In this document: positions 1 through 58,808 of the stretch, piece by piece
Layout: the number at the start of each line of letters is the position of its first letter
Position numbering within the stretch: the first letter of the stretch is position 1
Source of the DNA: Cyanobium sp. FGCU52
GTDB lineage: Bacteria; Cyanobacteriota; Cyanobacteriia; PCC-6307; Cyanobiaceae
Direction: 5' to 3'
Length of the DNA: 58,808 nt
Assembly (NCBI GenBank): GCA_024958715.1
Contig: JANWUS010000073.1
Span: forward strand, 1-58,808
Notes under the pieces: generated by a model
Seen by the model: only the letters and a program-made list of their open reading frames with translations
Databases searched by the model: none
What the model was told of the DNA's origin: nothing
Made by a program: the position numbers and the translations under genes

Positions 1-248
1 GGGACTTGGCTATAATTGGCTGTTGGAATCTGCCGCGCAGCGGCTTAGTTCAACGCTTATTGGGCGGATCCGTTAACCACCTGCACCCCAACTCTCCTTT
101 CCGCATAACGCATGTGCGTCGCGCTCGCTGCGTGCCCCAGAACCCCTTGTCCAACTCCTCTCTATCGGTAAAGGGTCCATGACAAACACGTTGTTCACGG
201 ACCCGTGAACCACACCCCAGATTCCACCCCTGCGGCACCCCACCGCAC
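1..248. other. Non-coding stretch downstream of nrdJ
   Basis: I see no convincing gene here. The stretch is more AT-rich than its surroundings. It holds a perfect TATAAT at 11-16 on the plus strand, a small hairpin GCCGC-GCA-GCGGC at 32-44, and the palindrome at 193-210 listed separately. A 62-codon minus-strand frame (50-238) has no recognisable similarity and is probably chance. The stretch may be the edge of a decayed element lying outside the window. Confidence 0.4.
193..210. repeat. 18-bp perfect palindrome downstream of nrdJ
   Basis: GTTCACGG, two bases, then CCGTGAAC: two 8-bp arms with a 2-bp centre. It lies 39 bp past the nrdJ stop codon. No T-tract follows on either strand, so it looks more like an operator or protein-binding dyad than an intrinsic terminator. 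Confidence 0.6.
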
Positions 249-2612
249 TCACCCCTCCGGCTTCGCGAGCGGCAGCAGGCACTTGTCGCTGTCGCAACCA
301 GCCGGGCCGGCCTCCATCAGTTCGCCGCCGTCGTAGCGGCGCAGGGCCTCGAAGAAGTCGGTGGTGCGGCGGCGGGCTGCCACCTCGGCCGAGAGGCGCT
401 GGTAGGTGGCGTGGTCGATCGGCTCGAACGGCAGGCGCGGGAAGGTGGCGTTGGCGTCGAAACGCGCCAGCAGCGCAGCAGAGATGTAGCCCTCGCCGTT
501 GTCGATCGCGCGATGGATCGCATCCGCCAGCCCCTCGATCTCGTGCTCGCGGAACTCGACCGTGGCCGAGGTGTTGTGCGCCGTGTAGTGCTTCTGCACC
601 TGCATGTAGAAGTCGAACTGGGCCAGGGCCGAGAAGGTGTTGATCTCCACCTTGTCGGCGCCCGGCAGATTCGCCCAGCTCACCTCGGTGGGGATCTCCA
701 CCAGCCACTCGGTGCAGCGCGGATCGAAGGGATCATCCAGCAGCCTTCCCTGCTCGTCCTTATCCGACTGGGACGGCACGATCGTGTAGCCGTAGTCCAT
801 GCAGGCCAGCGCCACCGGATCGTTCTTGCGGAACGTGATGCGGCGGATGAAGCGCTGGGCCTTCGGCGGATGCCAGCCCGGGCTGGCGCCGGTGAGCAGG
901 CTCTTGGTACCGGCCGGCTGCACCGTGGTGCAGCGGTTCGGACGGCGGATGCCGTGGCGGTCGCAGTACTCCCACACCGAGCGGTTCACGATCTCCTTCC
1001 AGCGGCTCAGATAACGCGCCTCCTCGGCCCGGAACGCCCGGCCCTCCTCGCTGTCGGGGCGGCCGGCCTCCCACCACTGCAGCCACGGCGTGCCGAAGGC
1101 GTGCACGAAGAAGTCGAACAGGCCGGTGAAACTCACCCCCACGATCGGATCCCAGGCGCGGCTCTGGCGGTAGCGCTCCACTTCGAACTCATGGTTCAGC
1201 AGGCAGGCCACGGCGATGCCGCCGGCCTTGAAGGCATCCTCCTGGGCCTGGTAGTTGTGCGGATCGATCCGGTTCAGGTGGATCTCCGCCAGGTTGCAGT
1301 GGAAATCGGCCCCCAGGATCTCGCCGCAGGGGTTGAGGCCGTAGCGGCCGAGGCGGTGTTCCAGCTCATCGGCCTCGATGCCCGGGTGGTGAAGCTGCAG
1401 CCAGCGTCCCGCCTCCTCGCGGCCCTGGTCGCAGTAGATGCCCACGAACTCCTCGCGCAGCTCCGGCGTGGGCAGCAGGTCGGCGTTGGAGCGGGCGATC
1501 GCCTCGGGGGCGAACTGGATCGCGCCCTCGCCGCTCTGGAACTGCTTCCGCACCGCCTCCAGCACCGTTTCGCGGCTGGGCTGGGTGTGAAACACACGCG
1601 TGTGGTTGGCCATCCGCAGCGCATCGCGCTCCGGATCGATCCGCCAGTTGCCCTGCTCGTCCTGCTGCCAGAGGTTGTCCTTGGCGCCGGCGGCGGCCGT
1701 GTCCTCGGCGGCGAACTGGCGCATGCCGGCGCTGCGGCGGATGTTGCCGGCCACGATCGTGACCGCCGCCTCATCGATCAGCAGGCAGCACTCCACCGAC
1801 GTGAGCCTCCGGCCCCGGGCCCTGTTCAGGATCTGGGCCACCCGGCCGTAGAGATCGCGGAGCTTCACCGGATTGGCCATGCCGCCGAAGCCCTTCAGCG
1901 TCTCGCCCACCGGGCGCACGTCGGCCAGATCCACGGCGATGTGCACCGGGCCGTCGAAGCGCTCGTCGCTGGCGAGCTCCAGCAGCAGCCGGTAGCTGTC
2001 CACCCAGCCGCGGCGGGTGTCCCCCACCTTGATCGCCACGCGGTTGCCATCGATCGCGTGGGTGGTGGCCTGCTGGCGCTGACCGGCGGGGGTGCGGCCG
2101 ATGTCGCTCACCACATCAACAACGAGTTCGTTGCGCACGGCCGGCAGACGCTCGATCAGCCGCGGCTCGATGATGGCGCCGGTGCCGCAGCCCATCATCG
2201 CCAGATCCATCATCAGGGCGAAGGCTTCCCAGTCCACCAGGTTGGTGGAAGTGCAGTTGTAGGCGCCGGAGAAGTTCTCCTGCTTCTCGATCCACTCGGT
2301 GCCGCCGATCCACAGCCAGCGGCCCGAGGGCAGCGCCTTCTGGTCGCGCTGCATGCGGCGCAGCAGGTCCACCTCGTCGTCGCTCAGGTGGCCGAGCTTG
2401 CGAAGGCCCTCAAGGTTGCGCTCGCTCACCTGCTGCCAGCTCTCCCGGCCGCCCTCGAGCTTGCGGGAGTAGGTGCGGTAGAAGACCGGGTTGGCCGCCG
2501 GGGCGGTGGCCGGGAAATCCTCGGGCGTGATCGGGGCCCCGGCCGCCTCGGCGCGCTCGTCGCGGCGGTCGCCTTCGAGGCTGGGTCGGGTCGGGGTCAG
2601 GGTCACGGCCAT
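249..2612 (-). CDS. nrdJ: Adenosylcobalamin-dependent ribonucleoside-triphosphate reductase (class II)
   Basis: Reduces ribonucleotides to deoxyribonucleotides for DNA synthesis using coenzyme B12. The 787-aa protein matches the monomeric class II family in length and carries its cysteines: Cys120 in NCTSTN, the active-site NPCGEI loop near 408, a second Cys about 10 residues later, and the C-terminal pair Cys773/Cys778. No intein is present. The ATG at 2612 is preferred over an upstream frame extension rich in Arg/Ser. It is transcribed alone, divergent from the methyltransferase gene with about 170 bp between starts. A class II enzyme makes dNTP synthesis depend on cobalamin or pseudocobalamin. 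Confidence 0.95.
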   Translation of the reverse strand: MAVTLTPTRPSLEGDRRDERAEAAGAPITPEDFPATAPAANPVFYRTYSRKLEGGRESWQQVSERNLEGLRKLGHLSDDEVDLLRRMQRDQKALPSGRWLWIGGTEWIEKQENFSGAYNCTSTNLVDWEAFALMMDLAMMGCGTGAIIEPRLIERLPAVRNELVVDVVSDIGRTPAGQRQQATTHAIDGNRVAIKVGDTRRGWVDSYRLLLELASDERFDGPVHIAVDLADVRPVGETLKGFGGMANPVKLRDLYGRVAQILNRARGRRLTSVECCLLIDEAAVTIVAGNIRRSAGMRQFAAEDTAAAGAKDNLWQQDEQGNWRIDPERDALRMANHTRVFHTQPSRETVLEAVRKQFQSGEGAIQFAPEAIARSNADLLPTPELREEFVGIYCDQGREEAGRWLQLHHPGIEADELEHRLGRYGLNPCGEILGADFHCNLAEIHLNRIDPHNYQAQEDAFKAGGIAVACLLNHEFEVERYRQSRAWDPIVGVSFTGLFDFFVHAFGTPWLQWWEAGRPDSEEGRAFRAEEARYLSRWKEIVNRSVWEYCDRHGIRRPNRCTTVQPAGTKSLLTGASPGWHPPKAQRFIRRITFRKNDPVALACMDYGYTIVPSQSDKDEQGRLLDDPFDPRCTEWLVEIPTEVSWANLPGADKVEINTFSALAQFDFYMQVQKHYTAHNTSATVEFREHEIEGLADAIHRAIDNGEGYISAALLARFDANATFPRLPFEPIDHATYQRLSAEVAARRRTTDFFEALRRYDGGELMEAGPAGCDSDKCLLPLAKPEG

Positions 2613-2781
2613 CGCGCTTCTGGGGGCCAACGCTAACCGCTGCCGTTCGCCGCTGCCACCATCCCTGGTGGCGGCAGTGCGCAAGGCCCACTAGGGATGG
2701 TTGCCCGGCCAGGCGGCCCTCCGCCCTACGGTTGAGCTCTGGCCTCAGGTCCGGGCCCCGCTCCCGGCTCGAGCCCCCGCC

Positions 2782-3498
2782 ATGGACCGCATCCCCGAGC
2801 CGGAGCTGATGGACGAGGCCCCCCAGGCCCGGGCTTATGCGGAGGCCGATTTCTCGCTCACCGATCAGGCCTTCACGGAGCGCTTCCATCAACTGGTGCC
2901 CGAGCCGGGGCCGCGCATTGTCGATCTCGGCTGCGGGCCGGGAAACGTCTCCTTCCGGATCGCCGCGGCCTGTCCGCACGCTGAGGTGGTGGGGATCGAC
3001 GGGGCCGCCGCGATGCTGGCGATCGCGGCCGAGCGTCAGTGGGCCGCCGGAGTTGCGGCGGAGCGGCTGCGGTTTCTGCAGCTGGATCTGGCCGATGGGG
3101 CCCTCACGAGCCCGCCATTGGCGGGCAGCTTCAGCGCCGTGGTGAGCAACAGCGTGCTGCATCACCTGCACGACCCTCAGGTGTTCTGGGCGGCGGTGCG
3201 CCGGCTTGGGGCGCCGGGTGCCTTGGTGGTGGTGCGCGATCTGCGGCGGCCCGCCACGCTGCAGGACCTGGAGACGATCGTGGCCCGGGAGGCTGCCGAG
3301 GCTCCCCCGATCCTGCGCCGCGACTACCGGGCGTCCCTGCATGCGGCCTTCACCACGGAGGAGGTGGAGGACCAGCTGCGCCGCGCCGGACTCACGGGCT
3401 GGCGGGTGGAGCCGCTCGAGGATCGTTATCTCGAGGTGTGGGGGCAGCTCACAGCCAGCCCCGCCGCCGGAACCACACCACCAGCAGCAGGGCGATGA
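2782..3498 (+). CDS. Class I SAM-dependent methyltransferase
   Basis: A 238-aa Rossmann-fold methyltransferase. Motif I is VDLGCGPGN at residues 47-55, an acidic strand-2 end follows (VVGIDG), and SNSVLHHLHDP near residue 120 is the usual post-motif segment of the type 11/25 group. The substrate cannot be told from sequence. The ATG at 2782 was chosen; the in-frame TTG at 2701 would add an unlike N-terminus. A CTACGGTTGAG element at 2726-2736 could be its -10 region. Its last 50 bases overlap the convergent 3' end of corA. Confidence 0.8.
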   Translation: MDRIPEPELMDEAPQARAYAEADFSLTDQAFTERFHQLVPEPGPRIVDLGCGPGNVSFRIAAACPHAEVVGIDGAAAMLAIAAERQWAAGVAAERLRFLQLDLADGALTSPPLAGSFSAVVSNSVLHHLHDPQVFWAAVRRLGAPGALVVVRDLRRPATLQDLETIVAREAAEAPPILRRDYRASLHAAFTTEEVEDQLRRAGLTGWRVEPLEDRYLEVWGQLTASPAAGTTPPAAGR

Positions 3499-4573
3499 CC
3501 AGCATCACGGCCAGGACCACGAAGTAGCCCATGCGCCAGGTGAGTTCGGGCATGTACTGGAAGTTCATGCCATACACCCCGGCGATGAAGGTGAGCGGGA
3601 TGAAGATGGTGGAGATGATGGTGAGGGTCTTCATCACCTCGTTCATCCTGTTGCTCAGGCTCGACAGATAGGTGTCGTGCAGGCTGGCGAGAGTGTCGCG
3701 GGAGGTTTCCACCATGTCGATCACCTGCACCGTGTGGTCGTAGAGATCCCGCCAGAACACCCGGCTGTCCGTGCGGATCAGATCCGATTCGCTCTTGGCG
3801 ATCGCCGCGACCACTTCCCGCATCGGCCAGACGGCGCGGCGCAGGGCCAGCAGTCCGCGCTTGAAGCGGTGGATCTCCTGGATCTCCACCTGGCCGGGGT
3901 CGTTGAGCACGTGATCGTCGAACATCTCGATCCGGTCGCCGATCCGCTCCACCGCCAGGAAGTAGTGGTCGACCACCGCATCCATGAGGCAGAACGCCAG
4001 GAAGTCGGCTCCATGGCCCCGCACCCTGCCGCTGGCGGAGCGGATCCGCGCCCGCACACTCTCGAACACATCACCTTCATCCTCGAGAAAGGAGAGCACC
4101 CAGGTGTCACCGAGGATCAGACTCACGTGCTCGATCTTCACCTGCTGGGCGGTTTCATCCACCTCCAGCATCTTCATCGCCACGAAGCCGTAGTTGGGAA
4201 ACTCATCCCATTTCGGCCGCTGTGAGGTATTGGCGATGTCTTCGCAGGTCATGGGATGGAGGCCGAAGCCCTGTCCGAGCGCTTCGATCAGAGCCACGTC
4301 ATGCACGCCGCTCACGTTCACCCAGGTGACGGTGGGGGAGGGGAGGTGATGAAGGCACTGCCCGAGAGTGGCACCCACGACTTCGTTCAGGCTGTCGTGG
4401 TCGAAGTCGATCAGGTGGAGGCTGGCCGTCTCCAGCTTGCGTTCCCCCACGAACACCGGCGTGCCGGGGGCGAGGAAGGTGGCTGGCCCTGCCGAGGGGC
4501 GATGAGCGGCCACCCAGCGCGCCAGGGGCCGGGAGCGGCGTCGGCTCGTTCGGCGGGGACGGGACGGGGGCAT
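3449..4573 (-). CDS. corA: CorA family magnesium/cobalt transporter
   Basis: Inner-membrane divalent cation channel, homopentameric in the family. The 374-aa protein has the long cytoplasmic helical domain, then two C-terminal transmembrane helices (about 315-333 and 348-368) with the selectivity motif GMN at 335-337 followed by MPEL, and a basic tail. Length is normal for bacterial CorA. The start ATG at 4573 abuts the divergent HExxH gene; an upstream in-frame extension is non-conserved low-complexity sequence. The leader holds two mutually exclusive hairpins (see 4594-4620). Convergent 50-bp overlap with the methyltransferase gene. Confidence 0.92.
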   Translation of the reverse strand: MPPSRPRRTSRRRSRPLARWVAAHRPSAGPATFLAPGTPVFVGERKLETASLHLIDFDHDSLNEVVGATLGQCLHHLPSPTVTWVNVSGVHDVALIEALGQGFGLHPMTCEDIANTSQRPKWDEFPNYGFVAMKMLEVDETAQQVKIEHVSLILGDTWVLSFLEDEGDVFESVRARIRSASGRVRGHGADFLAFCLMDAVVDHYFLAVERIGDRIEMFDDHVLNDPGQVEIQEIHRFKRGLLALRRAVWPMREVVAAIAKSESDLIRTDSRVFWRDLYDHTVQVIDMVETSRDTLASLHDTYLSSLSNRMNEVMKTLTIISTIFIPLTFIAGVYGMNFQYMPELTWRMGYFVVLAVMLVIALLLVVWFRRRGWL

Positions 4574-4593
4574 GGGGAGCTCACGGGCCGTTG

Positions 4594-4620
4594 CCCTCCA
4601 TCCTGGAGGGACACCTCCAG
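4594..4620 (-). promoter_or_regulatory. Two mutually exclusive hairpins in the corA leader
   Basis: On the plus strand, CCCTCCA (4594-4600), TCC, TGGAGGG (4604-4610) forms one perfect 7-bp hairpin, and CTGGAGG (4603-4609), GACA, CCTCCAG (4614-4620) forms another. They share the middle arm, so only one can form at a time. Read from the minus strand they sit 21-47 nt before the corA ATG, and one arm contains a GGAGGG purine run. This geometry suits an RNA switch or attenuator, but no known riboswitch class is recognised. Confidence 0.4.
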
Positions 4621-4667
4621 CCTGTCCGCTTCTGGGCAGGATAAGGGAGGCGTGTGCCCCGGTCCTG

Positions 4668-5458
4668 TTGTCCCGCCCCCTCAGGCTCCGCCTGCTGCTG
4701 CCATGGGCCGGGGCCGTCCTGGGGCTCGCCATGACGGCTCCGGCCCGCTCCGCCCCTGGGTCCTCACCCTCCCGTGTCCCCGTCGCCGAGGTGCTCCGGC
4801 CTCCGGCCTGGGTGCAGTGGTCCCCGGGTGTCAGGGGTCCGATTCAGCCCACGGAGGTGGATCTGCTGCTGAGGCGTCTGGAAGAGAGCGACCGTGACTG
4901 GCTGCCTCGCCGTCGCCGCCTGCCCGACGGCCGGGTGCAGGTGACGGCGCGCCGTCTCCACGGCGATCCGCCCCTCAGCCAGGCACAGGTGGAGGCGATG
5001 CTCCGTGATCCGCCCCGCTGGGAGCGGGAGCGGGCGGCCATCCGCGCTCTGCTGGAGCGCCTGCGTCGGCTGGGCGTCACGGTGACGTTCGAAACCCTGG
5101 TGGCCCCGGAGGCCAGCGGCCAGTGGCAACCCCAGCGGCGGCGCCTGAGCCTCCGCCCTGATCTTCCCGATCAGGGCAGCCGCCTGTTTGCCCTGGTCCT
5201 CAACCATGAGGCGATCCACGTCGCCCAGAGCTGCGCCGCCGGCGGACTGCAGCAGTTGCCGCGTCCGCTCGGGCTCGGTGGTCGACCGGCATCGGCCCAG
5301 CTCCAGCTGCTCGCCAAGCCCCTCTACCGCGACCGCTCGCCGGCCGTGCAGGCGGTGGAGGCCGAGGCCTTCGCCCACCAGGCCGACCTCAGACTCGGGG
5401 CCTCCCTGCTCGATCGCCACTGCCCTGGGTCCGGCGGATCGCCTGGCAGGCTGGCGGG

Positions 5459-5462
<4 letters not shown>
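4668..5462 (+). CDS. Secreted HExxH-motif protein of unknown function (paralog 1 of 3)
   Basis: About 264 aa with an N-terminal signal peptide ending near APARSA, then a Pro/Arg-rich region and a C-terminal domain carrying HEAIH (residues 180-184) inside [16 protein letters not shown], and a downstream Glu-rich VEAEAF segment (about 230) that could supply a third zinc ligand as in gluzincin peptidases. It is clearly homologous over its C-terminal 150 residues to the protein at 30025-30894. Activity as a peptidase is an inference. The start is uncertain: TTG 4668 gives a compact signal peptide, while ATG 4572 would overlap the corA start. Its stop overlaps the prfC ATG (ATGA), so the two are translationally coupled. 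Confidence 0.7.
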
Positions 5463-7111
<1,649 letters not shown>

Positions 7112-7187
7112 CCCGTCCCACAGCGGCGGGATGCGGCGGCCAGAATGGGCGCAATAATTCGTCACGTCGTCCTCGACGGTCGCCGCG

Positions 7188-7427
7188 ATGCCCTCCCCCT
7201 TCTGGCTGGTGCGCCCCCGCAGTGACGGGGGCAGCGACTACGTCAGCTTCCTGCCGGCTCCGGGAACGGCAGGATCCAGGCTCGTGGAGATGCGTGAAGG
7301 CAGCCATCTCCCGCCCCAGATGCCCCTGCTCAAGCGCCGCCGCCGCCTCGGTGCCGAAGAGGCGGAGGACTGCCGGCGCCGGCTGCAGCAGGAGGCGGGA
7401 TATCGGCGCAGCGAACCTCTTTTCTGA
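7188..7427 (+). CDS. DUF1651-like small protein
   Basis: 79 aa. The N-terminus WLVRP and the C-terminal block PLLKRRRRLGAEEAEDCRR followed by a short aromatic end resemble the DUF1651 family, a set of small proteins largely confined to marine and freshwater picocyanobacteria. No function is known. The ATG at 7188 follows a 76-bp gap after prfC. Assignment rests on pattern memory of the family, so it is moderate. Confidence 0.6.
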   Translation: MPSPFWLVRPRSDGGSDYVSFLPAPGTAGSRLVEMREGSHLPPQMPLLKRRRRLGAEEAEDCRRRLQQEAGYRRSEPLF

Positions 7428-7451
7428 GCGGGGTTGCCTACGCTCTTGTGC

Positions 7452-8138
7452 ATGAACAAGGCTTCGGACCAGCCCGTGGACCCCACCCCCCAGGACGCTG
7501 GATCGGTCGACCCCTATGCACGGCTCGGTGTGGCCCCCGACGCCGCCTTCGATGAGGTTCAGGCCGCCCGTCAGGCCCGGCTCGACGAAGTCGGCGACGA
7601 CGTCATGGCCCGCTCCCGCATCGAGGCGGCCTATGACGCCGTGCTGATGGACCGGCTCAAGGAGCGTCAGCAGGGGCGCGTGAGCAGCGCCGCCCGCACC
7701 GCTTCTCAGCGTGAGCAGGCGCCGCCGCCGTCCCTGCGGCCTGCCCTGCCGGCCCGTCCTCAGCTGCCCCAGCTTCCCGGGGCCCGGCTGCCGGTGAGCG
7801 CCCGTTCCCTGCCCAAGCTGAGCCTGGCCTCCGGCACCGAGCTCTGGTTGCCGCTGGCCGCCGACGGGGTGCTGGCCGTGCTGATGCTGGCTCTGCCCAC
7901 CGCCCCCCCTGAACTGCTGCTTTCCCTGGCCACCGGCGTCACGGTGCTCAACCTGCAACGCCGCCACGGCCGCTTCCTGCAGGCCGTGGGCTGGAGCTTT
8001 GCGTTGCTCACCCTCGGCCTGATCCTCGGCGCCCTCCTGGTGCCCGCCCTTCCCCTTGGTCTCCCGCTGGGCACGCTCCAGCTTCAGAGCCTGCCCGCCC
8101 TGCTGCTGCTGCTGCTGGGCGCACTCCTGATCGCCTGA
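7452..8138 (+). CDS. CPP1-like (DUF3353) J-domain-like membrane protein
   Basis: 228 aa. Residues 20-70 form a degenerate J-domain-like helix bundle (DPYARLGVAPDAAFDEVQAA), then a Pro/Arg linker, then three to four hydrophobic segments from about 130 to 225. This is the architecture of the cyanobacterial/plastid CPP1 family, whose plant member holds protochlorophyllide oxidoreductase. The ATG at 7452 sits 4 bp after a CCTACGCTCTTG element (7437-7448) that resembles a -10 region, so the leader may be very short. The stop codon lies inside a CTGATC repeat tract. Confidence 0.8.
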   Translation: MNKASDQPVDPTPQDAGSVDPYARLGVAPDAAFDEVQAARQARLDEVGDDVMARSRIEAAYDAVLMDRLKERQQGRVSSAARTASQREQAPPPSLRPALPARPQLPQLPGARLPVSARSLPKLSLASGTELWLPLAADGVLAVLMLALPTAPPELLLSLATGVTVLNLQRRHGRFLQAVGWSFALLTLGLILGALLVPALPLGLPLGTLQLQSLPALLLLLLGALLIA

Positions 8139-8164
8139 TCCTGATCGCCTGATCTCCTGATCCC
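8127..8164. repeat. Short tandem CTGATC repeat across a stop codon
   Basis: Five copies of CTGATC begin at 8127, 8135, 8141, 8149 and 8157, mostly 8 bp apart (CTGATCGC, CTGATC, CTGATCGC, CTGATCTC, CTGATCCC). The tract includes the TGA stop of the CPP1-like gene and runs into the gap before the convergent hslO. Probable replication-slippage tract. Confidence 0.75.
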
Positions 8165-8189
8165 CTCGCTCCTCTGGGCGAGCGGGATC

Positions 8190-9104
8190 TCAGGCCACGG
8201 CCAGTTCGTCGATCAGCTCCTGCAGCTCCGGTGCCTCCACCTTGTAGACCTCGCTGCAGAAGTGGCAGGTGAGTTCAGCCTGGCCGTCCTCCTGGAGGAT
8301 GCTGCTCAGCTCGTCGCGGCCTAGCAGCTTGAGGGCATTGACGCTGCGGCGGCGGCTGCAGGGGCAGTGGAACTGCACGTCCTGGCTGGCTTCGGCAGCC
8401 TCGAGCGGCACCGGATCGAGGTCGGGGAAGATCGCCTCCAGCAGACCCTTGAGGTGGTCGGCATGGGTCTCGAGCTGTTCACTGAAGCCCTGGATCTCGC
8501 GGCAGCGTTCCTCCAGCAGGGCCACCAGGGCGGGCTCCCGCGCCGCCCGCGGCAGCACCTGCACCAGCACCCCGCCCGAGCAGCGCACACCGCTGCTGTC
8601 GATCTTCTCGCCCACGAACACCGCCGACGGTGTCTGCTCGGAGTGCAGCAGATAGGAGGCGACGTCATCGCCCACCCCGCCGCTCACCAGTTCCACCGTG
8701 CTGCTGAACGGCTCCCCCTCGCCGATGTCCCGCACCACGTGCAGGTAGCCGGTGCCCGTGGCCCGGCGGAAGTCGAACTGATGGTGGCCGTCGGGCCCGC
8801 TCACCAGGTCGAGCTCCAGGGACGGATCGCCCACGTAGCCGCGCACCGTGCCGTCGCGCCCCGCGTCCACCATCAGGCCACGCAGGGGCCCGTCGGACTG
8901 GATGCGCAGGTTCACCCGGCCGTGGGCCACCTTCATCGAACTGGCGAGCAGCAGGCCCGCGGTCATCGCCCGTCCCAGCAGGGCGGTGGTAAGGAACGAG
9001 AGGCCGTGGCGCCGCCGTGCATAGCGACTGGAGACGGTGGTGGTGACCGCCACCAGCCGGATCCCCCCGCCCGCAGCCGTGGCCCGCAGCAGCCGATCCG
9101 CCAT
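8190..9104 (-). CDS. hslO: Redox-regulated chaperone Hsp33
   Basis: Cytoplasmic holdase activated by oxidation, when a C-terminal zinc centre opens. The 304-aa protein keeps the four zinc cysteines as C247-P-C249 and C280-H-F-C283 and has the usual N-terminal domain. ATG 9104 is preferred to the GTG at 9107 because TGATG couples it directly to the stop of the upstream ABC ATPase gene. Both genes therefore form an operon. Confidence 0.95.
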
Positions 9105-9790
9105 CACCCCATCTCGTCTGGGGGCATCGTACGGATGCCCTCCGCAGCGGTCGGTGCACCGGGGGTGAGGGGCCGCAGATGGCCGTCGTGCAGACGCCAG
9201 GCCTGGGCGATCCGGCCCTGGAACAGTTCCGGTTCGTGGCTCACCACCAGCACCGCCCGATCGCGGGCGAGATCGTCGAGCAGCTGGAGCACCTCACAGC
9301 GCACGGTCCAGTCGAGGCCGGCGGTGGGCTCATCCAGCAGCAGCACCCGGGGATCGCGCAGCAGCTGCACCGCCAGGGAGAGCCGCCGCTGCTGGCCGCC
9401 GCTCAGCTGCTCCGGCGCCTGCTGCAGGCCCACCGACCCCAGCCCCACCCGCTCCAGCACCGCCTGCACCCGCTCGGTGTCCAGGCGGCGCTGACCGAGC
9501 CGGAGCTCCTGGCCCACGGTCAGTCCGAGGAAATGGCGTTCCGGGAACTGGAACACCAGCCCGCAGAGCCAGCGGCGGGCCCGCTGATCGAGGGCTTCGC
9601 CGTTCCAGAGGATGCGGCCGCCGTCCGGGGTGGCCAGGCCGCAGATCAGCTCCAGCAGCGTGGTCTTGCCACTGCCGCTGCGCCCCGCCACCAGCACCGG
9701 CGCACCGGTCTCCAGGCGCAGATCGAGGCCGTCGAGCACCGGACGGGGCGCCGTGGCGGGGTGATAGCGGAGGCCCTGGAGTTCGAGCAT
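9104..9790 (-). CDS. ABC transporter ATP-binding protein (ECF/cobalt-type)
   Basis: 228-aa ATPase subunit. Walker A is GRSGSGKTT (36-44), the signature is [12 protein letters not shown], Walker B is [11 protein letters not shown], and a switch His follows in VSHEP. The Q-loop context FQFPERHF resembles energy-coupling-factor ATPases and the cyanobacterial/plastid ABCI-type single ATPases. No permease gene lies nearby, so the partner and substrate are unknown. It is immediately upstream of hslO in the same transcript (TGATG junction). Confidence 0.85.
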
Positions 9791-9876
9791 CCCCCCAGCA
9801 TGCAGGGCGCCGGTGCCCTCACGGGCCGCCGCGGCGGTGTTGGATGGGACCAGGTTCGTGTTGCGCCGCTGCCGTC

Positions 9877-10326
9877 ATGGAGGTCCGTTTCCGCGACGTC
9901 GATCCCTTCAGCTGCTGGATCTGGCTCCGCTTCGCCCATCCCCCCGGTCAGGGGGAGCGGGACTACGTGGAGGGGGTGTTCGACAGCTGGTTCGTGCTGG
10001 GCAAGCTGGGTGGCTTCAATGCCGAGAACCTGCAGGCGCACGAGGCCGGGGCGGATCTGAGCTGGCTGCCCTACGACAAGGATGAGGCCGACCGGGCGAT
10101 GCCGGCGCTGATGCACGACATGGCCGCCTTCGAATACCAGGGCGACTGGGGGCGCTGCTGGGTGGATCTGGGCACCAGCGACGCCCTCGGGCTCGATCTG
10201 CTGATCAATGCCCTGGGCCAGCTCGATCGCGACGTGGTGGAGATCGCCGAACTGGTGATCGGCGGCGTCAACGACGACTGGCCGGTGGAGGAGGATCACG
10301 AGGCTCCGTTCGCCGGCGACGGCTGA
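9877..10326 (+). CDS. DUF3531 family protein
   Basis: 149-aa conserved cyanobacterial/plastid protein. The blocks WIWLRF, YDKDEADRAMPALMHDM, DWGRCWVDLG and GGVNDDW are typical of DUF3531. Function is unknown. The ATG at 9877 is the first good start after the divergent ABC gene (86 bp gap). rsmE follows 10 bp downstream, so they probably share a transcript. Confidence 0.8.
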   Translation: MEVRFRDVDPFSCWIWLRFAHPPGQGERDYVEGVFDSWFVLGKLGGFNAENLQAHEAGADLSWLPYDKDEADRAMPALMHDMAAFEYQGDWGRCWVDLGTSDALGLDLLINALGQLDRDVVEIAELVIGGVNDDWPVEEDHEAPFAGDG

Positions 10327-10336
10327 GGCTGCGTCG

Positions 10337-11128
10337 ATGGCACGGGAGGCGCGGCGGCTGCTGATCGCACCGGAGCGGATCGCCGCTGCCGCTGCCCGGA
10401 GCCTGGCGCTGGAGCCGGCGGAGGCTCACTACCTGCGGCGGGTGCTGCGGGCCCGGCCGGGGGATGGCCTGGAGGTGATCGACGGGGTCGGGGGCCTGTG
10501 GAGCGCAAGGCTGGCAGACGCGGGAGGCCTTGAGCTCGAGCAGTCGCCCGCCGCTCCCCTGCGGCGTTCACCCCGCCCCGTTCCGCCCCTGACCCTGGCC
10601 CTGGCGGTGCCGCGGCGCGATCCCGATCTGGTGTGGCGGATGGCCACCGAACTGGGCGCTGATCATCTGCAGCCCCTGGTGGCCGCGCGCAGCGTCGTCA
10701 ACGGGCGCTTCCCCCTTGAGCGCTGGCGCACGATCCTGCGGGAGGCGGCGGAGCAGTGCGAGCGGCTGTGGCTGCCCCAGCTGGGCGAGCCCGTGGCGGC
10801 AGCCAGCTGGCTGGCAACCGCGGCGGCAGGGCCTGATGCCGGCCTGAAGCTGCTGGCCACCACCCGCCGCGGGAGCCTTCCCCATCTCCGCTTGGTGCTT
10901 GGGGGGCACCCGCCGGATGACGTCCGTCAGGTGTGCCTGGCCATCGGGCCGGAGGGCGGCTGGACTCCCGAGGAGGAGGCTCTCGCCGAGGCCTCCGGCT
11001 GGCGGCCGGTGAGCCTGGGAGAGGCGATCCTGCGCTCGTCCACCGCGGCGGTGGCGGGGATGGCGGAACTGGCGAGCTGGCGAAGCCTTGGGCTCAGCTC
11101 CCCATCATTCCCTTCGCCATCTCCTTGA
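10337..11128 (+). CDS. rsmE: 16S rRNA (uracil(1498)-N(3))-methyltransferase
   Basis: SPOUT-class methyltransferase that modifies U1498 in the decoding region of the small subunit. 263 aa. The N-terminal PUA-like part (HYLRRVLRARPGD) is followed by the knotted SAM-binding segments IGPEGGWTPEEE and SLGEAILRSSTA, the family hallmark. It lies 10 bp after the DUF3531 gene. Its 3' end overlaps the convergent gene at 11094 by 35 bp. Confidence 0.92.
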   Translation: MAREARRLLIAPERIAAAAARSLALEPAEAHYLRRVLRARPGDGLEVIDGVGGLWSARLADAGGLELEQSPAAPLRRSPRPVPPLTLALAVPRRDPDLVWRMATELGADHLQPLVAARSVVNGRFPLERWRTILREAAEQCERLWLPQLGEPVAAASWLATAAAGPDAGLKLLATTRRGSLPHLRLVLGGHPPDDVRQVCLAIGPEGGWTPEEEALAEASGWRPVSLGEAILRSSTAAVAGMAELASWRSLGLSSPSFPSPSP

Positions 11129-11492
11129 AGCCGGCCAGGTTGGCCCCGCCGCGGCGGCGCTGGCGGCCCAGCGCTCCGCCGGGGGTGAGGCAGTCGGGGG
11201 CGAAGGTGGCCAGGCTGGGGGCCGGGCGGTTGGCCTGGGCAGCGGCCAGTTCGGCGGCGATCGCCTCGGCGGTGGTGAGGGCGCCGCTGGCAGGAGCCTC
11301 CGCTTCAGCGACCGGGGCGGCGGCGGGTTGAGCGGTGGCCGCAGGCTTGTCAGCAGCGGCTGCCGCCGGGGCCGCCTTGCCCTTGGCAGCGGGCTGCGCT
11401 TCGGCCGGGGCCTTCACCGGAGCCACCGTGGCGGGCGGTTGCTTCTCGTCGCCGCCACCCAGATCGAGGAAGAACTTCCGCTTGAAGATCAT
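11094..11492 (-). CDS. Conserved cyanobacterial Ala/Pro-rich hypothetical protein
   Basis: 132 aa. A short basic start (MIFKRKFFLDLGGG) leads into a long Ala/Pro/Lys low-complexity linker (about 20-85). A better-ordered C-terminal block, LATFAPDCLTPGGALGRQRR, is followed by NLAGFKEMAKGMMGS. The C-terminal block looks conserved and is probably the functional part. No known domain. Convergent 35-bp overlap with rsmE. Confidence 0.6.
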   Translation of the reverse strand: MIFKRKFFLDLGGGDEKQPPATVAPVKAPAEAQPAAKGKAAPAAAAADKPAATAQPAAAPVAEAEAPASGALTTAEAIAAELAAAQANRPAPSLATFAPDCLTPGGALGRQRRRGGANLAGFKEMAKGMMGS

Positions 11493-11587
11493 GGCGCCGC
11501 ATCGCTGGCAAGTGCAGTGATTATCCGCGGCAGCCGCCGGCAGCCGCGCCGCCGCTTAGATCTGTGCAACACAACAGCCGCTGAGCC

Positions 11588-12334
11588 ATGCCGCCGCTGC
11601 CGCCCCAGGACTTCGCCGCCTGGGGGATGGCCCTGGGGATCAACGCCGTGCTGATCGCCCTGGCGCACCGCGCCCCCCTGCTCACCCCTGCCGGCTGGGT
11701 GCATGCGGGCATCCTGGGCACCGTGCTGTGGGGCTCCCTCGGCTGGCGCGGCTGGCTGGCGGTGGTGGCCTATCTGGCCCTGGGTTCCCTCGTCACCCGC
11801 CTCGGCTTCCGCCGCAAGCAGGCCGCCGGTCTGGCGGAGGCGCGCGGGGGCCGGCGGGGGCCCGAGAACGTGTGGGGCTCGGCCCTGGTGGGGGCCGGGC
11901 TGGCGCTGATCGCCTGCCGTGCTCCGATGGGGTGGCAGCCCGCGCTGCTGGTGGCCTTCGCCGCCAGCTTCGCCGCGAAGCTGGCGGACACCTGCGGCAG
12001 CGAGATCGGCAAGCGCTGGGGCCGCCACACCGTGCTGATCACCAGCCTGCGGCCGGTCCCCCCGGGCACAGAGGGCGCCGTCAGCCTGGAGGGCACCGCC
12101 GCCAGCCTGGCCGGAGGTGCGCTGATGGCGCTGGTGATGGTGGCGCTGGGCCTGATCACCGGCGTCCACGCCTGGCTGCTGGTCACGGTGGTGGCGCTGG
12201 TGGCCACCCTGGCGGAGAGCGTGATCGGGGCCACCCTGCAGCAGCGCCTTCCCTGGTTGAGCAACGAACTGGTGAACGGCCTTCAGACGCTGCTCGCCGC
12301 CCTGCTGGCGCTGGCGGTGGCCCCGCGGCTCTGA
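11588..12334 (+). CDS. DUF92 family membrane protein, probable phytyl-phosphate kinase (VTE6-like)
   Basis: 248-aa polytopic membrane protein with about six hydrophobic segments. The motif LADTCGSEIGKRWG and the following TSLRPVPPGTEGAVSLEGT are diagnostic of DUF92/TIGR00297. The plant and Synechocystis members (VTE6) phosphorylate phytyl phosphate in recycling of chlorophyll phytol for tocopherol and phylloquinone; assignment of that activity here is by family. A GCTTAGAT element lies about 35 bp upstream. Its end overlaps the convergent sigma factor gene by 52 bp. Confidence 0.82.
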   Translation: MPPLPPQDFAAWGMALGINAVLIALAHRAPLLTPAGWVHAGILGTVLWGSLGWRGWLAVVAYLALGSLVTRLGFRRKQAAGLAEARGGRRGPENVWGSALVGAGLALIACRAPMGWQPALLVAFAASFAAKLADTCGSEIGKRWGRHTVLITSLRPVPPGTEGAVSLEGTAASLAGGALMALVMVALGLITGVHAWLLVTVVALVATLAESVIGATLQQRLPWLSNELVNGLQTLLAALLALAVAPRL

Positions 12335-13191
12335 CGCCAGGCCTCAACCTCCTGGCGCAGGCGTGTAAGCACCGCCAGGCAGCGCCGCTGGGCCTGGCGG
12401 GGAGCAAGGGCCAGCTCATCTCCCAGCTCCACCCAGGTGCGGTTCTGGTCGATGCGGCCCAGCACCAGCTGCCGCTCCAGCGGGTCCAGCTGCTCCAGGC
12501 GGCGGCGGATCCACAGCTGCTCCTCCGTGGCGGCGGCGGGGGCCTGTTCCTCCATCTCGGCCAGGCTGGCGGGATCCGGCAGCTGATCCAGCCAGGGGCC
12601 GCCCTCGCCTCCGTCCTCACGTCCCGTGGGCCGGGGCGCATCGAGGCTGCGCATGTCCGCCAGCCGCCCCAGCTGCAGGGCCTCGGTCAGGGGACCGTCG
12701 CCGCAGCCGAGGGCCTGGGCCAGCGCCGCTCCGCCGAGCTCGCCTTGCCCGAGGCGCCGGCGCTCCTCCTGGAGCCGGGCGGCCTGCTGCCGCAGCTCCC
12801 ACAGCGGCCGGGGGATGCGCACCAGGGTCTGGCGGTCGCGGTGTTCGTGCCGCATCGCCCCCCGGATGTAGGGCACGGCGAAGGAGCTCAGACGGTTGCC
12901 GCGGGCCGGATCGAAGGCCTCCAGGGCCCGGATCAGGCCGATGCAGCCCACCTGCACCAGATCATCGAAGGGCAGATCTGCCCCGCGCGCCTCCCGCCCG
13001 GCGATGCTGCGCACCAGGTTCAGATTCTCCGCCACCAGCGCATTGCGCCAGGCCAGCCGCTCGCGGGGATCGCTGCTGTCGGCGCGGGCGTCGAGCCACT
13101 GCCGGTTGCGCTGGAGCCGCTGCTCCGCGACGAGGGCCGGCACCGGCCGGCTCGGAACCGCTCTCAGGGGAGGGGGAGGGGGAAGGGCCAC
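12283..13191 (-). CDS. Sigma-70 family RNA polymerase sigma factor, group 3-like
   Basis: 302 aa. Region 2 is clear at about 50-120, with FDDLVQVGCIGLIRALEAFD at 75-94 and an FAVPYIRGAM segment. A divergent region 3 and a long linker (about 165-215) rich in Asp/Glu/Gly precede region 4 (about 220-285) with a WVELGDELALAPRQAQRR helix-turn-helix. There is no region 1.1/1.2 of a primary sigma factor, so it is an alternative factor of the SigF/SigB-like kind. The start is GTG 13191; no better start is in frame. Convergent 52-bp overlap with the DUF92 gene. Confidence 0.85.
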   Translation of the reverse strand: MALPPPPPLRAVPSRPVPALVAEQRLQRNRQWLDARADSSDPRERLAWRNALVAENLNLVRSIAGREARGADLPFDDLVQVGCIGLIRALEAFDPARGNRLSSFAVPYIRGAMRHEHRDRQTLVRIPRPLWELRQQAARLQEERRRLGQGELGGAALAQALGCGDGPLTEALQLGRLADMRSLDAPRPTGREDGGEGGPWLDQLPDPASLAEMEEQAPAAATEEQLWIRRRLEQLDPLERQLVLGRIDQNRTWVELGDELALAPRQAQRRCLAVLTRLRQEVEAWRQSRGATASASRAASSV

Positions 13192-13305
13192 GGCATCAGG
13201 TCTCCATGGATCTCGGTGATTTCACGGTGTCCGCTCTGCGGGCTGTCCCCCTCCCCCGTGGGGACGATCGCGAATCCCCCGTCCGGGGGAGCCCGGCGGC
13301 GGCGA

Positions 13306-13983
13306 TCAGTGGGCAGGGGTGAGCAGTTCGGCGGTCTCCAGACCGGCCCAGCGCAGCAGAGCCGGCCAGCGCCTCACCCGCTGGTACACCCAGGCATGGC
13401 CCTCGCCGTTGAGGTGGATGCCGTCGGGGCAGAGCCAGCGGCTCCAGGCCGGTTCCTCCAGCATCGCTTCCATCAGGGGGAGGAACGGCACGTCCGCCTC
13501 CAGGCAGGCCTCCTCCAGCAGGCCCTCGTAGTGGCGCACCGTGGCGTTGTCGTACCAGAGCACGTCGGCGAACGGCATCGCCTCCTCCAGCACCGGCGTC
13601 AGACCCAGCACCAGCACCGGCGCGATGGCGCGGGCCTGGGGCAGCAGCTGGGACAGGCCGAACAGGAAGCCGTCGGGATCCAGTTGATGGCGCCCGTCGG
13701 CCCGGCCCACCCGTGCGGTGTCGTTGAGGCCCACCGCCAGCACGATCCCCTGGGGCCGCTGGCGCCGCAGTTCGCCGCGGGCGCCCACCTCGGCGGGCAG
13801 GCGGGCGGCCACCCGCTCCAGCCCATCACCGCGTACGCCGAGGTTGTAGAGCACCGGGCCGCCGGGCAGCTCCATCCAGTGACGCCGCAGTCGCTCGCAC
13901 CAGCCGCCCTGCTCGGTGTCGCCCCAGCCGTGCACGCCGCTGTCACCCAGCACCACCAGCTTGGGGGGGATCGGTGGGGCCAT
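13306..13983 (-). CDS. SGNH/GDSL-type hydrolase
   Basis: 225-aa lipase/esterase-fold enzyme. Block I is VVLGDSGVHGWGD with catalytic Ser15, block III is AVGLNDTA, and block V is DGIHLNGEGH near residue 195 with the catalytic Asp-x-x-His. No signal peptide, so probably cytoplasmic. It starts 11 bp after the stop of the upstream aminotransferase gene and is likely co-transcribed. Substrate unknown. Confidence 0.85.
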   Translation of the reverse strand: MAPPIPPKLVVLGDSGVHGWGDTEQGGWCERLRRHWMELPGGPVLYNLGVRGDGLERVAARLPAEVGARGELRRQRPQGIVLAVGLNDTARVGRADGRHQLDPDGFLFGLSQLLPQARAIAPVLVLGLTPVLEEAMPFADVLWYDNATVRHYEGLLEEACLEADVPFLPLMEAMLEEPAWSRWLCPDGIHLNGEGHAWVYQRVRRWPALLRWAGLETAELLTPAH

Positions 13984-13994
13984 GGCGGGGAGGG

Positions 13995-15173
13995 TCAGAG
14001 GCCCGTGAGGAAGCGGCGCAGGCGGTCGATGCCGTCCTCGATCGCGGCCGGCGCCGCGGCGCACGACAGACGGATGCAGCGGTCGTCGCCGAAGGCCACC
14101 CCCGGCACCACGGCCAGTCCCACCTCATCCAGCAGGCGGCTGCAGAGGGTCATCGAATCCAGGCCCCAGTGGCTCACGTCGGGGAAGGCGTAGAAGGCCC
14201 CCTCGGGCGGCCGCAGCTTGATGCCCTCGATCGCCATCAGCCGCTGGCTGAGCAGGGCGCGCCGTTCATCGAACTGCTCGGCCATGGCTCGCACGCAGTC
14301 GCGGGAGGCCTCGATCGCGGCCAGGGCACCGAACTGGGCGAAGGAGCAGACGTTGCTGGTGCTCTGGCTCTGAAGCGCCGAGGCGGCCGCCACCACGTGC
14401 TTCGGACCGGCCAGCCAGCCCAGCCGCCAGCCGGTCATCGCCCAGCCCTTGGCGAAGCCGTTCACCAGGAAGGTGCGCTCGGCCAGATCCGGCGCCACCG
14501 CAGCGAAGCAGTGGTGCTCGTGGCCTGGAGCCGTGAGGAACTCGTAGATCTCGTCGCACACCACCGCCACCCGGGGATGGCGGCGCAGCACCTCGGCCAC
14601 CGCCTCCATCTCCTGGCGGGTCATCACCATCCCGGTGGGGTTGGAGGGGGAATTGAGCACCAGCAGGCGGCTGGCGGGCGTGATGGCGGCCTCCAGCCGG
14701 GCGGGATCGAGCCGGAAGCCGGCTTCGGCCTCGCTGGGCAGCAGCTGCACGCTGGCCCCGGCCAGGTGGGCCATCTCCGGGTAGCTCAGCCAGTAGGGGG
14801 AGGGCAGCAGCACCTCATCGCCCGGATCCAGCAGCACCTGGAAGAGGTTGTAGAGAGCCTGCTTGCCGCCGTTGGTGACCAGCACCTGGTCGAAACCGAG
14901 ACTGACGCCGTTCTCCCGTTTGAGTTTGGTGGCGATCGCCTGGCGAAGGGCCGGTTCGCCGGCCACCGGGCCGTAGCGGGTGTGGCCGGCCTCGAGGGCC
15001 GCCGCCGCCGCCTGACGGATGAAGGCGGGTGTGTCGAAGTCGGGCTCGCCGGCGCTCAGACTGCAGATGTCGTGGCCGTTGGCGCGGAGCTGCCGGGCCT
15101 TGGCGGCGATGGTGAGGGTGAGGGAGGGCTTGAGCGCCTGCGCCCGGGCAGACAGCGTCAACGGGGCCGGCAT
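13995..15173 (-). CDS. Pyridoxal-phosphate aminotransferase, aspartate/prephenate type
   Basis: 392-aa fold-type I aminotransferase, subgroup 1-beta. Visible residues are N178 in NSPSNPTG, D207 and Y210 in CDEIYEF, the Schiff-base lysine K242 in NGFAKGWAMTGWR, and R250. The lysine neighbourhood has AKGW where most relatives have SKAY/SKAW. It probably interconverts aspartate and oxaloacetate and may accept prephenate in tyrosine/phenylalanine synthesis. First gene of a two-gene unit with the SGNH hydrolase. Confidence 0.9.
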   Translation of the reverse strand: MPAPLTLSARAQALKPSLTLTIAAKARQLRANGHDICSLSAGEPDFDTPAFIRQAAAAALEAGHTRYGPVAGEPALRQAIATKLKRENGVSLGFDQVLVTNGGKQALYNLFQVLLDPGDEVLLPSPYWLSYPEMAHLAGASVQLLPSEAEAGFRLDPARLEAAITPASRLLVLNSPSNPTGMVMTRQEMEAVAEVLRRHPRVAVVCDEIYEFLTAPGHEHHCFAAVAPDLAERTFLVNGFAKGWAMTGWRLGWLAGPKHVVAAASALQSQSTSNVCSFAQFGALAAIEASRDCVRAMAEQFDERRALLSQRLMAIEGIKLRPPEGAFYAFPDVSHWGLDSMTLCSRLLDEVGLAVVPGVAFGDDRCIRLSCAAAPAAIEDGIDRLRRFLTGL

Positions 15174-15325
15174 CGGGGCGGGCGCGCCAACACGGGCGCG
15201 GCTTCGGCGTTCAGGTCATCCTGCCTTACGCCCTGCGGCCTTCCGGTTCAGGCGGTCACCATTCGCCACGCTGTTCGCCGCCACCGGCCCGGCTGTCACA
15301 GGATGGCGCCGCTTCTCCGCCGACC

Positions 15326-15955
15326 ATGACCCCCCCTGCTCACACCAGCCCGCTCCCGCCGGACGGGGCTCTCGCGGAGCTCGCCGCCTCCTGCGCGGCC
15401 TGCCGCCGCTGCGGCCTGGCGGCCGGTCGCACCCATGTGGTGGTGAGCCGCGGCAACCCGCGGGCGCGGCTGATGGTGATCGGCGAGGGGCCCGGAGCCC
15501 AGGAGGATGCCAGCGGCCTGCCGTTCGTGGGCCGGGCCGGCCAGCTGCTGGATCAGATGCTGGCGAGCGTGGGGATCGACAGCCAGCGGGATGCCTACAT
15601 CGCCAATGTGGTGAAGTGCCGCCCGCCGGACAACCGCAAGCCCACACCCGAGGAGATGGCGGCCTGCCGGCCCTGGCTGGCGAAGCAGATCGAGCTCGTG
15701 AACCCGGCCGTGATCCTGCTGGCCGGTGCCACGGCGCTGGAGGGGGTGCTGGGGGTGAAGGGCGGCATCACGAAGCTTCGCGGGCAATGGCGTGCCGGCG
15801 AGGGGGAAGGGCTGGAGGGCCGCTGGCTGATGCCGATCTTTCACCCCTCCTATCTGCTGCGCAATCCGTCCCGGGAGAAGGAGAGCCCCAAATGGCACAC
15901 CTGGCAGGACCTCAAGGAGGTCAGGCGGCGGCTGGATGGGGAAGGCCGGCCCTGA
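15326..15955 (+). CDS. Family 4 uracil-DNA glycosylase (Fe-S)
   Basis: Removes uracil from DNA. 209 aa. The active-site motif GEGPGAQED spans residues 53-61, VGRAGQLLD follows, and HPSYLLR is the leucine-loop region near 173. Cysteines C26/C29 (also C23), C98 and C114 fit the [4Fe-4S] ligands of family 4 (UDGa). Single gene, divergent from the aminotransferase. Confidence 0.92.
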   Translation: MTPPAHTSPLPPDGALAELAASCAACRRCGLAAGRTHVVVSRGNPRARLMVIGEGPGAQEDASGLPFVGRAGQLLDQMLASVGIDSQRDAYIANVVKCRPPDNRKPTPEEMAACRPWLAKQIELVNPAVILLAGATALEGVLGVKGGITKLRGQWRAGEGEGLEGRWLMPIFHPSYLLRNPSREKESPKWHTWQDLKEVRRRLDGEGRP

Positions 15956-16033
15956 ACCCGCCGGCATGGAGGTGGCTCTCGCAGGCCTGGCATGGGCTCC
16001 CGGGGGAGGGCATCACCACCCCCGGAGGATCGA

Positions 16034-16627
16034 TCAGCCGAGGTCGCGCAGTTCCTCCACCAAGCCCTCCACCTGCTCGCGCATGGCTGTCAGCAGGGGT
16101 TGCTCCGTCTTGCCCTGCAGCAGGAAGAAGGCCATGGGCTCGCGCACATCCACCACCCAGTAGTTGGTGATCCCTGCCTGCTTATACAACCGCAATTTGG
16201 TGTCGAGGTCGTAGGCCAGGCTGGCGTCAGCCACCTCAATCACCAGCAGCGTGTCTGCAGCGGTGGGGTGGGCCTCAAGCCAGGCATCAGCGCGGGCCAT
16301 CACCACGGCCAGATCGGGCTCAGGCTCCTGATGTTCCCCCAGATCGAGCGGCGCCTCGATGCGCAGTTCATGGCCCGGTAACGAAAGGTCACCGATCCGC
16401 GCTGCCTCGAGCAGATGGGTGAGCGCGCGAGCCAGCCGATGCACCACTGCCGTGTGCCGGCTTCCCTTGGCAATCACCTCCAGCACCTCCCCATCGATCA
16501 GTTCCAGCCTCCGCTCCGGCAGCTGTTCACACAGGCGATGAAACTCAGCAACGCTGAAGCGGGCATGGGGGCGGCGGCCGTCGCTCCTGGCTCGTTGGAT
16601 TGCAGGGATGGTGACGCCTGCTCCCAT
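16034..16627 (-). CDS. Uma2 family (DUF820) endonuclease-fold protein
   Basis: 197 aa from ATG 16627, which is preceded by a GGAG; TTG 16648 is an alternative. The restriction-endonuclease-like core is visible: RRLELIDGEVLEVI, EPEPDLAVV (acidic residues of the PD-(D/E)XK motif), then LLVIEVADASLAYDLDTK and YWVVDVREP. Uma2 proteins are greatly expanded in cyanobacteria and their biological role is unknown. A second, broken copy lies at 20062-20515. It marks the left edge of the accessory region. Confidence 0.88.
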   Translation of the reverse strand: MGAGVTIPAIQRARSDGRRPHARFSVAEFHRLCEQLPERRLELIDGEVLEVIAKGSRHTAVVHRLARALTHLLEAARIGDLSLPGHELRIEAPLDLGEHQEPEPDLAVVMARADAWLEAHPTAADTLLVIEVADASLAYDLDTKLRLYKQAGITNYWVVDVREPMAFFLLQGKTEQPLLTAMREQVEGLVEELRDLG

Positions 16628-16755
16628 GGCCGTCTCCGTGACTTCCAACGAACTTTAGGGAGGGTTGCCTGGCAAGCCATGGCCTTTGCGGTGCGAGTGG
16701 GATCGGCGGCAAAGCGATGTATGGTGTATCTATCAGCATCTGGATCAAGTCCGGG

Positions 16756-17007
16756 ATGCAGCGCACCCAGATCTGGCTCTCCCAAGCGGAGCGCCAGGGG
16801 CTGCAGGCCCTGACGCGGAACTCTGGTCGCAGCCAGAGCGCCCTGATCCGCGAGACGATCGACACCTTTCTGCAGCACCAGCAGCCCCAGGGACGCCTGG
16901 CCTGGCTGCGCCAGGCTCGTGGTCTCTGGGCCGAGCGCAGCGATCTCCCCGATTGGTCGGCCCTGCGCGGCGAACTGGACCGCTTGCCGGCTGGTCTGCT
17001 GCCATGA
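16756..17007 (+). CDS. Ribbon-helix-helix antitoxin (VapB/CopG-like)
   Basis: 83 aa. The start MQRTQIWLSQAE is the beta-strand of an RHH DNA-binding domain and SGRSQSALIRETIDTFL is its two helices. The C-terminal half should wrap the toxin. ATG 16756 is chosen because family members begin at this strand; ATG 16717 would add 13 residues. Its stop overlaps the ATG of the PIN gene (ATGA), the usual antitoxin-first toxin-antitoxin order. It probably represses its own promoter. Confidence 0.8.
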   Translation: MQRTQIWLSQAERQGLQALTRNSGRSQSALIRETIDTFLQHQQPQGRLAWLRQARGLWAERSDLPDWSALRGELDRLPAGLLP

Positions 17008-17405
17008 CCAGTCGATCAGCACCCACGCGTCTGGTGGTGGACACCGATGTGCTGATCGACGTCCTGCGTGATCAGCCCGAGGCTGTCGCTTTTCTCGAAG
17101 GCACCGAGCAGCCCCTGGCCACATCTGTGATCACCGTTGCCGAGCTCCATGCCGGCGTGCGTGATGGTAAGGAGCGGCGGCGCCTGGATGTTTTCGTGGA
17201 GGCCTTTGCGGTGCTGGCTCTGGGTCCCGCCACGGCCCAGCGGGCCGGGCTCTGGCGCTGGCAGTATGGCCCCCGCCACGGCACCGGCCTGGCGGGGGCC
17301 CTGATCGCCGCCAGCGCGGAGGCCGTTTGCGCCACCCTCATCACCCTCAACCGGCGCCCTTTCCTGATGCTGGCCGAGGTGTTGGTGCCCTGCGCCAGGA
17401 GCTGA
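17004..17405 (+). CDS. VapC-type PIN-domain toxin, one acidic residue missing
   Basis: 133 aa PIN ribonuclease fold. The first two metal-binding acids are present (D13 in VVDTDVLID, E47 in AELHAG). The third, normally the Asp of an LADALIAA motif, is Gly98 here (GLAGALIAASA, codon ggg). The following TLNRRPFLML block is also altered from the usual TLNxKHFPML. It is coupled to the RHH antitoxin by an ATGA overlap. The sequence predicts weak or no RNase activity, so the pair may be a neutralised toxin-antitoxin module. Confidence 0.82.
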   Translation: MTSRSAPTRLVVDTDVLIDVLRDQPEAVAFLEGTEQPLATSVITVAELHAGVRDGKERRRLDVFVEAFAVLALGPATAQRAGLWRWQYGPRHGTGLAGALIAASAEAVCATLITLNRRPFLMLAEVLVPCARS

Positions 17406-17581
17406 GCCCAGCGAGCAAGGCTGATCCCAGAGAGCAGAGCTGACCGGCTCTCTTCGGGGAGACGACCTGGGGAAACGGCCCTTCCCTCAAGGCTTAGCTG
17501 CCAATCCAACTAAGCTAGGTGGAGCCTCATTCGCCAATCTCCGCCGATCTCCGGCCTTACCATGCAACCACCCTGATCGCC
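17406..17581. promoter_or_regulatory. Intergenic region before a Phd-type antitoxin, with inverted repeat
   Basis: Contains GCTTAG (17492-17497) and CTAAGC (17510-17515) as an inverted repeat about 65 bp before the antitoxin ATG, in AT-richer sequence. Autoregulated antitoxins bind such dyads, so this is a plausible operator. Nothing else is recognised in the gap. Confidence 0.3.
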
Positions 17582-17839
17582 ATGGAGGTGAACCTCCACG
17601 ACGCCAAGACCCACCTCTCGCGCTATGTGGATCAGGCCCTCGCCGGCGAGGAGGTGGTGATCGCCCGCGACGGCAAGACGTTGGTGCGGCTGATGCCGGT
17701 GGTCACGGATCCCCCGCCACGTTGCCACGGCTTTCTGTCCGGCACCGCCCGGGTGGAGGCCGATCTCAAGCGCGACTTCGAGGCGGAGATCAACGCCATG
17801 TTCGAGCTCGACGAGGTGCCGGCCCCGCCACTTCCGTGA
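17582..17839 (+). CDS. Phd/YefM-type antitoxin, partner toxin decayed
   Basis: 85 aa. N-terminal MEVNLHDAKTHLSRYVDQAL and EEVVIARDGKTLVRL are the conserved Phd fold, and the C-terminal DFEAEINAMFEL is the toxin-binding tail. The reading frame is intact. It overlaps (GTGA) the first codons of a VapC-like gene that is no longer open, so it is now an orphan antitoxin. Confidence 0.8.
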   Translation: MEVNLHDAKTHLSRYVDQALAGEEVVIARDGKTLVRLMPVVTDPPPRCHGFLSGTARVEADLKRDFEAEINAMFELDEVPAPPLP

Positions 17840-18000
17840 CGGGCCTGTTGCTGGACATCCAGCTGCCCATCGAGCTGGAACACGTATGGGCCCGATCTCC
17901 CCCTGATTCATCGCGATCCCTGCCGCTGCGCGGAAGACGACGTCTTCGACCCTCCGCGTGGTCCCAGCCCTGCAGGAGCACAGGCTCATCGCTCGTGTTG
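17836..18000 (+). pseudogene. Remnant of a VapC/PIN toxin gene
   Basis: Starting at the GTG overlapping the antitoxin stop, VTGLLLDIQLPIELEHVWA matches the beginning of a Phd-partner VapC run together with a segment from later in the gene, implying a large internal deletion. DLPLIHRDP follows in the next frame (17894-17920), then FDPP (17945-17956) after an 8-codon insertion, then VVPALQEHRLIA in the third frame (17958-17993). Together they recall the family C-terminal block LPLIHRDPFDRxLVAQALQE. At least two frame changes make it non-functional. Confidence 0.55.
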
Positions 18001-18852
18001 TCGCTCAGGTCCGGGGCTCGGCTCTTCCGCCCTGGCAAGGGCCCGCATCACGTCTTTCGTTGAAGCGTCGCCGGTGCTGCGGCGAGGCCTGCGTCTCCTT
18101 CTCCCAATCTCATGCCAGCTCTGCTGCACTTCGTCCAGAACGGATCGGTCAGCATGGGGGCGACGAGCCAGGGCGGCGAAGCCCGCCGCCAGCACCAAAC
18201 AGGCCAGCGAAGTCCGCAGGATTTCGGGTGCCACAAGCCAGGGATTGGCGGAGGGCAAGGCCGCCTGTTGGCGAGCGATCTGAACGGCGGCCCGATCCAG
18301 CGTCGCGTTCATCAGCAGGCGCTGCTGTTCCAGGCTGAGGTTCTGTTGGTAGGCCGTAAGCGGCGGCGCCTGCAACGCGACCAGTCGTTGCGAGAGATCC
18401 TCGGCGGTGGTGGCGGAGCGCACAGCAGCACGCAGGGCACTGAGCTGGGTGCTGGCTCGGCGCAACCGCAACTGCGGCTCCTGGAGCTGGGCGGCCTGCT
18501 GACGCACGAGGGCCGTGCCGAGCAGGGGCACAAGCAGCAGAAAGCCCAGGGCAACCGGTAGCGCGAGAGCGGCGGCGATGCGGCGCCGCGACACCAGCAG
18601 CTCATCCTGCTTATCCAGATAGACCGCCAGGTGCAGGATGGCCAGGCCCATGAGTGGTATCGGCGCGCTGTTGATCAGCGCCGCACCAACGCGCAGCTGC
18701 CAGGCAGGAGCAAGGATGGCGATCGGAAACAGAGCACCGGACGCGATCGAGAGAAACAACAGCAGCAGCACCAGGCCGGTGAACGACAGATTGCGGGGGG
18801 TCGTGGACAACGGCGGCGGCCGATCAATACCACGCGGGCTGATGAACACCAT
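17986..18852 (-). CDS. HpsJ-like membrane protein
   Basis: 288 aa with about four hydrophobic segments: two near the N-terminus (about 22-75), one near 90-112 and one near 212-232. They are separated by a coiled-coil-like Gln/Arg-rich region (about 115-200). The early PAWQLRVGAALINSAPIPLMG followed by LAVYLDKQDE resembles HpsJ, a hormogonium-polysaccharide/cyanoexosortase-associated family. The basic, Pro/Arg-rich C-terminus has no known domain. It lies next to, and on the same strand as, a PEP-CTERM-like surface protein, which fits the link. Confidence 0.6.
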   Translation of the reverse strand: MVFISPRGIDRPPPLSTTPRNLSFTGLVLLLLFLSIASGALFPIAILAPAWQLRVGAALINSAPIPLMGLAILHLAVYLDKQDELLVSRRRIAAALALPVALGFLLLVPLLGTALVRQQAAQLQEPQLRLRRASTQLSALRAAVRSATTAEDLSQRLVALQAPPLTAYQQNLSLEQQRLLMNATLDRAAVQIARQQAALPSANPWLVAPEILRTSLACLVLAAGFAALARRPHADRSVLDEVQQSWHEIGRRRRRPRRSTGDASTKDVMRALARAEEPSPGPERQHER

Positions 18853-18994
18853 GGCAACGGGATCGGAAGGGGATCACAGAAGGCTCTTAACCACCGGTTT
18901 GAACTCGTGTATGGGCTCAATACGTGTTGAAGCGATGAAAAGCAGCAGCACGGAAATGGATGACGAAAAACCGGAAGCCCCGATTCCTGCTACG

Positions 18995-19024
18995 AAAAAC
19001 CCCGCCGCAGGGACCGCGGCGGGG
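18995..19024 (-). terminator. Intrinsic terminator of the PEP-CTERM-like gene
   Basis: Perfect 9-bp arms CCCCGCCGC (19000-19008) and GCGGCGGGG (19016-19024) with a 7-base loop. Read on the minus strand the hairpin is followed by TTTTT (18995-18999), 26 bp after the gene's stop codon. Confidence 0.9.
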
Positions 19025-19049
19025 CAGAGGGCAGGAAGGGCAGCCCAGA

Positions 19050-19754
19050 TCAGGCCTGGGCCCGGCTGGAGGCGATGCGACGCCGGAGGCGGCGGCTGAT
19101 GCCGAAGGCTGAAGCGGCTCCCAGAAGGGGCAGAGGCCCAGGCGCCGGGGTTCTCACGGTGAGGCTCCAACTGTTGATGCTCATCGGATCCAAACCCCCA
19201 GTGTCTCCGAAGAGCAGGTTCCAGGTGCCGTTCCCGTTTTCGCCGATGAAGGCACTCAACGGGGAAGAGGGAAGATAGGTGCCGGAGACAAGCGAGCCGC
19301 CGCTGACCACGCTGGAAGCGGTATCGGTGAAGGTCCAGGTCACCGTGTTCCCAGGAGCCTGCCCGGAAAGGGCACCAGAGGGAACAAGCGTGACGATGGT
19401 GCCGGTTGGGCTCTGCAGCTGCAACACAATTTCATCGTTGAAGCTGTAGAAGCTTCCAAGGCACGCACCTGTGGCGCTATCGATCGGGTCGTCGCACTTG
19501 GTGAGGTTGATGGTGGTTGTCACGCCGGACACCGGGGCGGTGAAACCGGAAAACGTGAACCCAGTGCTGCTGCTGCTACCGTCAACAATCAGCACAGGGT
19601 TGAAGGTGGCGGATTGGGATTGGGTGGCGGCGGATGCAGCCTGAGGCACCAGCAGGGGGAGGCCCAGGCAAGCAGCCGCTGTTGCAGCGGCTAAAGAGAC
19701 CTTACGTAGGGGGGGGGTAATCACAACAGAAACAGATCTGGTGCCTACTACCAC
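19050..19754 (-). CDS. PEP-CTERM-like secreted protein with P-domain-like fold
   Basis: 234 aa. A signal peptide ends near VPQAASA (about residue 42). The middle is Ser/Thr/Gly-rich beta sequence with GNGTWNLLFGDTGG and INSWSLTV, the ending of a proprotein-convertase P/Homo B domain. The C-terminus has the tripartite sorting signal PGPLPLLGAASAFG, a short hydrophobic stretch and RRLRRRI, typical of cyanobacterial exosortase substrates. It should be exported and processed at the membrane; no exosortase gene is in the window. Start GTG 19754; GTG 19724 is possible. Ends at a strong terminator. Confidence 0.75.
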   Translation of the reverse strand: MVVGTRSVSVVITPPLRKVSLAAATAAACLGLPLLVPQAASAATQSQSATFNPVLIVDGSSSSTGFTFSGFTAPVSGVTTTINLTKCDDPIDSATGACLGSFYSFNDEIVLQLQSPTGTIVTLVPSGALSGQAPGNTVTWTFTDTASSVVSGGSLVSGTYLPSSPLSAFIGENGNGTWNLLFGDTGGLDPMSINSWSLTVRTPAPGPLPLLGAASAFGISRRLRRRIASSRAQA

Positions 19755-20061
19755 TAAAGACTTCTCTTGCCACCAAAACTCTGGTGTTGAAACAGGGACG
19801 AGGGATGGTTGATTTGTATCGTGGTATACCTACGAACGGAAGGTTGGCTCAGCTAACGCCTGCAGAGTCGCCGCCTTCCGAGGTTCCGCACGCTTCTGGC
19901 CTTCCATCGCTGACTCTTTTCCCCTCGCTGCTGCGACTGCCGGTCCCGCCAGCATGCATCCGCTCGCTGGCTCCGAACGGTGCCGCATGGCCCTCCGCCA
20001 GCTTCAGCGGGCTGGAGAATCCGCGTGTATGCCGCGACGCTCAGCACATCGGACCAGGCCC
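19755..20061. other. Intergenic region upstream of the PEP-CTERM-like gene
   Basis: 307 bp with no gene I can support. The part next to the PEP-CTERM-like gene (19755-19860) is AT-rich for this genome and should hold its promoter. The rest is GC-rich sequence contiguous with the broken Uma2 copy and may be debris of the same duplication. A plus-strand frame at 19784-20155 has Ser/Pro/Arg-rich chance composition and no start signal. Confidence 0.4.
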
Positions 20062-20515
20062 TCACCCCAGAGCCCGCAGCTCCGCCATCAGCGCCTCCAC
20101 CTGCTGCCGCAACCGCGCCTGCAGCGCCGAATCGGCCGGCCCCTGCAGCAGGTAGAAGACCATCGGTTCGCGCACGTCCACCACTCAATAGTTGGCGATA
20201 CCGGCCTGCTGATAAAGCCGCAGTTTCGTGTCGAGATCGTAGCTGAGGCTGGCATCGGCCACCTCGATCACCAGCAGGGTGTCGGCAGCGGTGGGGTGGG
20301 CGTCGCGCCAGAAGATGCACCGCCGCTGTGTGCCGGCTCCCCTTGGCAATCACCTCCAGCAGCTCCCCATCGATCAGCTCCAGCCGCCGCTCCGGCAACT
20401 GGTCGCACAGGCGGTGAAACTCCGCCACCGTGAAGCGGGAATGGCGGCGCCCATCACTGCCGCGGCTCGGGCCGCGGGACGGTGGGACCGCGGGGTTGGC
20501 GGCGAGCGTGCCCAT
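20062..20515 (-). pseudogene. Uma2 family pseudogene
   Basis: The first 65-70 codons are intact and nearly identical to the gene at 16034 (FTVAEFHRLCDQLPERRLE, LEVIAKGSRHTAAVH). About 60 codons are then missing and the frame changes to DAHPTAADTLLVIEVADAS. A further defect is TGA in place of the Trp codon in NYWVVDVREP. The 3' end (LRQQVEALMAELRALG) is complete. The deletion has removed the EPEPD active-site strand. It has lost function by deletion, frameshift and nonsense mutation. Confidence 0.88.
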
Positions 20516-20665
20516 GGCGGCAGCCGGATGGCAGACATCAGCAACAAAAATGATGGCTGCGCTCAGCACTGCCGCACGTTCGTCGCGTTCCACCCTCGGC
20601 CCCAGTTGCTCTCGCCAGTTCCCCGGCCGCTGTGACAGGCTTTGGCCACGCGCCCGCGCCCCCCG

Positions 20666-21925
20666 ATGACCGCCGCCCCGACCAGCCCCGCCGTCGCCGG
20701 CGCGCAGGGTGCCGCCGCCTCCACCCTGCAGGCCTGGGCCAGCAACCCCCGCTACGCCACCACCCTCCGCCGCCGCAAGACCCGAAGCGTGCGGGTGGGC
20801 GACGTGTGGGTGGGCAGCGAGCACCCGGTGGTGGTGCAGTCGATGATCAACGAGGACACCCTCGACATCGAGGGGGCCACCGCCGGCATCCGCCGCCTGC
20901 ACGAGGCGGGTTGCGAGATCGTGCGGCTCACGGTGCCAAGCCTGGCCCACGCCAAGGCCGTGGGCGAGATCCGCAGGCGCCTGGAAGACAGCTACCGCCC
21001 CGTGCCGCTGGTGGCGGACGTGCACCACAACGGCATGAAGATCGCCCTGGAGGTGGCCCAGCATGTCGATAAGGTGCGCATCAACCCCGGCCTGTACGTG
21101 TTCGACAAGCCGGATCCGAACCGCAGCGAGTTCAGCCCCGAGGAGGTGGCGGCGATCGGTGAGCGCATCCAGGCCACGCTCGAGCCGCTGGTGAGCCTGC
21201 TCAAGGAGCAGGACAAGGGGCTGCGCATCGGCGTGAACCACGGTTCGCTGGCCGAGCGCATGCTGTTCACCTACGGCGACACCCCGCTGGGGATGGTGGA
21301 GAGCGCGATGGAGTTCATCCACATCTGCGATCGCCTCGACTTCCACAACATCGTGGTGTCGATGAAGGCCTCCCGCGCTCCGGTGATGCTGGCGGCCTAT
21401 CGGATGATGGCCGACCGCATGGACGCCGAGGGGTTCCACTACCCCCTGCATCTGGGCGTCACCGAGGCGGGCGACGGCGACTACGGCCGCATCAAGAGCA
21501 CCGCCGGCATCGCCACCCTGCTGGCCGAGGGTCTGGGCGACACGATCCGCGTCTCGCTCACCGAGGCGCCGGAGAAGGAGATCCCGGTCTGCTACTCGAT
21601 CCTGCAGGCCCTGGGCCTGAGGAAAACGATGGTGGAGTACGTGGCCTGCCCCAGCTGCGGCCGCACCCTGTTCAACCTCGAGGAGGTTCTGCACAAGGTG
21701 CGCGCCGCCACCGCCCACCTCACCGGCCTCGATATCGCCGTGATGGGCTGCATCGTCAACGGCCCCGGCGAGATGGCCGACGCCGACTACGGCTACGTGG
21801 GCAAGACCCCTGGCACCATCTCCCTCTACCGCGGCCGCGAGGAGATCCGGCGGGTGCCCGAAGCCGAGGGGGTCGAGGCCCTGATCGCGCTGATCCAGGA
21901 GGACGGCCGCTGGGTCGATCCCTGA
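20666..21925 (+). CDS. ispG: 4-hydroxy-3-methylbut-2-en-1-yl diphosphate synthase (ferredoxin)
   Basis: Penultimate step of the MEP isoprenoid pathway, reducing MEcPP to HMBPP with electrons from ferredoxin. 419 aa from ATG 20666. N-terminal TIM-barrel motifs such as [17 protein letters not shown] and VADVHHNG are present, then the iron-sulfur domain with C328, C331 and C362 ([19 protein letters not shown]). Full length. It supplies precursors for carotenoids, phytol and quinones. Confidence 0.96.
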
Positions 21926-22040
21926 TCCCCGTCCCGGCCCAGCCGATCGGCGAACCGGCGCCCCTCCCGGCCGGCCGCCGCTCCCGGCCATGGGCGCAGC
22001 GCTAACTTGAAGCGAGCCTCTCTTCGTGGGAACTTTCGGC

Positions 22041-23390
22041 ATGCCCAGCGGACGCACCACCCTCGTGGCGCTGGTTGGTCTTGGAGCCTGTGCGGCCACG
22101 GCGGTGGTGGCCCGGGAGATGGTCATCTCCCCCAATGGTGTGGTGTCGATCACCGACAGCCCCAAGGAGGTGATGGACCAGGCGTGGCAGATCGTCTTCC
22201 GCGACTACCTCGACACCACGGGCAAGTACGCCCCCGATCGCTGGCGCAACCTCCGCCGCGAGGTGCTCACCAAGACCTACGGCAGCCCCAAGGAGGCCTA
22301 CGAGGCCATCCGCGGCATGCTCGGCACCCTCGACGATCCCTACACGCGCTTCCTCGATCCGCGTGAATTCAAGGAGATGCAGATCGACACTTCCGGAGAG
22401 CTCTCCGGGGTGGGAATCCAGCTGAGCCTCGACCGCCAGACCAAGGAGCTGGTGGTGGTCTCGCCGATCGAGGGCTCCCCGGCCTCGAGAGCCGGTGTGC
22501 AGCCCAAGGACGTGATCGTCTCGATCGACGGCAAGTCGACCAAGGGGATGACCACCGAGGACGCGGTGAAGCTCATCCGCGGCCGCTCCGGCACCACGGT
22601 GAACCTGGTGCTGCGGCGCAAGGGTCAGAACATCGAGGTGCCGCTGGTGCGGGAGCTGATCGAGCTGCATGCGGTGAATCAGCAGGTGAACACCACCCCC
22701 GAGGGGGTGAAGGTGGGCTACATCCGCCTCAAGCAGTTCAACGCCAACGCCACCAAGGACATGCGGGCGGCGATCCGGGATCTGGAAGCCAAGGGCGTCC
22801 AGGGCTACGTGCTCGACCTCCGCAGCAACCCCGGTGGCCTGCTGATGGCCAGCGTGGAGATTGCCCGCCAGTGGCTCAACGAAGGGATCATCGTCTCCAC
22901 CAAGACCCGCGACGGCATCCAGGACGTGAAGCGGGCCACCGGCCGTGCCCTCACCAACCGCCCCCTGGTGGTGCTCGTGAACGAGGGCTCCGCCAGCGCC
23001 AGTGAGATCCTCTCCGGTGCCCTGCAGGACAACAACCGGGCCGTGCTCGTCGGTCAGAAGACCTTCGGCAAGGGGCTGGTGCAGTCGGTGCGGGGGCTCT
23101 CCGATGGCTCCGGCATGACGGTGACCATCGCCAAGTACCTCACCCCCCTCAACCACGACATCCACCACCGGGGCATCGTTCCGGACGTGCCGGTCAAGAT
23201 GACCGAGCAGGAGGCCTCCAAGCTCACTCTCGAGGATCTGGGCACCCGCAAGGACAGCCAGTACCGCGCGGCCGAATCCACCCTGGTGAAGCAGCTGCGC
23301 ACCGTGGGCAGCCTGCAGAGCACCTACAAGCCGGGCAGCGCCAACGTGCCGGCGGCTGTGGGGACCCCCGCAGCACCCACCAAACCCTGA
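22041..23390 (+). CDS. Carboxyl-terminal processing protease (S41), periplasmic/lumenal
   Basis: 449 aa. An N-terminal hydrophobic signal/anchor (about 5-25) is followed by a PDZ domain (GVGIQLSL to GKSTKGM, about 110-190) and the S41 catalytic core. The nucleophile is S317 in NEGSASASEIL and the general base K344 in KTFGKGLVQ. Cyanobacteria have CtpA (processes the D1 protein of photosystem II), CtpB and CtpC; which one this is cannot be settled here. ATG 22041 is preferred to GTG 22026. A GCTAACTTGAAG element (22001) could be its -10 region. Confidence 0.9.
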   Translation: MPSGRTTLVALVGLGACAATAVVAREMVISPNGVVSITDSPKEVMDQAWQIVFRDYLDTTGKYAPDRWRNLRREVLTKTYGSPKEAYEAIRGMLGTLDDPYTRFLDPREFKEMQIDTSGELSGVGIQLSLDRQTKELVVVSPIEGSPASRAGVQPKDVIVSIDGKSTKGMTTEDAVKLIRGRSGTTVNLVLRRKGQNIEVPLVRELIELHAVNQQVNTTPEGVKVGYIRLKQFNANATKDMRAAIRDLEAKGVQGYVLDLRSNPGGLLMASVEIARQWLNEGIIVSTKTRDGIQDVKRATGRALTNRPLVVLVNEGSASASEILSGALQDNNRAVLVGQKTFGKGLVQSVRGLSDGSGMTVTIAKYLTPLNHDIHHRGIVPDVPVKMTEQEASKLTLEDLGTRKDSQYRAAESTLVKQLRTVGSLQSTYKPGSANVPAAVGTPAAPTKP

Positions 23391-23395
23391 GCCCG

Positions 23396-23632
23396 GTGGC
23401 GGCTCCGGAATCGATCTGGGCCCTCAAGCCCTGGTGGTGTCAGCCCTGGTCGATCGTGCTGACAGGGATTGCCGTGGTGGCTGGCAGCCTGTTCTGGCCG
23501 GGCCGTCTGTGGTTCAGCCTGCTGCTGGCTGCGGGTGTGGCCGCCTGGTGGCTGCTCTTTCTGGTGTTTGTGCCGGCGGCCTGGAAGCGGGAGCAGGCCG
23601 AGGCCATGCTCCCTGAGCTCACTCAGCGGTAA
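23396..23632 (+). CDS. Small two-helix membrane protein (DUF6737-like)
   Basis: 78 aa, GTG start 5 bp after the protease stop. The N-terminal block IWALKPWWCQPWSIVLTG is strongly patterned and recalls a small conserved cyanobacterial family (DUF6737). Two transmembrane helices span about 18-35 and 40-60. Function unknown. Probably co-transcribed with the protease. Its last 10 bp overlap the convergent gene at 23623. Confidence 0.65.
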   Translation: MAAPESIWALKPWWCQPWSIVLTGIAVVAGSLFWPGRLWFSLLLAAGVAAWWLLFLVFVPAAWKREQAEAMLPELTQR

Positions 23633-24135
23633 GGGGACAGACCGAAGCCCTCGGCCTCGCTGTCGTTGCCACTGCTAACGCCACCGCTAACGCCACCGCG
23701 GCCGCCGCCGCTGGCCACACCGTCGCTGGGGCGGAGCCCGCCACGGCGGAGCGCCTTCAGCAGGGACGGACAGCCGCCGGCCCTCCTGATCAGCCGCTCC
23801 ACATCGTCGCCGCTCACCGACCGCTCCCAGTCGCTCGGCCAGCCGAACAGCTGCCCCTGACTGCGGAGCATCGTGGTGCGCTCCGCGGCGCTCAGGCCGC
23901 CCTGCCGCTCCAGGCAGGTGACGCCGGCCACCGTGGCCACCTCGAGCGACGGGCGCAGCACGGTGGGGGTGGGCCTGGGCTGGAAGGGGAGCCCATAGCC
24001 ACCGCCACCGCCGGGGGGCAGGCCGCCGCCGAGCCCTGGCGGCATGCCGCCGCCGAAACCCGGTCCCGGCATCCGGCCCATGCCGCCGAACTGGCTGAGC
24101 GCGGCCATGGCGAGATTGAGGAGAAGCTGGTTCAT
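23623..24135 (-). CDS. Gly/Pro-rich hypothetical protein coupled to an HExxH protein
   Basis: 170 aa. A hydrophobic start (MNQLLLNLAMAAL) leads into a Gly/Pro/Met-rich stretch (about 18-55). An ordered middle with one Cys pair (TCLERQGGLSAAERTTML and RRAGGCPSLLKALRRGG) and a Gly/Ser-rich tail follow. No known domain. Its ATG overlaps the stop of the upstream HExxH gene (ATGA), so the two products are made together and may act together. The N-terminus could be a membrane anchor or weak signal. Confidence 0.6.
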   Translation of the reverse strand: MNQLLLNLAMAALSQFGGMGRMPGPGFGGGMPPGLGGGLPPGGGGGYGLPFQPRPTPTVLRPSLEVATVAGVTCLERQGGLSAAERTTMLRSQGQLFGWPSDWERSVSGDDVERLIRRAGGCPSLLKALRRGGLRPSDGVASGGGRGGVSGGVSSGNDSEAEGFGLSPYR

Positions 24136-24713
24136 CGAGGGGAGGAGGAGAGGGAGCCGGTTCGGGGGGCGCCGCAGTAGCGGCGATAGAGGGCAAGCAC
24201 CTGGTCCGGCGGCAGCCGGGCGGTGTAGCGGGCCTCCAGTTCGCTGAGCCGCTCGGCGGGCCGGTAGAGCCGCAAAGCGCGGAACTCCTCGGGGGCGTAG
24301 GCGGCCAGGGTGCGGGCCATGCTTGCGTGCAGCTCCGGCCGGGTAAGGCTGCCGCCGGCGCAGGCCTGCATGCGATGGGTGGCCTCATGGGCCAGGGTGT
24401 TCCAGACCTCGGCCGGATCCCGGTGCACGCGGCAGATCACGATCGTGCCACTGGCGTGCTGGAACAGCCCCTGGAGGTTGCGCTGGGGGCAGTCGCGCTG
24501 GAGAACGCGGGTACCGGTGGCCTCCAGCAGGTCGCGCAGGCGGTCGACGTCGCGCCAGCCAGCGGCAGGGCCTGGAATCGCCGATGCACGCGCAGAAATG
24601 GGGAGCAAAGCGGTGGCCAGGGCCAGCAGCAAGGCACGCCCCGTCTGCCTGGGGCGTCGTGGCGGTGGATCCGACGCGGCGGATGGGGAGGCAGGGGAGA
24701 GAGGAGCACCCAT
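24132..24713 (-). CDS. Secreted HExxH-motif protein of unknown function (paralog 3 of 3)
   Basis: 193 aa from ATG 24713 (ATG 24743 also possible). A basic Pro-rich start is followed by a signal-peptide core (ALLLALATALLPISARASA). The mature part has LAHEATHRMQACAGG, the same HEAxHxxQxCAxG pattern as the proteins at 4668 and 30025, and later SELEARYTARLP, a candidate third-ligand Glu. Four or more cysteines suggest an oxidised, exported protein. Overall similarity to the other two is low outside the motif. Coupled by ATGA to the Gly-rich gene downstream. Confidence 0.65.
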   Translation of the reverse strand: MGAPLSPASPSAASDPPPRRPRQTGRALLLALATALLPISARASAIPGPAAGWRDVDRLRDLLEATGTRVLQRDCPQRNLQGLFQHASGTIVICRVHRDPAEVWNTLAHEATHRMQACAGGSLTRPELHASMARTLAAYAPEEFRALRLYRPAERLSELEARYTARLPPDQVLALYRRYCGAPRTGSLSSSPR

Positions 24714-24823
24714 GGCCGGGCGCAGATGGCGATGGAGCTCCAATCTGCGTTCGCCGTCCCCGCTTTCCTCAACGTGGTGGGGGTCGGGTTGCCGAAGGCT
24801 CCGATACGGACCTCCGCAGGACC

Positions 24824-24988
24824 TCAGGCCACCGGCTGCATCAGGCCACCGCCCGGGGTGGAGTCGTCATCGTCGTTCTCGCTGCCCGAGCCCATCAGGG
24901 CGTAGAGGCCGAGGCCGGCGGCGGCCACCAGCATCGGCAGCAGGGAGGCCCAGGGGGCAGCGGTTCCAGGCTGGATCAGCTCACCCAT
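24824..24988 (-). CDS. Small single-pass membrane protein, 54 aa
   Basis: A short gene supported by a good ATG, a GAAGGGTG ribosome-binding region just upstream, one transmembrane helix (WASLLPMLVAAAGLGLYALM) and a tidy acidic tail (ENDDDDSTPGGGLMQPVA). Upstream at 25015-25037 is AT-rich sequence with TTAAGAT on the minus strand and TTAACAA/GTTAC half-sites, a plausible promoter. No family assigned. The amphipathic layout resembles small photosynthetic or stress membrane proteins, but this is only a resemblance. Confidence 0.6.
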   Translation of the reverse strand: MGELIQPGTAAPWASLLPMLVAAAGLGLYALMGSGSENDDDDSTPGGGLMQPVA

Positions 24989-25014
24989 GGACACCCTTCA
25001 CAAAAGCTCTCAGG

Positions 25015-25037
25015 ATCTTAACAAAGTTTCGTTACGG
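25015..25037 (-). promoter_or_regulatory. Candidate promoter of the 54-aa membrane protein gene
   Basis: AT-rich island in GC-rich DNA. The minus strand reads GTAACGAAACTTTGTTAAGAT, with TTAAGAT about 30 bp before the start codon as a -10 candidate. The plus-strand reading TTAACAA-N6-GTTAC loosely resembles the repeated half-sites bound by the cyanobacterial regulator RpaB, but the spacing is not canonical. Confidence 0.3.
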
Positions 25038-25063
25038 GGTGGGCCGGCCGAGGCGGGGCTGGC

Positions 25064-26332
25064 TCAGTCGAACACGTGGCCGTGGGCGTAGCGCTCCTCA
25101 TGGCCCGCCGCCTCCGTGAGCGCTGCCACGTTGTCGCGGGTGAAGAAGCCCTCGTAGCCCAGGCAGCGCTGCACGTACTCCGTGATCAGCAGCGTATGGG
25201 GCGAGCTCCTGGAGAAGATCTGCTTGAGGTTCGGCTGGTCGGTGCATTCACCCACCACCTCGGCCAGGAACGGCACCCCCAGGTCGCGCAGGATCTGCAC
25301 CACGAAGTCCACGTTCTTCACGCCCGCCACCTCGCCGTCAGCCACCTCGTAGGCCAGATGGTGCATGCGGCGGCCGAAGTTGCGCACGAACTCCTCGGTG
25401 GGCATCGGCAGGTTCACCAGCGAGTTCAGATAGGAGGGGGTGTTGTTGGCGGTGAACACCCGCGCGGGCGAGAGCTTTTCATCCTCCACCGCCGGATGGC
25501 GGGTGACGTTGGTGGAGGAGTTCATCTCGGCGATGTTGTAGGCGCCCCAGAAGTAGTAGGGCACCATCGTGAGGTATTCGAGCAGCGCATCCTCCCGCTC
25601 GCCCGCCAGCACCCGCGTGGCCAGGTGGTCGACCCCCAGCACCCTGCCGGCCAGGCCGTGGAGTTCGTGCTTGCGGGCCGCTTCCTCCAGCACCTCCAGG
25701 GGTTCGTCGTCGAGCAGCACCCGATCGCCGAGGTCGAGGGGGGCGAGGCTGTCGAGCGGCACGTCGACGTAGCCCACCCGGTTGTAGGTGTAGTCGGAGA
25801 GGAAGGTGAAGGTGAGATGCTCCAGCGCGTAGAAGCTGTTGGTGATCTCGCCGGGGTACACGAAGCGGATGTTCTGGCGCTCGAGGATGCCGCGCACGGC
25901 GCCGCAGTCGCCGCAGGTGTAGATCTCGCCGATGTAGCGGGCGTTGGGCCGTTTCGCCGACAGGGGATACATCGCGTTCCAGCGCGTCACCTCGTCCTCG
26001 TAGGTGCCGGTGAGGGGCTCCAGCAGGATCAGCTGCGGCTGGCCCTCGGCCGCCGCCAGCAGGTAGAGGCGATGGGTCTCGCTGAGCCAGCACTCGCGGA
26101 AGCGGTACGGACCCATCAGGGCGAATTCGGCCATCGCCGCGATGGCCTGGCCGTGATCCACCTGCACCACCATCGCCGCCATCCGCCCCACCAGCCCATC
26201 AATGCCGGAGGCGGCCCTGCGCTCGTACACCCGCGGCAGGTTCTCCTCGAAGAAGGGCGTGTTGCGCTTGTCGCCCCTGGGGCGGTAGGTGCTCAGGTCG
26301 ATCAACGGGGCTCCGTGGGTCGTTGGCGCCAT
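25064..26332 (-). CDS. 4-hydroxyphenylpyruvate dioxygenase-like (VOC superfamily) protein
   Basis: 422 aa. Three segments match the iron ligands of HPPD: GVDHLATRV (H236; HPPD has IDHLTHNV), MHHLAYEV (H324/H325; QHIAL in HPPD) and LITEYVQRC (E385; FEIIQR in HPPD), followed by a GFF..DNVAAL block resembling the HPPD C-terminus. The N-terminal half (1-190) has an odd CGDCG motif and is unlike standard HPPD. An Fe(II) dioxygenase role is inferred; the substrate could be 4-hydroxyphenylpyruvate (tocopherol/plastoquinone path) or another 2-oxo acid. It begins 8 bp after the mfd stop and is likely co-transcribed. Confidence 0.55.
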   Translation of the reverse strand: MAPTTHGAPLIDLSTYRPRGDKRNTPFFEENLPRVYERRAASGIDGLVGRMAAMVVQVDHGQAIAAMAEFALMGPYRFRECWLSETHRLYLLAAAEGQPQLILLEPLTGTYEDEVTRWNAMYPLSAKRPNARYIGEIYTCGDCGAVRGILERQNIRFVYPGEITNSFYALEHLTFTFLSDYTYNRVGYVDVPLDSLAPLDLGDRVLLDDEPLEVLEEAARKHELHGLAGRVLGVDHLATRVLAGEREDALLEYLTMVPYYFWGAYNIAEMNSSTNVTRHPAVEDEKLSPARVFTANNTPSYLNSLVNLPMPTEEFVRNFGRRMHHLAYEVADGEVAGVKNVDFVVQILRDLGVPFLAEVVGECTDQPNLKQIFSRSSPHTLLITEYVQRCLGYEGFFTRDNVAALTEAAGHEERYAHGHVFD

Positions 26333-26340
26333 CCTGTTCG

Positions 26341-29300
26341 TCACACCGCCAGCACCGCCTCGTTCCGTTCCTGCTGCTGATCGGCCCGCTGGCTTTCGGT
26401 GAGGCCATCGGCGCCGGGGAGCTGGGCGGCCATCGCGTTCAGCCACTCCATCAGCTGCTCGATCTGCTTCTCCATCGGCAGCACCGCCAGCCCGCGGGCC
26501 AGCACCTTGGCCGTGCTGCCGCTGCCGCCCTGGTACACCAGCCGGCCATGGAGGTGCTGGGGCAGCCCCTGGCGCAGCAGCCGGAAGGCCGGCTCCTCCA
26601 TGGGGGTTTCCAGGGCGATGTTCGGTTTCTCCTGCCGGATGCGGGAGAAGCCGCAGCGGCGAGCCACCAGCTTCAGCTCCATCAGCTGCAGCAGCGACTG
26701 CACCGGAGCCGGCAGGGTGCCGTAGCGGTCGGTCCAGCCCGCCGCCAGCTCCACCAGGGATTCCCTGCTGCTGCAGTCGGCCGCTGCCCGGTAGGCCGCC
26801 ATCTTCTCGTCGTTCTCGGTGATCCAGTCGGCCGGGATGAAGGCCGTCACCGGCAGGTCGATCTGGGTGTCGTCCACCGCCGGGATGTCCTGGCCCTGGA
26901 TCTCCGCCAGGCATTCCTGCAGCATCTCCATGTAGAGGTCGAAGCCGATCGCCTCCATCTGGCCGCTCTGCTCCACCCCCAGCAGGTTGCCCACGCCGCG
27001 GATCTCCATGTCGCGCATCGCCAGCTGGTAGCCCGAGCCCAGCTGGGCGAACTCCTGGATTGCCCGCAGGCGCTGGCGGGCCGCCTCGCTCAGGGAGGCA
27101 TCGCCCGGATAGAAGAGCCACGCATGGGCCTGGATGCCGCTGCGGCCCACCCGGCCCCGCAGCTGGTAGAGCTGGGCCAGGCCGAAGCGGTGCGCATCCT
27201 CCACCAGGATCGTGTTGACCCGGGGAATGTCGAGGCCGCTCTCGATGATCGTGGTGCAGAGCATCACGTCGGCCTCACCGGCGTTGAAGGCCACCATCGC
27301 GCTCTCCAGCTCCCCCTCCGGCATCTGGCCGTGGGCCACCAGCAGCTTCAGGCCCGGCAGCATCTCCCGCAGCTGGCCGGCCACCTCCTCGATCCCCTCC
27401 ACCCGCGGCACCACGTAGAACACCTGGCCGCCGCGGTCGAGTTCCTGGCGGATGGCGCTGCGCACCGCCTCCTCGTCGCGGGCGGCCAGGTGGGTCTTGA
27501 TCGGGCGGCGCAGCGGCGGCGGCGTGGTGATCAGGCTCATCTCCCGCACCCCCGAGAGGCTCATGTACAAGGTGCGGGGGATCGGTGTGGCGCTCAGGGT
27601 GAGCACGTCCACGTCCTTGCGCAGCGCCTTGATCTTCTCCTTCTGATTCACACCGAAGCGCTGCTCCTCATCCACCACCAGCAGGCCCAGTTCCTTGAAC
27701 CGCGTGCTCTTGCCGAGCAGCTGGTGGGTGCCCACCACCACGTCCACGGTGCCCTCCGCCAGGCCGTCCTGGATCACCTTGCGCTCGGCCGCCGTGCGGA
27801 AGCGGTTGAGCAGCGACACCTTCAGCGGATAGGGGGCGAAGCGCTCGCTCAGAGAGCGCCAGTGCTGCTGCGCCAGCACGGTGGTGGGCGCCAGCATCGC
27901 CACCTGCTTGCCGGCGGTGACCGCCTTGAAGATGGCGCGGATCGCCACCTCGGTCTTGCCGAAGCCCACGTCGCCGCACACCAGCCGGTCCATCGGCTGG
28001 GGCTTCTCCATGTCGCGCTTCACCTCCGCGATCGCCTTCACCTGGTCGGGCGTGGGGTCGTAGGGGAACGAATCCTCCAGTTCGCTCTGCCAGGGGCCGT
28101 CGGGGGGGAAGCCGAAGCCGGGCGATTTGTGCCGCTCGGCGTAGAGCTTCACCAGATCGAGCGCCACCTTGCGCACGGCCTTGCGGGCCCGCTCCTTGGC
28201 CTTGGTCCAGGCCGTGCCGCCCATGCGGTTGAGCTCGGGGGCCTGCTCGCCCGTGGCCCGGTAGCGCCCCAGGCTGCCGAGCTGGTCGGCCGCCACCCGC
28301 AGCAGGCCGTCGGCGTACTGCACCACCAGGTAGTCGCGGCTCTCGCCGCTGATCGCCAGCTTCTCGAGCTTGAGAAACTTGCCGATGCCGTGGTTGCGGT
28401 GCACCACGAAGTCGCCTTGCTGCATCTTGTTCGGATCCACCGTGCGGCTGGCGGCCTTGCGGCGCCGGCGCACGTAGCCGGTGGCGGCCAGGGCGTGCTG
28501 GCCGAAGAATTCCCGGTCGGTGATCAGCACCAGCTTCCAGGCCGGCAGCTGCAGCCCCTCCAGCTCGGCGGTGCCCCGGAGCTTGAGAGCCACCGGCGTG
28601 TTCTGCTCGATCAGCCGGTCGATGGCCGGGAAGTCGGCGGGGTTGGGCACGAAACGCGCGATGGCGTCGTGCTCCTCCAGCAGGGCCACCGCGCGGCTGG
28701 GCTGGGCCGAGAGCAGCCACACCCTGGCCTTCTCCGCCTGGAAGCCCTTGACCAGACCCGCCAGCCGGCCGAAGGCGTTGGGGTGCGCGGGCACCGGCCT
28801 TGACGCCAGATCAAAGGCATTGGGGTGGTTGTCGCTCTCCTGCAGCTCCGCCAGATCGAAGCCGGTGAAGGCCTCCGTCAGCGACAGGGCCTCGGCGGGG
28901 GGGCGGTGCAGCGAAGGGGGCAGCAGCTCGGCCAGTGCGGCCGATGTCAGGCCGGAGGCGGCCGCCCGCTCGGCCAGCACGTCGCCGTGGTGGCTGTCGG
29001 CGTGGTCGAACCACTGCTGGCCGTGGGAGAGGCAGTGGCGCCGTTCGTCGACGGCGATCAGTGTGGTGGGAGGCAGGTAATCGAGCAGCGAGGCTGGCCG
29101 TTCCCAGGCCCTGCCCAACAGCCGCCTGAGGCCCTCCGGGGTGCCGCCCTCCAGCAGCTGGTCGAAGGCCTCGGGATCGAGCAGCTGATCGAGGCCGTCG
29201 GGGAGGTTCTGGCGGAGGGCCTCGGCGATCAGCGGCCCGTGGCCGGTGGGGGTGAGGCGCACCACCTCGACCGGATCGAGGGAGCGCTGGGTGGCGGGGT

Positions 29301-29925
29301 CGAACTCCCGCAGCTTCTCCAGATCCTCCCCGAAGAACTCCAGCCGCACCGGCAGTTCGGCGCTCACCGGGAACACATCCACGATGTCGCCCCGCCGGCT
29401 CCAGCTGCCCTCCTGCTCGATCGTGGGCACCCGCTCGTAGCCCAGCCGGGCCAGGGTCTCGCCCAGCTCCTCAAGGTTCACCGCGTCGCCCTTGCGCAGG
29501 CTGAGGCAGCGGGAGCGCAGGGCTTCCGGCGGCGGCAGATGGGGCTGAAGGGCCCGCTCGGTGGCCACGATCGCGAAGCGCTCGCCGCCGTCGAGCAGTT
29601 CGCCGAGCACCTGCAGCTGCCCCCAGGTGATTTCGCTGGTGGGATCGAAGGGTTCGTAGGGCGACCCCTCGCTGGTGGGATAGAGGTGGCAGCTGCCCCA
29701 GCCCATCAGCTCCAGCAGCGCCGCCCAGCGCCCCGCCTCCTCCAGCGTCGGCACCACCACCAGCAGCGGAGCTCCCGCCGCCGCGGCCAGGGCGCTGCTG
29801 ACCAGGGCCCGGGCCGGCCGGCCGGCGCCAGCCAGCCGCAGCCGGTCGCTGCGCTGCAGGCGGGCACCCAGTTCGCCGGTGAGCGGCACCTGCTGGAGCT
29901 GGCGCACCAGGGCGGTGAGGGGCAT
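26341..29925 (-). CDS. mfd: Transcription-repair coupling factor
   Basis: DNA translocase that removes stalled RNA polymerase and recruits UvrA. 1194 aa. An N-terminal UvrB-homology module ([19 protein letters not shown]) is followed by the RNA-polymerase-interacting domain ([14 protein letters not shown]) and the helicase motor with [11 protein letters not shown] and VDEEQRFG. The C-terminal TRCF domain comes last. ATG 29925 fits family length; the longer upstream frame is non-conserved. The HPPD-like gene follows after 8 bp. Confidence 0.96.
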
Positions 29926-30024
29926 CGGCAGGGGAAGACGGCAGGTTCGATCTTCGCAACTGGACCCCGCCGCCCGCGGCGCCCCTTCACCCGTCAAGCT
30001 TGGATGCGCAGGGTTCACGGCCCG

Positions 30025-30894
30025 ATGACCCGTTTCCGCTGTCCCAACTGCACTGGCCTGCCCCTCCGGGTGCACTACCTGCCGCGGTCGTCGCCGGTGT
30101 GCGGGCGCTGTGGCGGCCCGTTGAAACGCCGCAGCTGGAGCGGCCCCTTCACGCTGGCGATCAGCGCCGTCACCCTCTGCCTGGGCCTGGCGGCCCTCCC
30201 GGATCTGTTCGAGGGCGCCGCCACGCTGGCGGCCCGGAACGCCGCGCTCCCCCAGCTGTTGCAGCGCCGCCTGCCGATTCCTGAACCCGATGAGCAGCCG
30301 CTGGCGCTGGTGCAGGGCGGCCTGTTCGACGAACTCAGCCAGGGAGACCAGGCCTGGATTCCGGTGGCCGAGCCCCTCCCCGATGGAGGCACCCGCTACC
30401 GCTACCGCCGCCGGCAGGGGGAGCCGGAACTGACCCTGGATCAGATCCGCGAGCGGATCGCCAATCCCCCCCGCTTCGAGACGGAACGCCAGGCGATCAA
30501 CGAACTGCTGCAGGCTCTCCAGGCCGCCGGGGCGCGCCTGGTGCTCGAAGAGCCGCGCAAGGCCGGCGCCGCCGGTGAGTGGGACCATGCCGAGCGCACC
30601 CTGCGGGTACAGCCCGATGTGGTGGACAAGGGCTCCCTCGAGTTCGCGCGGGTGCTCAACCACGAGGCGATCCACGTGGCCCAGAGCTGTGCCGGCGGGG
30701 GACTGGAAGCGCCCCCGCAGGTGCTGGGCCTGGACGGCACCCTCAGTCCGCGGCTGCGTGAGCAGCTGGCCGATCCGCTGTATGCGGCGGCCTCACCCCG
30801 GGAGAAGGCGCTGGAAAAGGAGGCCTATGCCAACCAGGAGCGGCTCGGCATAGGGGCTTCCCTCGTCCGGCGCCATTGTCCCGCCAGGAGCTGA
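30025..30894 (+). CDS. Membrane-anchored HExxH protein with zinc ribbon (paralog 2 of 3)
   Basis: 289 aa. An N-terminal zinc ribbon (CPNC at 6-9 and CGRC at 26-29) is followed by one transmembrane segment (about 42-60). An extracytoplasmic part closely resembles the protein at 4668, with [17 protein letters not shown] near residue 210 and a later EKEAYANQ. Both end in a GASL..RHC block. Topology would put the ribbon in the cytoplasm and the HExxH domain outside. Zinc peptidase activity is inferred only. Divergent from mfd with about 100 bp between. Confidence 0.72.
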
Positions 30895-30906
30895 GCGAGG
30901 CGGACC

Positions 30907-31923
<1,017 letters not shown>

Positions 31924-32712
31924 TCAGACACGAGCTCCAGGCTCGCATGCGTCCTCCCCGGCTCCCAGCAGGGCTTCCTCCAGCAGCAGGTTGAACTGCA
32001 GCAGCTGGCCGTCATCGAGCTGGCTCCTGCTGCTGGCGCCCAGCTGCTGCTCCAGGAACCGGCGCCCCTGCTCCGCCTGCCAGCCGAGCTGGGCCAGCAG
32101 CTGATCCGACTGGGCGAGCAGATCCCGCCGCCGCAGGGGTACCGGCACCTGTTCCGGGTGCTGCCCCGGGGCCATCGCCTCCAGGGCCCGCAGGTAGGCC
32201 AACAGATCGGCGTAGGTGGTGAGCCGGCTGCGGCTGGGGTGGCCGAAGGCCCGCTCCAGGTAGAGCGCCTCCTGCTCCCGGCTCCAGCCGAGCCGCTGGA
32301 GTTCCCGATCCAGCGCGGCCAGTTCGCCGCTCCAGTCCTCCGGGTCGGGGGGGGGCTCCTGGGGGGGCGTCTCGTCTTGGAGTGCAGGCAGCACCGGTGG
32401 TGCCGCTGGGGCTGAGGGCTCAGGCGCCAGGGGGGGCCGCGAGGGTGGGGGGCCGGCGGCGGGGCGAACGGGAGCCGGCGCGCGCGGCGGTGCCTGCGGC
32501 GGGGACTTGGCCGGCTCCTCCGCTGCCGTTCCCGCGCCCTGCGGCACGGCGTCGAGGCGCTGGCGCAGCCTGGCCGTGGCCCGGTCCTCGGCTTCCTCCG
32601 CCGTGGCCCCTTCCCCCAGCGCGCTGCCCAGGTTCTGACCGTTCGCCCGGGCCCGCACGCACACCACGCACCGCCCTGCCTCGGCATGCACCAGCCGGCT
32701 GTGCAGCTCCAT
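31924..32712 (-). CDS. Conserved hypothetical protein with two tandem C-terminal repeats
   Basis: 262 aa. The N-terminal 45 residues (VVCVRARANGQNLGSALG, then an Ala/Glu/Arg helix) look like a small dsRBD-like alpha/beta fold. A long Pro/Ala linker (about 55-115) follows. The C-terminus has two copies of about 45 residues sharing LGW-x2-EQ-x4-LE-x2-[FL]G-x2-SRS-x-L. No named domain. Directly upstream of gap1 on the same strand. Confidence 0.65.
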   Translation of the reverse strand: MELHSRLVHAEAGRCVVCVRARANGQNLGSALGEGATAEEAEDRATARLRQRLDAVPQGAGTAAEEPAKSPPQAPPRAPAPVRPAAGPPPSRPPLAPEPSAPAAPPVLPALQDETPPQEPPPDPEDWSGELAALDRELQRLGWSREQEALYLERAFGHPSRSRLTTYADLLAYLRALEAMAPGQHPEQVPVPLRRRDLLAQSDQLLAQLGWQAEQGRRFLEQQLGASSRSQLDDGQLLQFNLLLEEALLGAGEDACEPGARV

Positions 32713-32783
32713 GCTCCGGGATCCTGGTGGGGGCGTTTCTAGAGTGCCGCTTTGCCGCTCCGTTGCCGAGCGAAGGCCCTGCG

Positions 32784-33554
32784 ATGGAAGCGGAATCGGT
32801 CCAGTCCCTCACGCCGCTGATCCAGGCGGCCGACCAGTGGGGGGAAGTGGCCCTGCTGCTGCCGCTCCTGGTGGCCCTGGAGGCCGTGCTCTCGGCCGAC
32901 AATGCCATCGCCCTGGCGGCGATCTCCCGCCGGCTGCACGATCCGGCCCGCCAGCGCCAGGCCCTCAACCTCGGCCTGCTGCTGGCCCTGGTCTTCCGCC
33001 TGTCTCTGATCGTGGCCGCCCGCTGGGTGCTGGATTTCTGGCCTCTGGAACTGGCGGCCTCGGCCTATCTGCTCTGGCTCTGCGGCCGCCATCTCCTCGG
33101 TGCCGACGACGAGCCGCCCGAGCCTGAAGGCGTGGAAGGGGCCGGGGAGCCCTCCCATGCCGGGGCGGCCCCGGCCCATGGATCCACCGCAGGCCTGGCG
33201 GGGGTGGTGGCCACCCTGGCCTTCACCGATCTGGCCTTTTCCCTCGACAGCGTGGCGGCGGCAGTGGCGGTGACCGACCGGCTCGCCCTGGTGATGGCCG
33301 GGGGGGTGATCGGGGTGATTGCCCTGCGGCTCACGGCGGAACTGTTCATCCGCTGGCTGGAGGTGTATCGCCACCTGGAGACGGCCGGCTACCTGGCCGT
33401 GGGTCTGGTGGGTCTGAGGCTGCTGCTGCGCCTGATCCAGCCGGCCCTCGTGATCCCGGAGTGGGCGCTGCTGCTCAGCGTGGCCGCCCTCTTCCTCTGG
33501 GGCTTCTCCGAGCGGCTGGTGCCATCGGCCCAGGACGAAGGCGGCGCGTCCTGA
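32784..33554 (+). CDS. TerC family integral membrane protein
   Basis: 256 aa, about seven transmembrane segments. The family's conserved acidic motifs are LEAVLSADNAIALAA (about 29-43) and a later LAFTDLAFSLDSVAAAVAV. Both bear Asp/Asn in membrane helices and probably carry a metal ion. TerC proteins move or sense divalent cations, chiefly Mn2+, and the plastid homolog is needed for thylakoid biogenesis. A charged loop lies about 105-135. A TTTCTAGAGTG element at 32736-32746 may be the promoter -10. The DUF6464 gene follows by 4 bp. Confidence 0.9.
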   Translation: MEAESVQSLTPLIQAADQWGEVALLLPLLVALEAVLSADNAIALAAISRRLHDPARQRQALNLGLLLALVFRLSLIVAARWVLDFWPLELAASAYLLWLCGRHLLGADDEPPEPEGVEGAGEPSHAGAAPAHGSTAGLAGVVATLAFTDLAFSLDSVAAAVAVTDRLALVMAGGVIGVIALRLTAELFIRWLEVYRHLETAGYLAVGLVGLRLLLRLIQPALVIPEWALLLSVAALFLWGFSERLVPSAQDEGGAS

Positions 33555-33558
33555 GCCC

Positions 33559-33903
33559 ATGCGCATCGAACTCCGTCAGATTGAATCCGACCACCTGATC
33601 GACAGCCTCCAGGTCGAGGCCCTGGCCGATGTTCCGCAGCCGGGTCGCTGGCTCGCCCATGGCGGCCGCAGCTTTCTGGTGCTGCAGCGCCGGCACCGTT
33701 ACCACCTCCGCGACGGCCGCTACGAACTGGCGAGCGTGGCCCTGCAGGTGAAGCCCCAGCCGCAACCCCAGGATGCTCGTCCCTGGAACGGCGGCTGGGT
33801 GATCGGCGATCCCCACTGCCGCTTCAACGCCCGCAGTCCCCTGCTGCGCTGCGCCGTCCTGCCGGAGGGTCCCTGCGAGCGCTGCAGCCATTTCCTGGCC
33901 TGA
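33559..33903 (+). CDS. DUF6464 family protein
   Basis: 114 aa. The C-terminal block GDPHCRFNARSPLLRCAVLP, ending in GPCERCSHF, is the conserved part of this cyanobacterial family and contains four cysteines, possibly a metal site. The N-terminal half is beta-rich. Function unknown. The gene starts 4 bp after terC's stop, so the two are co-transcribed. Confidence 0.75.
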   Translation: MRIELRQIESDHLIDSLQVEALADVPQPGRWLAHGGRSFLVLQRRHRYHLRDGRYELASVALQVKPQPQPQDARPWNGGWVIGDPHCRFNARSPLLRCAVLPEGPCERCSHFLA

Positions 33904-34106
33904 GCGACCGGGGGGCCGGCCGCACCTAGGGTTGAGACATCCGCTTCCGCGCCCCGATCGCCACGCCTTACTCCGGCTCCGCCCGCCGCTCCGCCACTGC
34001 AGCCCCCGCATCCGGCGCTGCTGCCACACCCTCACCGCAGCGGCGCCGAACTCCCGTCGTCCGGGCAGCGGAGCGCAAACCCGACGACGGCGGCGCCCCG
34101 CCCCTG

Positions 34107-35384
34107 GTGCCCTTCACCACGATCGCGCCACCGGAGGCAGGCCTGGCGGCCGACTTCGCCGACCTCGGCCTGTCCGAGCCGATCCTCAAGGCCGTGGCGG
34201 GCAAGGGCTACCGCACGCCTTCGCCGATCCAGCGCCAGTGCATTCCCGCCGTGCTGGAAGGGCGCGATGTGATGGCGGCGGCCCAGACGGGCACGGGCAA
34301 GACCGCCGGCTTCACCCTGCCGATGCTGGAGCGGCTGCGCCATGGCCCCCACGCCCGGGCCGGCGTGGTGCGCGCCCTGGTGCTCACCCCCACCCGCGAG
34401 CTTGCGGCCCAGGTGGGTGAGAGCGTCACCGCCTACGGCCGCTATCTCGATCTGCGCGCCGACGTGGTGTTCGGGGGCGTGAGCATCAATCCGCAGATGC
34501 AGCGGCTGCGACGCGGGGCGGATGTGCTGGTGGCCACGCCGGGCCGCCTGATGGATCTCCATCAGCAGAACGCCCTGCGCCTCGACCGGGTGGAGATCCT
34601 GGTGCTCGATGAAGCCGATCGCATGCTCGACATGGGCTTCATCCGCGACATCCGCCGCATCCTCTCGCTGCTGCCCAGCCATCGGCAGAACCTGCTGTTC
34701 TCGGCCACCTTCTCCGGCGAGATCCGCAAGCTGGCCACCGGCCTGCTCCACAACCCGGTGCATCTGCAGGCCACCCCGGAGAACCGTGCCGCCACCACGG
34801 TGGAGCAGCTGCTCCACCCCTGTGACATGGCCCGCAAGGCCGAGCTGCTGAGCCACCTGATCCGCACGAACGACTGGCAGCAGGTGCTGGTGTTCTCCCG
34901 CACCAAGCACGGCGCCAACCGGGTGGCCGAGCGGCTGGACGCCGAGGGGCTCTCGGCGGCGGCCATCCACGGCAACAAGAGCCAGGGTGCCCGCACCCGC
35001 GCTCTGGCCGGTTTCAAGAGCGGCGAGGTGCGGGTGCTGGTGGCCACCGACATCGCCGCCCGCGGCATCGATATCCACCAGTTGCCCCACGTGGTGAACC
35101 TCGACCTGCCCAACGTGGCCGAGGACTACGTGCACCGCATCGGCCGCACCGGACGGGCCGGGCAGAACGGCCATGCGATCTCGCTGGTGGCGGCCGAGGA
35201 GCACGAGCTGCTGCGGGCCATCGAACGGCTGATCGGCACCACCCTCCCGCGCCAGGAGGTGGCGGGCTTCGAGCCCACCGTCCTCAGCGCACCGCCTCTC
35301 GACCTCAGCGGTGGGCGTGGACGTCGTCGGGATGGGCTCCCGCGGCGGGACAGCCGCGCCCCGGCCCCCCGGCGCCGGCGCTGA
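34107..35384 (+). CDS. DEAD-box RNA helicase, RhlE-like
   Basis: 425 aa from GTG 34107. Motifs in order: Q motif ([10 protein letters not shown]), [10 protein letters not shown], Ia [45 protein letters not shown], and a short basic C-terminal tail. It unwinds structured RNA in ribosome assembly or mRNA decay. The frame stays open for 57 codons upstream of the GTG (Arg/Ala/Pro-rich) without an ATG, GTG or TTG, so the true start is uncertain. A CCTAGGGTTGAG element lies at 33925. Confidence 0.9.
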
Positions 35385-35484
35385 GGCAGCGCAACGCCGA
35401 GCCTGCGGGCCTGGGAAACCGCAGTGCTTGCGACAGTTTCCCCCGTCCGGCTGCGGTGCACTAGGGGCTGTTGACCCTCCTTCG

Positions 35485-35682
35485 ATGACCTACGAACCCG
35501 GCTCTCCCGAGTGCCGCGTGCTGATCGACTGCAAGGCCCAGGTGGAGGCCATGCTGCTGGCCCTGGCCCGCATCGACAACAGCCGCCACATCCGCGACCA
35601 ACTGGTGTCGGTGCACAACCAGCTCGAGGGACTGCACGAACTGCACCGCCGCCAGCCCCAGGGCAGCACGGCCCCCGTCTGA
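35485..35682 (+). CDS. Small hypothetical protein, 65 aa
   Basis: Mostly one or two amphipathic helices (CKAQVEAMLLALARI and SVHNQLEGLHELHRR). ATG 35485 lies 25 bp after a CACTAGGGGCTGTTGAC element that looks like a promoter -10. There is a faint resemblance to helical metal-sensor repressors (CsoR/RcnR), but the ligand residues are not convincing, so no function is proposed. Confidence 0.55.
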   Translation: MTYEPGSPECRVLIDCKAQVEAMLLALARIDNSRHIRDQLVSVHNQLEGLHELHRRQPQGSTAPV

Positions 35683-35687
35683 TCCGC

Positions 35688-35897
35688 TCAGCCGGGAGGT
35701 TCCGCCGGGAGCGGTTGCTGAGACCGCTCCAGACCCCGGCATTCGGCATAGGCGCCGGCGAGGGTGGCGGCAGGCTTGCCTTGCTCCGGGCCTGCCGTAT
35801 GGAGCACCATGAAGCGGCCCACCATGTCGCGGTAGATGAGGCAGCCGTTGCCGGTGGAGCGCACCAGGCAGAGCTCGCCGTACGTTCTGCTCTTCAT
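35688..35897 (-). CDS. Small conserved hypothetical protein, 69 aa
   Basis: The N-terminal half, MKSRTYGELCLVRSTGNGCL followed by IYRDMVGRFMVLH, is strongly patterned as a small beta-barrel-like fold. The C-terminal third is Ala/Pro-rich. A clear GAGGGGGAA ribosome-binding site precedes the ATG at 35897, which supports translation. Convergent with the 65-aa gene; the two stop codons are 5 bp apart. Function unknown. Confidence 0.6.
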   Translation of the reverse strand: MKSRTYGELCLVRSTGNGCLIYRDMVGRFMVLHTAGPEQGKPAATLAGAYAECRGLERSQQPLPAEPPG

Positions 35898-35982
35898 CGC
35901 CGTTCCCCCTCAACCCCTTGGTAACGGTCTATCGCGCCCAGGCAGGGGTGCATGTGTCAGAGACCGCTGACAACACAGATCT

Positions 35983-37020
35983 TCAAGGCCCCAGCCGATC
36001 TCCCGGCCGCAGCCCCAGCTGCTGCACCATCGCCTGACCGCCGCTGGGCCCTTTCCCCTCCAGCTGTGCCTCCCGGATCAGCAGGGGGCAGCCGCCGGTG
36101 CTCACCACCAGGCCCACCCCCTCCACCACCTCCAGCACCGTCCCGGGCGGAGTGGACTCCTCGGGGGCGGCCCCGGCGGCCGGGGCATCTTTGCCGGCGA
36201 GCGCGGCCGCTTCGGGAGAGAGCTCGGGGGCCAGGCGCTGCACCAGGGGCTCGGTGGCCCGCACCTTCAGCCGCGCCCCGCCGCGGCTGGTGAAGGCTCC
36301 GGGGTAGAGCCCCATCACCTGGCGGTGCAGCTCCAGGGCTCGTCGGCTCCAGTCGATGCGGAAATCCTCCTTGGCGATCGGCCGGGCCAGGCGCACGCCC
36401 TCCTCCGCCTGGGGCGAGAGTCCAAGCCGCCCCCAGCGCTCCGACCGGCGTCCCGCCCCGGCGGCCGCGATCCGGGGCAGGGCCTCCACGAACAGCTCGC
36501 CGGTGAGGGCTGCCAGCCGCGCGGCCAGCTCATGGGCGTTGTCCCGGAGACCGATCGGCACCGCCCGCTCCAGCAGCACCGGACCGGTGTCGAGCCCCTC
36601 CTCCATGGCCATGATCCCCACGCCGGTCTGGGAATCGCCCTCCATCAGGGCCCACTGGATCGGCGCGGCGCCCCGCCAGCGGGGCAGCAGGGAACCGTGC
36701 CCGTTCCAGCTGCCCAGCGGCGGCTGGTCGAGCACCTCGGTGGGCAGGATCTGGCCGAAGGCCACCACCACCGACAGCTCCGCCCCCAGCTCCGTCAGCT
36801 GCTGCTGGATGTCGGGTTCGCGGCGGATGCGCACCGGGGCGAACACCGGCACGCCCAGCTCCAGGGCCCGGGCCTTCACCGGCGAGGCCACCAGATCCTT
36901 ACCCCTCCCCCGTCGCCGATCCGGCTGGGTGACGGCTCCCACCAGCTCATGGCCCGCCGCCACCAGGGCGTCGAGCGTGACTACGGCATAGGCCGGGGTG
37001 CCCCAGAACAGGACCTTCAT
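35983..37020 (-). CDS. fmt: Methionyl-tRNA formyltransferase
   Basis: Formylates initiator Met-tRNA using 10-formyl-THF. 345 aa. The N-terminal Rossmann domain has FWGTPAYAV and QPDRRRGRGK, and the catalytic region is SWNGHGSLLPRWRGAAPIQW (the Asn and His of the usual NxH motif are kept) with the downstream Asp in MEEGLDTGPVLL. The C-terminal OB-like tRNA-binding domain carries a Gly/Ala-rich insertion near 285. Follows the TldD/PmbA operon's 3' end. Confidence 0.95.
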   Translation of the reverse strand: MKVLFWGTPAYAVVTLDALVAAGHELVGAVTQPDRRRGRGKDLVASPVKARALELGVPVFAPVRIRREPDIQQQLTELGAELSVVVAFGQILPTEVLDQPPLGSWNGHGSLLPRWRGAAPIQWALMEGDSQTGVGIMAMEEGLDTGPVLLERAVPIGLRDNAHELAARLAALTGELFVEALPRIAAAGAGRRSERWGRLGLSPQAEEGVRLARPIAKEDFRIDWSRRALELHRQVMGLYPGAFTSRGGARLKVRATEPLVQRLAPELSPEAAALAGKDAPAAGAAPEESTPPGTVLEVVEGVGLVVSTGGCPLLIREAQLEGKGPSGGQAMVQQLGLRPGDRLGP

Positions 37021-37051
37021 CGCCGCTTGCCTCGCACAGGTCCGCCTGCGT

Positions 37052-38455
37052 TCAGCTCTCGCCGGTGATCGACAGACCCTCCACCCAGACGTGGGGACAG
37101 AGGCCGCCCGGCGTCACCTTTGCGTCGCCCTCGAACCCCACGATGCCCTGGAGCACCTGGCGGATGTCGCCGGCGACGGTGGCCGCCTCGATCGAGCGGA
37201 GCTCGCCGCCGCTGATCAGCCAGCCATCGAAGGGCAGGGAGAAGGAGCCCTGACTCGCCTTCACCCCCGCATGCAGGGCGGAGAGGGAATCGATCAGCAC
37301 CAGGCCGCGGGGATCGCCATCGCCCGCCAGGTGATCGAGACCGGTGGCTGCGCCCTCGGCAGCCTCGGCGGGGCCGATCTCGAACCAGTCGGGTCCCACC
37401 GACACCTTGGCCCCCAGGCCGGCATGGCCGGTGGGGCTCACGCCGAACGCCCGGGCCGTGGCCTCGGAGTGCAGGAAGTTGCGCAGGGTGCCCCCCTCCA
37501 CCAGCGCCAGCCGCCGGGTGGGGGTGCCTTCGCCATCGAAGGAGGAAGCGCCGATGTTGCCCGGGTGCAGGCCGTTGTCGTGGATCGACAGGAACGGCAC
37601 CGCCACCGGCGTGCCCAGCGAGTCACGCGTGCTCAGGCTGACGCCGTCGAGCACGGCGCGGGCATTGAACATGCTGCTGAAGGCGCCGATCAGATCGAGG
37701 AAGGCCTCGGGCGTGAACACGCAGGTGTAGCGGCCGGTGTCGATCGGGGCGTAGTCGAGATGCGAGATGGTGCGGGCGGCCGCCTCCTCGATGCAGCCGG
37801 CGATGTCCAGGCTCTCCGCGCCATAGGCCAGACGCACCGCGCCGGCACTGCGGGGTTTGCGGCCCGTCTCCTCGGCGCGGGCGTAGAGGTAGAGGCTGGC
37901 TGTGGTGAGGCGCTGCTGGCGACAGGCGCCGTCGCTGTTGAGATACAGCCGCTCGCTGCTCCGTTGCGAAAGACCGTTGTAGGGAACGGTGCCGATGGCC
38001 GGATGGCGGCCCAGGAGATCCTTTTCGGCCTCCTTCAGGGTGTCGAGCAGCTCGAGGATGCCGACCGGCTGGTGCAGGGGTTGATCGAGCGTGGCCAGCG
38101 GGGCTGTGGCCAGGGGGGAGAAGGCCGGGGTGTCCTCCGGATTGCCGAAGGCGCTGGCATCGCGGGCGCCGGCCAGGGCCCGCTCCAGTCCGGAATCGGA
38201 GAGATCGGAGGTGCTGGTGACGCCCACCAGCCCCTGGTCGTTCCACACCCGCACGGTGATGGCGCTGCGCTGGGCCCCCTTCATCTGCTTGGCGTCGCCC
38301 CGGTCCACCTGCACGGAGGTGTCGGTGCTGCAGCCGGCGCCCAGATCCCAGCGCTGGATGCCGCTGGCGGCGGCCAGATCCACCAGACGCTGGCGCAGGG
38401 CCCCGGCGTCGAGGGCGACGGAGAGCTCCGGCGGGTTGGCGGTGCTGCTGGACAT
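37052..38455 (-). CDS. pmbA: TldD/PmbA family protein, PmbA-like
   Basis: 467 aa. TldD and PmbA (TldE) form a heteromeric zinc metallopeptidase in E. coli that matures microcin B17 and degrades the antitoxin CcdA. This subunit has no HExxxH and should be the structural partner. Family blocks include GNPEDTPAFSPL, GHAGLGAKVS and the C-terminal DGWLISGGELRSIEAATVAG. It starts 2 bp after the stop of the tldD gene upstream, so the two are one operon. Confidence 0.9.
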   Translation of the reverse strand: MSSSTANPPELSVALDAGALRQRLVDLAAASGIQRWDLGAGCSTDTSVQVDRGDAKQMKGAQRSAITVRVWNDQGLVGVTSTSDLSDSGLERALAGARDASAFGNPEDTPAFSPLATAPLATLDQPLHQPVGILELLDTLKEAEKDLLGRHPAIGTVPYNGLSQRSSERLYLNSDGACRQQRLTTASLYLYARAEETGRKPRSAGAVRLAYGAESLDIAGCIEEAAARTISHLDYAPIDTGRYTCVFTPEAFLDLIGAFSSMFNARAVLDGVSLSTRDSLGTPVAVPFLSIHDNGLHPGNIGASSFDGEGTPTRRLALVEGGTLRNFLHSEATARAFGVSPTGHAGLGAKVSVGPDWFEIGPAEAAEGAATGLDHLAGDGDPRGLVLIDSLSALHAGVKASQGSFSLPFDGWLISGGELRSIEAATVAGDIRQVLQGIVGFEGDAKVTPGGLCPHVWVEGLSITGES

Positions 38456-38457
38456 GG

Positions 38458-39900
38458 TCAGCGTCCCCCCACGGTGATCGAATCGACCTTGATGTGGGGC
38501 TGGCCCACGGTCACGAAGATGCTGCCGCTCACCGAGCCGCAGAAGCCGGCGGCCAGGTCGAGGTCGTTGGCGCACATCGAGATGCGCGGCATCACCTCCT
38601 TGGCTTCGCCGATCAGGGTGGCTCCCTTCACGGGCTTGGTGAGCTCGCCGTTCTCGATCAGGAAGGCCTCCTCCACGGCGAAGTTGAACTGGCCGGTGGG
38701 GCCGACGCTGCCGCCGCCCATCGACTTGCAGTAGAGACCGCGGTCGACCGAGGCGATCAGATCACCGGGGGTGTGGGGGCCGGCGGCGATGTAGGTGTTG
38801 CGCATGCGGCTTGCGGCGGCGAAGGCATGGCTCTGGCGGCGGCCGCTGCCGGTACGGGCATGGCCGGTGCGGCGCTCGCCGGCCCGGTCGGAGAGGAAAC
38901 GCCTGAGGATGCCGTTCTCGATCAGCACGGTGCGCTGGGGTTCCATGCCCTCGTCGTCCATCGACAGGGAGCCGAAGGCGCCGTCGCTCAGACCCTCATC
39001 GATCGCGGTGACGGCCTCGTGGGCGATCGCTTCGCCCACCCGTTCGGCGAAGGGTGTGGTGCCCCGCTCCACCTGGGTGGTCTCCAGCAGATGGCCGCAG
39101 GCTTCGTGGAAGATCACGCCGCCGAAGCGGTTGGCGAGCACCACCGGGAACTGGCCAGCCTCCACGTAGTCGGCGTAGAGCATGCGGGCGGCGCTCTCGG
39201 TGAGGTCGAGGGCGGCCGCCTCGGCATCCCAGGAGCGCAGATCGTCGGGGCGGTCGGAAGTGCCGTAGCGGCGCCCGAGGCTGGCGCGATGTTCGCCGTC
39301 GGCGGCGAGAACGCTCAGGCCCACCGACTGGTGCAGGCGGATGTCGCGGGCGAAGGTGCCGTCGCTGGCGGCCACCAGGACTTCCTGCCAATCGCGGGCG
39401 TAGGTGGCGCGCCGCGCCTGCAGATGCTTGCCGTGCCGCTGCAGGCGGTCGGTGCCTTCCAGCAGCCGGCTGGTGGACTCCGCCAGGGAGGGGCAGGTCT
39501 GGAGCCAGAGCTGCTTACCGGCGCCGTGATCCCGGAGGTCGGGAAGCCCGGCGAAGCCCCCGTTGCCGCCGGCGGGACGCAGCAGCCCCAGCATGCCGAG
39601 GGCCTGATCGAGGGCGCTGAGCAGGCCGCCGGCGCTGAGGTCGTTCGTGGAGACGAAACCGTCGCGACCGTCGAGGAACACCCGGATGCCGGCACCGGCC
39701 CCGAAGGCCGGACTGACGCTGGTGATCGCTTCCTGCTCGGCCAGAACGCCGATGTGGTCGGTGCGCTCGAGGAACACCTCCACCAGATCGGCGCCGGCGG
39801 CGCTGCCGCCCGCAAGAACAGGTTCAAGAAGGGATCTCCAGGAGGGATCCTGGAGATCGGCCGCCGGGCGGCTGGCCACGGGAGTGGTGGTCAGGGTCAA
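38458..39900 (-). CDS. tldD: TldD-type zinc metallopeptidase
   Basis: 480 aa. The metal site HEACGH (H265, E266, H270) lies in [16 protein letters not shown], and the C-terminal Cys and Gly blocks of the family are present. It is the catalytic partner of the adjacent PmbA-like protein. The start is TTG 39900, 4 bp after the acsF stop, with no strong ribosome-binding site; GTG 39879 is an alternative. The order acsF-tldD-pmbA suggests read-through transcription. Confidence 0.92.
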
Positions 39901-39904
39901 GGGT

Positions 39905-41011
39905 TCAGCGCACCGCGGGTTGGTAGCGGTTGCTGGCGATCGGCGCCATCAGGAACAGCTTGGCCATCTCCAGGGCATTGGCGCCCCAGTAGGGAAGCTT
40001 GCGCAGCGCCTTGATCGGAGCCGGGGCGCTGGAGGCATCGGCCTCGCTGAGGGCCTGGTTGTTGTTCACCAGACGCTCGAGCCGATCCCAGAATTTCGGA
40101 TTCTCCACGTCGAGCACCACGGGGAAGACGCGGGCCGAGGTTTCATTGGTTTTGGCGATCACGTACTTATCGTATTCGCGCGCGTCGAGGGCGAGGGCCT
40201 CATAGAACTCCTTGCGGGCCACGTCGCGCACGTACATGGTGGCGAACACGGCCAGCAGGAAGAAGCGGCACCAGAGCTTGGCGGTGAAGCCGGTGACGGT
40301 GGAAGGCACGGCCTTCATCAGGGCGTCGAAGAAGTCGCCGTGGCGGTTCTCGTCCTGGCACCAGTTCTCGAAGAAGTTGAAGATCGGGAAGATCTTGCTG
40401 TCGGGATTCTTCTCGAGATGGCGGTAGATGGCGATGTAGCGCCAGTAGCCGATCTTCTCCGAGAGGTAGGTGGCATAGAAGATGTAGGCCGGCTTGAAGT
40501 AGGTGTAGGCCTTGTTGGCGGTGAGGAAGCCCAGATCCAGCTGCAGGCCGAAATCGCTCATCGCCTTGTTCAGAAAGCCCGCGTGGCGGGCCTCATCGCG
40601 GGCCATGTGGGCGAAGCACTCCGCCAGCAGGGGGTTCTTCTCCTTGATCCGGCGGCTGAGCTCCTTGTAGAGCAGGAAGCCGGAGAACTCCGAGGTGCAG
40701 CTCTGCTCGAGGAATTCCACAAACACCTTGCGGGTTTCGGGATCGAGCTTGTCGGCCGCGCCTTCAAACTCCTCGTTGCGAACGAAGTGGTGGCGGTTGT
40801 AATCCTTGCGGAACTCCTCGCAGATGGCTTCCAGCTCCGCCTCGTTCGGGCGGAGGTCCATCGCCGCCATGGCGTCGAAGTCGGTGGTGTAGAAGCGCGG
40901 CGTGAGGATCGTGTCCTTCACCGGTTCCTTGATGGCCGGGGCCTCAGGGGTGCCGATCGGCTGAACCGGAGCGGAGGCAGTGGCAGCGGCTGTGGCGGCG
41001 GGAGGCACCAT
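39905..41011 (-). CDS. acsF: Mg-protoporphyrin IX monomethyl ester (oxidative) cyclase
   Basis: Oxygen-dependent enzyme forming the fifth ring of chlorophyll. 368 aa with a diiron-carboxylate site: E108 in [10 protein letters not shown]140-x-x-H143 in RDEARHAGF, and E221-x-x-H224 in QDENRHGDF. The first 35 residues are a Pro/Ala leader not part of the core fold. Full length. It shows the organism is an oxygenic phototroph making chlorophyll aerobically. Confidence 0.97.
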
Positions 41012-41089
41012 CGTGCGGCAACGGACGCAATCCGGCCATCGTAGGGGTCACGGGCCCGAGGCCGGGCGGGATGTGAAGCGGCCGCAGCC

Positions 41090-41518
41090 TCAGTTGGGCC
41101 CGAGCCATTTCTGACCGTTGAGGCGCTGCACCAGCCTCGACACGATCAGCGCCAGGGTCATCTTGCGCTCATCGATCAGGAACGACTCCAGCAGGGTCGG
41201 TTCGGCCCCGGCTTCGGCGACCGCGATCGTCTTGGCGCTGCCGATGTCGGGCTCGGTGAAACAGAGCCAGAACCGGCGCTCGCCCGGCAGGGTTCCCTTC
41301 ACCATCCAGCAGTCGCTGCCCACCACGGGCATCGCACCCTGTTCGAACACAAGCGCCGGGGCGGGGCCGCCGTAGGCCTCGATCTCGCGGCAGAGGGCGG
41401 GGAGCAGCAGATCGGGCACGAAGGTGGCGAACGGCTGATCTTCCGGGGCGGGGGGCTTGGCCTTGGCGGGGGCTGCAGCCCCGGACGCCGGGGTGGGGAC
41501 GGAGGCGCTGTCGGTCAC
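41090..41518 (-). CDS. DUF2996 family protein
   Basis: 142 aa, GTG start at 41518 (the nearby ATG 41535 is out of frame). An Ala/Pro-rich start is followed by the conserved cyanobacterial domain: LLPALCREIEAYG, GSDCWMVKGTLPGERRFWLC, LLESFLIDERKMTLALIVSR and the terminal RLNGQKWLG. Function unknown. Same strand as acsF, which lies 78 bp downstream. Confidence 0.82.
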   Translation of the reverse strand: MTDSASVPTPASGAAAPAKAKPPAPEDQPFATFVPDLLLPALCREIEAYGGPAPALVFEQGAMPVVGSDCWMVKGTLPGERRFWLCFTEPDIGSAKTIAVAEAGAEPTLLESFLIDERKMTLALIVSRLVQRLNGQKWLGPN

Positions 41519-41567
41519 CGGATCGGTTCGCTCATGGCAGGGCGGAACTCTAAGCAGGTACGCCGGT

Positions 41568-42197
41568 TCACCAGTCGTCCTGCGCGCTTGCGCCCCAGTC
41601 CTCGTCGGCCGCCACCGCCAACGGTTCCGGAGTCCTCCGCTGCTGCGCTGCCTGCCGTGCGGATTCCGCCGGTGCCATGCCGACCCCTTCGCCCCGGCGC
41701 AGCACCCGGAACGGCACCGCCACCGTGGGGGCGGGCTCGCCAGGGGCCCTGGACGGACCCGCCCCCCAGGCCGGGGGCACCTCCACCGCCTGCGGGCGCC
41801 GGTCCCGCCTCGGCGGGGCCTGGGCCGCTTCCCGGCTGGGGAACTCGTCCCACACCTCGCCACTCCAGGCTGGTTCGGCGGCGGTGGATCCCTGCCGCCG
41901 GCGGACGCGCCGTCGCAGGCCCCCACCGGCTTCCCCGATCGCCAGGGCGGCGGCCCCGCCGCTGAGGGCGGCACCGGTGCCCGCCGCCGCCGCGATCCAG
42001 GCCCCGATCGGCAGGGACGGGCTGCTCCAGGTGAGCAGACGCAGGCTCACGGCGGGCCGCGGGTTCAGCGCTCCCACCAGCACCGCGGCCAGCAGGGGCG
42101 AGAGCAGGGGCAGCAGCAGCAGGCGGCGCAGGGGCAAGGGCGGTTGGGGAGGGAGGGTCCTCAGGGCGAGGATGACGGCGCCACGGGGCCGTGCCAA
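41568..42197 (-). CDS. Conserved membrane protein with acidic DDW C-terminus
   Basis: 209 aa. Two transmembrane helices near the N-terminus (about 24-45 and 57-85) are followed by a basic cytoplasmic stretch ([11 protein letters not shown]) and a disordered Pro/Arg region. It ends in [13 protein letters not shown], a patterned tail likely to be a docking motif. The start is uncertain: TTG 42197 lies 37 bp inside ubiX and has no obvious ribosome-binding site, but no later start precedes the first helix. Last gene of the rnb-ubiX unit. Confidence 0.55.
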
Positions 42198-42784
42198 CGG
42201 CGCAGGGAGCCGAGCTCCAGGCCGAGGGCATCGAAGACCCGGATCACCAGGAAATCCACCATCTCCTCAATCGTGGTGGGGCGGTGGTACCAGGCCGGCA
42301 CCGGCGGCGCGATCCGCGCCCCCGCCTCCGCCAGGGCGGTGAGGTTGCGCAGGTGCACCAGGTTCCAGGGCAGCTCCCGCGGCGCGATCACCAGCGGCCT
42401 GCCCTCCTTGAGGTGAACATCGGCCGCCCGCTCGATCAGGTCGAGGGCCACCCCCGATGCGATTCGGCCCACCGTGCCCATGCTGGCCGGCAGGATCACC
42501 ATCCCCCGCGTGCGGAAGCTGCCGCTGGCGATGCCGGCCGCCTGGTCGTTCCAGCGGTGGCAGCGCAGCCGTCCGCCCTGACAGCCGGTGCGTTCCCGCC
42601 AGAACCGTTCCTGGGCGTCGGGTTCGGAGGGCACCCGCAGGCCGAGCTCCGCCTGCCACACGCCGATCGCCCCGCGGCTGGTGACCATCTCCACGGGCAG
42701 ATCGGCTTCCAGCAGCAGCGCCACCGCCCGCTCGGCCAGGGGCTGGGCGGACGCGCCGGAGACCGCCAGCACCACCGGATCCAT
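42161..42784 (-). CDS. ubiX: Flavin prenyltransferase (UbiX family)
   Basis: 207 aa. Makes prenylated FMN, the cofactor of UbiD-type decarboxylases used in quinone synthesis. The N-terminal FMN-binding start is [17 protein letters not shown], and the family blocks [33 protein letters not shown] and [14 protein letters not shown] are present. It starts 3 bp after the stop of the RNase II-like gene and is followed by an overlapping membrane protein gene. Confidence 0.92.
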
Positions 42785-42787
42785 GGC

Positions 42788-45085
42788 TCAGTCCTCGCCG
42801 TCGTCGTCGAAGGCGCCGCCGGCATCCTGGCTGTCCTCGTCGTCGTGCTCCTCCTCCATCTCCGGCAGGTCGGGCTGGATCACCGCCAGATCGATCTGGT
42901 GACGGAGGGCATCCACCTTCTGGATCTCCACCTCCACCGCATCGCCCACCATGTAGGTGCGGCGGTACTTGCGCCCCACCAGCCGGTTCTGGCGGCTGCG
43001 GTACTCGTACCAGTCGTCCTTGAGGGAGCTCACGTGCACCAGCCCCTCCACCATCGAAGGGGGAACCTCCACGAAGAAGCCGTAGCTCTGCACGCCGCTG
43101 ATCACGCCGGGCAGGGTCTGGCCCACGAGCGGTTCGGCGTGGCGGGCCTGGGCCATCGCCAGGGTGTCGTCCTGCACCTCCTGCAGGAAACGGGTGCGGC
43201 CGTTGAGCCGCTGGGCCAGTCCCCGGGCCCGGGTCTGCTCGAACGGCGCCAGCACGGCCGGGGCGAACAGCGGCCAGTCCACGGCCCCGTGGCAGCTGTC
43301 GGAGGCCAGATCGACGCTGGTCTTGTGGCGCACGCTTGGCCGGTCCTTGCCTTCGGTGAGCAGGGTCACCAGCAGCTGCTGGTTCCAGAGGTCGGCGTAG
43401 TGGAGGTTGGGGCAGCACCAGGGGGCGAAGGCCTCGGGCTCACCGGCCAGGGCGTGCTCCCCGGGTTCGTCCGCCAGCTGGACGGGGCCCAGGCTGCCGC
43501 GCAGCTGCTGCTGCAGGGCGCGGCTCCGGTCGGTGGCGGCGAAGGCGGCCGCAAGCTCGGCGGCGCTGGCGTTGCCCTCGGGGCTCAGCTCCAGGGGGAT
43601 CTCAAGGGCCAGGGCCGCCTTGGCTGCCTCATTGATCTCCGCTGGATCGGCGGCGCTGTTGCGGGCGAACAGGGCCGGCAGGCCGAGGGCGGCCAGGTGG
43701 CGTCCCAGGGCCCGATGAGCCACCAGCACCGCCTCCCGCAGCAGCCCCACCGGATCCGCCGCCGGCAGTTCCACCAGCCAGCCCCGCAGGGCGGCGTCCG
43801 GCGAGGGGACCCGCAGGTCGCCGAGGCGCTCCAGGGCAGGCATCGGCAGGTCGAGGTCGATCGAGCCGGCGGCCAGGCGGCGCTGCCGCAGCAGGCTGGC
43901 CAGGGCCACCAGCTGCTCCAGCAGCGGGAGGTGATCCTTCAGCGGCTTGAGGGCGGCGGGCACGGTGCGGGCCTTCGGCTTGCGCTCGCCCAGGGCCGTG
44001 AGGGCGGCGGCGTCCACGGCGGCCGTGGGCCGGATCCTGCTGAGGGCGAAGCGGTAATGCTCCAGCTCTCCGGCCGCGTTCAGCTCAAGGGCCACCGACA
44101 CGGCCTCCTGCTCCTCACCCACCCGGAACTGGGAGGCCTTCGCCAGTGCAGGGGTGAGCAGGGGCAGCCAGCGGTTCCCGAGGCAGAGGGCCTCGGCCTG
44201 ATCGCGCATCCAGCTGTCGAGGCTGGTGCCGGCGCCCACCCGTTCGGCCACGGCGGGGGCGTGCAGCCAAAGGCGCCAGCCCCCTTCGCGTTCCTCCAGG
44301 GAGAGGGCGGGCAGACCCGGCGCTTCGGCAGCGTTCCAGCCGGTGGGGAGCAGGCTCACCAGGGCCGTGAGGTCCTGGCGCTCGCTGGCGGGAGAGCGCA
44401 GGGTGGCCCGGGGAGCGGCGGAGCGCTCATGGAGGTGATGCTTGGTGAGCAGAAGGTCAAGGTCGGCCTCCTCACCGCCGGAGACCGGCAGGCTGCGGGC
44501 GACGTGGCCCTGGGCCGGGAACTGGCCCACGGGGAAGCGGTCGATGCGCACGTCCACCACCGCCGGCTCGGCTGGCTCGAGGTGGGAGGCGTCACCGTCG
44601 GGAAGATCGATGGCGGTGAGCAGCCTGTCGTCGAGGGGCACGGCCACGAGCCGGCTCTCCTGGCGCTCCACCTGGGCCAGCAGGCTTGTGGTGTTGCGTT
44701 CAAGCACGCACTGAACGCCGCCCTCCGGTGAGCGGCGCCGGCCACCCTCGCGGGTGACGCGCACCAGCACACGGTCGCCGTTCCAGGCATGGTTCAGCTG
44801 ATGATCGCGGATGTAGATGTCCTCGCCGCCGTCTTCGCGCAGGGCGAAGCAGAAGCCCTTGCTGGAGCAGCGCAGGCGGGCGGTCACCAGTTCCGGCACC
44901 TCACGCCGCAGCAGACCGTCGGGCGTCTCCTGCAGGAGATCCAGGCGGATCAGGGCGTCGATGCCGATCCGCAGCTGCTGCTTCTCCTGCTCCTCCGCCA
45001 GGCCGAGGGCCTTCTCCAGCTTCACCAGGGGCAGGGTTTCGCTGGTGGACAGCTGGTCGAGCAGGTCGGCGACCGTGAACTTCAT
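42788..45085 (-). CDS. RNase II/R-family (RNB-S1) protein, catalytic residues apparently lost
   Basis: 765 aa. Order: N-terminal winged-helix/cold-shock part (RCSSKGFCFALREDGGEDIY, NGDRVLVRVTREG), an RNB-like core, then a C-terminal S1 domain (GVISGVQSYGFFVEVP, EGLVHVSSL) and an acidic tail. The RNB core lacks the DxxxxxDxDD acidic cluster: before GGWRLWLHAPAV I see only NAAEAPGLPALSLEE. HIADV is HAPAV and the SPIRRYxDL motif is CPNLHYADL. It resembles the cyanobacterial Zam group. An RNA-binding rather than hydrolytic role is likely. First gene of a unit with ubiX. Confidence 0.8.
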   Translation of the reverse strand: MKFTVADLLDQLSTSETLPLVKLEKALGLAEEQEKQQLRIGIDALIRLDLLQETPDGLLRREVPELVTARLRCSSKGFCFALREDGGEDIYIRDHQLNHAWNGDRVLVRVTREGGRRRSPEGGVQCVLERNTTSLLAQVERQESRLVAVPLDDRLLTAIDLPDGDASHLEPAEPAVVDVRIDRFPVGQFPAQGHVARSLPVSGGEEADLDLLLTKHHLHERSAAPRATLRSPASERQDLTALVSLLPTGWNAAEAPGLPALSLEEREGGWRLWLHAPAVAERVGAGTSLDSWMRDQAEALCLGNRWLPLLTPALAKASQFRVGEEQEAVSVALELNAAGELEHYRFALSRIRPTAAVDAAALTALGERKPKARTVPAALKPLKDHLPLLEQLVALASLLRQRRLAAGSIDLDLPMPALERLGDLRVPSPDAALRGWLVELPAADPVGLLREAVLVAHRALGRHLAALGLPALFARNSAADPAEINEAAKAALALEIPLELSPEGNASAAELAAAFAATDRSRALQQQLRGSLGPVQLADEPGEHALAGEPEAFAPWCCPNLHYADLWNQQLLVTLLTEGKDRPSVRHKTSVDLASDSCHGAVDWPLFAPAVLAPFEQTRARGLAQRLNGRTRFLQEVQDDTLAMAQARHAEPLVGQTLPGVISGVQSYGFFVEVPPSMVEGLVHVSSLKDDWYEYRSRQNRLVGRKYRRTYMVGDAVEVEIQKVDALRHQIDLAVIQPDLPEMEEEHDDEDSQDAGGAFDDDGED

Positions 45086-45313
45086 CGGCGGGACGGGACG
45101 GGGGATGGGTGGTGGCGGCACCACCGGGCCAGCTCCTCAGGGACGGAGTGGCGAAGCGACAGCCTGGTGGACCGTGGGGTGGACCGACGGGCGGTCCGGA
45201 GACGGGAGGCACCGGGTGGCCGGACATCGCGGAACAGTGGGAAACCGCGCTGGGCGACCGGGTAGGGCCCGCGGTGGGCGACCGCCGGCCTGAGGAGTGG
45301 TGTTGGGGTGACT
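45086..45313. other. Intergenic region upstream of the RNase II-like gene
   Basis: 228 bp, very GC-rich, with imperfect repeats of GGTGGACCG and GGGCGACCG on the plus strand. No gene seen. It separates the GDT1 operon's 3' end from the RNase II-like gene and should carry the latter's promoter. Confidence 0.4.
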
Positions 45314-45661
45314 CTAGGGAGCGGTGGGAGCCTCCTTCTCCTCCTCGCCCGCAGGGGCCCCCTCGACCCTGGCTTCCGCCAGTTCCTGCCCCTCGCGCGA
45401 GCGCAGGATCAGCCGGGCTCCGATGATCAGGAATCCCACGGAGGCCGCCAGCTGGAGGGCATCGGTGGGGATCACGCTCGAGAGGGAGCCCCCGGCGGCC
45501 GCCCCCACCAGGCTCGCGAGCACCAGGGCCACCGCACTGCCGGCGAAGACCGCGCCCGGTCGGGTGGAGGTGCCGCTGATGCTCACGATCGCGAGCTGGG
45601 TCTTGTCGCCCAGTTCCGCCAGGAACACCGTGGCGAAGGTGGAGGCCAGCAGGGCGAGCAT
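45314..45661 (-). CDS. Half-size GDT1/UPF0016 cation transporter, copy 2
   Basis: 115 aa, three transmembrane helices and an acidic C-terminal tail. The family signature AELGDKTQLA lies at about 15-24. Full-length GDT1/TMEM165 proteins have two such motifs in six helices; here each half is a separate gene and the other half lies just upstream (45692). They presumably pair. Cyanobacterial and plastid relatives export Mn2+ from the cytoplasm into the thylakoid lumen or periplasm. Confidence 0.88.
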   Translation of the reverse strand: MLALLASTFATVFLAELGDKTQLAIVSISGTSTRPGAVFAGSAVALVLASLVGAAAGGSLSSVIPTDALQLAASVGFLIIGARLILRSREGQELAEARVEGAPAGEEEKEAPTAP

Positions 45662-45691
45662 CGGTGCGTAAGGAGGGGGAAGCAGGGGGCG

Positions 45692-46078
45692 TCAGACGCC
45701 GGCGGGAAGGGGGGCCAGGTGCACCACGGCCTGGCGGCCGAGCCACAGGCCGAGGGCCACCATCAGCACCCCGGCGGCGCGCTCCAGCTGGCGGGGTTCC
45801 ATCACGGTGGACAGCCAGCGGCCCAGCACCACCCCCACCAGGCTGGAGCTGATCAGGGCCAGGGAGGCACCGAAGAACACCACCACCGGCCGTCCCGATT
45901 CGGCCGAGAGCAGCAGGGCGGCGAGCTGGGTCTTGTCGCCCAGTTCCGCCAGGAACACCGTGGTGGCGGTGGAGAGGAACACCGCCCCCCAGCTGCCGGC
46001 GCGGCCGACCTCCTGAGCGCCGGCCGGTGCGTCGGCGGTTGCGTCGGCGTGGGTGTCGTTCTGGGGCGACTGACTCAT
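45692..46078 (-). CDS. Half-size GDT1/UPF0016 cation transporter, copy 1
   Basis: 128 aa. A polar 28-residue start is followed by three transmembrane helices with AELGDKTQLAALLLSAESG in the first. It is the partner of the half-protein at 45314, 30 bp downstream. Its ATG overlaps the stop of the YkgJ gene (ATGA). A role in Mn2+ (possibly Ca2+) export is by family. Confidence 0.88.
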   Translation of the reverse strand: MSQSPQNDTHADATADAPAGAQEVGRAGSWGAVFLSTATTVFLAELGDKTQLAALLLSAESGRPVVVFFGASLALISSSLVGVVLGRWLSTVMEPRQLERAAGVLMVALGLWLGRQAVVHLAPLPAGV

Positions 46079-46425
46079 GGCTGGCGGCGAACCGCGCGAC
46101 GGAAGCGCCGCATCACCCTGCCACGCCCTCCGTCCTCAGCGCGGATCTGCTGGGTGCAGCAGGCGATCGCCAGGGCATCGGCATCGTCGCCTTCAGCCCC
46201 GAACAGCCGCATCAGGTTCTCCACCCGGCAGAAGTCGGGGCGCTGCTCATAGATGCGGCAGCGACGGCCGCCGGTGTCGAAGTGCACGCACCAGCCGTCG
46301 GGGCCCACCATCGAGAGATAGAGGAGGCGCTGCTCCTCGCTGAGGACCTCCAGCGCTTCGCCGCGCAGGGCGGGATCGAGGCGGCAGCAGGCCCCGCAGC
46401 CGCTGATGCATCGCCAGTGCTTCAT
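46075..46425 (-). CDS. YkgJ family cysteine-cluster protein
   Basis: 116 aa from ATG 46425. Cysteines C6, C10, C13 and C14 (CISGCGACC) and later C-x-[18 protein letters not shown] and ACC form the cysteine cluster of this family, thought to bind zinc or an iron-sulfur centre. Biochemical role unknown. It is the first gene of an operon with the two GDT1 halves and is divergent from psb30. Confidence 0.85.
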
Positions 46426-46556
46426 CCCTCCATTCAGACACAGGAACAGCCGGGACAGCTGTGACAAGCCGTCACAACGGCGCCCGCCCGGCACCTGCGC
46501 CGGTGCGGCGGGCACCTAAGGTCGCTCCTGCTTCCCCTCGCGAGAGCCACCGAACC

Positions 46557-46664
46557 ATGGGCATCGACTTCCATCTGATCGCCAACTTCGGAGCCCTGGC
46601 CCTGATCACCCTGGCCGGCCCGGCCGTGATCTTCATCCTCTTCTACCGCCGCGGCGCCCTCTGA
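46557..46664 (+). CDS. psb30: Photosystem II protein Psb30 (Ycf12)
   Basis: A 35-aa single-helix subunit of the photosystem II core. The sequence [20 protein letters not shown] followed by [12 protein letters not shown] is characteristic. The ATG is 46557. A CCTAAGGTCG element at 46515-46524 is a candidate -10. It is transcribed away from the YkgJ-GDT1 operon across a 131-bp shared upstream region. Confidence 0.95.
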
Positions 46665-46710
46665 GCGCAGGCTCCGCCCAGGCACCACAGCAGCTCTGGC
46701 GGTTTCGACC

Positions 46711-48627
46711 TCAGCCCGCCAGCCCCAGGGCCATCGCCGCCTCCTCGAGCAGGGAGCGCACGTAGGGGGGGTGGCCGTTGTCCGTGCCGCTCACTTCTCT
46801 CCCCTCGGCGTTGCGCACCACCACGTTGTTCCCCTGCAGGCGACACCAGTAGGCCCGGCCGCCGCGGCGCAGTTCCACCTCCCCCTCCGGGCTGGCTCTG
46901 AGAGCCACAAGGTCGAGCTGGAGACGCTCGACTCCCTGCCAGTGGTCCCTGCGGATCCGGTAGGCCACATCCACCGGTCCCTCCAGCCGCTCCGGACCGC
47001 TCCAGCGCCAGGCCATGCCCCGAAGCTCCCGGCCCCCCTGCTCCAGCTGCAGCTGGAGATGGCCACCACGCAGCAGCTTCTGCCCCACGATGCGGCAGGC
47101 GCTGCTCCAGAACACCGGGGCCGGGTTGCCGATCCCGAAGGGCTCCAGCCGCTGCAGTTGCCCCCAGAAGTCGGCGTCGATCCGCTCGAGGCGCAGCAGG
47201 GCCTCCGGTTCCACCGGCAGTGCGGTGCCCCGCTCGGTGAGCCAGGCGCTGGCGAGCTGATCCAGACGCTCGTGCAGGGTCGCCACCGCCTCGGCGCGCA
47301 CCGTGAACCCTCCCGCGGCCGGATGGCCGCCGAAATGCTCCAGCAGCTCGGCGCAGGCCGCCAGCGAGCGGTCGACAGCGAAGCCCTTCGGCGCCCGCAC
47401 CGAGGCCCGCAGCCGGCCGTCCCCATCCCCTGCCAGCAGGGCCACCGGTCGGCCGAACCGTTCCACCAGCCGGGCGGCGACGATGCCGATCACGCCGTGG
47501 TGCCAGTGGCTCTGGGCCAGCAGCAGGAACGCGGGGCGCCGTTCCCCGTCGGCCTCCAGCAGGGCCAGGGCTTCGGCCTCGATCGCCTGGCACAGCTCCC
47601 GGCGCTGGCGGTTCAGCACCTCGCAGGCCCGGGCCAGCTCCTGGGCCCGTTCGGGATCCGCGGTGGTGAGCAGGTCGACCACCAGCAGGGGATCGCCGAG
47701 GCGGCCCACGGCGTTGATCCGCGGCGCCAGCTGGAAGCCCACCGCTTCGGCGTCCAGGGGACCGTCCTGGAGGCCGGCGATCCGCTGCAGGGCCTGCAGG
47801 CCCGCCAGGGGGCTGCGCCGCAGCCCCGGCAGTCCGTCGATCAGCCAGCGCCGGTTGACCCCCTGCAACGGGGCCATGTCGGCGATCGTGCCGATGCAGA
47901 ACAGGTTGTGGGCGATCTCCAGGCCATCCTCCCGTCCGAGCCGGCGGCAGAGGCTGCAGGCCAGTAGGTGGGCCAGCCCCACCCCCGCCAGGCCGCGGTA
48001 GGGGGAGTCGTCGGGGGTGACCGCCGGATGGAGCAGGGCCAGATGGGGCGGCATCACCTCCGGCAGGCTGTGGTGGTCGGTGAGGATGACCTCCACCCCC
48101 AGGGACCGGGCCCGCTCCAGGGCCTCGCGGGCCGAGACGCCGTTGTCCACGGTCACCAGCAGCCGCACCCCCTCGCCGGCCAGCCTTTCGACCATGCCGG
48201 GATTCAGGCCGTAGCCGTCGTCGAGGCGGCTCGGAATCGCCGCCTGCGGCCTGGCGCCGAGGCGCTGCAGCACCCCCACCAGCAGGGCCGTGCTGGTCAT
48301 GCCGTCGGCGTCGTAGTCGCCGCAGATCGCCAGCGCCTCGTGCCGGCGGCAGGCCTGCACCAGCCGTTCCACGGCGATCGTGAGGCCCGGGAAATGCTCC
48401 AGGGGGTCAGGGGCCGGCGCCGGATCCAGCAGGGCGGCGATCGCTTCCCACCGCGCCAGGCCGCGCCGATGCAGCACCGCCAGCAGCTCCGGAGGCAGAT
48501 CCGCCAGCCCCCGCTGCCGCAGCTCCTCCCCCAGGGCGATGAGCGCGTCGGTCCCCAGCGCCTGTGGCAGCAGCCAGCAGTCCTCGGAGGGGGAGGGGTT
48601 CAGGGGCGGTCGGCCGGCTGGGGGCAT
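46711..48627 (-). CDS. recJ: Single-stranded-DNA-specific exonuclease RecJ
   Basis: 5'-3' exonuclease of recombination and mismatch/base-excision repair. 638 aa from ATG 48627. The DHH-family motifs are CGDYDADGMTSTALL, VTVDNGVSA, TDHHSLPEVMPP and a LAGVGLAHLL segment. The DHHA1 part has a GGHPAAGGFTV motif, and a C-terminal OB domain follows. Divergent from the HAD phosphatase gene with a 70-bp gap. Confidence 0.94.
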   Translation of the reverse strand: MPPAGRPPLNPSPSEDCWLLPQALGTDALIALGEELRQRGLADLPPELLAVLHRRGLARWEAIAALLDPAPAPDPLEHFPGLTIAVERLVQACRRHEALAICGDYDADGMTSTALLVGVLQRLGARPQAAIPSRLDDGYGLNPGMVERLAGEGVRLLVTVDNGVSAREALERARSLGVEVILTDHHSLPEVMPPHLALLHPAVTPDDSPYRGLAGVGLAHLLACSLCRRLGREDGLEIAHNLFCIGTIADMAPLQGVNRRWLIDGLPGLRRSPLAGLQALQRIAGLQDGPLDAEAVGFQLAPRINAVGRLGDPLLVVDLLTTADPERAQELARACEVLNRQRRELCQAIEAEALALLEADGERRPAFLLLAQSHWHHGVIGIVAARLVERFGRPVALLAGDGDGRLRASVRAPKGFAVDRSLAACAELLEHFGGHPAAGGFTVRAEAVATLHERLDQLASAWLTERGTALPVEPEALLRLERIDADFWGQLQRLEPFGIGNPAPVFWSSACRIVGQKLLRGGHLQLQLEQGGRELRGMAWRWSGPERLEGPVDVAYRIRRDHWQGVERLQLDLVALRASPEGEVELRRGGRAYWCRLQGNNVVVRNAEGREVSGTDNGHPPYVRSLLEEAAMALGLAG

Positions 48628-48697
48628 TGTGCCCCGGGTCGGACCTCCCGCCGGGGGGCCTAGTTTCGAGGCGCCTTCCCGTGTTGGCCCCACGGCC

Positions 48698-49465
48698 ATG
48701 TCTCCCTCGCTCGCGGCCCTGTTCTGGGATGTGGACGGCACCCTCGCCGAGACCGAGTTCGAGGGCCATCTGCCGGCCTTCAACCTGGCCTTCGCTGAGC
48801 GCGGCGAGCCCTACCGCTGGGATCCCGAGACCTACCTTCGGCTCCTGAAGGTCAGCGGCGGTCGCGATCGCCTGCGGGCCTGGTTGCGGGACCAGGAGGG
48901 TGAGGATCCGCCGGAGCAGCGGCTGGATGCCCTGGTGCACGCCAAGCAGCGTCACTACACGGCCCTGGTGCGTGCCGGCGGGCTGCCGCTGCGGCCCGGC
49001 GTGGCGCGGCTGATCGCCGAGGCCGCCGAGGCGGGCCTCACCCAGGCGATCGTCACCGCCAGCAGCCGCCCCGCCGTGGAGGCCCTGGTGGCCGGATCGC
49101 TGGCGCCGGTGGCCGAGGCCTTCCACACCTGGATCTGCGGTGAGGATGTGGCCGCCGGCAAGCCCGATCCCGAGGGGTACGCTCTGGCGCTGAGCCGTCT
49201 GGCGCTGGATCCCGCTCGCGTGGTGGTGCTGGAGGATTCGGTTGGTGGCCTTGCGGCCGCTCATGGCGCGGGCCTTGCCTGCGTGATCACCCTGAGCCGG
49301 CTGTCGCGCTGCGAGCACCCCTCCGCCTTCGCCCGCGCCCGTGCGGTGCTGCACGACCTCGACGGTGGGCCCCCCCCGGCACCGGTCGCGGGGCCGTCCG
49401 ACCGGGATGGCCGCCCCGGGCCGGCGACGCTGTCGTGGCTGCAGCAGCTGATCCAGTCCCCATGA
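48698..49465 (+). CDS. HAD-superfamily phosphatase, CbbY-like
   Basis: 255 aa. Catalytic D11 and D13 in FWDVDGTLAETE, motif II TASS, Lys in GKPDPEGY and the acidic VLEDSVGG. The cap domain is the CbbY type. Relatives remove xylulose-1,5-bisphosphate, an inhibitor of Rubisco, which fits the glycerate kinase two genes downstream. The C-terminal 25 residues are a Pro-rich tail. Its stop overlaps the next gene's ATG (ATGA). Confidence 0.88.
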   Translation: MSPSLAALFWDVDGTLAETEFEGHLPAFNLAFAERGEPYRWDPETYLRLLKVSGGRDRLRAWLRDQEGEDPPEQRLDALVHAKQRHYTALVRAGGLPLRPGVARLIAEAAEAGLTQAIVTASSRPAVEALVAGSLAPVAEAFHTWICGEDVAAGKPDPEGYALALSRLALDPARVVVLEDSVGGLAAAHGAGLACVITLSRLSRCEHPSAFARARAVLHDLDGGPPPAPVAGPSDRDGRPGPATLSWLQQLIQSP

Positions 49466-49809
49466 GCCGTCCGCCCCTGCAGCGCACCCGCTACCAGGGG
49501 CTCACCGCCAGCTGGTGCCGGCGGTTGCTGGGCCAGCTGCGCAACAGCTGGCGGGCCGGCAGCCTGGCCCTTCTGGCTCTTCTGTCGGGGTACTTCCTCG
49601 GTCAGAACGTCACCAGCCTGCTGCGGACGGGTGTGCCCGGCGGCAGGCCCGTGGTGGTGTTCCTCCTGGTGCTGGTCCTCGAGGTGGTCGTGAGGCTGCG
49701 GACCCGCCTGGTGCGGGACGAGCCGTCCCTGGGCTGGGTGGTGGCCGACAACCTGCGCATCGGCCTGGTGTTCGCGGTGGTGCTGGAGGCCTTCAAGCTT
49801 GGAACCTGA
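49462..49809 (+). CDS. Ycf20-like (DUF565) membrane protein
   Basis: 115 aa with two or three transmembrane segments. Patterned blocks NSWRAGSLALLALLSGYFLG and VFLLVLVLEVVVRLR are typical of DUF565/Ycf20. Relatives in algae and plants affect non-photochemical quenching. Coupled by ATGA to the upstream phosphatase gene and overlapping the downstream glycerate kinase by 11 bp, so the three form one operon. Confidence 0.82.
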   Translation: MSRPPLQRTRYQGLTASWCRRLLGQLRNSWRAGSLALLALLSGYFLGQNVTSLLRTGVPGGRPVVVFLLVLVLEVVVRLRTRLVRDEPSLGWVVADNLRIGLVFAVVLEAFKLGT

Positions 49810-50791
49810 AGCCGCCTTGGCCACGGGGCCTGTGTCGTGGCGCCGGCGGCTGGCCGGCGCGGAGCCCGCCTTGGCCGATCTGGCCTCCCGGACCGATCCG
49901 GTTGTGCTGGAAGCCCTGGCCCTGCCCCTGCTCGACGCGGTGGCCGATCGCCTGTCCTCCGGGGACGCCAGGCCCCTGATGCTCCTCAACGGGCCGGTGG
50001 GTGCGGGGAAATCCACCCTGGGGCGGCTCCTCGAGAGCCTCGCCCCGCTGGCGGGGCTGCGGCTGGCCGTGGCCTCGATCGATGATCTCTACCTACCCCT
50101 GGCGCGGCGGCGGGACGTGCTGGCCGGCAACCCCTTCGGCGTCAGCCGGGTGCCGCCGGGCAGCCACGATCTTCCCCTGCTGCTCGAGCGGCTGGGGTCA
50201 TGGCGGTCCAGCGGCCTGCTAGAGCTCCCCCGCTTCGACAAGACGCTGCACGGCGGGCAGGGTGATCGTGCCGGCGAGCAGAAGCGGCCGGCTGATGCCC
50301 TCGTGCTGGAGGGGTGGCTGATGGGATGCCGGTCTCTGGAGGAGGACGCGCTGGCCCCACTGACCTCTGAAGGGGTGGAGCTCACCGATGGGCGGATCGC
50401 CCTCACGCCGCAGGAACGGCTCTGGCTGCCGCGCTGGAACCGGGAATTGCTCGCCTACCGCGCCCTCTGGCGCCAGGCCGCAGGCCTGTGGCTGCTGCGA
50501 CCGGGCCATTGGGGCCTGCCCTATCGCTGGCGCCTGCAGGCCGAGGCACGCCAGCGCCGCTCCGGCGGAGGCTGGATGCGGGCGAAGGAGGTGGGTGCCC
50601 TGGTGAGGGCCACGCTCGCTTCGCTGCCGCCTGCCCTCTATCAGGATCCCCTGGCGGGCCTGGGATGTTCTGCGACGCACGGGCCCGAAGAGGTTCCCCT
50701 CCTCGGTGTGGTGGAACTCGATGGCCGGCGGCGGGGCCGCCGGCACGGGATTCAGGCTTCGCCTTCCTCGGCTTCCTCGGCGATCGGATAG
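49799..50791 (+). CDS. D-glycerate 3-kinase (GLYK type)
   Basis: 330 aa. Last step of photorespiration, phosphorylating glycerate to 3-phosphoglycerate. The P-loop is [15 protein letters not shown] (about 64-78), followed by ASIDDLYLP, the plant-type [16 protein letters not shown] and LPRFDK blocks, and [11 protein letters not shown] 49799 is chosen because GGAGG sits 9 bp upstream; GTG 49832 is possible. Its 3' end overlaps the convergent rpmF by 40 bp. Confidence 0.92.
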
Positions 50792-50931
50792 ACGAAGCCC
50801 TGGGCCCGGCCGCTCAGAACGGCCTTGCCGATCGACAGGGCCTTGGCAGCGGCGACGCCGGCCTTGGCTTTCCAGTGGGCATGGCGCTGATTCCGCTTGC
50901 CTTTGGAGGTTTTCTTCTTGGGAACAGCCAT
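50752..50931 (-). CDS. rpmF: 50S ribosomal protein L32
   Basis: 59 aa from ATG 50931. The invariant start [20 protein letters not shown] is present, with no zinc-binding cysteines (the zinc-free form). The C-terminal half ends in an acidic tail. Overlaps the 3' end of the convergent glycerate kinase gene by 40 bp. Confidence 0.96.
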
Positions 50932-51019
50932 CCCGCTTCCTTGTGAGCCAAACAATGATCTTCCGCTGCCGACTTGCCTTTCGTCAAATCGCTACAGTCG
51001 AGGCCATCCAGGGACCCCC

Positions 51020-52939
51020 GTGAGCAGCAGCACGCCCGCCCCGGCTCCGCGGCCATCCGAGCCCCGCCCGTTCACCCTCTGGGGATCGGAGTCGGCCACA
51101 CCCTCCTACAGCCAGCTGCTGCAGGACGTGGGTGCGGGCAAGGTGCGTTCCCTCGAACTCTCGCCCCGTCAGCGGGTGGTGGATGTGCAGTTCAAGGACG
51201 GCCGCAACCTCAGGGTGCCGGTGTTCAGCGAGAACCAGCAGCTGCTGCGGACGGCCGAGCAGGCCCGGGTGCCGCTGACCGTGCGCGATGAGCAGCGCGA
51301 CGATGCCACGGCAGGGCTGGTGGGCAATGCCCTGCTGGTGCTGATTCTGCTGCTGGGGCTGGGGCTGCTGCTGCGCCGCTCCGCCCAGGTGGCGAATAAG
51401 GCGATGGGCTTCGGCCGCAGCCAGCCCCGCCTCCAGCCCGAGGGCGGGCCCACGGTTCGCTTCGAGGACGTGGCCGGCATCGGCGAGGCGAAGGAGGAGC
51501 TGCAGGAGGTGGTCACCTTCCTTCGCTCCCCGGAGCGCTTCACCTCCGTGGGGGCCAAGATTCCCAAGGGTGTGCTGCTGGTGGGCCCGCCGGGCACCGG
51601 CAAGACCCTGCTCGCCCGGGCGATCGCCGGCGAAGCGGGAGTGCCCTTCTTCTCGATGGCCGCCTCCGAGTTCGTGGAGCTCTTCGTGGGCGTGGGGGCC
51701 AGCCGGGTGCGGGACCTGTTCCGCAAGGCCAAGGCCAAGGCACCCTGCATCATCTTCATCGATGAGATCGACGCCGTGGGACGCCAGCGGGGAGCCGGCA
51801 TCGGTGGTGGCAACGATGAGCGTGAGCAGACCCTCAACCAGCTGCTCACCGAGATGGATGGCTTCGAGGAGAACTCCGGCGTGATCCTCCTGGCCGCCAC
51901 CAACCGTCCCGATGTGCTCGATGCGGCTCTGATGCGCCCCGGCCGTTTCGATCGGCGCATCACCGTCGACCTGCCCGATCGGCGTGGCCGCGAGGACATC
52001 CTGGCGGTCCATGCCCGCTCCCGGCCTCTGGCCTCCAGCGTCTCGCTGGCCGACTGGGCCTCCCGCACTCCGGGCTTCTCCGGGGCCGACCTCTCGAACC
52101 TGCTCAACGAGGCCGCCATCCTCACGGCCCGGCGGCAGCAGAGCAGCATCGACGATGCGGCCATCGGTGACGCCCTCGAGCGCATCACGATGGGTCTCAC
52201 GGCCGCCCCGCTCCAGGACAGCGCCAAGAAGCGGCTGATCGCGTACCACGAGGTGGGCCACGCCCTGCTCACCTGCCTGGTTCCCCATGCCGACCGGCTC
52301 GACAAGGTGACCCTGCTTCCCCGCGCGGGCGGGGTGGGCGGCTTTGCCCGCACCGTTCCCGACGAGGACATCCTCGATTCCGGCCTGATCAGCCGGGCCT
52401 ACCTGCTGGCCCGCCTGGTGGTGGTGCTGGGGGGCAGGGCCGCCGAACTGGTGGTGTTCGGCCCCAGCGAGGTGACCCAGGGGGCTGCCGGGGATCTGCA
52501 GATGGTGAGCCGGATCTGCCGGGAGATGGTCACCCGCTACGGCTTCTCCAGCCTCGGGCCGGTGGCGCTTGAAGGCGAAGGGACGGAGGTGTTTCTTGGC
52601 CGCGACTGGGTCAGCTCCAAGCAGCACTACTCCATCGAGACGGGCAATCAGATTGATGTCCAGGTTCGCGACCTGGCCACAGCCGGCCTCGACACCGCCG
52701 TGGCCACCCTCGCTCCCCGCCGCGATCTGATGGATCAGCTGGTGGAGCGCCTGATCGCCGAGGAGACGATCGACGGTGACAGCTTCCGCGCCACGGTTCA
52801 GGGGTGGGAGCAGGCCCATCCGGGCCTGCCGCAGGTGCCGCTTCCGCGCACCGCTTCAGCTCTGGCCGGACAGGCCCCCCGAGAAGCGGATGTCGAGGCT
52901 GCGCAGGTAGGTGTGCAGGCCGGCATCCTGAATCGGTAG
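51020..52939 (+). CDS. ftsH: ATP-dependent zinc metalloprotease FtsH, paralog without first membrane helix
   Basis: 639 aa. AAA+ domain with Walker A GPPGTGKT (189-196), Walker [12 protein letters not shown] and second region of homology RPGRFDR. The peptidase domain has HEVGH (410-414). Only one transmembrane segment is present (about 98-118). The N-terminus is Pro/Ser-rich and goes straight into the [13 protein letters not shown] extramembrane domain, so the usual first helix is missing. GTG 51020 is the best start. Cyanobacterial FtsH hetero-complexes degrade damaged D1. Its 3' end overlaps the cupin gene by 84 bp. Confidence 0.93.
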
Positions 52940-53833
52940 CAGGCGGGCCATGCGGCCGCTCTCATTCACATGGGCGTGCCAGTGGCCCGGCGGTGTGATG
53001 AACGCACCACCGGGTTCCCAGTCGATGCGATGGGGGTTGCGGATCGCTCCTGTCGTGTCGATTTCGGTGCCCACCAGGGTGTAGCAGCCGGGGTCGCAGT
53101 CGATGATCAGATCGAGCGCCACCGACTGATGGCGGTGCGGGGGCTGAACCGCGCCATCGGGCACCAGCCCCACCATCGCCCAGAGGGTGTGGCTCACGGT
53201 TCGGCTGCTGGGAAACTCGGGGTGACCCAGCAGCAGGCTCATGCGGTTGCTGCGTGCGGCGCTTGGATCCGCCAGCAGGTGGGCCAGTTCCGCCTCGATC
53301 CGCTCGGCGGGAACGTGCAGCGGGCGGAAGCGGGGCCGGCTGGGCTCCACCCCCAGATGGGTGAGCAGCGGGCCGTCGTGCACCCAGTAGAGAACGCTCT
53401 CCTCCTGGGCCTGCAGCAGCGGGGCCTCGCCGGCGGGCAGCACGAACAGATCGCCCGTGGCCCACGGGAGTTCAAGACCATCGCTGGATCCAGCGCCAGC
53501 GGGGCGCTCCAGCCGACCCCGTCCGCGCAGCACATAGAACAGCGAACTGCTGGCGAGAGCCGCTGCCTTCGAGCCCTCGCCGGCCAGCAGACGTACGAAA
53601 TGGGCGGCGAGCGCCGGGCTGGTGGCCGGACCGGGGCATCCCAGCTGGCCGCTGAGATCGAGGGGCAGGATCGCCGTGGGGCCGCGGGCATGGAGGGCGG
53701 CGGGCCAGGCGTGATAGGGGATCGGCTCGGTGAGGCCGGGCCGCACCGGGTTAGCGGCCTGGCGGTAGTCGTAGATCTCGGGGGCGGCCAGCCCGTCGTG
53801 CGAGGCCGCACCCGTGGGAAGGGTCTGGGTCAT
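52856..53833 (-). CDS. Bicupin protein, gentisate 1,2-dioxygenase-like
   Basis: 325 aa, two cupin domains. The second carries [19 protein letters not shown] with a likely metal-binding His pair and [13 protein letters not shown]. The first (about 110-190) is partly degenerate. The pattern is that of the gentisate/1-hydroxy-2-naphthoate dioxygenase family, but the substrate in cyanobacteria is unknown. ATG 53833. Unusually long 84-bp convergent overlap with ftsH. Confidence 0.75.
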
Positions 53834-53975
53834 GGCGTCGGTCGACCCGTCGGGTCGATGAAGTTTCGTGGCGGCAACGCTATGACCAGAACTCAGGAGC
53901 CGTGGTTGCTCAGGAACGGAACCTCTGATCAGCCCCACCAGGAGTTCTGATCGGACCGTGGCGAGCGGCAGGAGA

Positions 53976-54251
53976 TCAGCCGCCGGCCACCGCCGGCACG
54001 ATGCTCACCTCGTCGCCGTCCTTGAGGGCGGTGCCCTGGTTGTCGAGGAAGCGGATGTCCTCGCTGTTCACGTACACGTTCAGGAAGCGGCGCAGCTTGC
54101 CGTTCTCATCGCAGAGGCGAGCGAGGATGCCGGGAAACTGCCCCTCCAGCGCCTGCAGCAGCTGATCCACGCTGGCGGCCTCCACGGCCACGGTCGCCTG
54201 ATCGGCGGTGAACTTCTGCAGGGGGGTGGGGATCAGAACCTGAACGGGCAT
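53976..54251 (-). CDS. MoaD/ThiS family sulfur-carrier-like protein
   Basis: 91 aa beta-grasp protein. It begins [15 protein letters not shown], has [16 protein letters not shown] and [16 protein letters not shown], and ends in the exposed Gly-Gly needed for adenylation and thiocarboxylation. It lies 88 bp downstream of threonine synthase on the same strand and away from molybdopterin or thiamin genes, so a role in an amino-acid sulfur pathway is possible (inference). Confidence 0.85.
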
Positions 54252-54339
54252 GGCGGGGAGGTGGGGGCGGGGAGACGGTGGTGGAGAGGGTGGCGGAGAA
54301 GGGATCGGGCTCAGGCCGGGGCAGGACCCGGCGCGCGCA

Positions 54340-55620
54340 TCAGCTGCTGGGATGGGCGCTCTGGGCGCGCGACCAGGCCTCCTGGAAGCTGTCCAGCCGG
54401 GCGTCGATCGTGTAGGGCGAGCCGATGGCATCGACCACGGCCTCGGTGGTCTTGAGGCCGTTGCCGGTGATGTAGGCCACCGTGGTTTCGCCGGGGTCGA
54501 TCCTGCCCTGCTCCACCAGCTTCTTCAGCACGGCGATGGTGGTGCCGCCGGCGGTTTCGGTGAACACGCCCTCGGTTTCTGCGAGCAGCTTGATCCCCTC
54601 GATGATCTCGGCGTCGCTCACGGCGGCGATGCTGCCGCCGGTGCGGTTGGCGATGTCGATGGCGTAGGGGCCGTCGGCCGGATTGCCGATGGCTATCGAC
54701 TTGGCGATGGTGTGGGGCTTCACCGGCGTGATGAAGTCACGGCCCTCGGCGAAGGCCAGGGCGATCGGCGCGCAGCCCTCGGCCTGGGCGCCGCTGAAGC
54801 GAACGTGCTTTTCCTCCACCAGGCCCACCTTGATGAACTCGTCGAAGCCCTTGCGGATCTTGGTGAACAGGGATCCCGAGGCCAGGGGCGCCACGATGTG
54901 GTCGGGCAGTTGCCAGCCCAGCTGCTCGATCACCTCGTAGCCGAGGGTCTTCGATCCCTCCGAGTAATAGGGGCGCAGGTTGATGTTCACGAAGCCCCAG
55001 CCGTAGGTATTGGCCACCTCCGAGCACAGGCGGTTCACTTGGTCGTAGTTGCCCCTTACCGCCATCAGGGTGGGGTTGTAGATCAGGGTGCCCAGCACCT
55101 TGCCCAACTCCAGATCGGAGGGGATGAACACGCAGCACTCCAGGCCGGCATGGGCCGCGATGGCGGCGGTGGAGTTGGCCAGGTTGCCGGTGGAGGCGCA
55201 GCTCACCGTGGTGAAGCCCAGTTCGCGGGCGCGGGTGAGGGCCACCGAGACCACCCGGTCCTTGAAGGACAGGGTGGGCATGTTGACGCCGTCGTTCTTG
55301 ATGAAGAGGTTGGCGAGGCCGAGGCGCCGGGCCAGGCGATTGGCCTTCAGCAGGGGCGTGAAGCCGGTGCCCACATCGATCGGTTCACCCTCGATCGGCA
55401 GGAAGTCGCGATAGCGCCAGATGGAGGTGGGGCCGGCCTCGATCGTGGCGCGGCTGACGCGGCTGCGGATCGCGTCGTAGTCGTAGACGACCTCCAGGGG
55501 GCCGAAGCAGACGTCTTCGCAGACGTGACGGGCTCCGGCCTCGTAGGGATGGCCGCATTCCTTGCAGCGCAGGCCGGTGAAGGTGGAGCGGGACAGGGTC
55601 GCGGTCACGGGCACGCCCAT
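54340..55620 (-). CDS. thrC: Threonine synthase
   Basis: PLP enzyme converting O-phosphohomoserine to threonine. 426 aa. N-terminal zinc-ribbon-like cysteines C19, C22, C34, C38 precede the fold-type II core with Schiff-base K120 in LSFKDR, the [11 protein letters not shown] phosphate loop and [13 protein letters not shown] 55620; the longer upstream frame is non-conserved. It is followed by the MoaD-like gene and divergent from the UPF0182 gene (74 bp). Confidence 0.94.
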
Positions 55621-55694
55621 GGGGTGAGACGACGCTACCAGCGGCGCCCGACTGGTGCCGGAAAGACCGACCGCTGAGATCGGGTATTGAGTCG

Positions 55695-58610
55695 ATGGCG
55701 AAGCCGTCTTGTCGCCAGCTGGGTTCTGCCTACGCTCGGGCCGTGATCGCCCCCCCCTCTCCGCCCCCGCGCGCCCGCTGGCCGCAGACCAGGGCCGTGG
55801 CCCAGTCCCTGGCCGTTGCGGCCGCCTTTCTGGCACTGCTCGTGGTGCTCGCCCGCATGGCGGTGGAGTGGCACTGGTTCGGTCAGTTCGATCTCCAGAG
55901 CGTGCTGGTCCGCCGCTGGCTGCTGCAGTGGACGGCATTCGTGCTGGTGTTCGGCGGCGGCTGCCTGCTGCAGCTCAAGCAGTTGCAGCGCTGCTGGCGC
56001 CTGCGCCAGCAGGCCGCTCAGAAACCCCTCGGTCCCGACCCGCTGTTGCTTCTGCGCGGCCGAGCCCTTCTGCTGGTGATGATCGCGCTGCTGCTGCTGC
56101 TGGCCGCGGGTCTGTCCTACCTGGTGCTTCAGGCCCGGGACCTGATCGCGGCCCCGTTCAGCGGCCATGGCATCACCGGGCTGTCGGTGCTGTTCCAGCT
56201 CTCCCCCCTGATGCCGCTGGGGCTGGCGGCCGCCCTGCTGCTGCCCCTGCTGCGCTGGCCGCTCACCAGTCTGCGCATCATCCTCACGGCGGCCCTGGCC
56301 GCCTCGGCCACCGCCCTGGCCCGGGGCTGGAGCCTGTGGCTGCCGGCCCTGCTGGCGGCCCCCTTCGGCGAGCGTGATCCGCTGGTGGGACTGGATCTGT
56401 CGTTCACGGTGCTGCGACTGCCGGCCCTCAAGCTGCTGCTGAGCGTGGTGCTGGCCCAGGGCGTGGTGGGCCTGGCAGCCTGCCTGCTGCTCAGCTTCAG
56501 CGAGGGCACCAGCCTCTCCGATGGCGCCTTCCCGGGCCTGAGCCGGGAGCAGCAACGCGTTCTTCAGCCCCAACTGGCCGTTCTGGCGGTGGTGGCCGCC
56601 TTGATCAGTGCCCTGGCTCCCTTCGATCTGATGGTGGAGGGCAGCGGCGTCGCCTCCGGGGCGGGGTTCGTGGATCTGCATGTGCGCCTGCCGCTGCGGC
56701 TGCTGCTGGCCCTGCTGCTGCTGCTCACGGCCCTGGGCCTGCTGGTGCCCCTGCCCAAGGGATGGCTCAGGCGCGGTGCGCTGCTGCCGCTGTCGCTCAC
56801 CGCTCTGCTCGTGCCGATCAGTGAGTGGCTGTTGGCGCCCCTGGTCCAGCGGCTGTGGGTGCAGCCCCGGGAGCTGGCGGTGGAAACGCCCTATCTGCAG
56901 CGCAGCATCGAGTCCACCCGCCGTGCCTTCGGTCTGGAGCGGGTGCGCACCACCACCCTGGAGCCGCGGCAGAGGATCACCGCGGCGGATCTGGCGGAGG
57001 CGCCCGGCACCCTCGACAACATCCGCCTGTGGGACAGCCAGCCGCTGCTGGCCGCCAACCGCCAGCTGCAGCAGCTGCGCCTCTACTACCGCTTCTCCTC
57101 GGCCGCCGTCGATCGCTATCCCCTCAACGACCAGGACGGCCGCCAGAGCAGTCGGCAGGTGCTGATCTCGGCCCGGGAGCTCGACAGCAGCGCCCTGCCG
57201 AAGGGCTCGCGCACCTGGTTGAACCGCCATCTGGTGTTCACCAACGGCCATGGCTTCACGGTGTCGCCGGTCAACATCGCCGGACCCGACGGCCTGCCTC
57301 TGTTCTTCGTGAAGGACCTCGGGCGCAGCGGGCGGGTGCAGGGGATCCCCCAGCTGGGAGTGAGCGATGCCGAGGCCCGTGCAGCCCTGCCGGTGGGACG
57401 GCCCAGCCTCTACTTCGCCTCGGGCCCTTCGCCTTATGCGATCGCGCCGACGAAGGTGCAGGAGTTCGCCTACCCCGATGGCGAACTCAATGTGTACACC
57501 CACTACGACGGCACGCGCGGGGTGCCCCTGGCCACCCCCTGGCAGCGCTTCTGCGCGGCGGTGTACCTGGGAGAGCCCCGGGTGCTGTTCACCGGGTCGT
57601 TCACCCCCCGCTCGCTGCTGCTGCTGCGGCGCCAGGTGAACCAGCGGCTGGAGGCCCTCGCCCCCTTCCTGCACTTCGAGAGCGAGCCCTACCTGGTCAC
57701 GGCCCGGGTGGGTCCGCACGAGGGCTACCGGCCGGATCAGCACCAGTACTGGCTGCTCGACGGTTTCACGAACAGCCGCTCCTATCCCTACAGCGACCCC
57801 AATCCCCAGGGCATCCGCTACTTCCGCAACCCGGTGAAGGCGGTGGTGGATGCCCACGACGGCCGCCTGTGGCTCTACGTGAGCGATCCCTCCGATCCGG
57901 TGCTGCGCACCTGGCAGCGGGCCTTCCCCGAGCTGTTCCGGCCCCTCAGAGCCATGCCCGAGGCCCTGCTGCGCCACATCAGGGTGCCTCAGAGCCAGTT
58001 CACGATCCAGTCGGAGCGCCTGCTGCGGTACCACGTCACCGATGTGCGCACCTTCTACAACGGTGACGACGTTTGGGCGGTGCCCTACGAGATCTACGGC
58101 AACAGCAACGCTCAGGTCCGCCCGTATCACCTCACCCTCCAGCTGCCGGGACAGAGCCGCACCGAGTTCGTGCTGCTGCTGCCCTTCTCGCCGCTGAAGC
58201 GCACCAACCTCGTGGGCTGGCTGGCCGCCCGCAACGATCCGCCCCACTACGGCGAACTCCTGCTGGTGCGCTTCCCCCAGCAGCGCCTGCTGCTGGGCCC
58301 GCAGCAGGTGTCGGCGCTGATCGATCAGGACCCCACGATCAGCTTTCAGTTCGGCCTCTGGAACAGGCTCGGCTCCCGGCTGTTCCGGGGCAACATGCTC
58401 GTGCTGCCGGTGGGATCGGGCCTGCTCTACGTGGAGCCGGTCTACCTGCAATCGAAGGGCAACGATCTGCCCACCCTGGTGCGGGTGGTGGTGACCGACG
58501 GCACCACCTTCGTGATGGAGCGCAACCTGCAGACGGCTCTGGAGAAACTGGTGAGCGGGCGGGGGGGATCCGTCACGGCCCCTTCGATCCCCCCCGAGCT
58601 GGGGCCATGA
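55695..58610 (+). CDS. UPF0182 family large membrane protein
   Basis: 971 aa from ATG 55695. About seven transmembrane helices in the first 390 residues (with EWHWFGQFD after the first) are followed by a large extracytoplasmic domain with the conserved blocks TLDNIRLWD, YYRFSSAAVDRY, GFTVSPVN, YGNSNAQVRPYHL and MERNLQTALEKL. Function unknown; widespread in actinobacteria and cyanobacteria. GTG 55743 is an alternative start, just after a GCCTACGCTCGGG element. Confidence 0.9.
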   Translation: MAKPSCRQLGSAYARAVIAPPSPPPRARWPQTRAVAQSLAVAAAFLALLVVLARMAVEWHWFGQFDLQSVLVRRWLLQWTAFVLVFGGGCLLQLKQLQRCWRLRQQAAQKPLGPDPLLLLRGRALLLVMIALLLLLAAGLSYLVLQARDLIAAPFSGHGITGLSVLFQLSPLMPLGLAAALLLPLLRWPLTSLRIILTAALAASATALARGWSLWLPALLAAPFGERDPLVGLDLSFTVLRLPALKLLLSVVLAQGVVGLAACLLLSFSEGTSLSDGAFPGLSREQQRVLQPQLAVLAVVAALISALAPFDLMVEGSGVASGAGFVDLHVRLPLRLLLALLLLLTALGLLVPLPKGWLRRGALLPLSLTALLVPISEWLLAPLVQRLWVQPRELAVETPYLQRSIESTRRAFGLERVRTTTLEPRQRITAADLAEAPGTLDNIRLWDSQPLLAANRQLQQLRLYYRFSSAAVDRYPLNDQDGRQSSRQVLISARELDSSALPKGSRTWLNRHLVFTNGHGFTVSPVNIAGPDGLPLFFVKDLGRSGRVQGIPQLGVSDAEARAALPVGRPSLYFASGPSPYAIAPTKVQEFAYPDGELNVYTHYDGTRGVPLATPWQRFCAAVYLGEPRVLFTGSFTPRSLLLLRRQVNQRLEALAPFLHFESEPYLVTARVGPHEGYRPDQHQYWLLDGFTNSRSYPYSDPNPQGIRYFRNPVKAVVDAHDGRLWLYVSDPSDPVLRTWQRAFPELFRPLRAMPEALLRHIRVPQSQFTIQSERLLRYHVTDVRTFYNGDDVWAVPYEIYGNSNAQVRPYHLTLQLPGQSRTEFVLLLPFSPLKRTNLVGWLAARNDPPHYGELLLVRFPQQRLLLGPQQVSALIDQDPTISFQFGLWNRLGSRLFRGNMLVLPVGSGLLYVEPVYLQSKGNDLPTLVRVVVTDGTTFVMERNLQTALEKLVSGRGGSVTAPSIPPELGP

Positions 58611-58650
58611 CCGCGGGTTGACGTCGGCCAAGGAAGAGCGGCCGGCCATG

Positions 58651-58680
58651 AAAAAAGGGCCCCTTGCCCAGGGGCCCTTA
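58651..58680 (-). terminator. Intrinsic terminator of the aldolase gene
   Basis: Perfect 10-bp arms AAGGGCCCCT (58655-58664) and AGGGGCCCTT (58670-58679) around a 5-base loop. On the minus strand the stem runs into TTTTTT. It lies 37 bp past the aldolase stop and also closes the convergent UPF0182 transcript region. Confidence 0.93.
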
Positions 58681-58716
58681 TGGAGCGAGGAACCAGCCCT
58701 TGCGGGACGTCGGGCC

Positions 58717-58808
58717 TCAGGCAGCCACGGCAGTCTTCGGGTCGAGCTCGCCTTTGGCGTACAGACCGGCGTAGTAGTTGATGTCGCGCTGCTTGATCTT
58801 GCTGGCGT
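58717..58808 (-). CDS. Class II fructose-bisphosphate aldolase, C-terminal fragment (runs off the window)
   Basis: Only the last 30 codons are in the window. The residues ASKIKQRDINYYAGLYAKGE followed by LDPKTAVAA match the C-terminus of cyanobacterial class II fructose-1,6-bisphosphate aldolase, where GNASKIKQ precedes a YA..YA.GELD block. The enzyme serves the Calvin cycle and glycolysis. It ends at a strong terminator. The 5' part is beyond 58808. Confidence 0.75.
   Translation of the reverse strand, partial: ASKIKQRDINYYAGLYAKGELDPKTAVAA

What the first reader, a model, noticed from the sequence alone, without database searches (positions are those of the whole stretch)
42788..45085. RNase II/R-family protein with its catalytic residues replaced
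Seen: normal flanking cold-shock-like and S1 domains, but in the RNB core the DxxxxxDxDD cluster is absent (NAAEAPGLPALSLEE in its place), HIADV has become HAPAV, and SPIRRYxDL has become CPNLHYADL. Known: these Asp residues bind Mg2+ and the Arg contacts the scissile phosphate in E. coli RNase II. Inferred: a pseudo-exonuclease that has kept RNA binding, possibly a protector or chaperone of RNA, in a transcript with ubiX. It probably belongs to the Zam-like group.
Basis: partly seen in the sequence, partly recalled or inferred. Interest (0 to 1): 0.55.

Follow-up and report, generated by a model that had tools for sequence, protein, structure and literature searches.

The report
Picocyanobacterial Zam, a dead RNase homologue
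The gene encodes Zam, a cyanobacterial protein built like an RNA-degrading enzyme whose cutting site is gone; the loss was already known, but in this bacterium's family the old cutting site holds a new, conserved set of amino acids that may point to a different job.

Summary
Observation confirmed. Window 42788-45085, minus strand, encodes 765 aa: cold-shock domains, an RNB core without its catalytic Asp cluster, and S1. It is Zam, a published cyanobacterial RNase II/R-family pseudo-exonuclease with two redox-active CSD1 cysteines. The genome has a second RNB gene that is intact.

Not found in print by my searches: (1) Erosion is graded. Of 238 distinct Zams none keeps four acidic residues, 13 keep the three Mg-binding Asp, 35 keep D209+D210; the second Asp (D207) is Asp in none (Glu in 2 doubtful rows). 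(2) The window's family (f1, taken to be the picocyanobacteria) has gone furthest: R500 kept in 1 of 66, against 168 of 172 other Zams; the HIAD Asp in 0 of 66 against 170 of 172. (3) The old site is not random there: W-x5-P-x-L...W-x-H-x-P-x3-ER in 60 of 66, 0 of 172 elsewhere (motif drawn from f1 after looking). (4) A third CSD1 cysteine, C126: 66 of 66 against 0 of 172.

Most likely a redox-gated RNA/RNase E-binding regulator acting through CSD1 and S1, not a nuclease. A report that Anabaena Alr1240 (assigned to Zam) degrades RNA conflicts with this for Zam in general.

The parts
42788..45085 (-). zam CDS, 765 aa, RNase II/R-family pseudo-exonuclease
44696..44887 (-). CSD1 (residues 67-130, boundaries approximate); L12 loop RCSSKGFCF with RNA-contact residues R72, K76, F78, F80
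   Evidence: the L12 contact residues are described in PMC9145284
44849..44869 (-). redox cysteine pair C73 and C79 (codons and what lies between)
   Evidence: C73 in 235 of 238, C79 in 236 of 238 distinct Zams; function in PMC9145284
44708..44710 (-). C126, third CSD1 cysteine, seen only in the window's family
   Evidence: 66 of 66 in family f1, 0 of 172 in other Zams
44411..44695 (-). second cold-shock domain region (residues 131-225; boundary approximate)
   Evidence: inferred from position between CSD1 and RNB; the Pfam CSD2 model itself hits residues 88-129
43355..44380 (-). RNB domain (residues 236-577), catalytic residues gone
44294..44353 (-). former Mg-binding Asp loop (residues 245-264): LLPTGWNAAEAPGLPALSLE in place of the DxxxxxDxDD segment
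44240..44263 (-). HAPAVAER (residues 275-282) in place of HIADVxHY; H275 invariant, E281-R282 characteristic of family f1
43388..43414 (-). CPNLHYADL (residues 558-566) in place of SPIRRYxDL; H562 at the Arg500 position
42881..43129 (-). S1 domain (residues 653-735)
42791..42877 (-). acidic C-terminal tail (residues 737-765)
   Evidence: net negative in 171 of 172 non-f1 Zams and in 57 of the 61 f1 Zams with a tail of 8 or more residues; 5 f1 Zams have no tail
42161..42784 (-). ubiX (flavin prenyltransferase-like flavoprotein), starts 3 nt after the zam stop
   Evidence: PF02441 E 9e-35; junction sequence
41568..42197 (-). small ORF after ubiX with a weak LapA-domain match; start codon uncertain, the listed ORF overlaps ubiX
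   Evidence: PF06305 19.2 bits, below its cut-off of 28

Best explanation
The gene is the orthologue of zam in the window's family (taken to be the picocyanobacteria). The protein is a catalytically dead RNase R-type protein. It keeps the RNA-facing CSD1 loop and the S1 domain and acts as a redox-sensing regulator of RNA turnover: under oxidising conditions the CSD1 cysteines form a disulfide that changes its binding to RNA and/or RNase E. Shown here: orthology, loss of every catalytic signature tested, and conservation of CSD1/S1 and of the redox cysteines. From the literature: redox activity of Zam and need of C73/C79, pigment and photosystem phenotypes of the deletion (PCC 7002), and RNase E binding and stimulation by an Anabaena RNB protein assigned to Zam. 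Inferred: that this form works the same way, and that its changed RNB core now serves as scaffold or as protein/ligand-binding surface. My split: Zam orthologue 0.97; no hydrolytic exonuclease activity 0.93; redox-gated RNA/RNase E regulator 0.5.
For: Pfam domains. TIGR02063 RNase R score 178.9 against a cut-off of 597.85. Intact paralogue. 238 distinct Zams: 0 with four acidic residues; f1: HIAD Asp 0 of 66, R500 1 of 66, DxxxxxDxDD 0 of 66. Mean column entropy over 34 f1 genera: CSD1 0.62, S1 0.89, RNB 1.85 bits. C73/C79 in 235 and 236 of 238. L12 contact residues, W101 and R116-118 kept. Zam clade 100%. Model whose best Foldseek matches are RNase R, then RNase II and Rrp44/Dis3L2. Zam biology from PMC9145284, parts 1-4 of 6 of the text read.
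Against: A review (PMC10989914, passages) says that Anabaena Alr1240, which Thomas et al. appear to mean by the RNase E partner they call Zam, degrades unstructured RNA; the primary paper is not held. Purified PCC 7002 Zam showed no RNA binding either (aggregation-prone, data not shown in that paper). I found no experiment on a Zam of the window's family. Two f1 Zams have Ser at C73 and one at C79, and the f18 Zams read lack both cysteines, so the redox pair is not universal. The model is mediocre (mean pLDDT 62.3) and CSD1 is among its weakest parts, so neither the pocket nor the disulfide geometry was examined.
Confidence: 0.62

Rival explanations
1. The RNB core of the window family's Zam has gained a new specific function (small-molecule, RNA-end or protein-binding pocket) at the former active site, and this, not CSD1/S1, is the main activity.
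For: Positions fixed in f1 genera and rare in 87 other genera: 20 in all, 16 in RNB, 8 of these in the two former active-site segments (60 of 375 RNB positions; hypergeometric p 0.0012). Motif in 60 of 66 f1 and 0 of 172 other Zams. P256, H275, E281, R282, N568 and Q569 invariant in 34 of 34 f1 genera.
Against: The segments and the motif were chosen after looking. Three of the 8 positions (W250, P256, L258) lie in columns that are gaps in 53-76% of the other genera; without such columns 5 of 11 remain in the segments and p is 0.015. Family-fixed residues may be structural, packing the site after loss of the metal. CSD1 and S1 stay far more conserved than RNB.
Confidence: 0.18
2. The RNB core is merely decaying: selection on catalysis was relaxed and only CSD1 and S1 matter.
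For: RNB is the least conserved large domain across the 125 Zams (25-residue blocks at about 1.9-2.75 bits, against 0.6-1.2 in the core of CSD1 and S1). Family f44 has shortened RNB cores.
Against: The 66 f1 proteins are 739-845 aa long, so no large deletion is seen there. H275 is invariant in 238 of 238, and G407, H463 and W604 nearly so. R500 and the HIAD Asp are kept in 168 and 170 of 172 non-f1 Zams although most of these have lost the metal site.
Confidence: 0.16
3. Zam, this one included, is still an exonuclease that uses a non-canonical site.
For: Reported activity of Anabaena Alr1240. Thirteen of 238 Zams keep the three Mg-binding Asp, and 4 of 388 genomes hold a Zam that reaches the RNase R cut-off (one alone, three with neighbouring matches in the frame).
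Against: The window protein keeps none of the four Asp, the R500 Arg or the HIAD Asp. The second Asp is Asp in none of 238. Thomas et al. report no nuclease activity for PCC 7002 Zam, with a caution about aggregation.
Confidence: 0.04

Closest known systems
Cyanobacterial Zam (Synechocystis Sll1910; PCC 7002 A1543)
   Same: Domain order, degenerate RNB site, CSD1 cysteines C73/C79 at the same residue numbers, RNA-contact loop, a Trp and an Arg repeat in CSD1 (PMC9145284).
   Different: Lacks R500 and the HIAD Asp that 168 and 170 of 172 non-f1 Zams keep; has a family-specific motif at the former site and a third CSD1 cysteine. The PCC 7002 and PCC 6803 sequences themselves were not fetched.
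RNase R (E. coli, B. subtilis; TIGR02063)
   Same: Fold and domain order; best solved relatives by sequence and by model.
   Different: Catalytic motifs absent; score 178.9 against a cut-off of 597.85.
Cyanobacterial Rnb (RNase II; own genome G000:C24, P0002)
   Same: RNB family, same genome.
   Different: Intact catalytic motifs; cyanobacterial Rnb rows form a separate clade (P0002 itself not in that tree).
Fungal Ssd1/Sts5 pseudonucleases (7am1)
   Same: Dead RNase II-family proteins whose cold-shock domains stay conserved while the RNB core diverges, with repeated loss of the site in related lineages (PMC8097288 passages; PMC8934651 abstract). Foldseek finds 7am1 at rank 34.
   Different: They descend from eukaryotic Dis3L2, are regulated by the kinase Cbk1, and in Ssd1 the RNA path is blocked by inserted sequence; none of this was looked for here.

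Membership tests
Zam | CSD1-CSD2-RNB-S1 architecture in a cyanobacterium | tested here: met
   orthologues in cyanobacterial genomes. CSD2 proper is inferred from position
Zam | two invariant CSD1 cysteines (C73, C79) | tested here: met
   RCSSKGFCF at residues 72-80
Zam | degenerate RNB active site | tested here: met
Zam | own clade apart from Rnb | tested here: met
   74 Zam rows against 5 Rnb and 6 outgroup rows, SH-aLRT 100, quick tree with some long branches
Zam | reciprocal best hit with PCC 7002 Zam | not tested
   PCC 7002 sequence not fetched
Zam | redox response and need of the cysteines in vivo | not testable with these tools
   published for PCC 7002
RNase R (active exonuclease) | DxxxxxDxDD plus SPIRRYxDL catalytic motifs | tested here: not met
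RNase R (active exonuclease) | score over the TIGR02063 cut-off | tested here: not met
   178.9 against 597.85 bits
RNase II-family pseudonuclease (works like Ssd1) | Mg-binding Asp lost while cold-shock domains stay conserved | tested here: met
   (CSD1 conserved; the CSD2 region much less, 1.74 bits)
RNase II-family pseudonuclease (works like Ssd1) | binds RNA without degrading it | not testable with these tools
   needs purified protein

The most novel reading that the evidence does not exclude
Zam is a bacterial counterpart of the fungal Ssd1 story. A non-nuclease function in CSD1/S1 arose while the enzyme still had most of its site; the site then eroded stepwise and more than once. In picocyanobacteria the emptied nuclease pocket was rebuilt into a new conserved site (W250, P256, W273, E281, R282, N568) together with a three-cysteine redox centre (C73, C79, C126), giving a new functional form of the protein. 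Some other lineages may still hold weakly active Zams.
Probability: 0.3. Interest if true: 0.58.

Novelty: new variant of a known kind. Interest (0 to 1): 0.4.

Why it matters
Zam is reported to link redox state to RNA turnover and light harvesting, yet how it works is open. The window's family shows which parts can be lost (all catalytic residues tested) and which are fixed (CSD1, S1, a new residue set at the old site, a third cysteine), so tests can be aimed at single residues. The graded series offers natural intermediates for asking when nuclease activity was lost, and it sharpens a conflict in print: an Anabaena protein assigned to Zam is said to degrade RNA.

Tried and rejected
Chance or frameshift artefact: rejected; open frame, and the changes recur in the 66 f1 rows. 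Viral relatives: one viral-contig scan with the single protein found none; such a scan reaches close relatives only. Four acidic residues at other positions: none seen by sequence. A loose search for the spaced acidic pattern between residues 216 and 335 hit 4 of 238 Zams, none in f1; the three whose place I can read (L103, L315, L307) lie just after the D209-D210 pair, not at the site, and the fourth (L091) I did not place. Operon logic with ubiX as the key to function: weakened by five genomes with zam and no ubiX. Promoter/terminator scan of 41000-46600: nothing found, uninformative. Identity of Anabaena Alr1240: the PCC 7120 record was not among the 80 loci kept of 579. Transcript alr1240-alr1241-alr1242 and the zam-ubiX-ORF order in one Nostocaceae-like genome fit Zam; but in 1 of 5 genomes checked the genes right after rnb are also on its strand, so this is no proof. 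Searches for RNase II mutant data returned no paper. AF2 model: pLDDT 62.3, so no pocket geometry was read from it; the second job was not used, because only window and the search for related loci/search_dna sequences are allowed and these gave little diversity.

Controls, drops and limits: the 238 Zams are not an even sample, so shares are not population estimates: 78 rows come from the named scan seeded with a Nostocaceae-like Zam and 29 from the best RNase R scorers of 388 genomes, others were best hits or hand-picked for spread. Rows contained in others were dropped (139 loci to 125). The loci read are not in the 238; they add f18 proteins without both cysteines and f44 proteins with short cores. 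In f1 the aligner left gaps at D209/D210 (69 rows in all), so these were read by the flanking anchor: columns 256, 258 and 259 hold P in 66, L in 64 and P in 57 of 66. The catalytic columns were not taken out of the tree on which changes were counted.

Full report
WHAT IS THERE. The stretch 42788-45085 encodes a 765-residue protein on the minus strand. Pfam finds a first cold-shock domain, the RNB core and an S1 domain. D209-D210 read Leu258-Pro259; the Asp of HIAD is Ala278; the Arg of SPIRRY at the R500 position is His562. Numbers such as D201 and R500 are those of E. coli RNase II. The roles of the Asp residues (first, third and fourth coordinate Mg2+; the second contacts the 3'-OH) are from PMC8097288 (passages). 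That R500 is the second Arg of the motif is recalled.

SECOND ENZYME. The RNB family search of the own genome finds one other gene: 688 aa from the listed start, with TIDDDDTADIDD, HIADP and SPIRRYGDL intact. I take two small ORFs beside it for ribosomal proteins S18 and L33 from reading the sequence; this was not searched.

IDENTITY. The protein is Zam. Thomas et al. 2022 (PMC9145284; parts 1-4 of 6 of the text read, and passages; figures not seen) describe Zam as an RNB-family clade with a degenerate active site. They report two invariant redox-active CSD1 cysteines needed in vivo, slower growth, less phycocyanin and a changed PSI:PSII ratio in the deletion, and no nuclease or RNA-binding activity in an aggregation-prone preparation (data not shown there). 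The sequence features tested are met: C73 and C79 at the same numbers, R72/K76/F78/F80, W101 and the Arg repeat at 116-118, and a Zam clade with full support (quick tree, SH-aLRT only, several long branches).

HOW WIDE IS THE LOSS. In a draw of 194 genomes of the phylum 92 match the protein, 89 of them in the window's class; the other three matches are weak and cover RNB parts only. In a draw of 151 genomes of the window's family (f1), 135 match, and 94 of the 95 best-quality ones; one of the 135 matches is marginal (E 9e-4). I take f1 to be the picocyanobacteria because two of its contigs, 1,751,080 and 1,709,204 bases, have the lengths of Prochlorococcus SS120 and MIT 9312 as I recall them. 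I aligned 238 distinct Zams with 9 Rnb and 6 outgroup proteins. None has four acidic residues at the four positions; 14 have three, 82 two, 96 one and 46 none (D201 in f1 depends on the alignment). Thirteen keep D201, D209 and D210 (families f5, f8, f23) and 35 keep D209 and D210. The second Asp is Asp in none; two f19 rows have Glu there in a doubtful alignment. Four of 388 genomes hold a Zam that reaches the RNase R cut-off, one of them alone and three with neighbouring matches. On the quick tree the D209 state needs at least 4 changes, the Mg triad 3 and R500 3. So erosion looks stepwise and repeated, but deep branches are unresolved, the trait columns were left in, and such counts cannot tell gain from loss.

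THE WINDOW FAMILY'S FORM IS DIFFERENT. R500 is kept by 168 of 172 non-f1 Zams and by 1 of 66 f1 Zams (49 have His). The HIAD Asp is kept by 170 of 172 (2 have Glu) against 0 of 66; the HIAD His by 238 of 238. The lost site has not drifted freely. A motif W-x5-P-x-L ... W-x-H-x-P-x3-ER is in 60 of 66 f1 Zams and 0 of 172 others (44 of 66 in a stricter form; the looser pattern allows a few substitutes at the L, W and P positions); it was written after seeing f1. Over 34 f1 genera P256, H275, E281, R282, N568 and Q569 are invariant. Twenty positions are fixed in f1 and rare elsewhere; 16 lie in RNB and 8 of these in the two former active-site segments (p 0.0012). The segments were chosen after looking, and three of the 8 lie in columns gapped in most other Zams; without such columns it is 5 of 11, p 0.015. 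A plainer test, positions of at least 90% conservation in f1, gave 13 of 56 in slightly narrower segments against 33 of 319 elsewhere in RNB, Fisher p 0.013 (from the counts). C126, in CSD1, is Cys in 66 of 66 f1 Zams and 0 of 172 others. It is kept in the three f1 proteins that have lost C73 (L121, L131) or C79 (L125), so the redox pair may be able to change partners; this is inference.

SURROUNDINGS. ubiX starts 3 nt after zam and follows zam in 55 of 76 loci with enough sequence (31 of 34 in f1, 12 of 12 in f7, 0 of 5 in f6, 0 of 4 in f13). Five of five genomes searched of the Prochlorococcus-like genus g2 show no ubiX yet have zam. Upstream lie two half-size GDT1 cation antiporter genes and recJ, downstream a LapA-like ORF, DUF2996 and a rubrerythrin-domain gene that I take for acsF by recall.

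STRUCTURE. The AlphaFold2 model has mean pLDDT 62.3. Foldseek's best matches are RNase R, RNase II and Rrp44/Dis3L2; yeast Ssd1, a solved pseudonuclease, is at rank 34. TM-scores by query of the RNB-family hits are low (0.32-0.38), so this confirms the fold only. A sequence search of the PDB showed no Zam structure; the best match was RNase R at E 1.6e-34.

MECHANISM. Shown: none of the catalytic residues tested is left; CSD1 and S1 are the most conserved parts (0.62 and 0.89 bits against 1.85 for RNB). From the literature: redox need of the cysteines. Inferred: a redox-gated RNA or RNase E partner. The RNase E link rests on an Anabaena protein. A review says that Alr1240 forms a complex with RNase E, stimulates it, and degrades unstructured RNA (PMC10989914 passages); Thomas et al. 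call the RNase E partner Zam. The Nostocaceae-type Zams printed mostly have E-N at D209-D210 and keep R500. So if Alr1240 is Zam, either that form is weakly active or the preparation held another nuclease. I could not settle this.

NOVELTY. Pseudonuclease status of Zam is in print. My searches (zam with cyanobacteria and acetazolamide; Zam with RNase and cyanobacteri, 20 of 419 listed; locus tags) and passages of the Zam paper (Prochlorococcus and picocyanobacteri occur 0 times in its main text) showed no description of the three-Asp Zams, the f1 motif or C126. The library holds open papers only; figures and supplements were not seen. The nearest precedent that I found is the repeated loss in fungal Dis3L2/Ssd1.

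Noticed in passing
L211:6752-9037 (G109), L212:6390-8369 (G135): A third RNB gene, at another place than zam and rnb in these genomes, with a catalytic Asp motif and a C-terminal double-stranded-RNA-binding motif (PF00773 plus PF00035).
   Followed up: partly
L080, L330, L342 (family f18): Zams of this family lack both CSD1 cysteines (Phe/Tyr and Phe/Trp-type residues stand in their places); L080 and L342 are also short. The redox switch is not universal.
   Followed up: partly
G399, G407, G371, G333, G596: In 5 of 19 genomes, most picked for low RNase R scores, no Zam was found (four show only an RNB-core match, one nothing), against the published statement that every cyanobacterium searched has Zam; some of these genomes are fragmented.
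   Followed up: partly
L336-L341 (family f44): Zams with a shortened RNB core: matches run to about model position 370 and resume at about 447.
   Followed up: no
L209, L210: In two small Prochlorococcus-like genomes Rnb lies in an open frame of only 398 and 433 aa yet keeps its Asp motif (second Asp as Glu) and SPLRRY.
   Followed up: partly
window 45314-45661 and 45692-46078, minus strand: Two adjacent half-size GDT1 cation antiporter genes just upstream of zam; a GDT1 gene lies upstream in 9 of 34 f1 loci at the search threshold used.
   Followed up: partly
L090:13158-14382 (G129): A second, partial zam-ubiX pair (S1-containing fragment plus ubiX-like ORF) starts about 1.8 kb after the main pair.
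   Followed up: no
Anabaena PCC 7120 alr1240-alr1241-alr1242 (PMC10287535): A nitrogen-regulated antisense transcript is listed opposite this unit, which may be zam-ubiX-ORF (passage).
   Followed up: no
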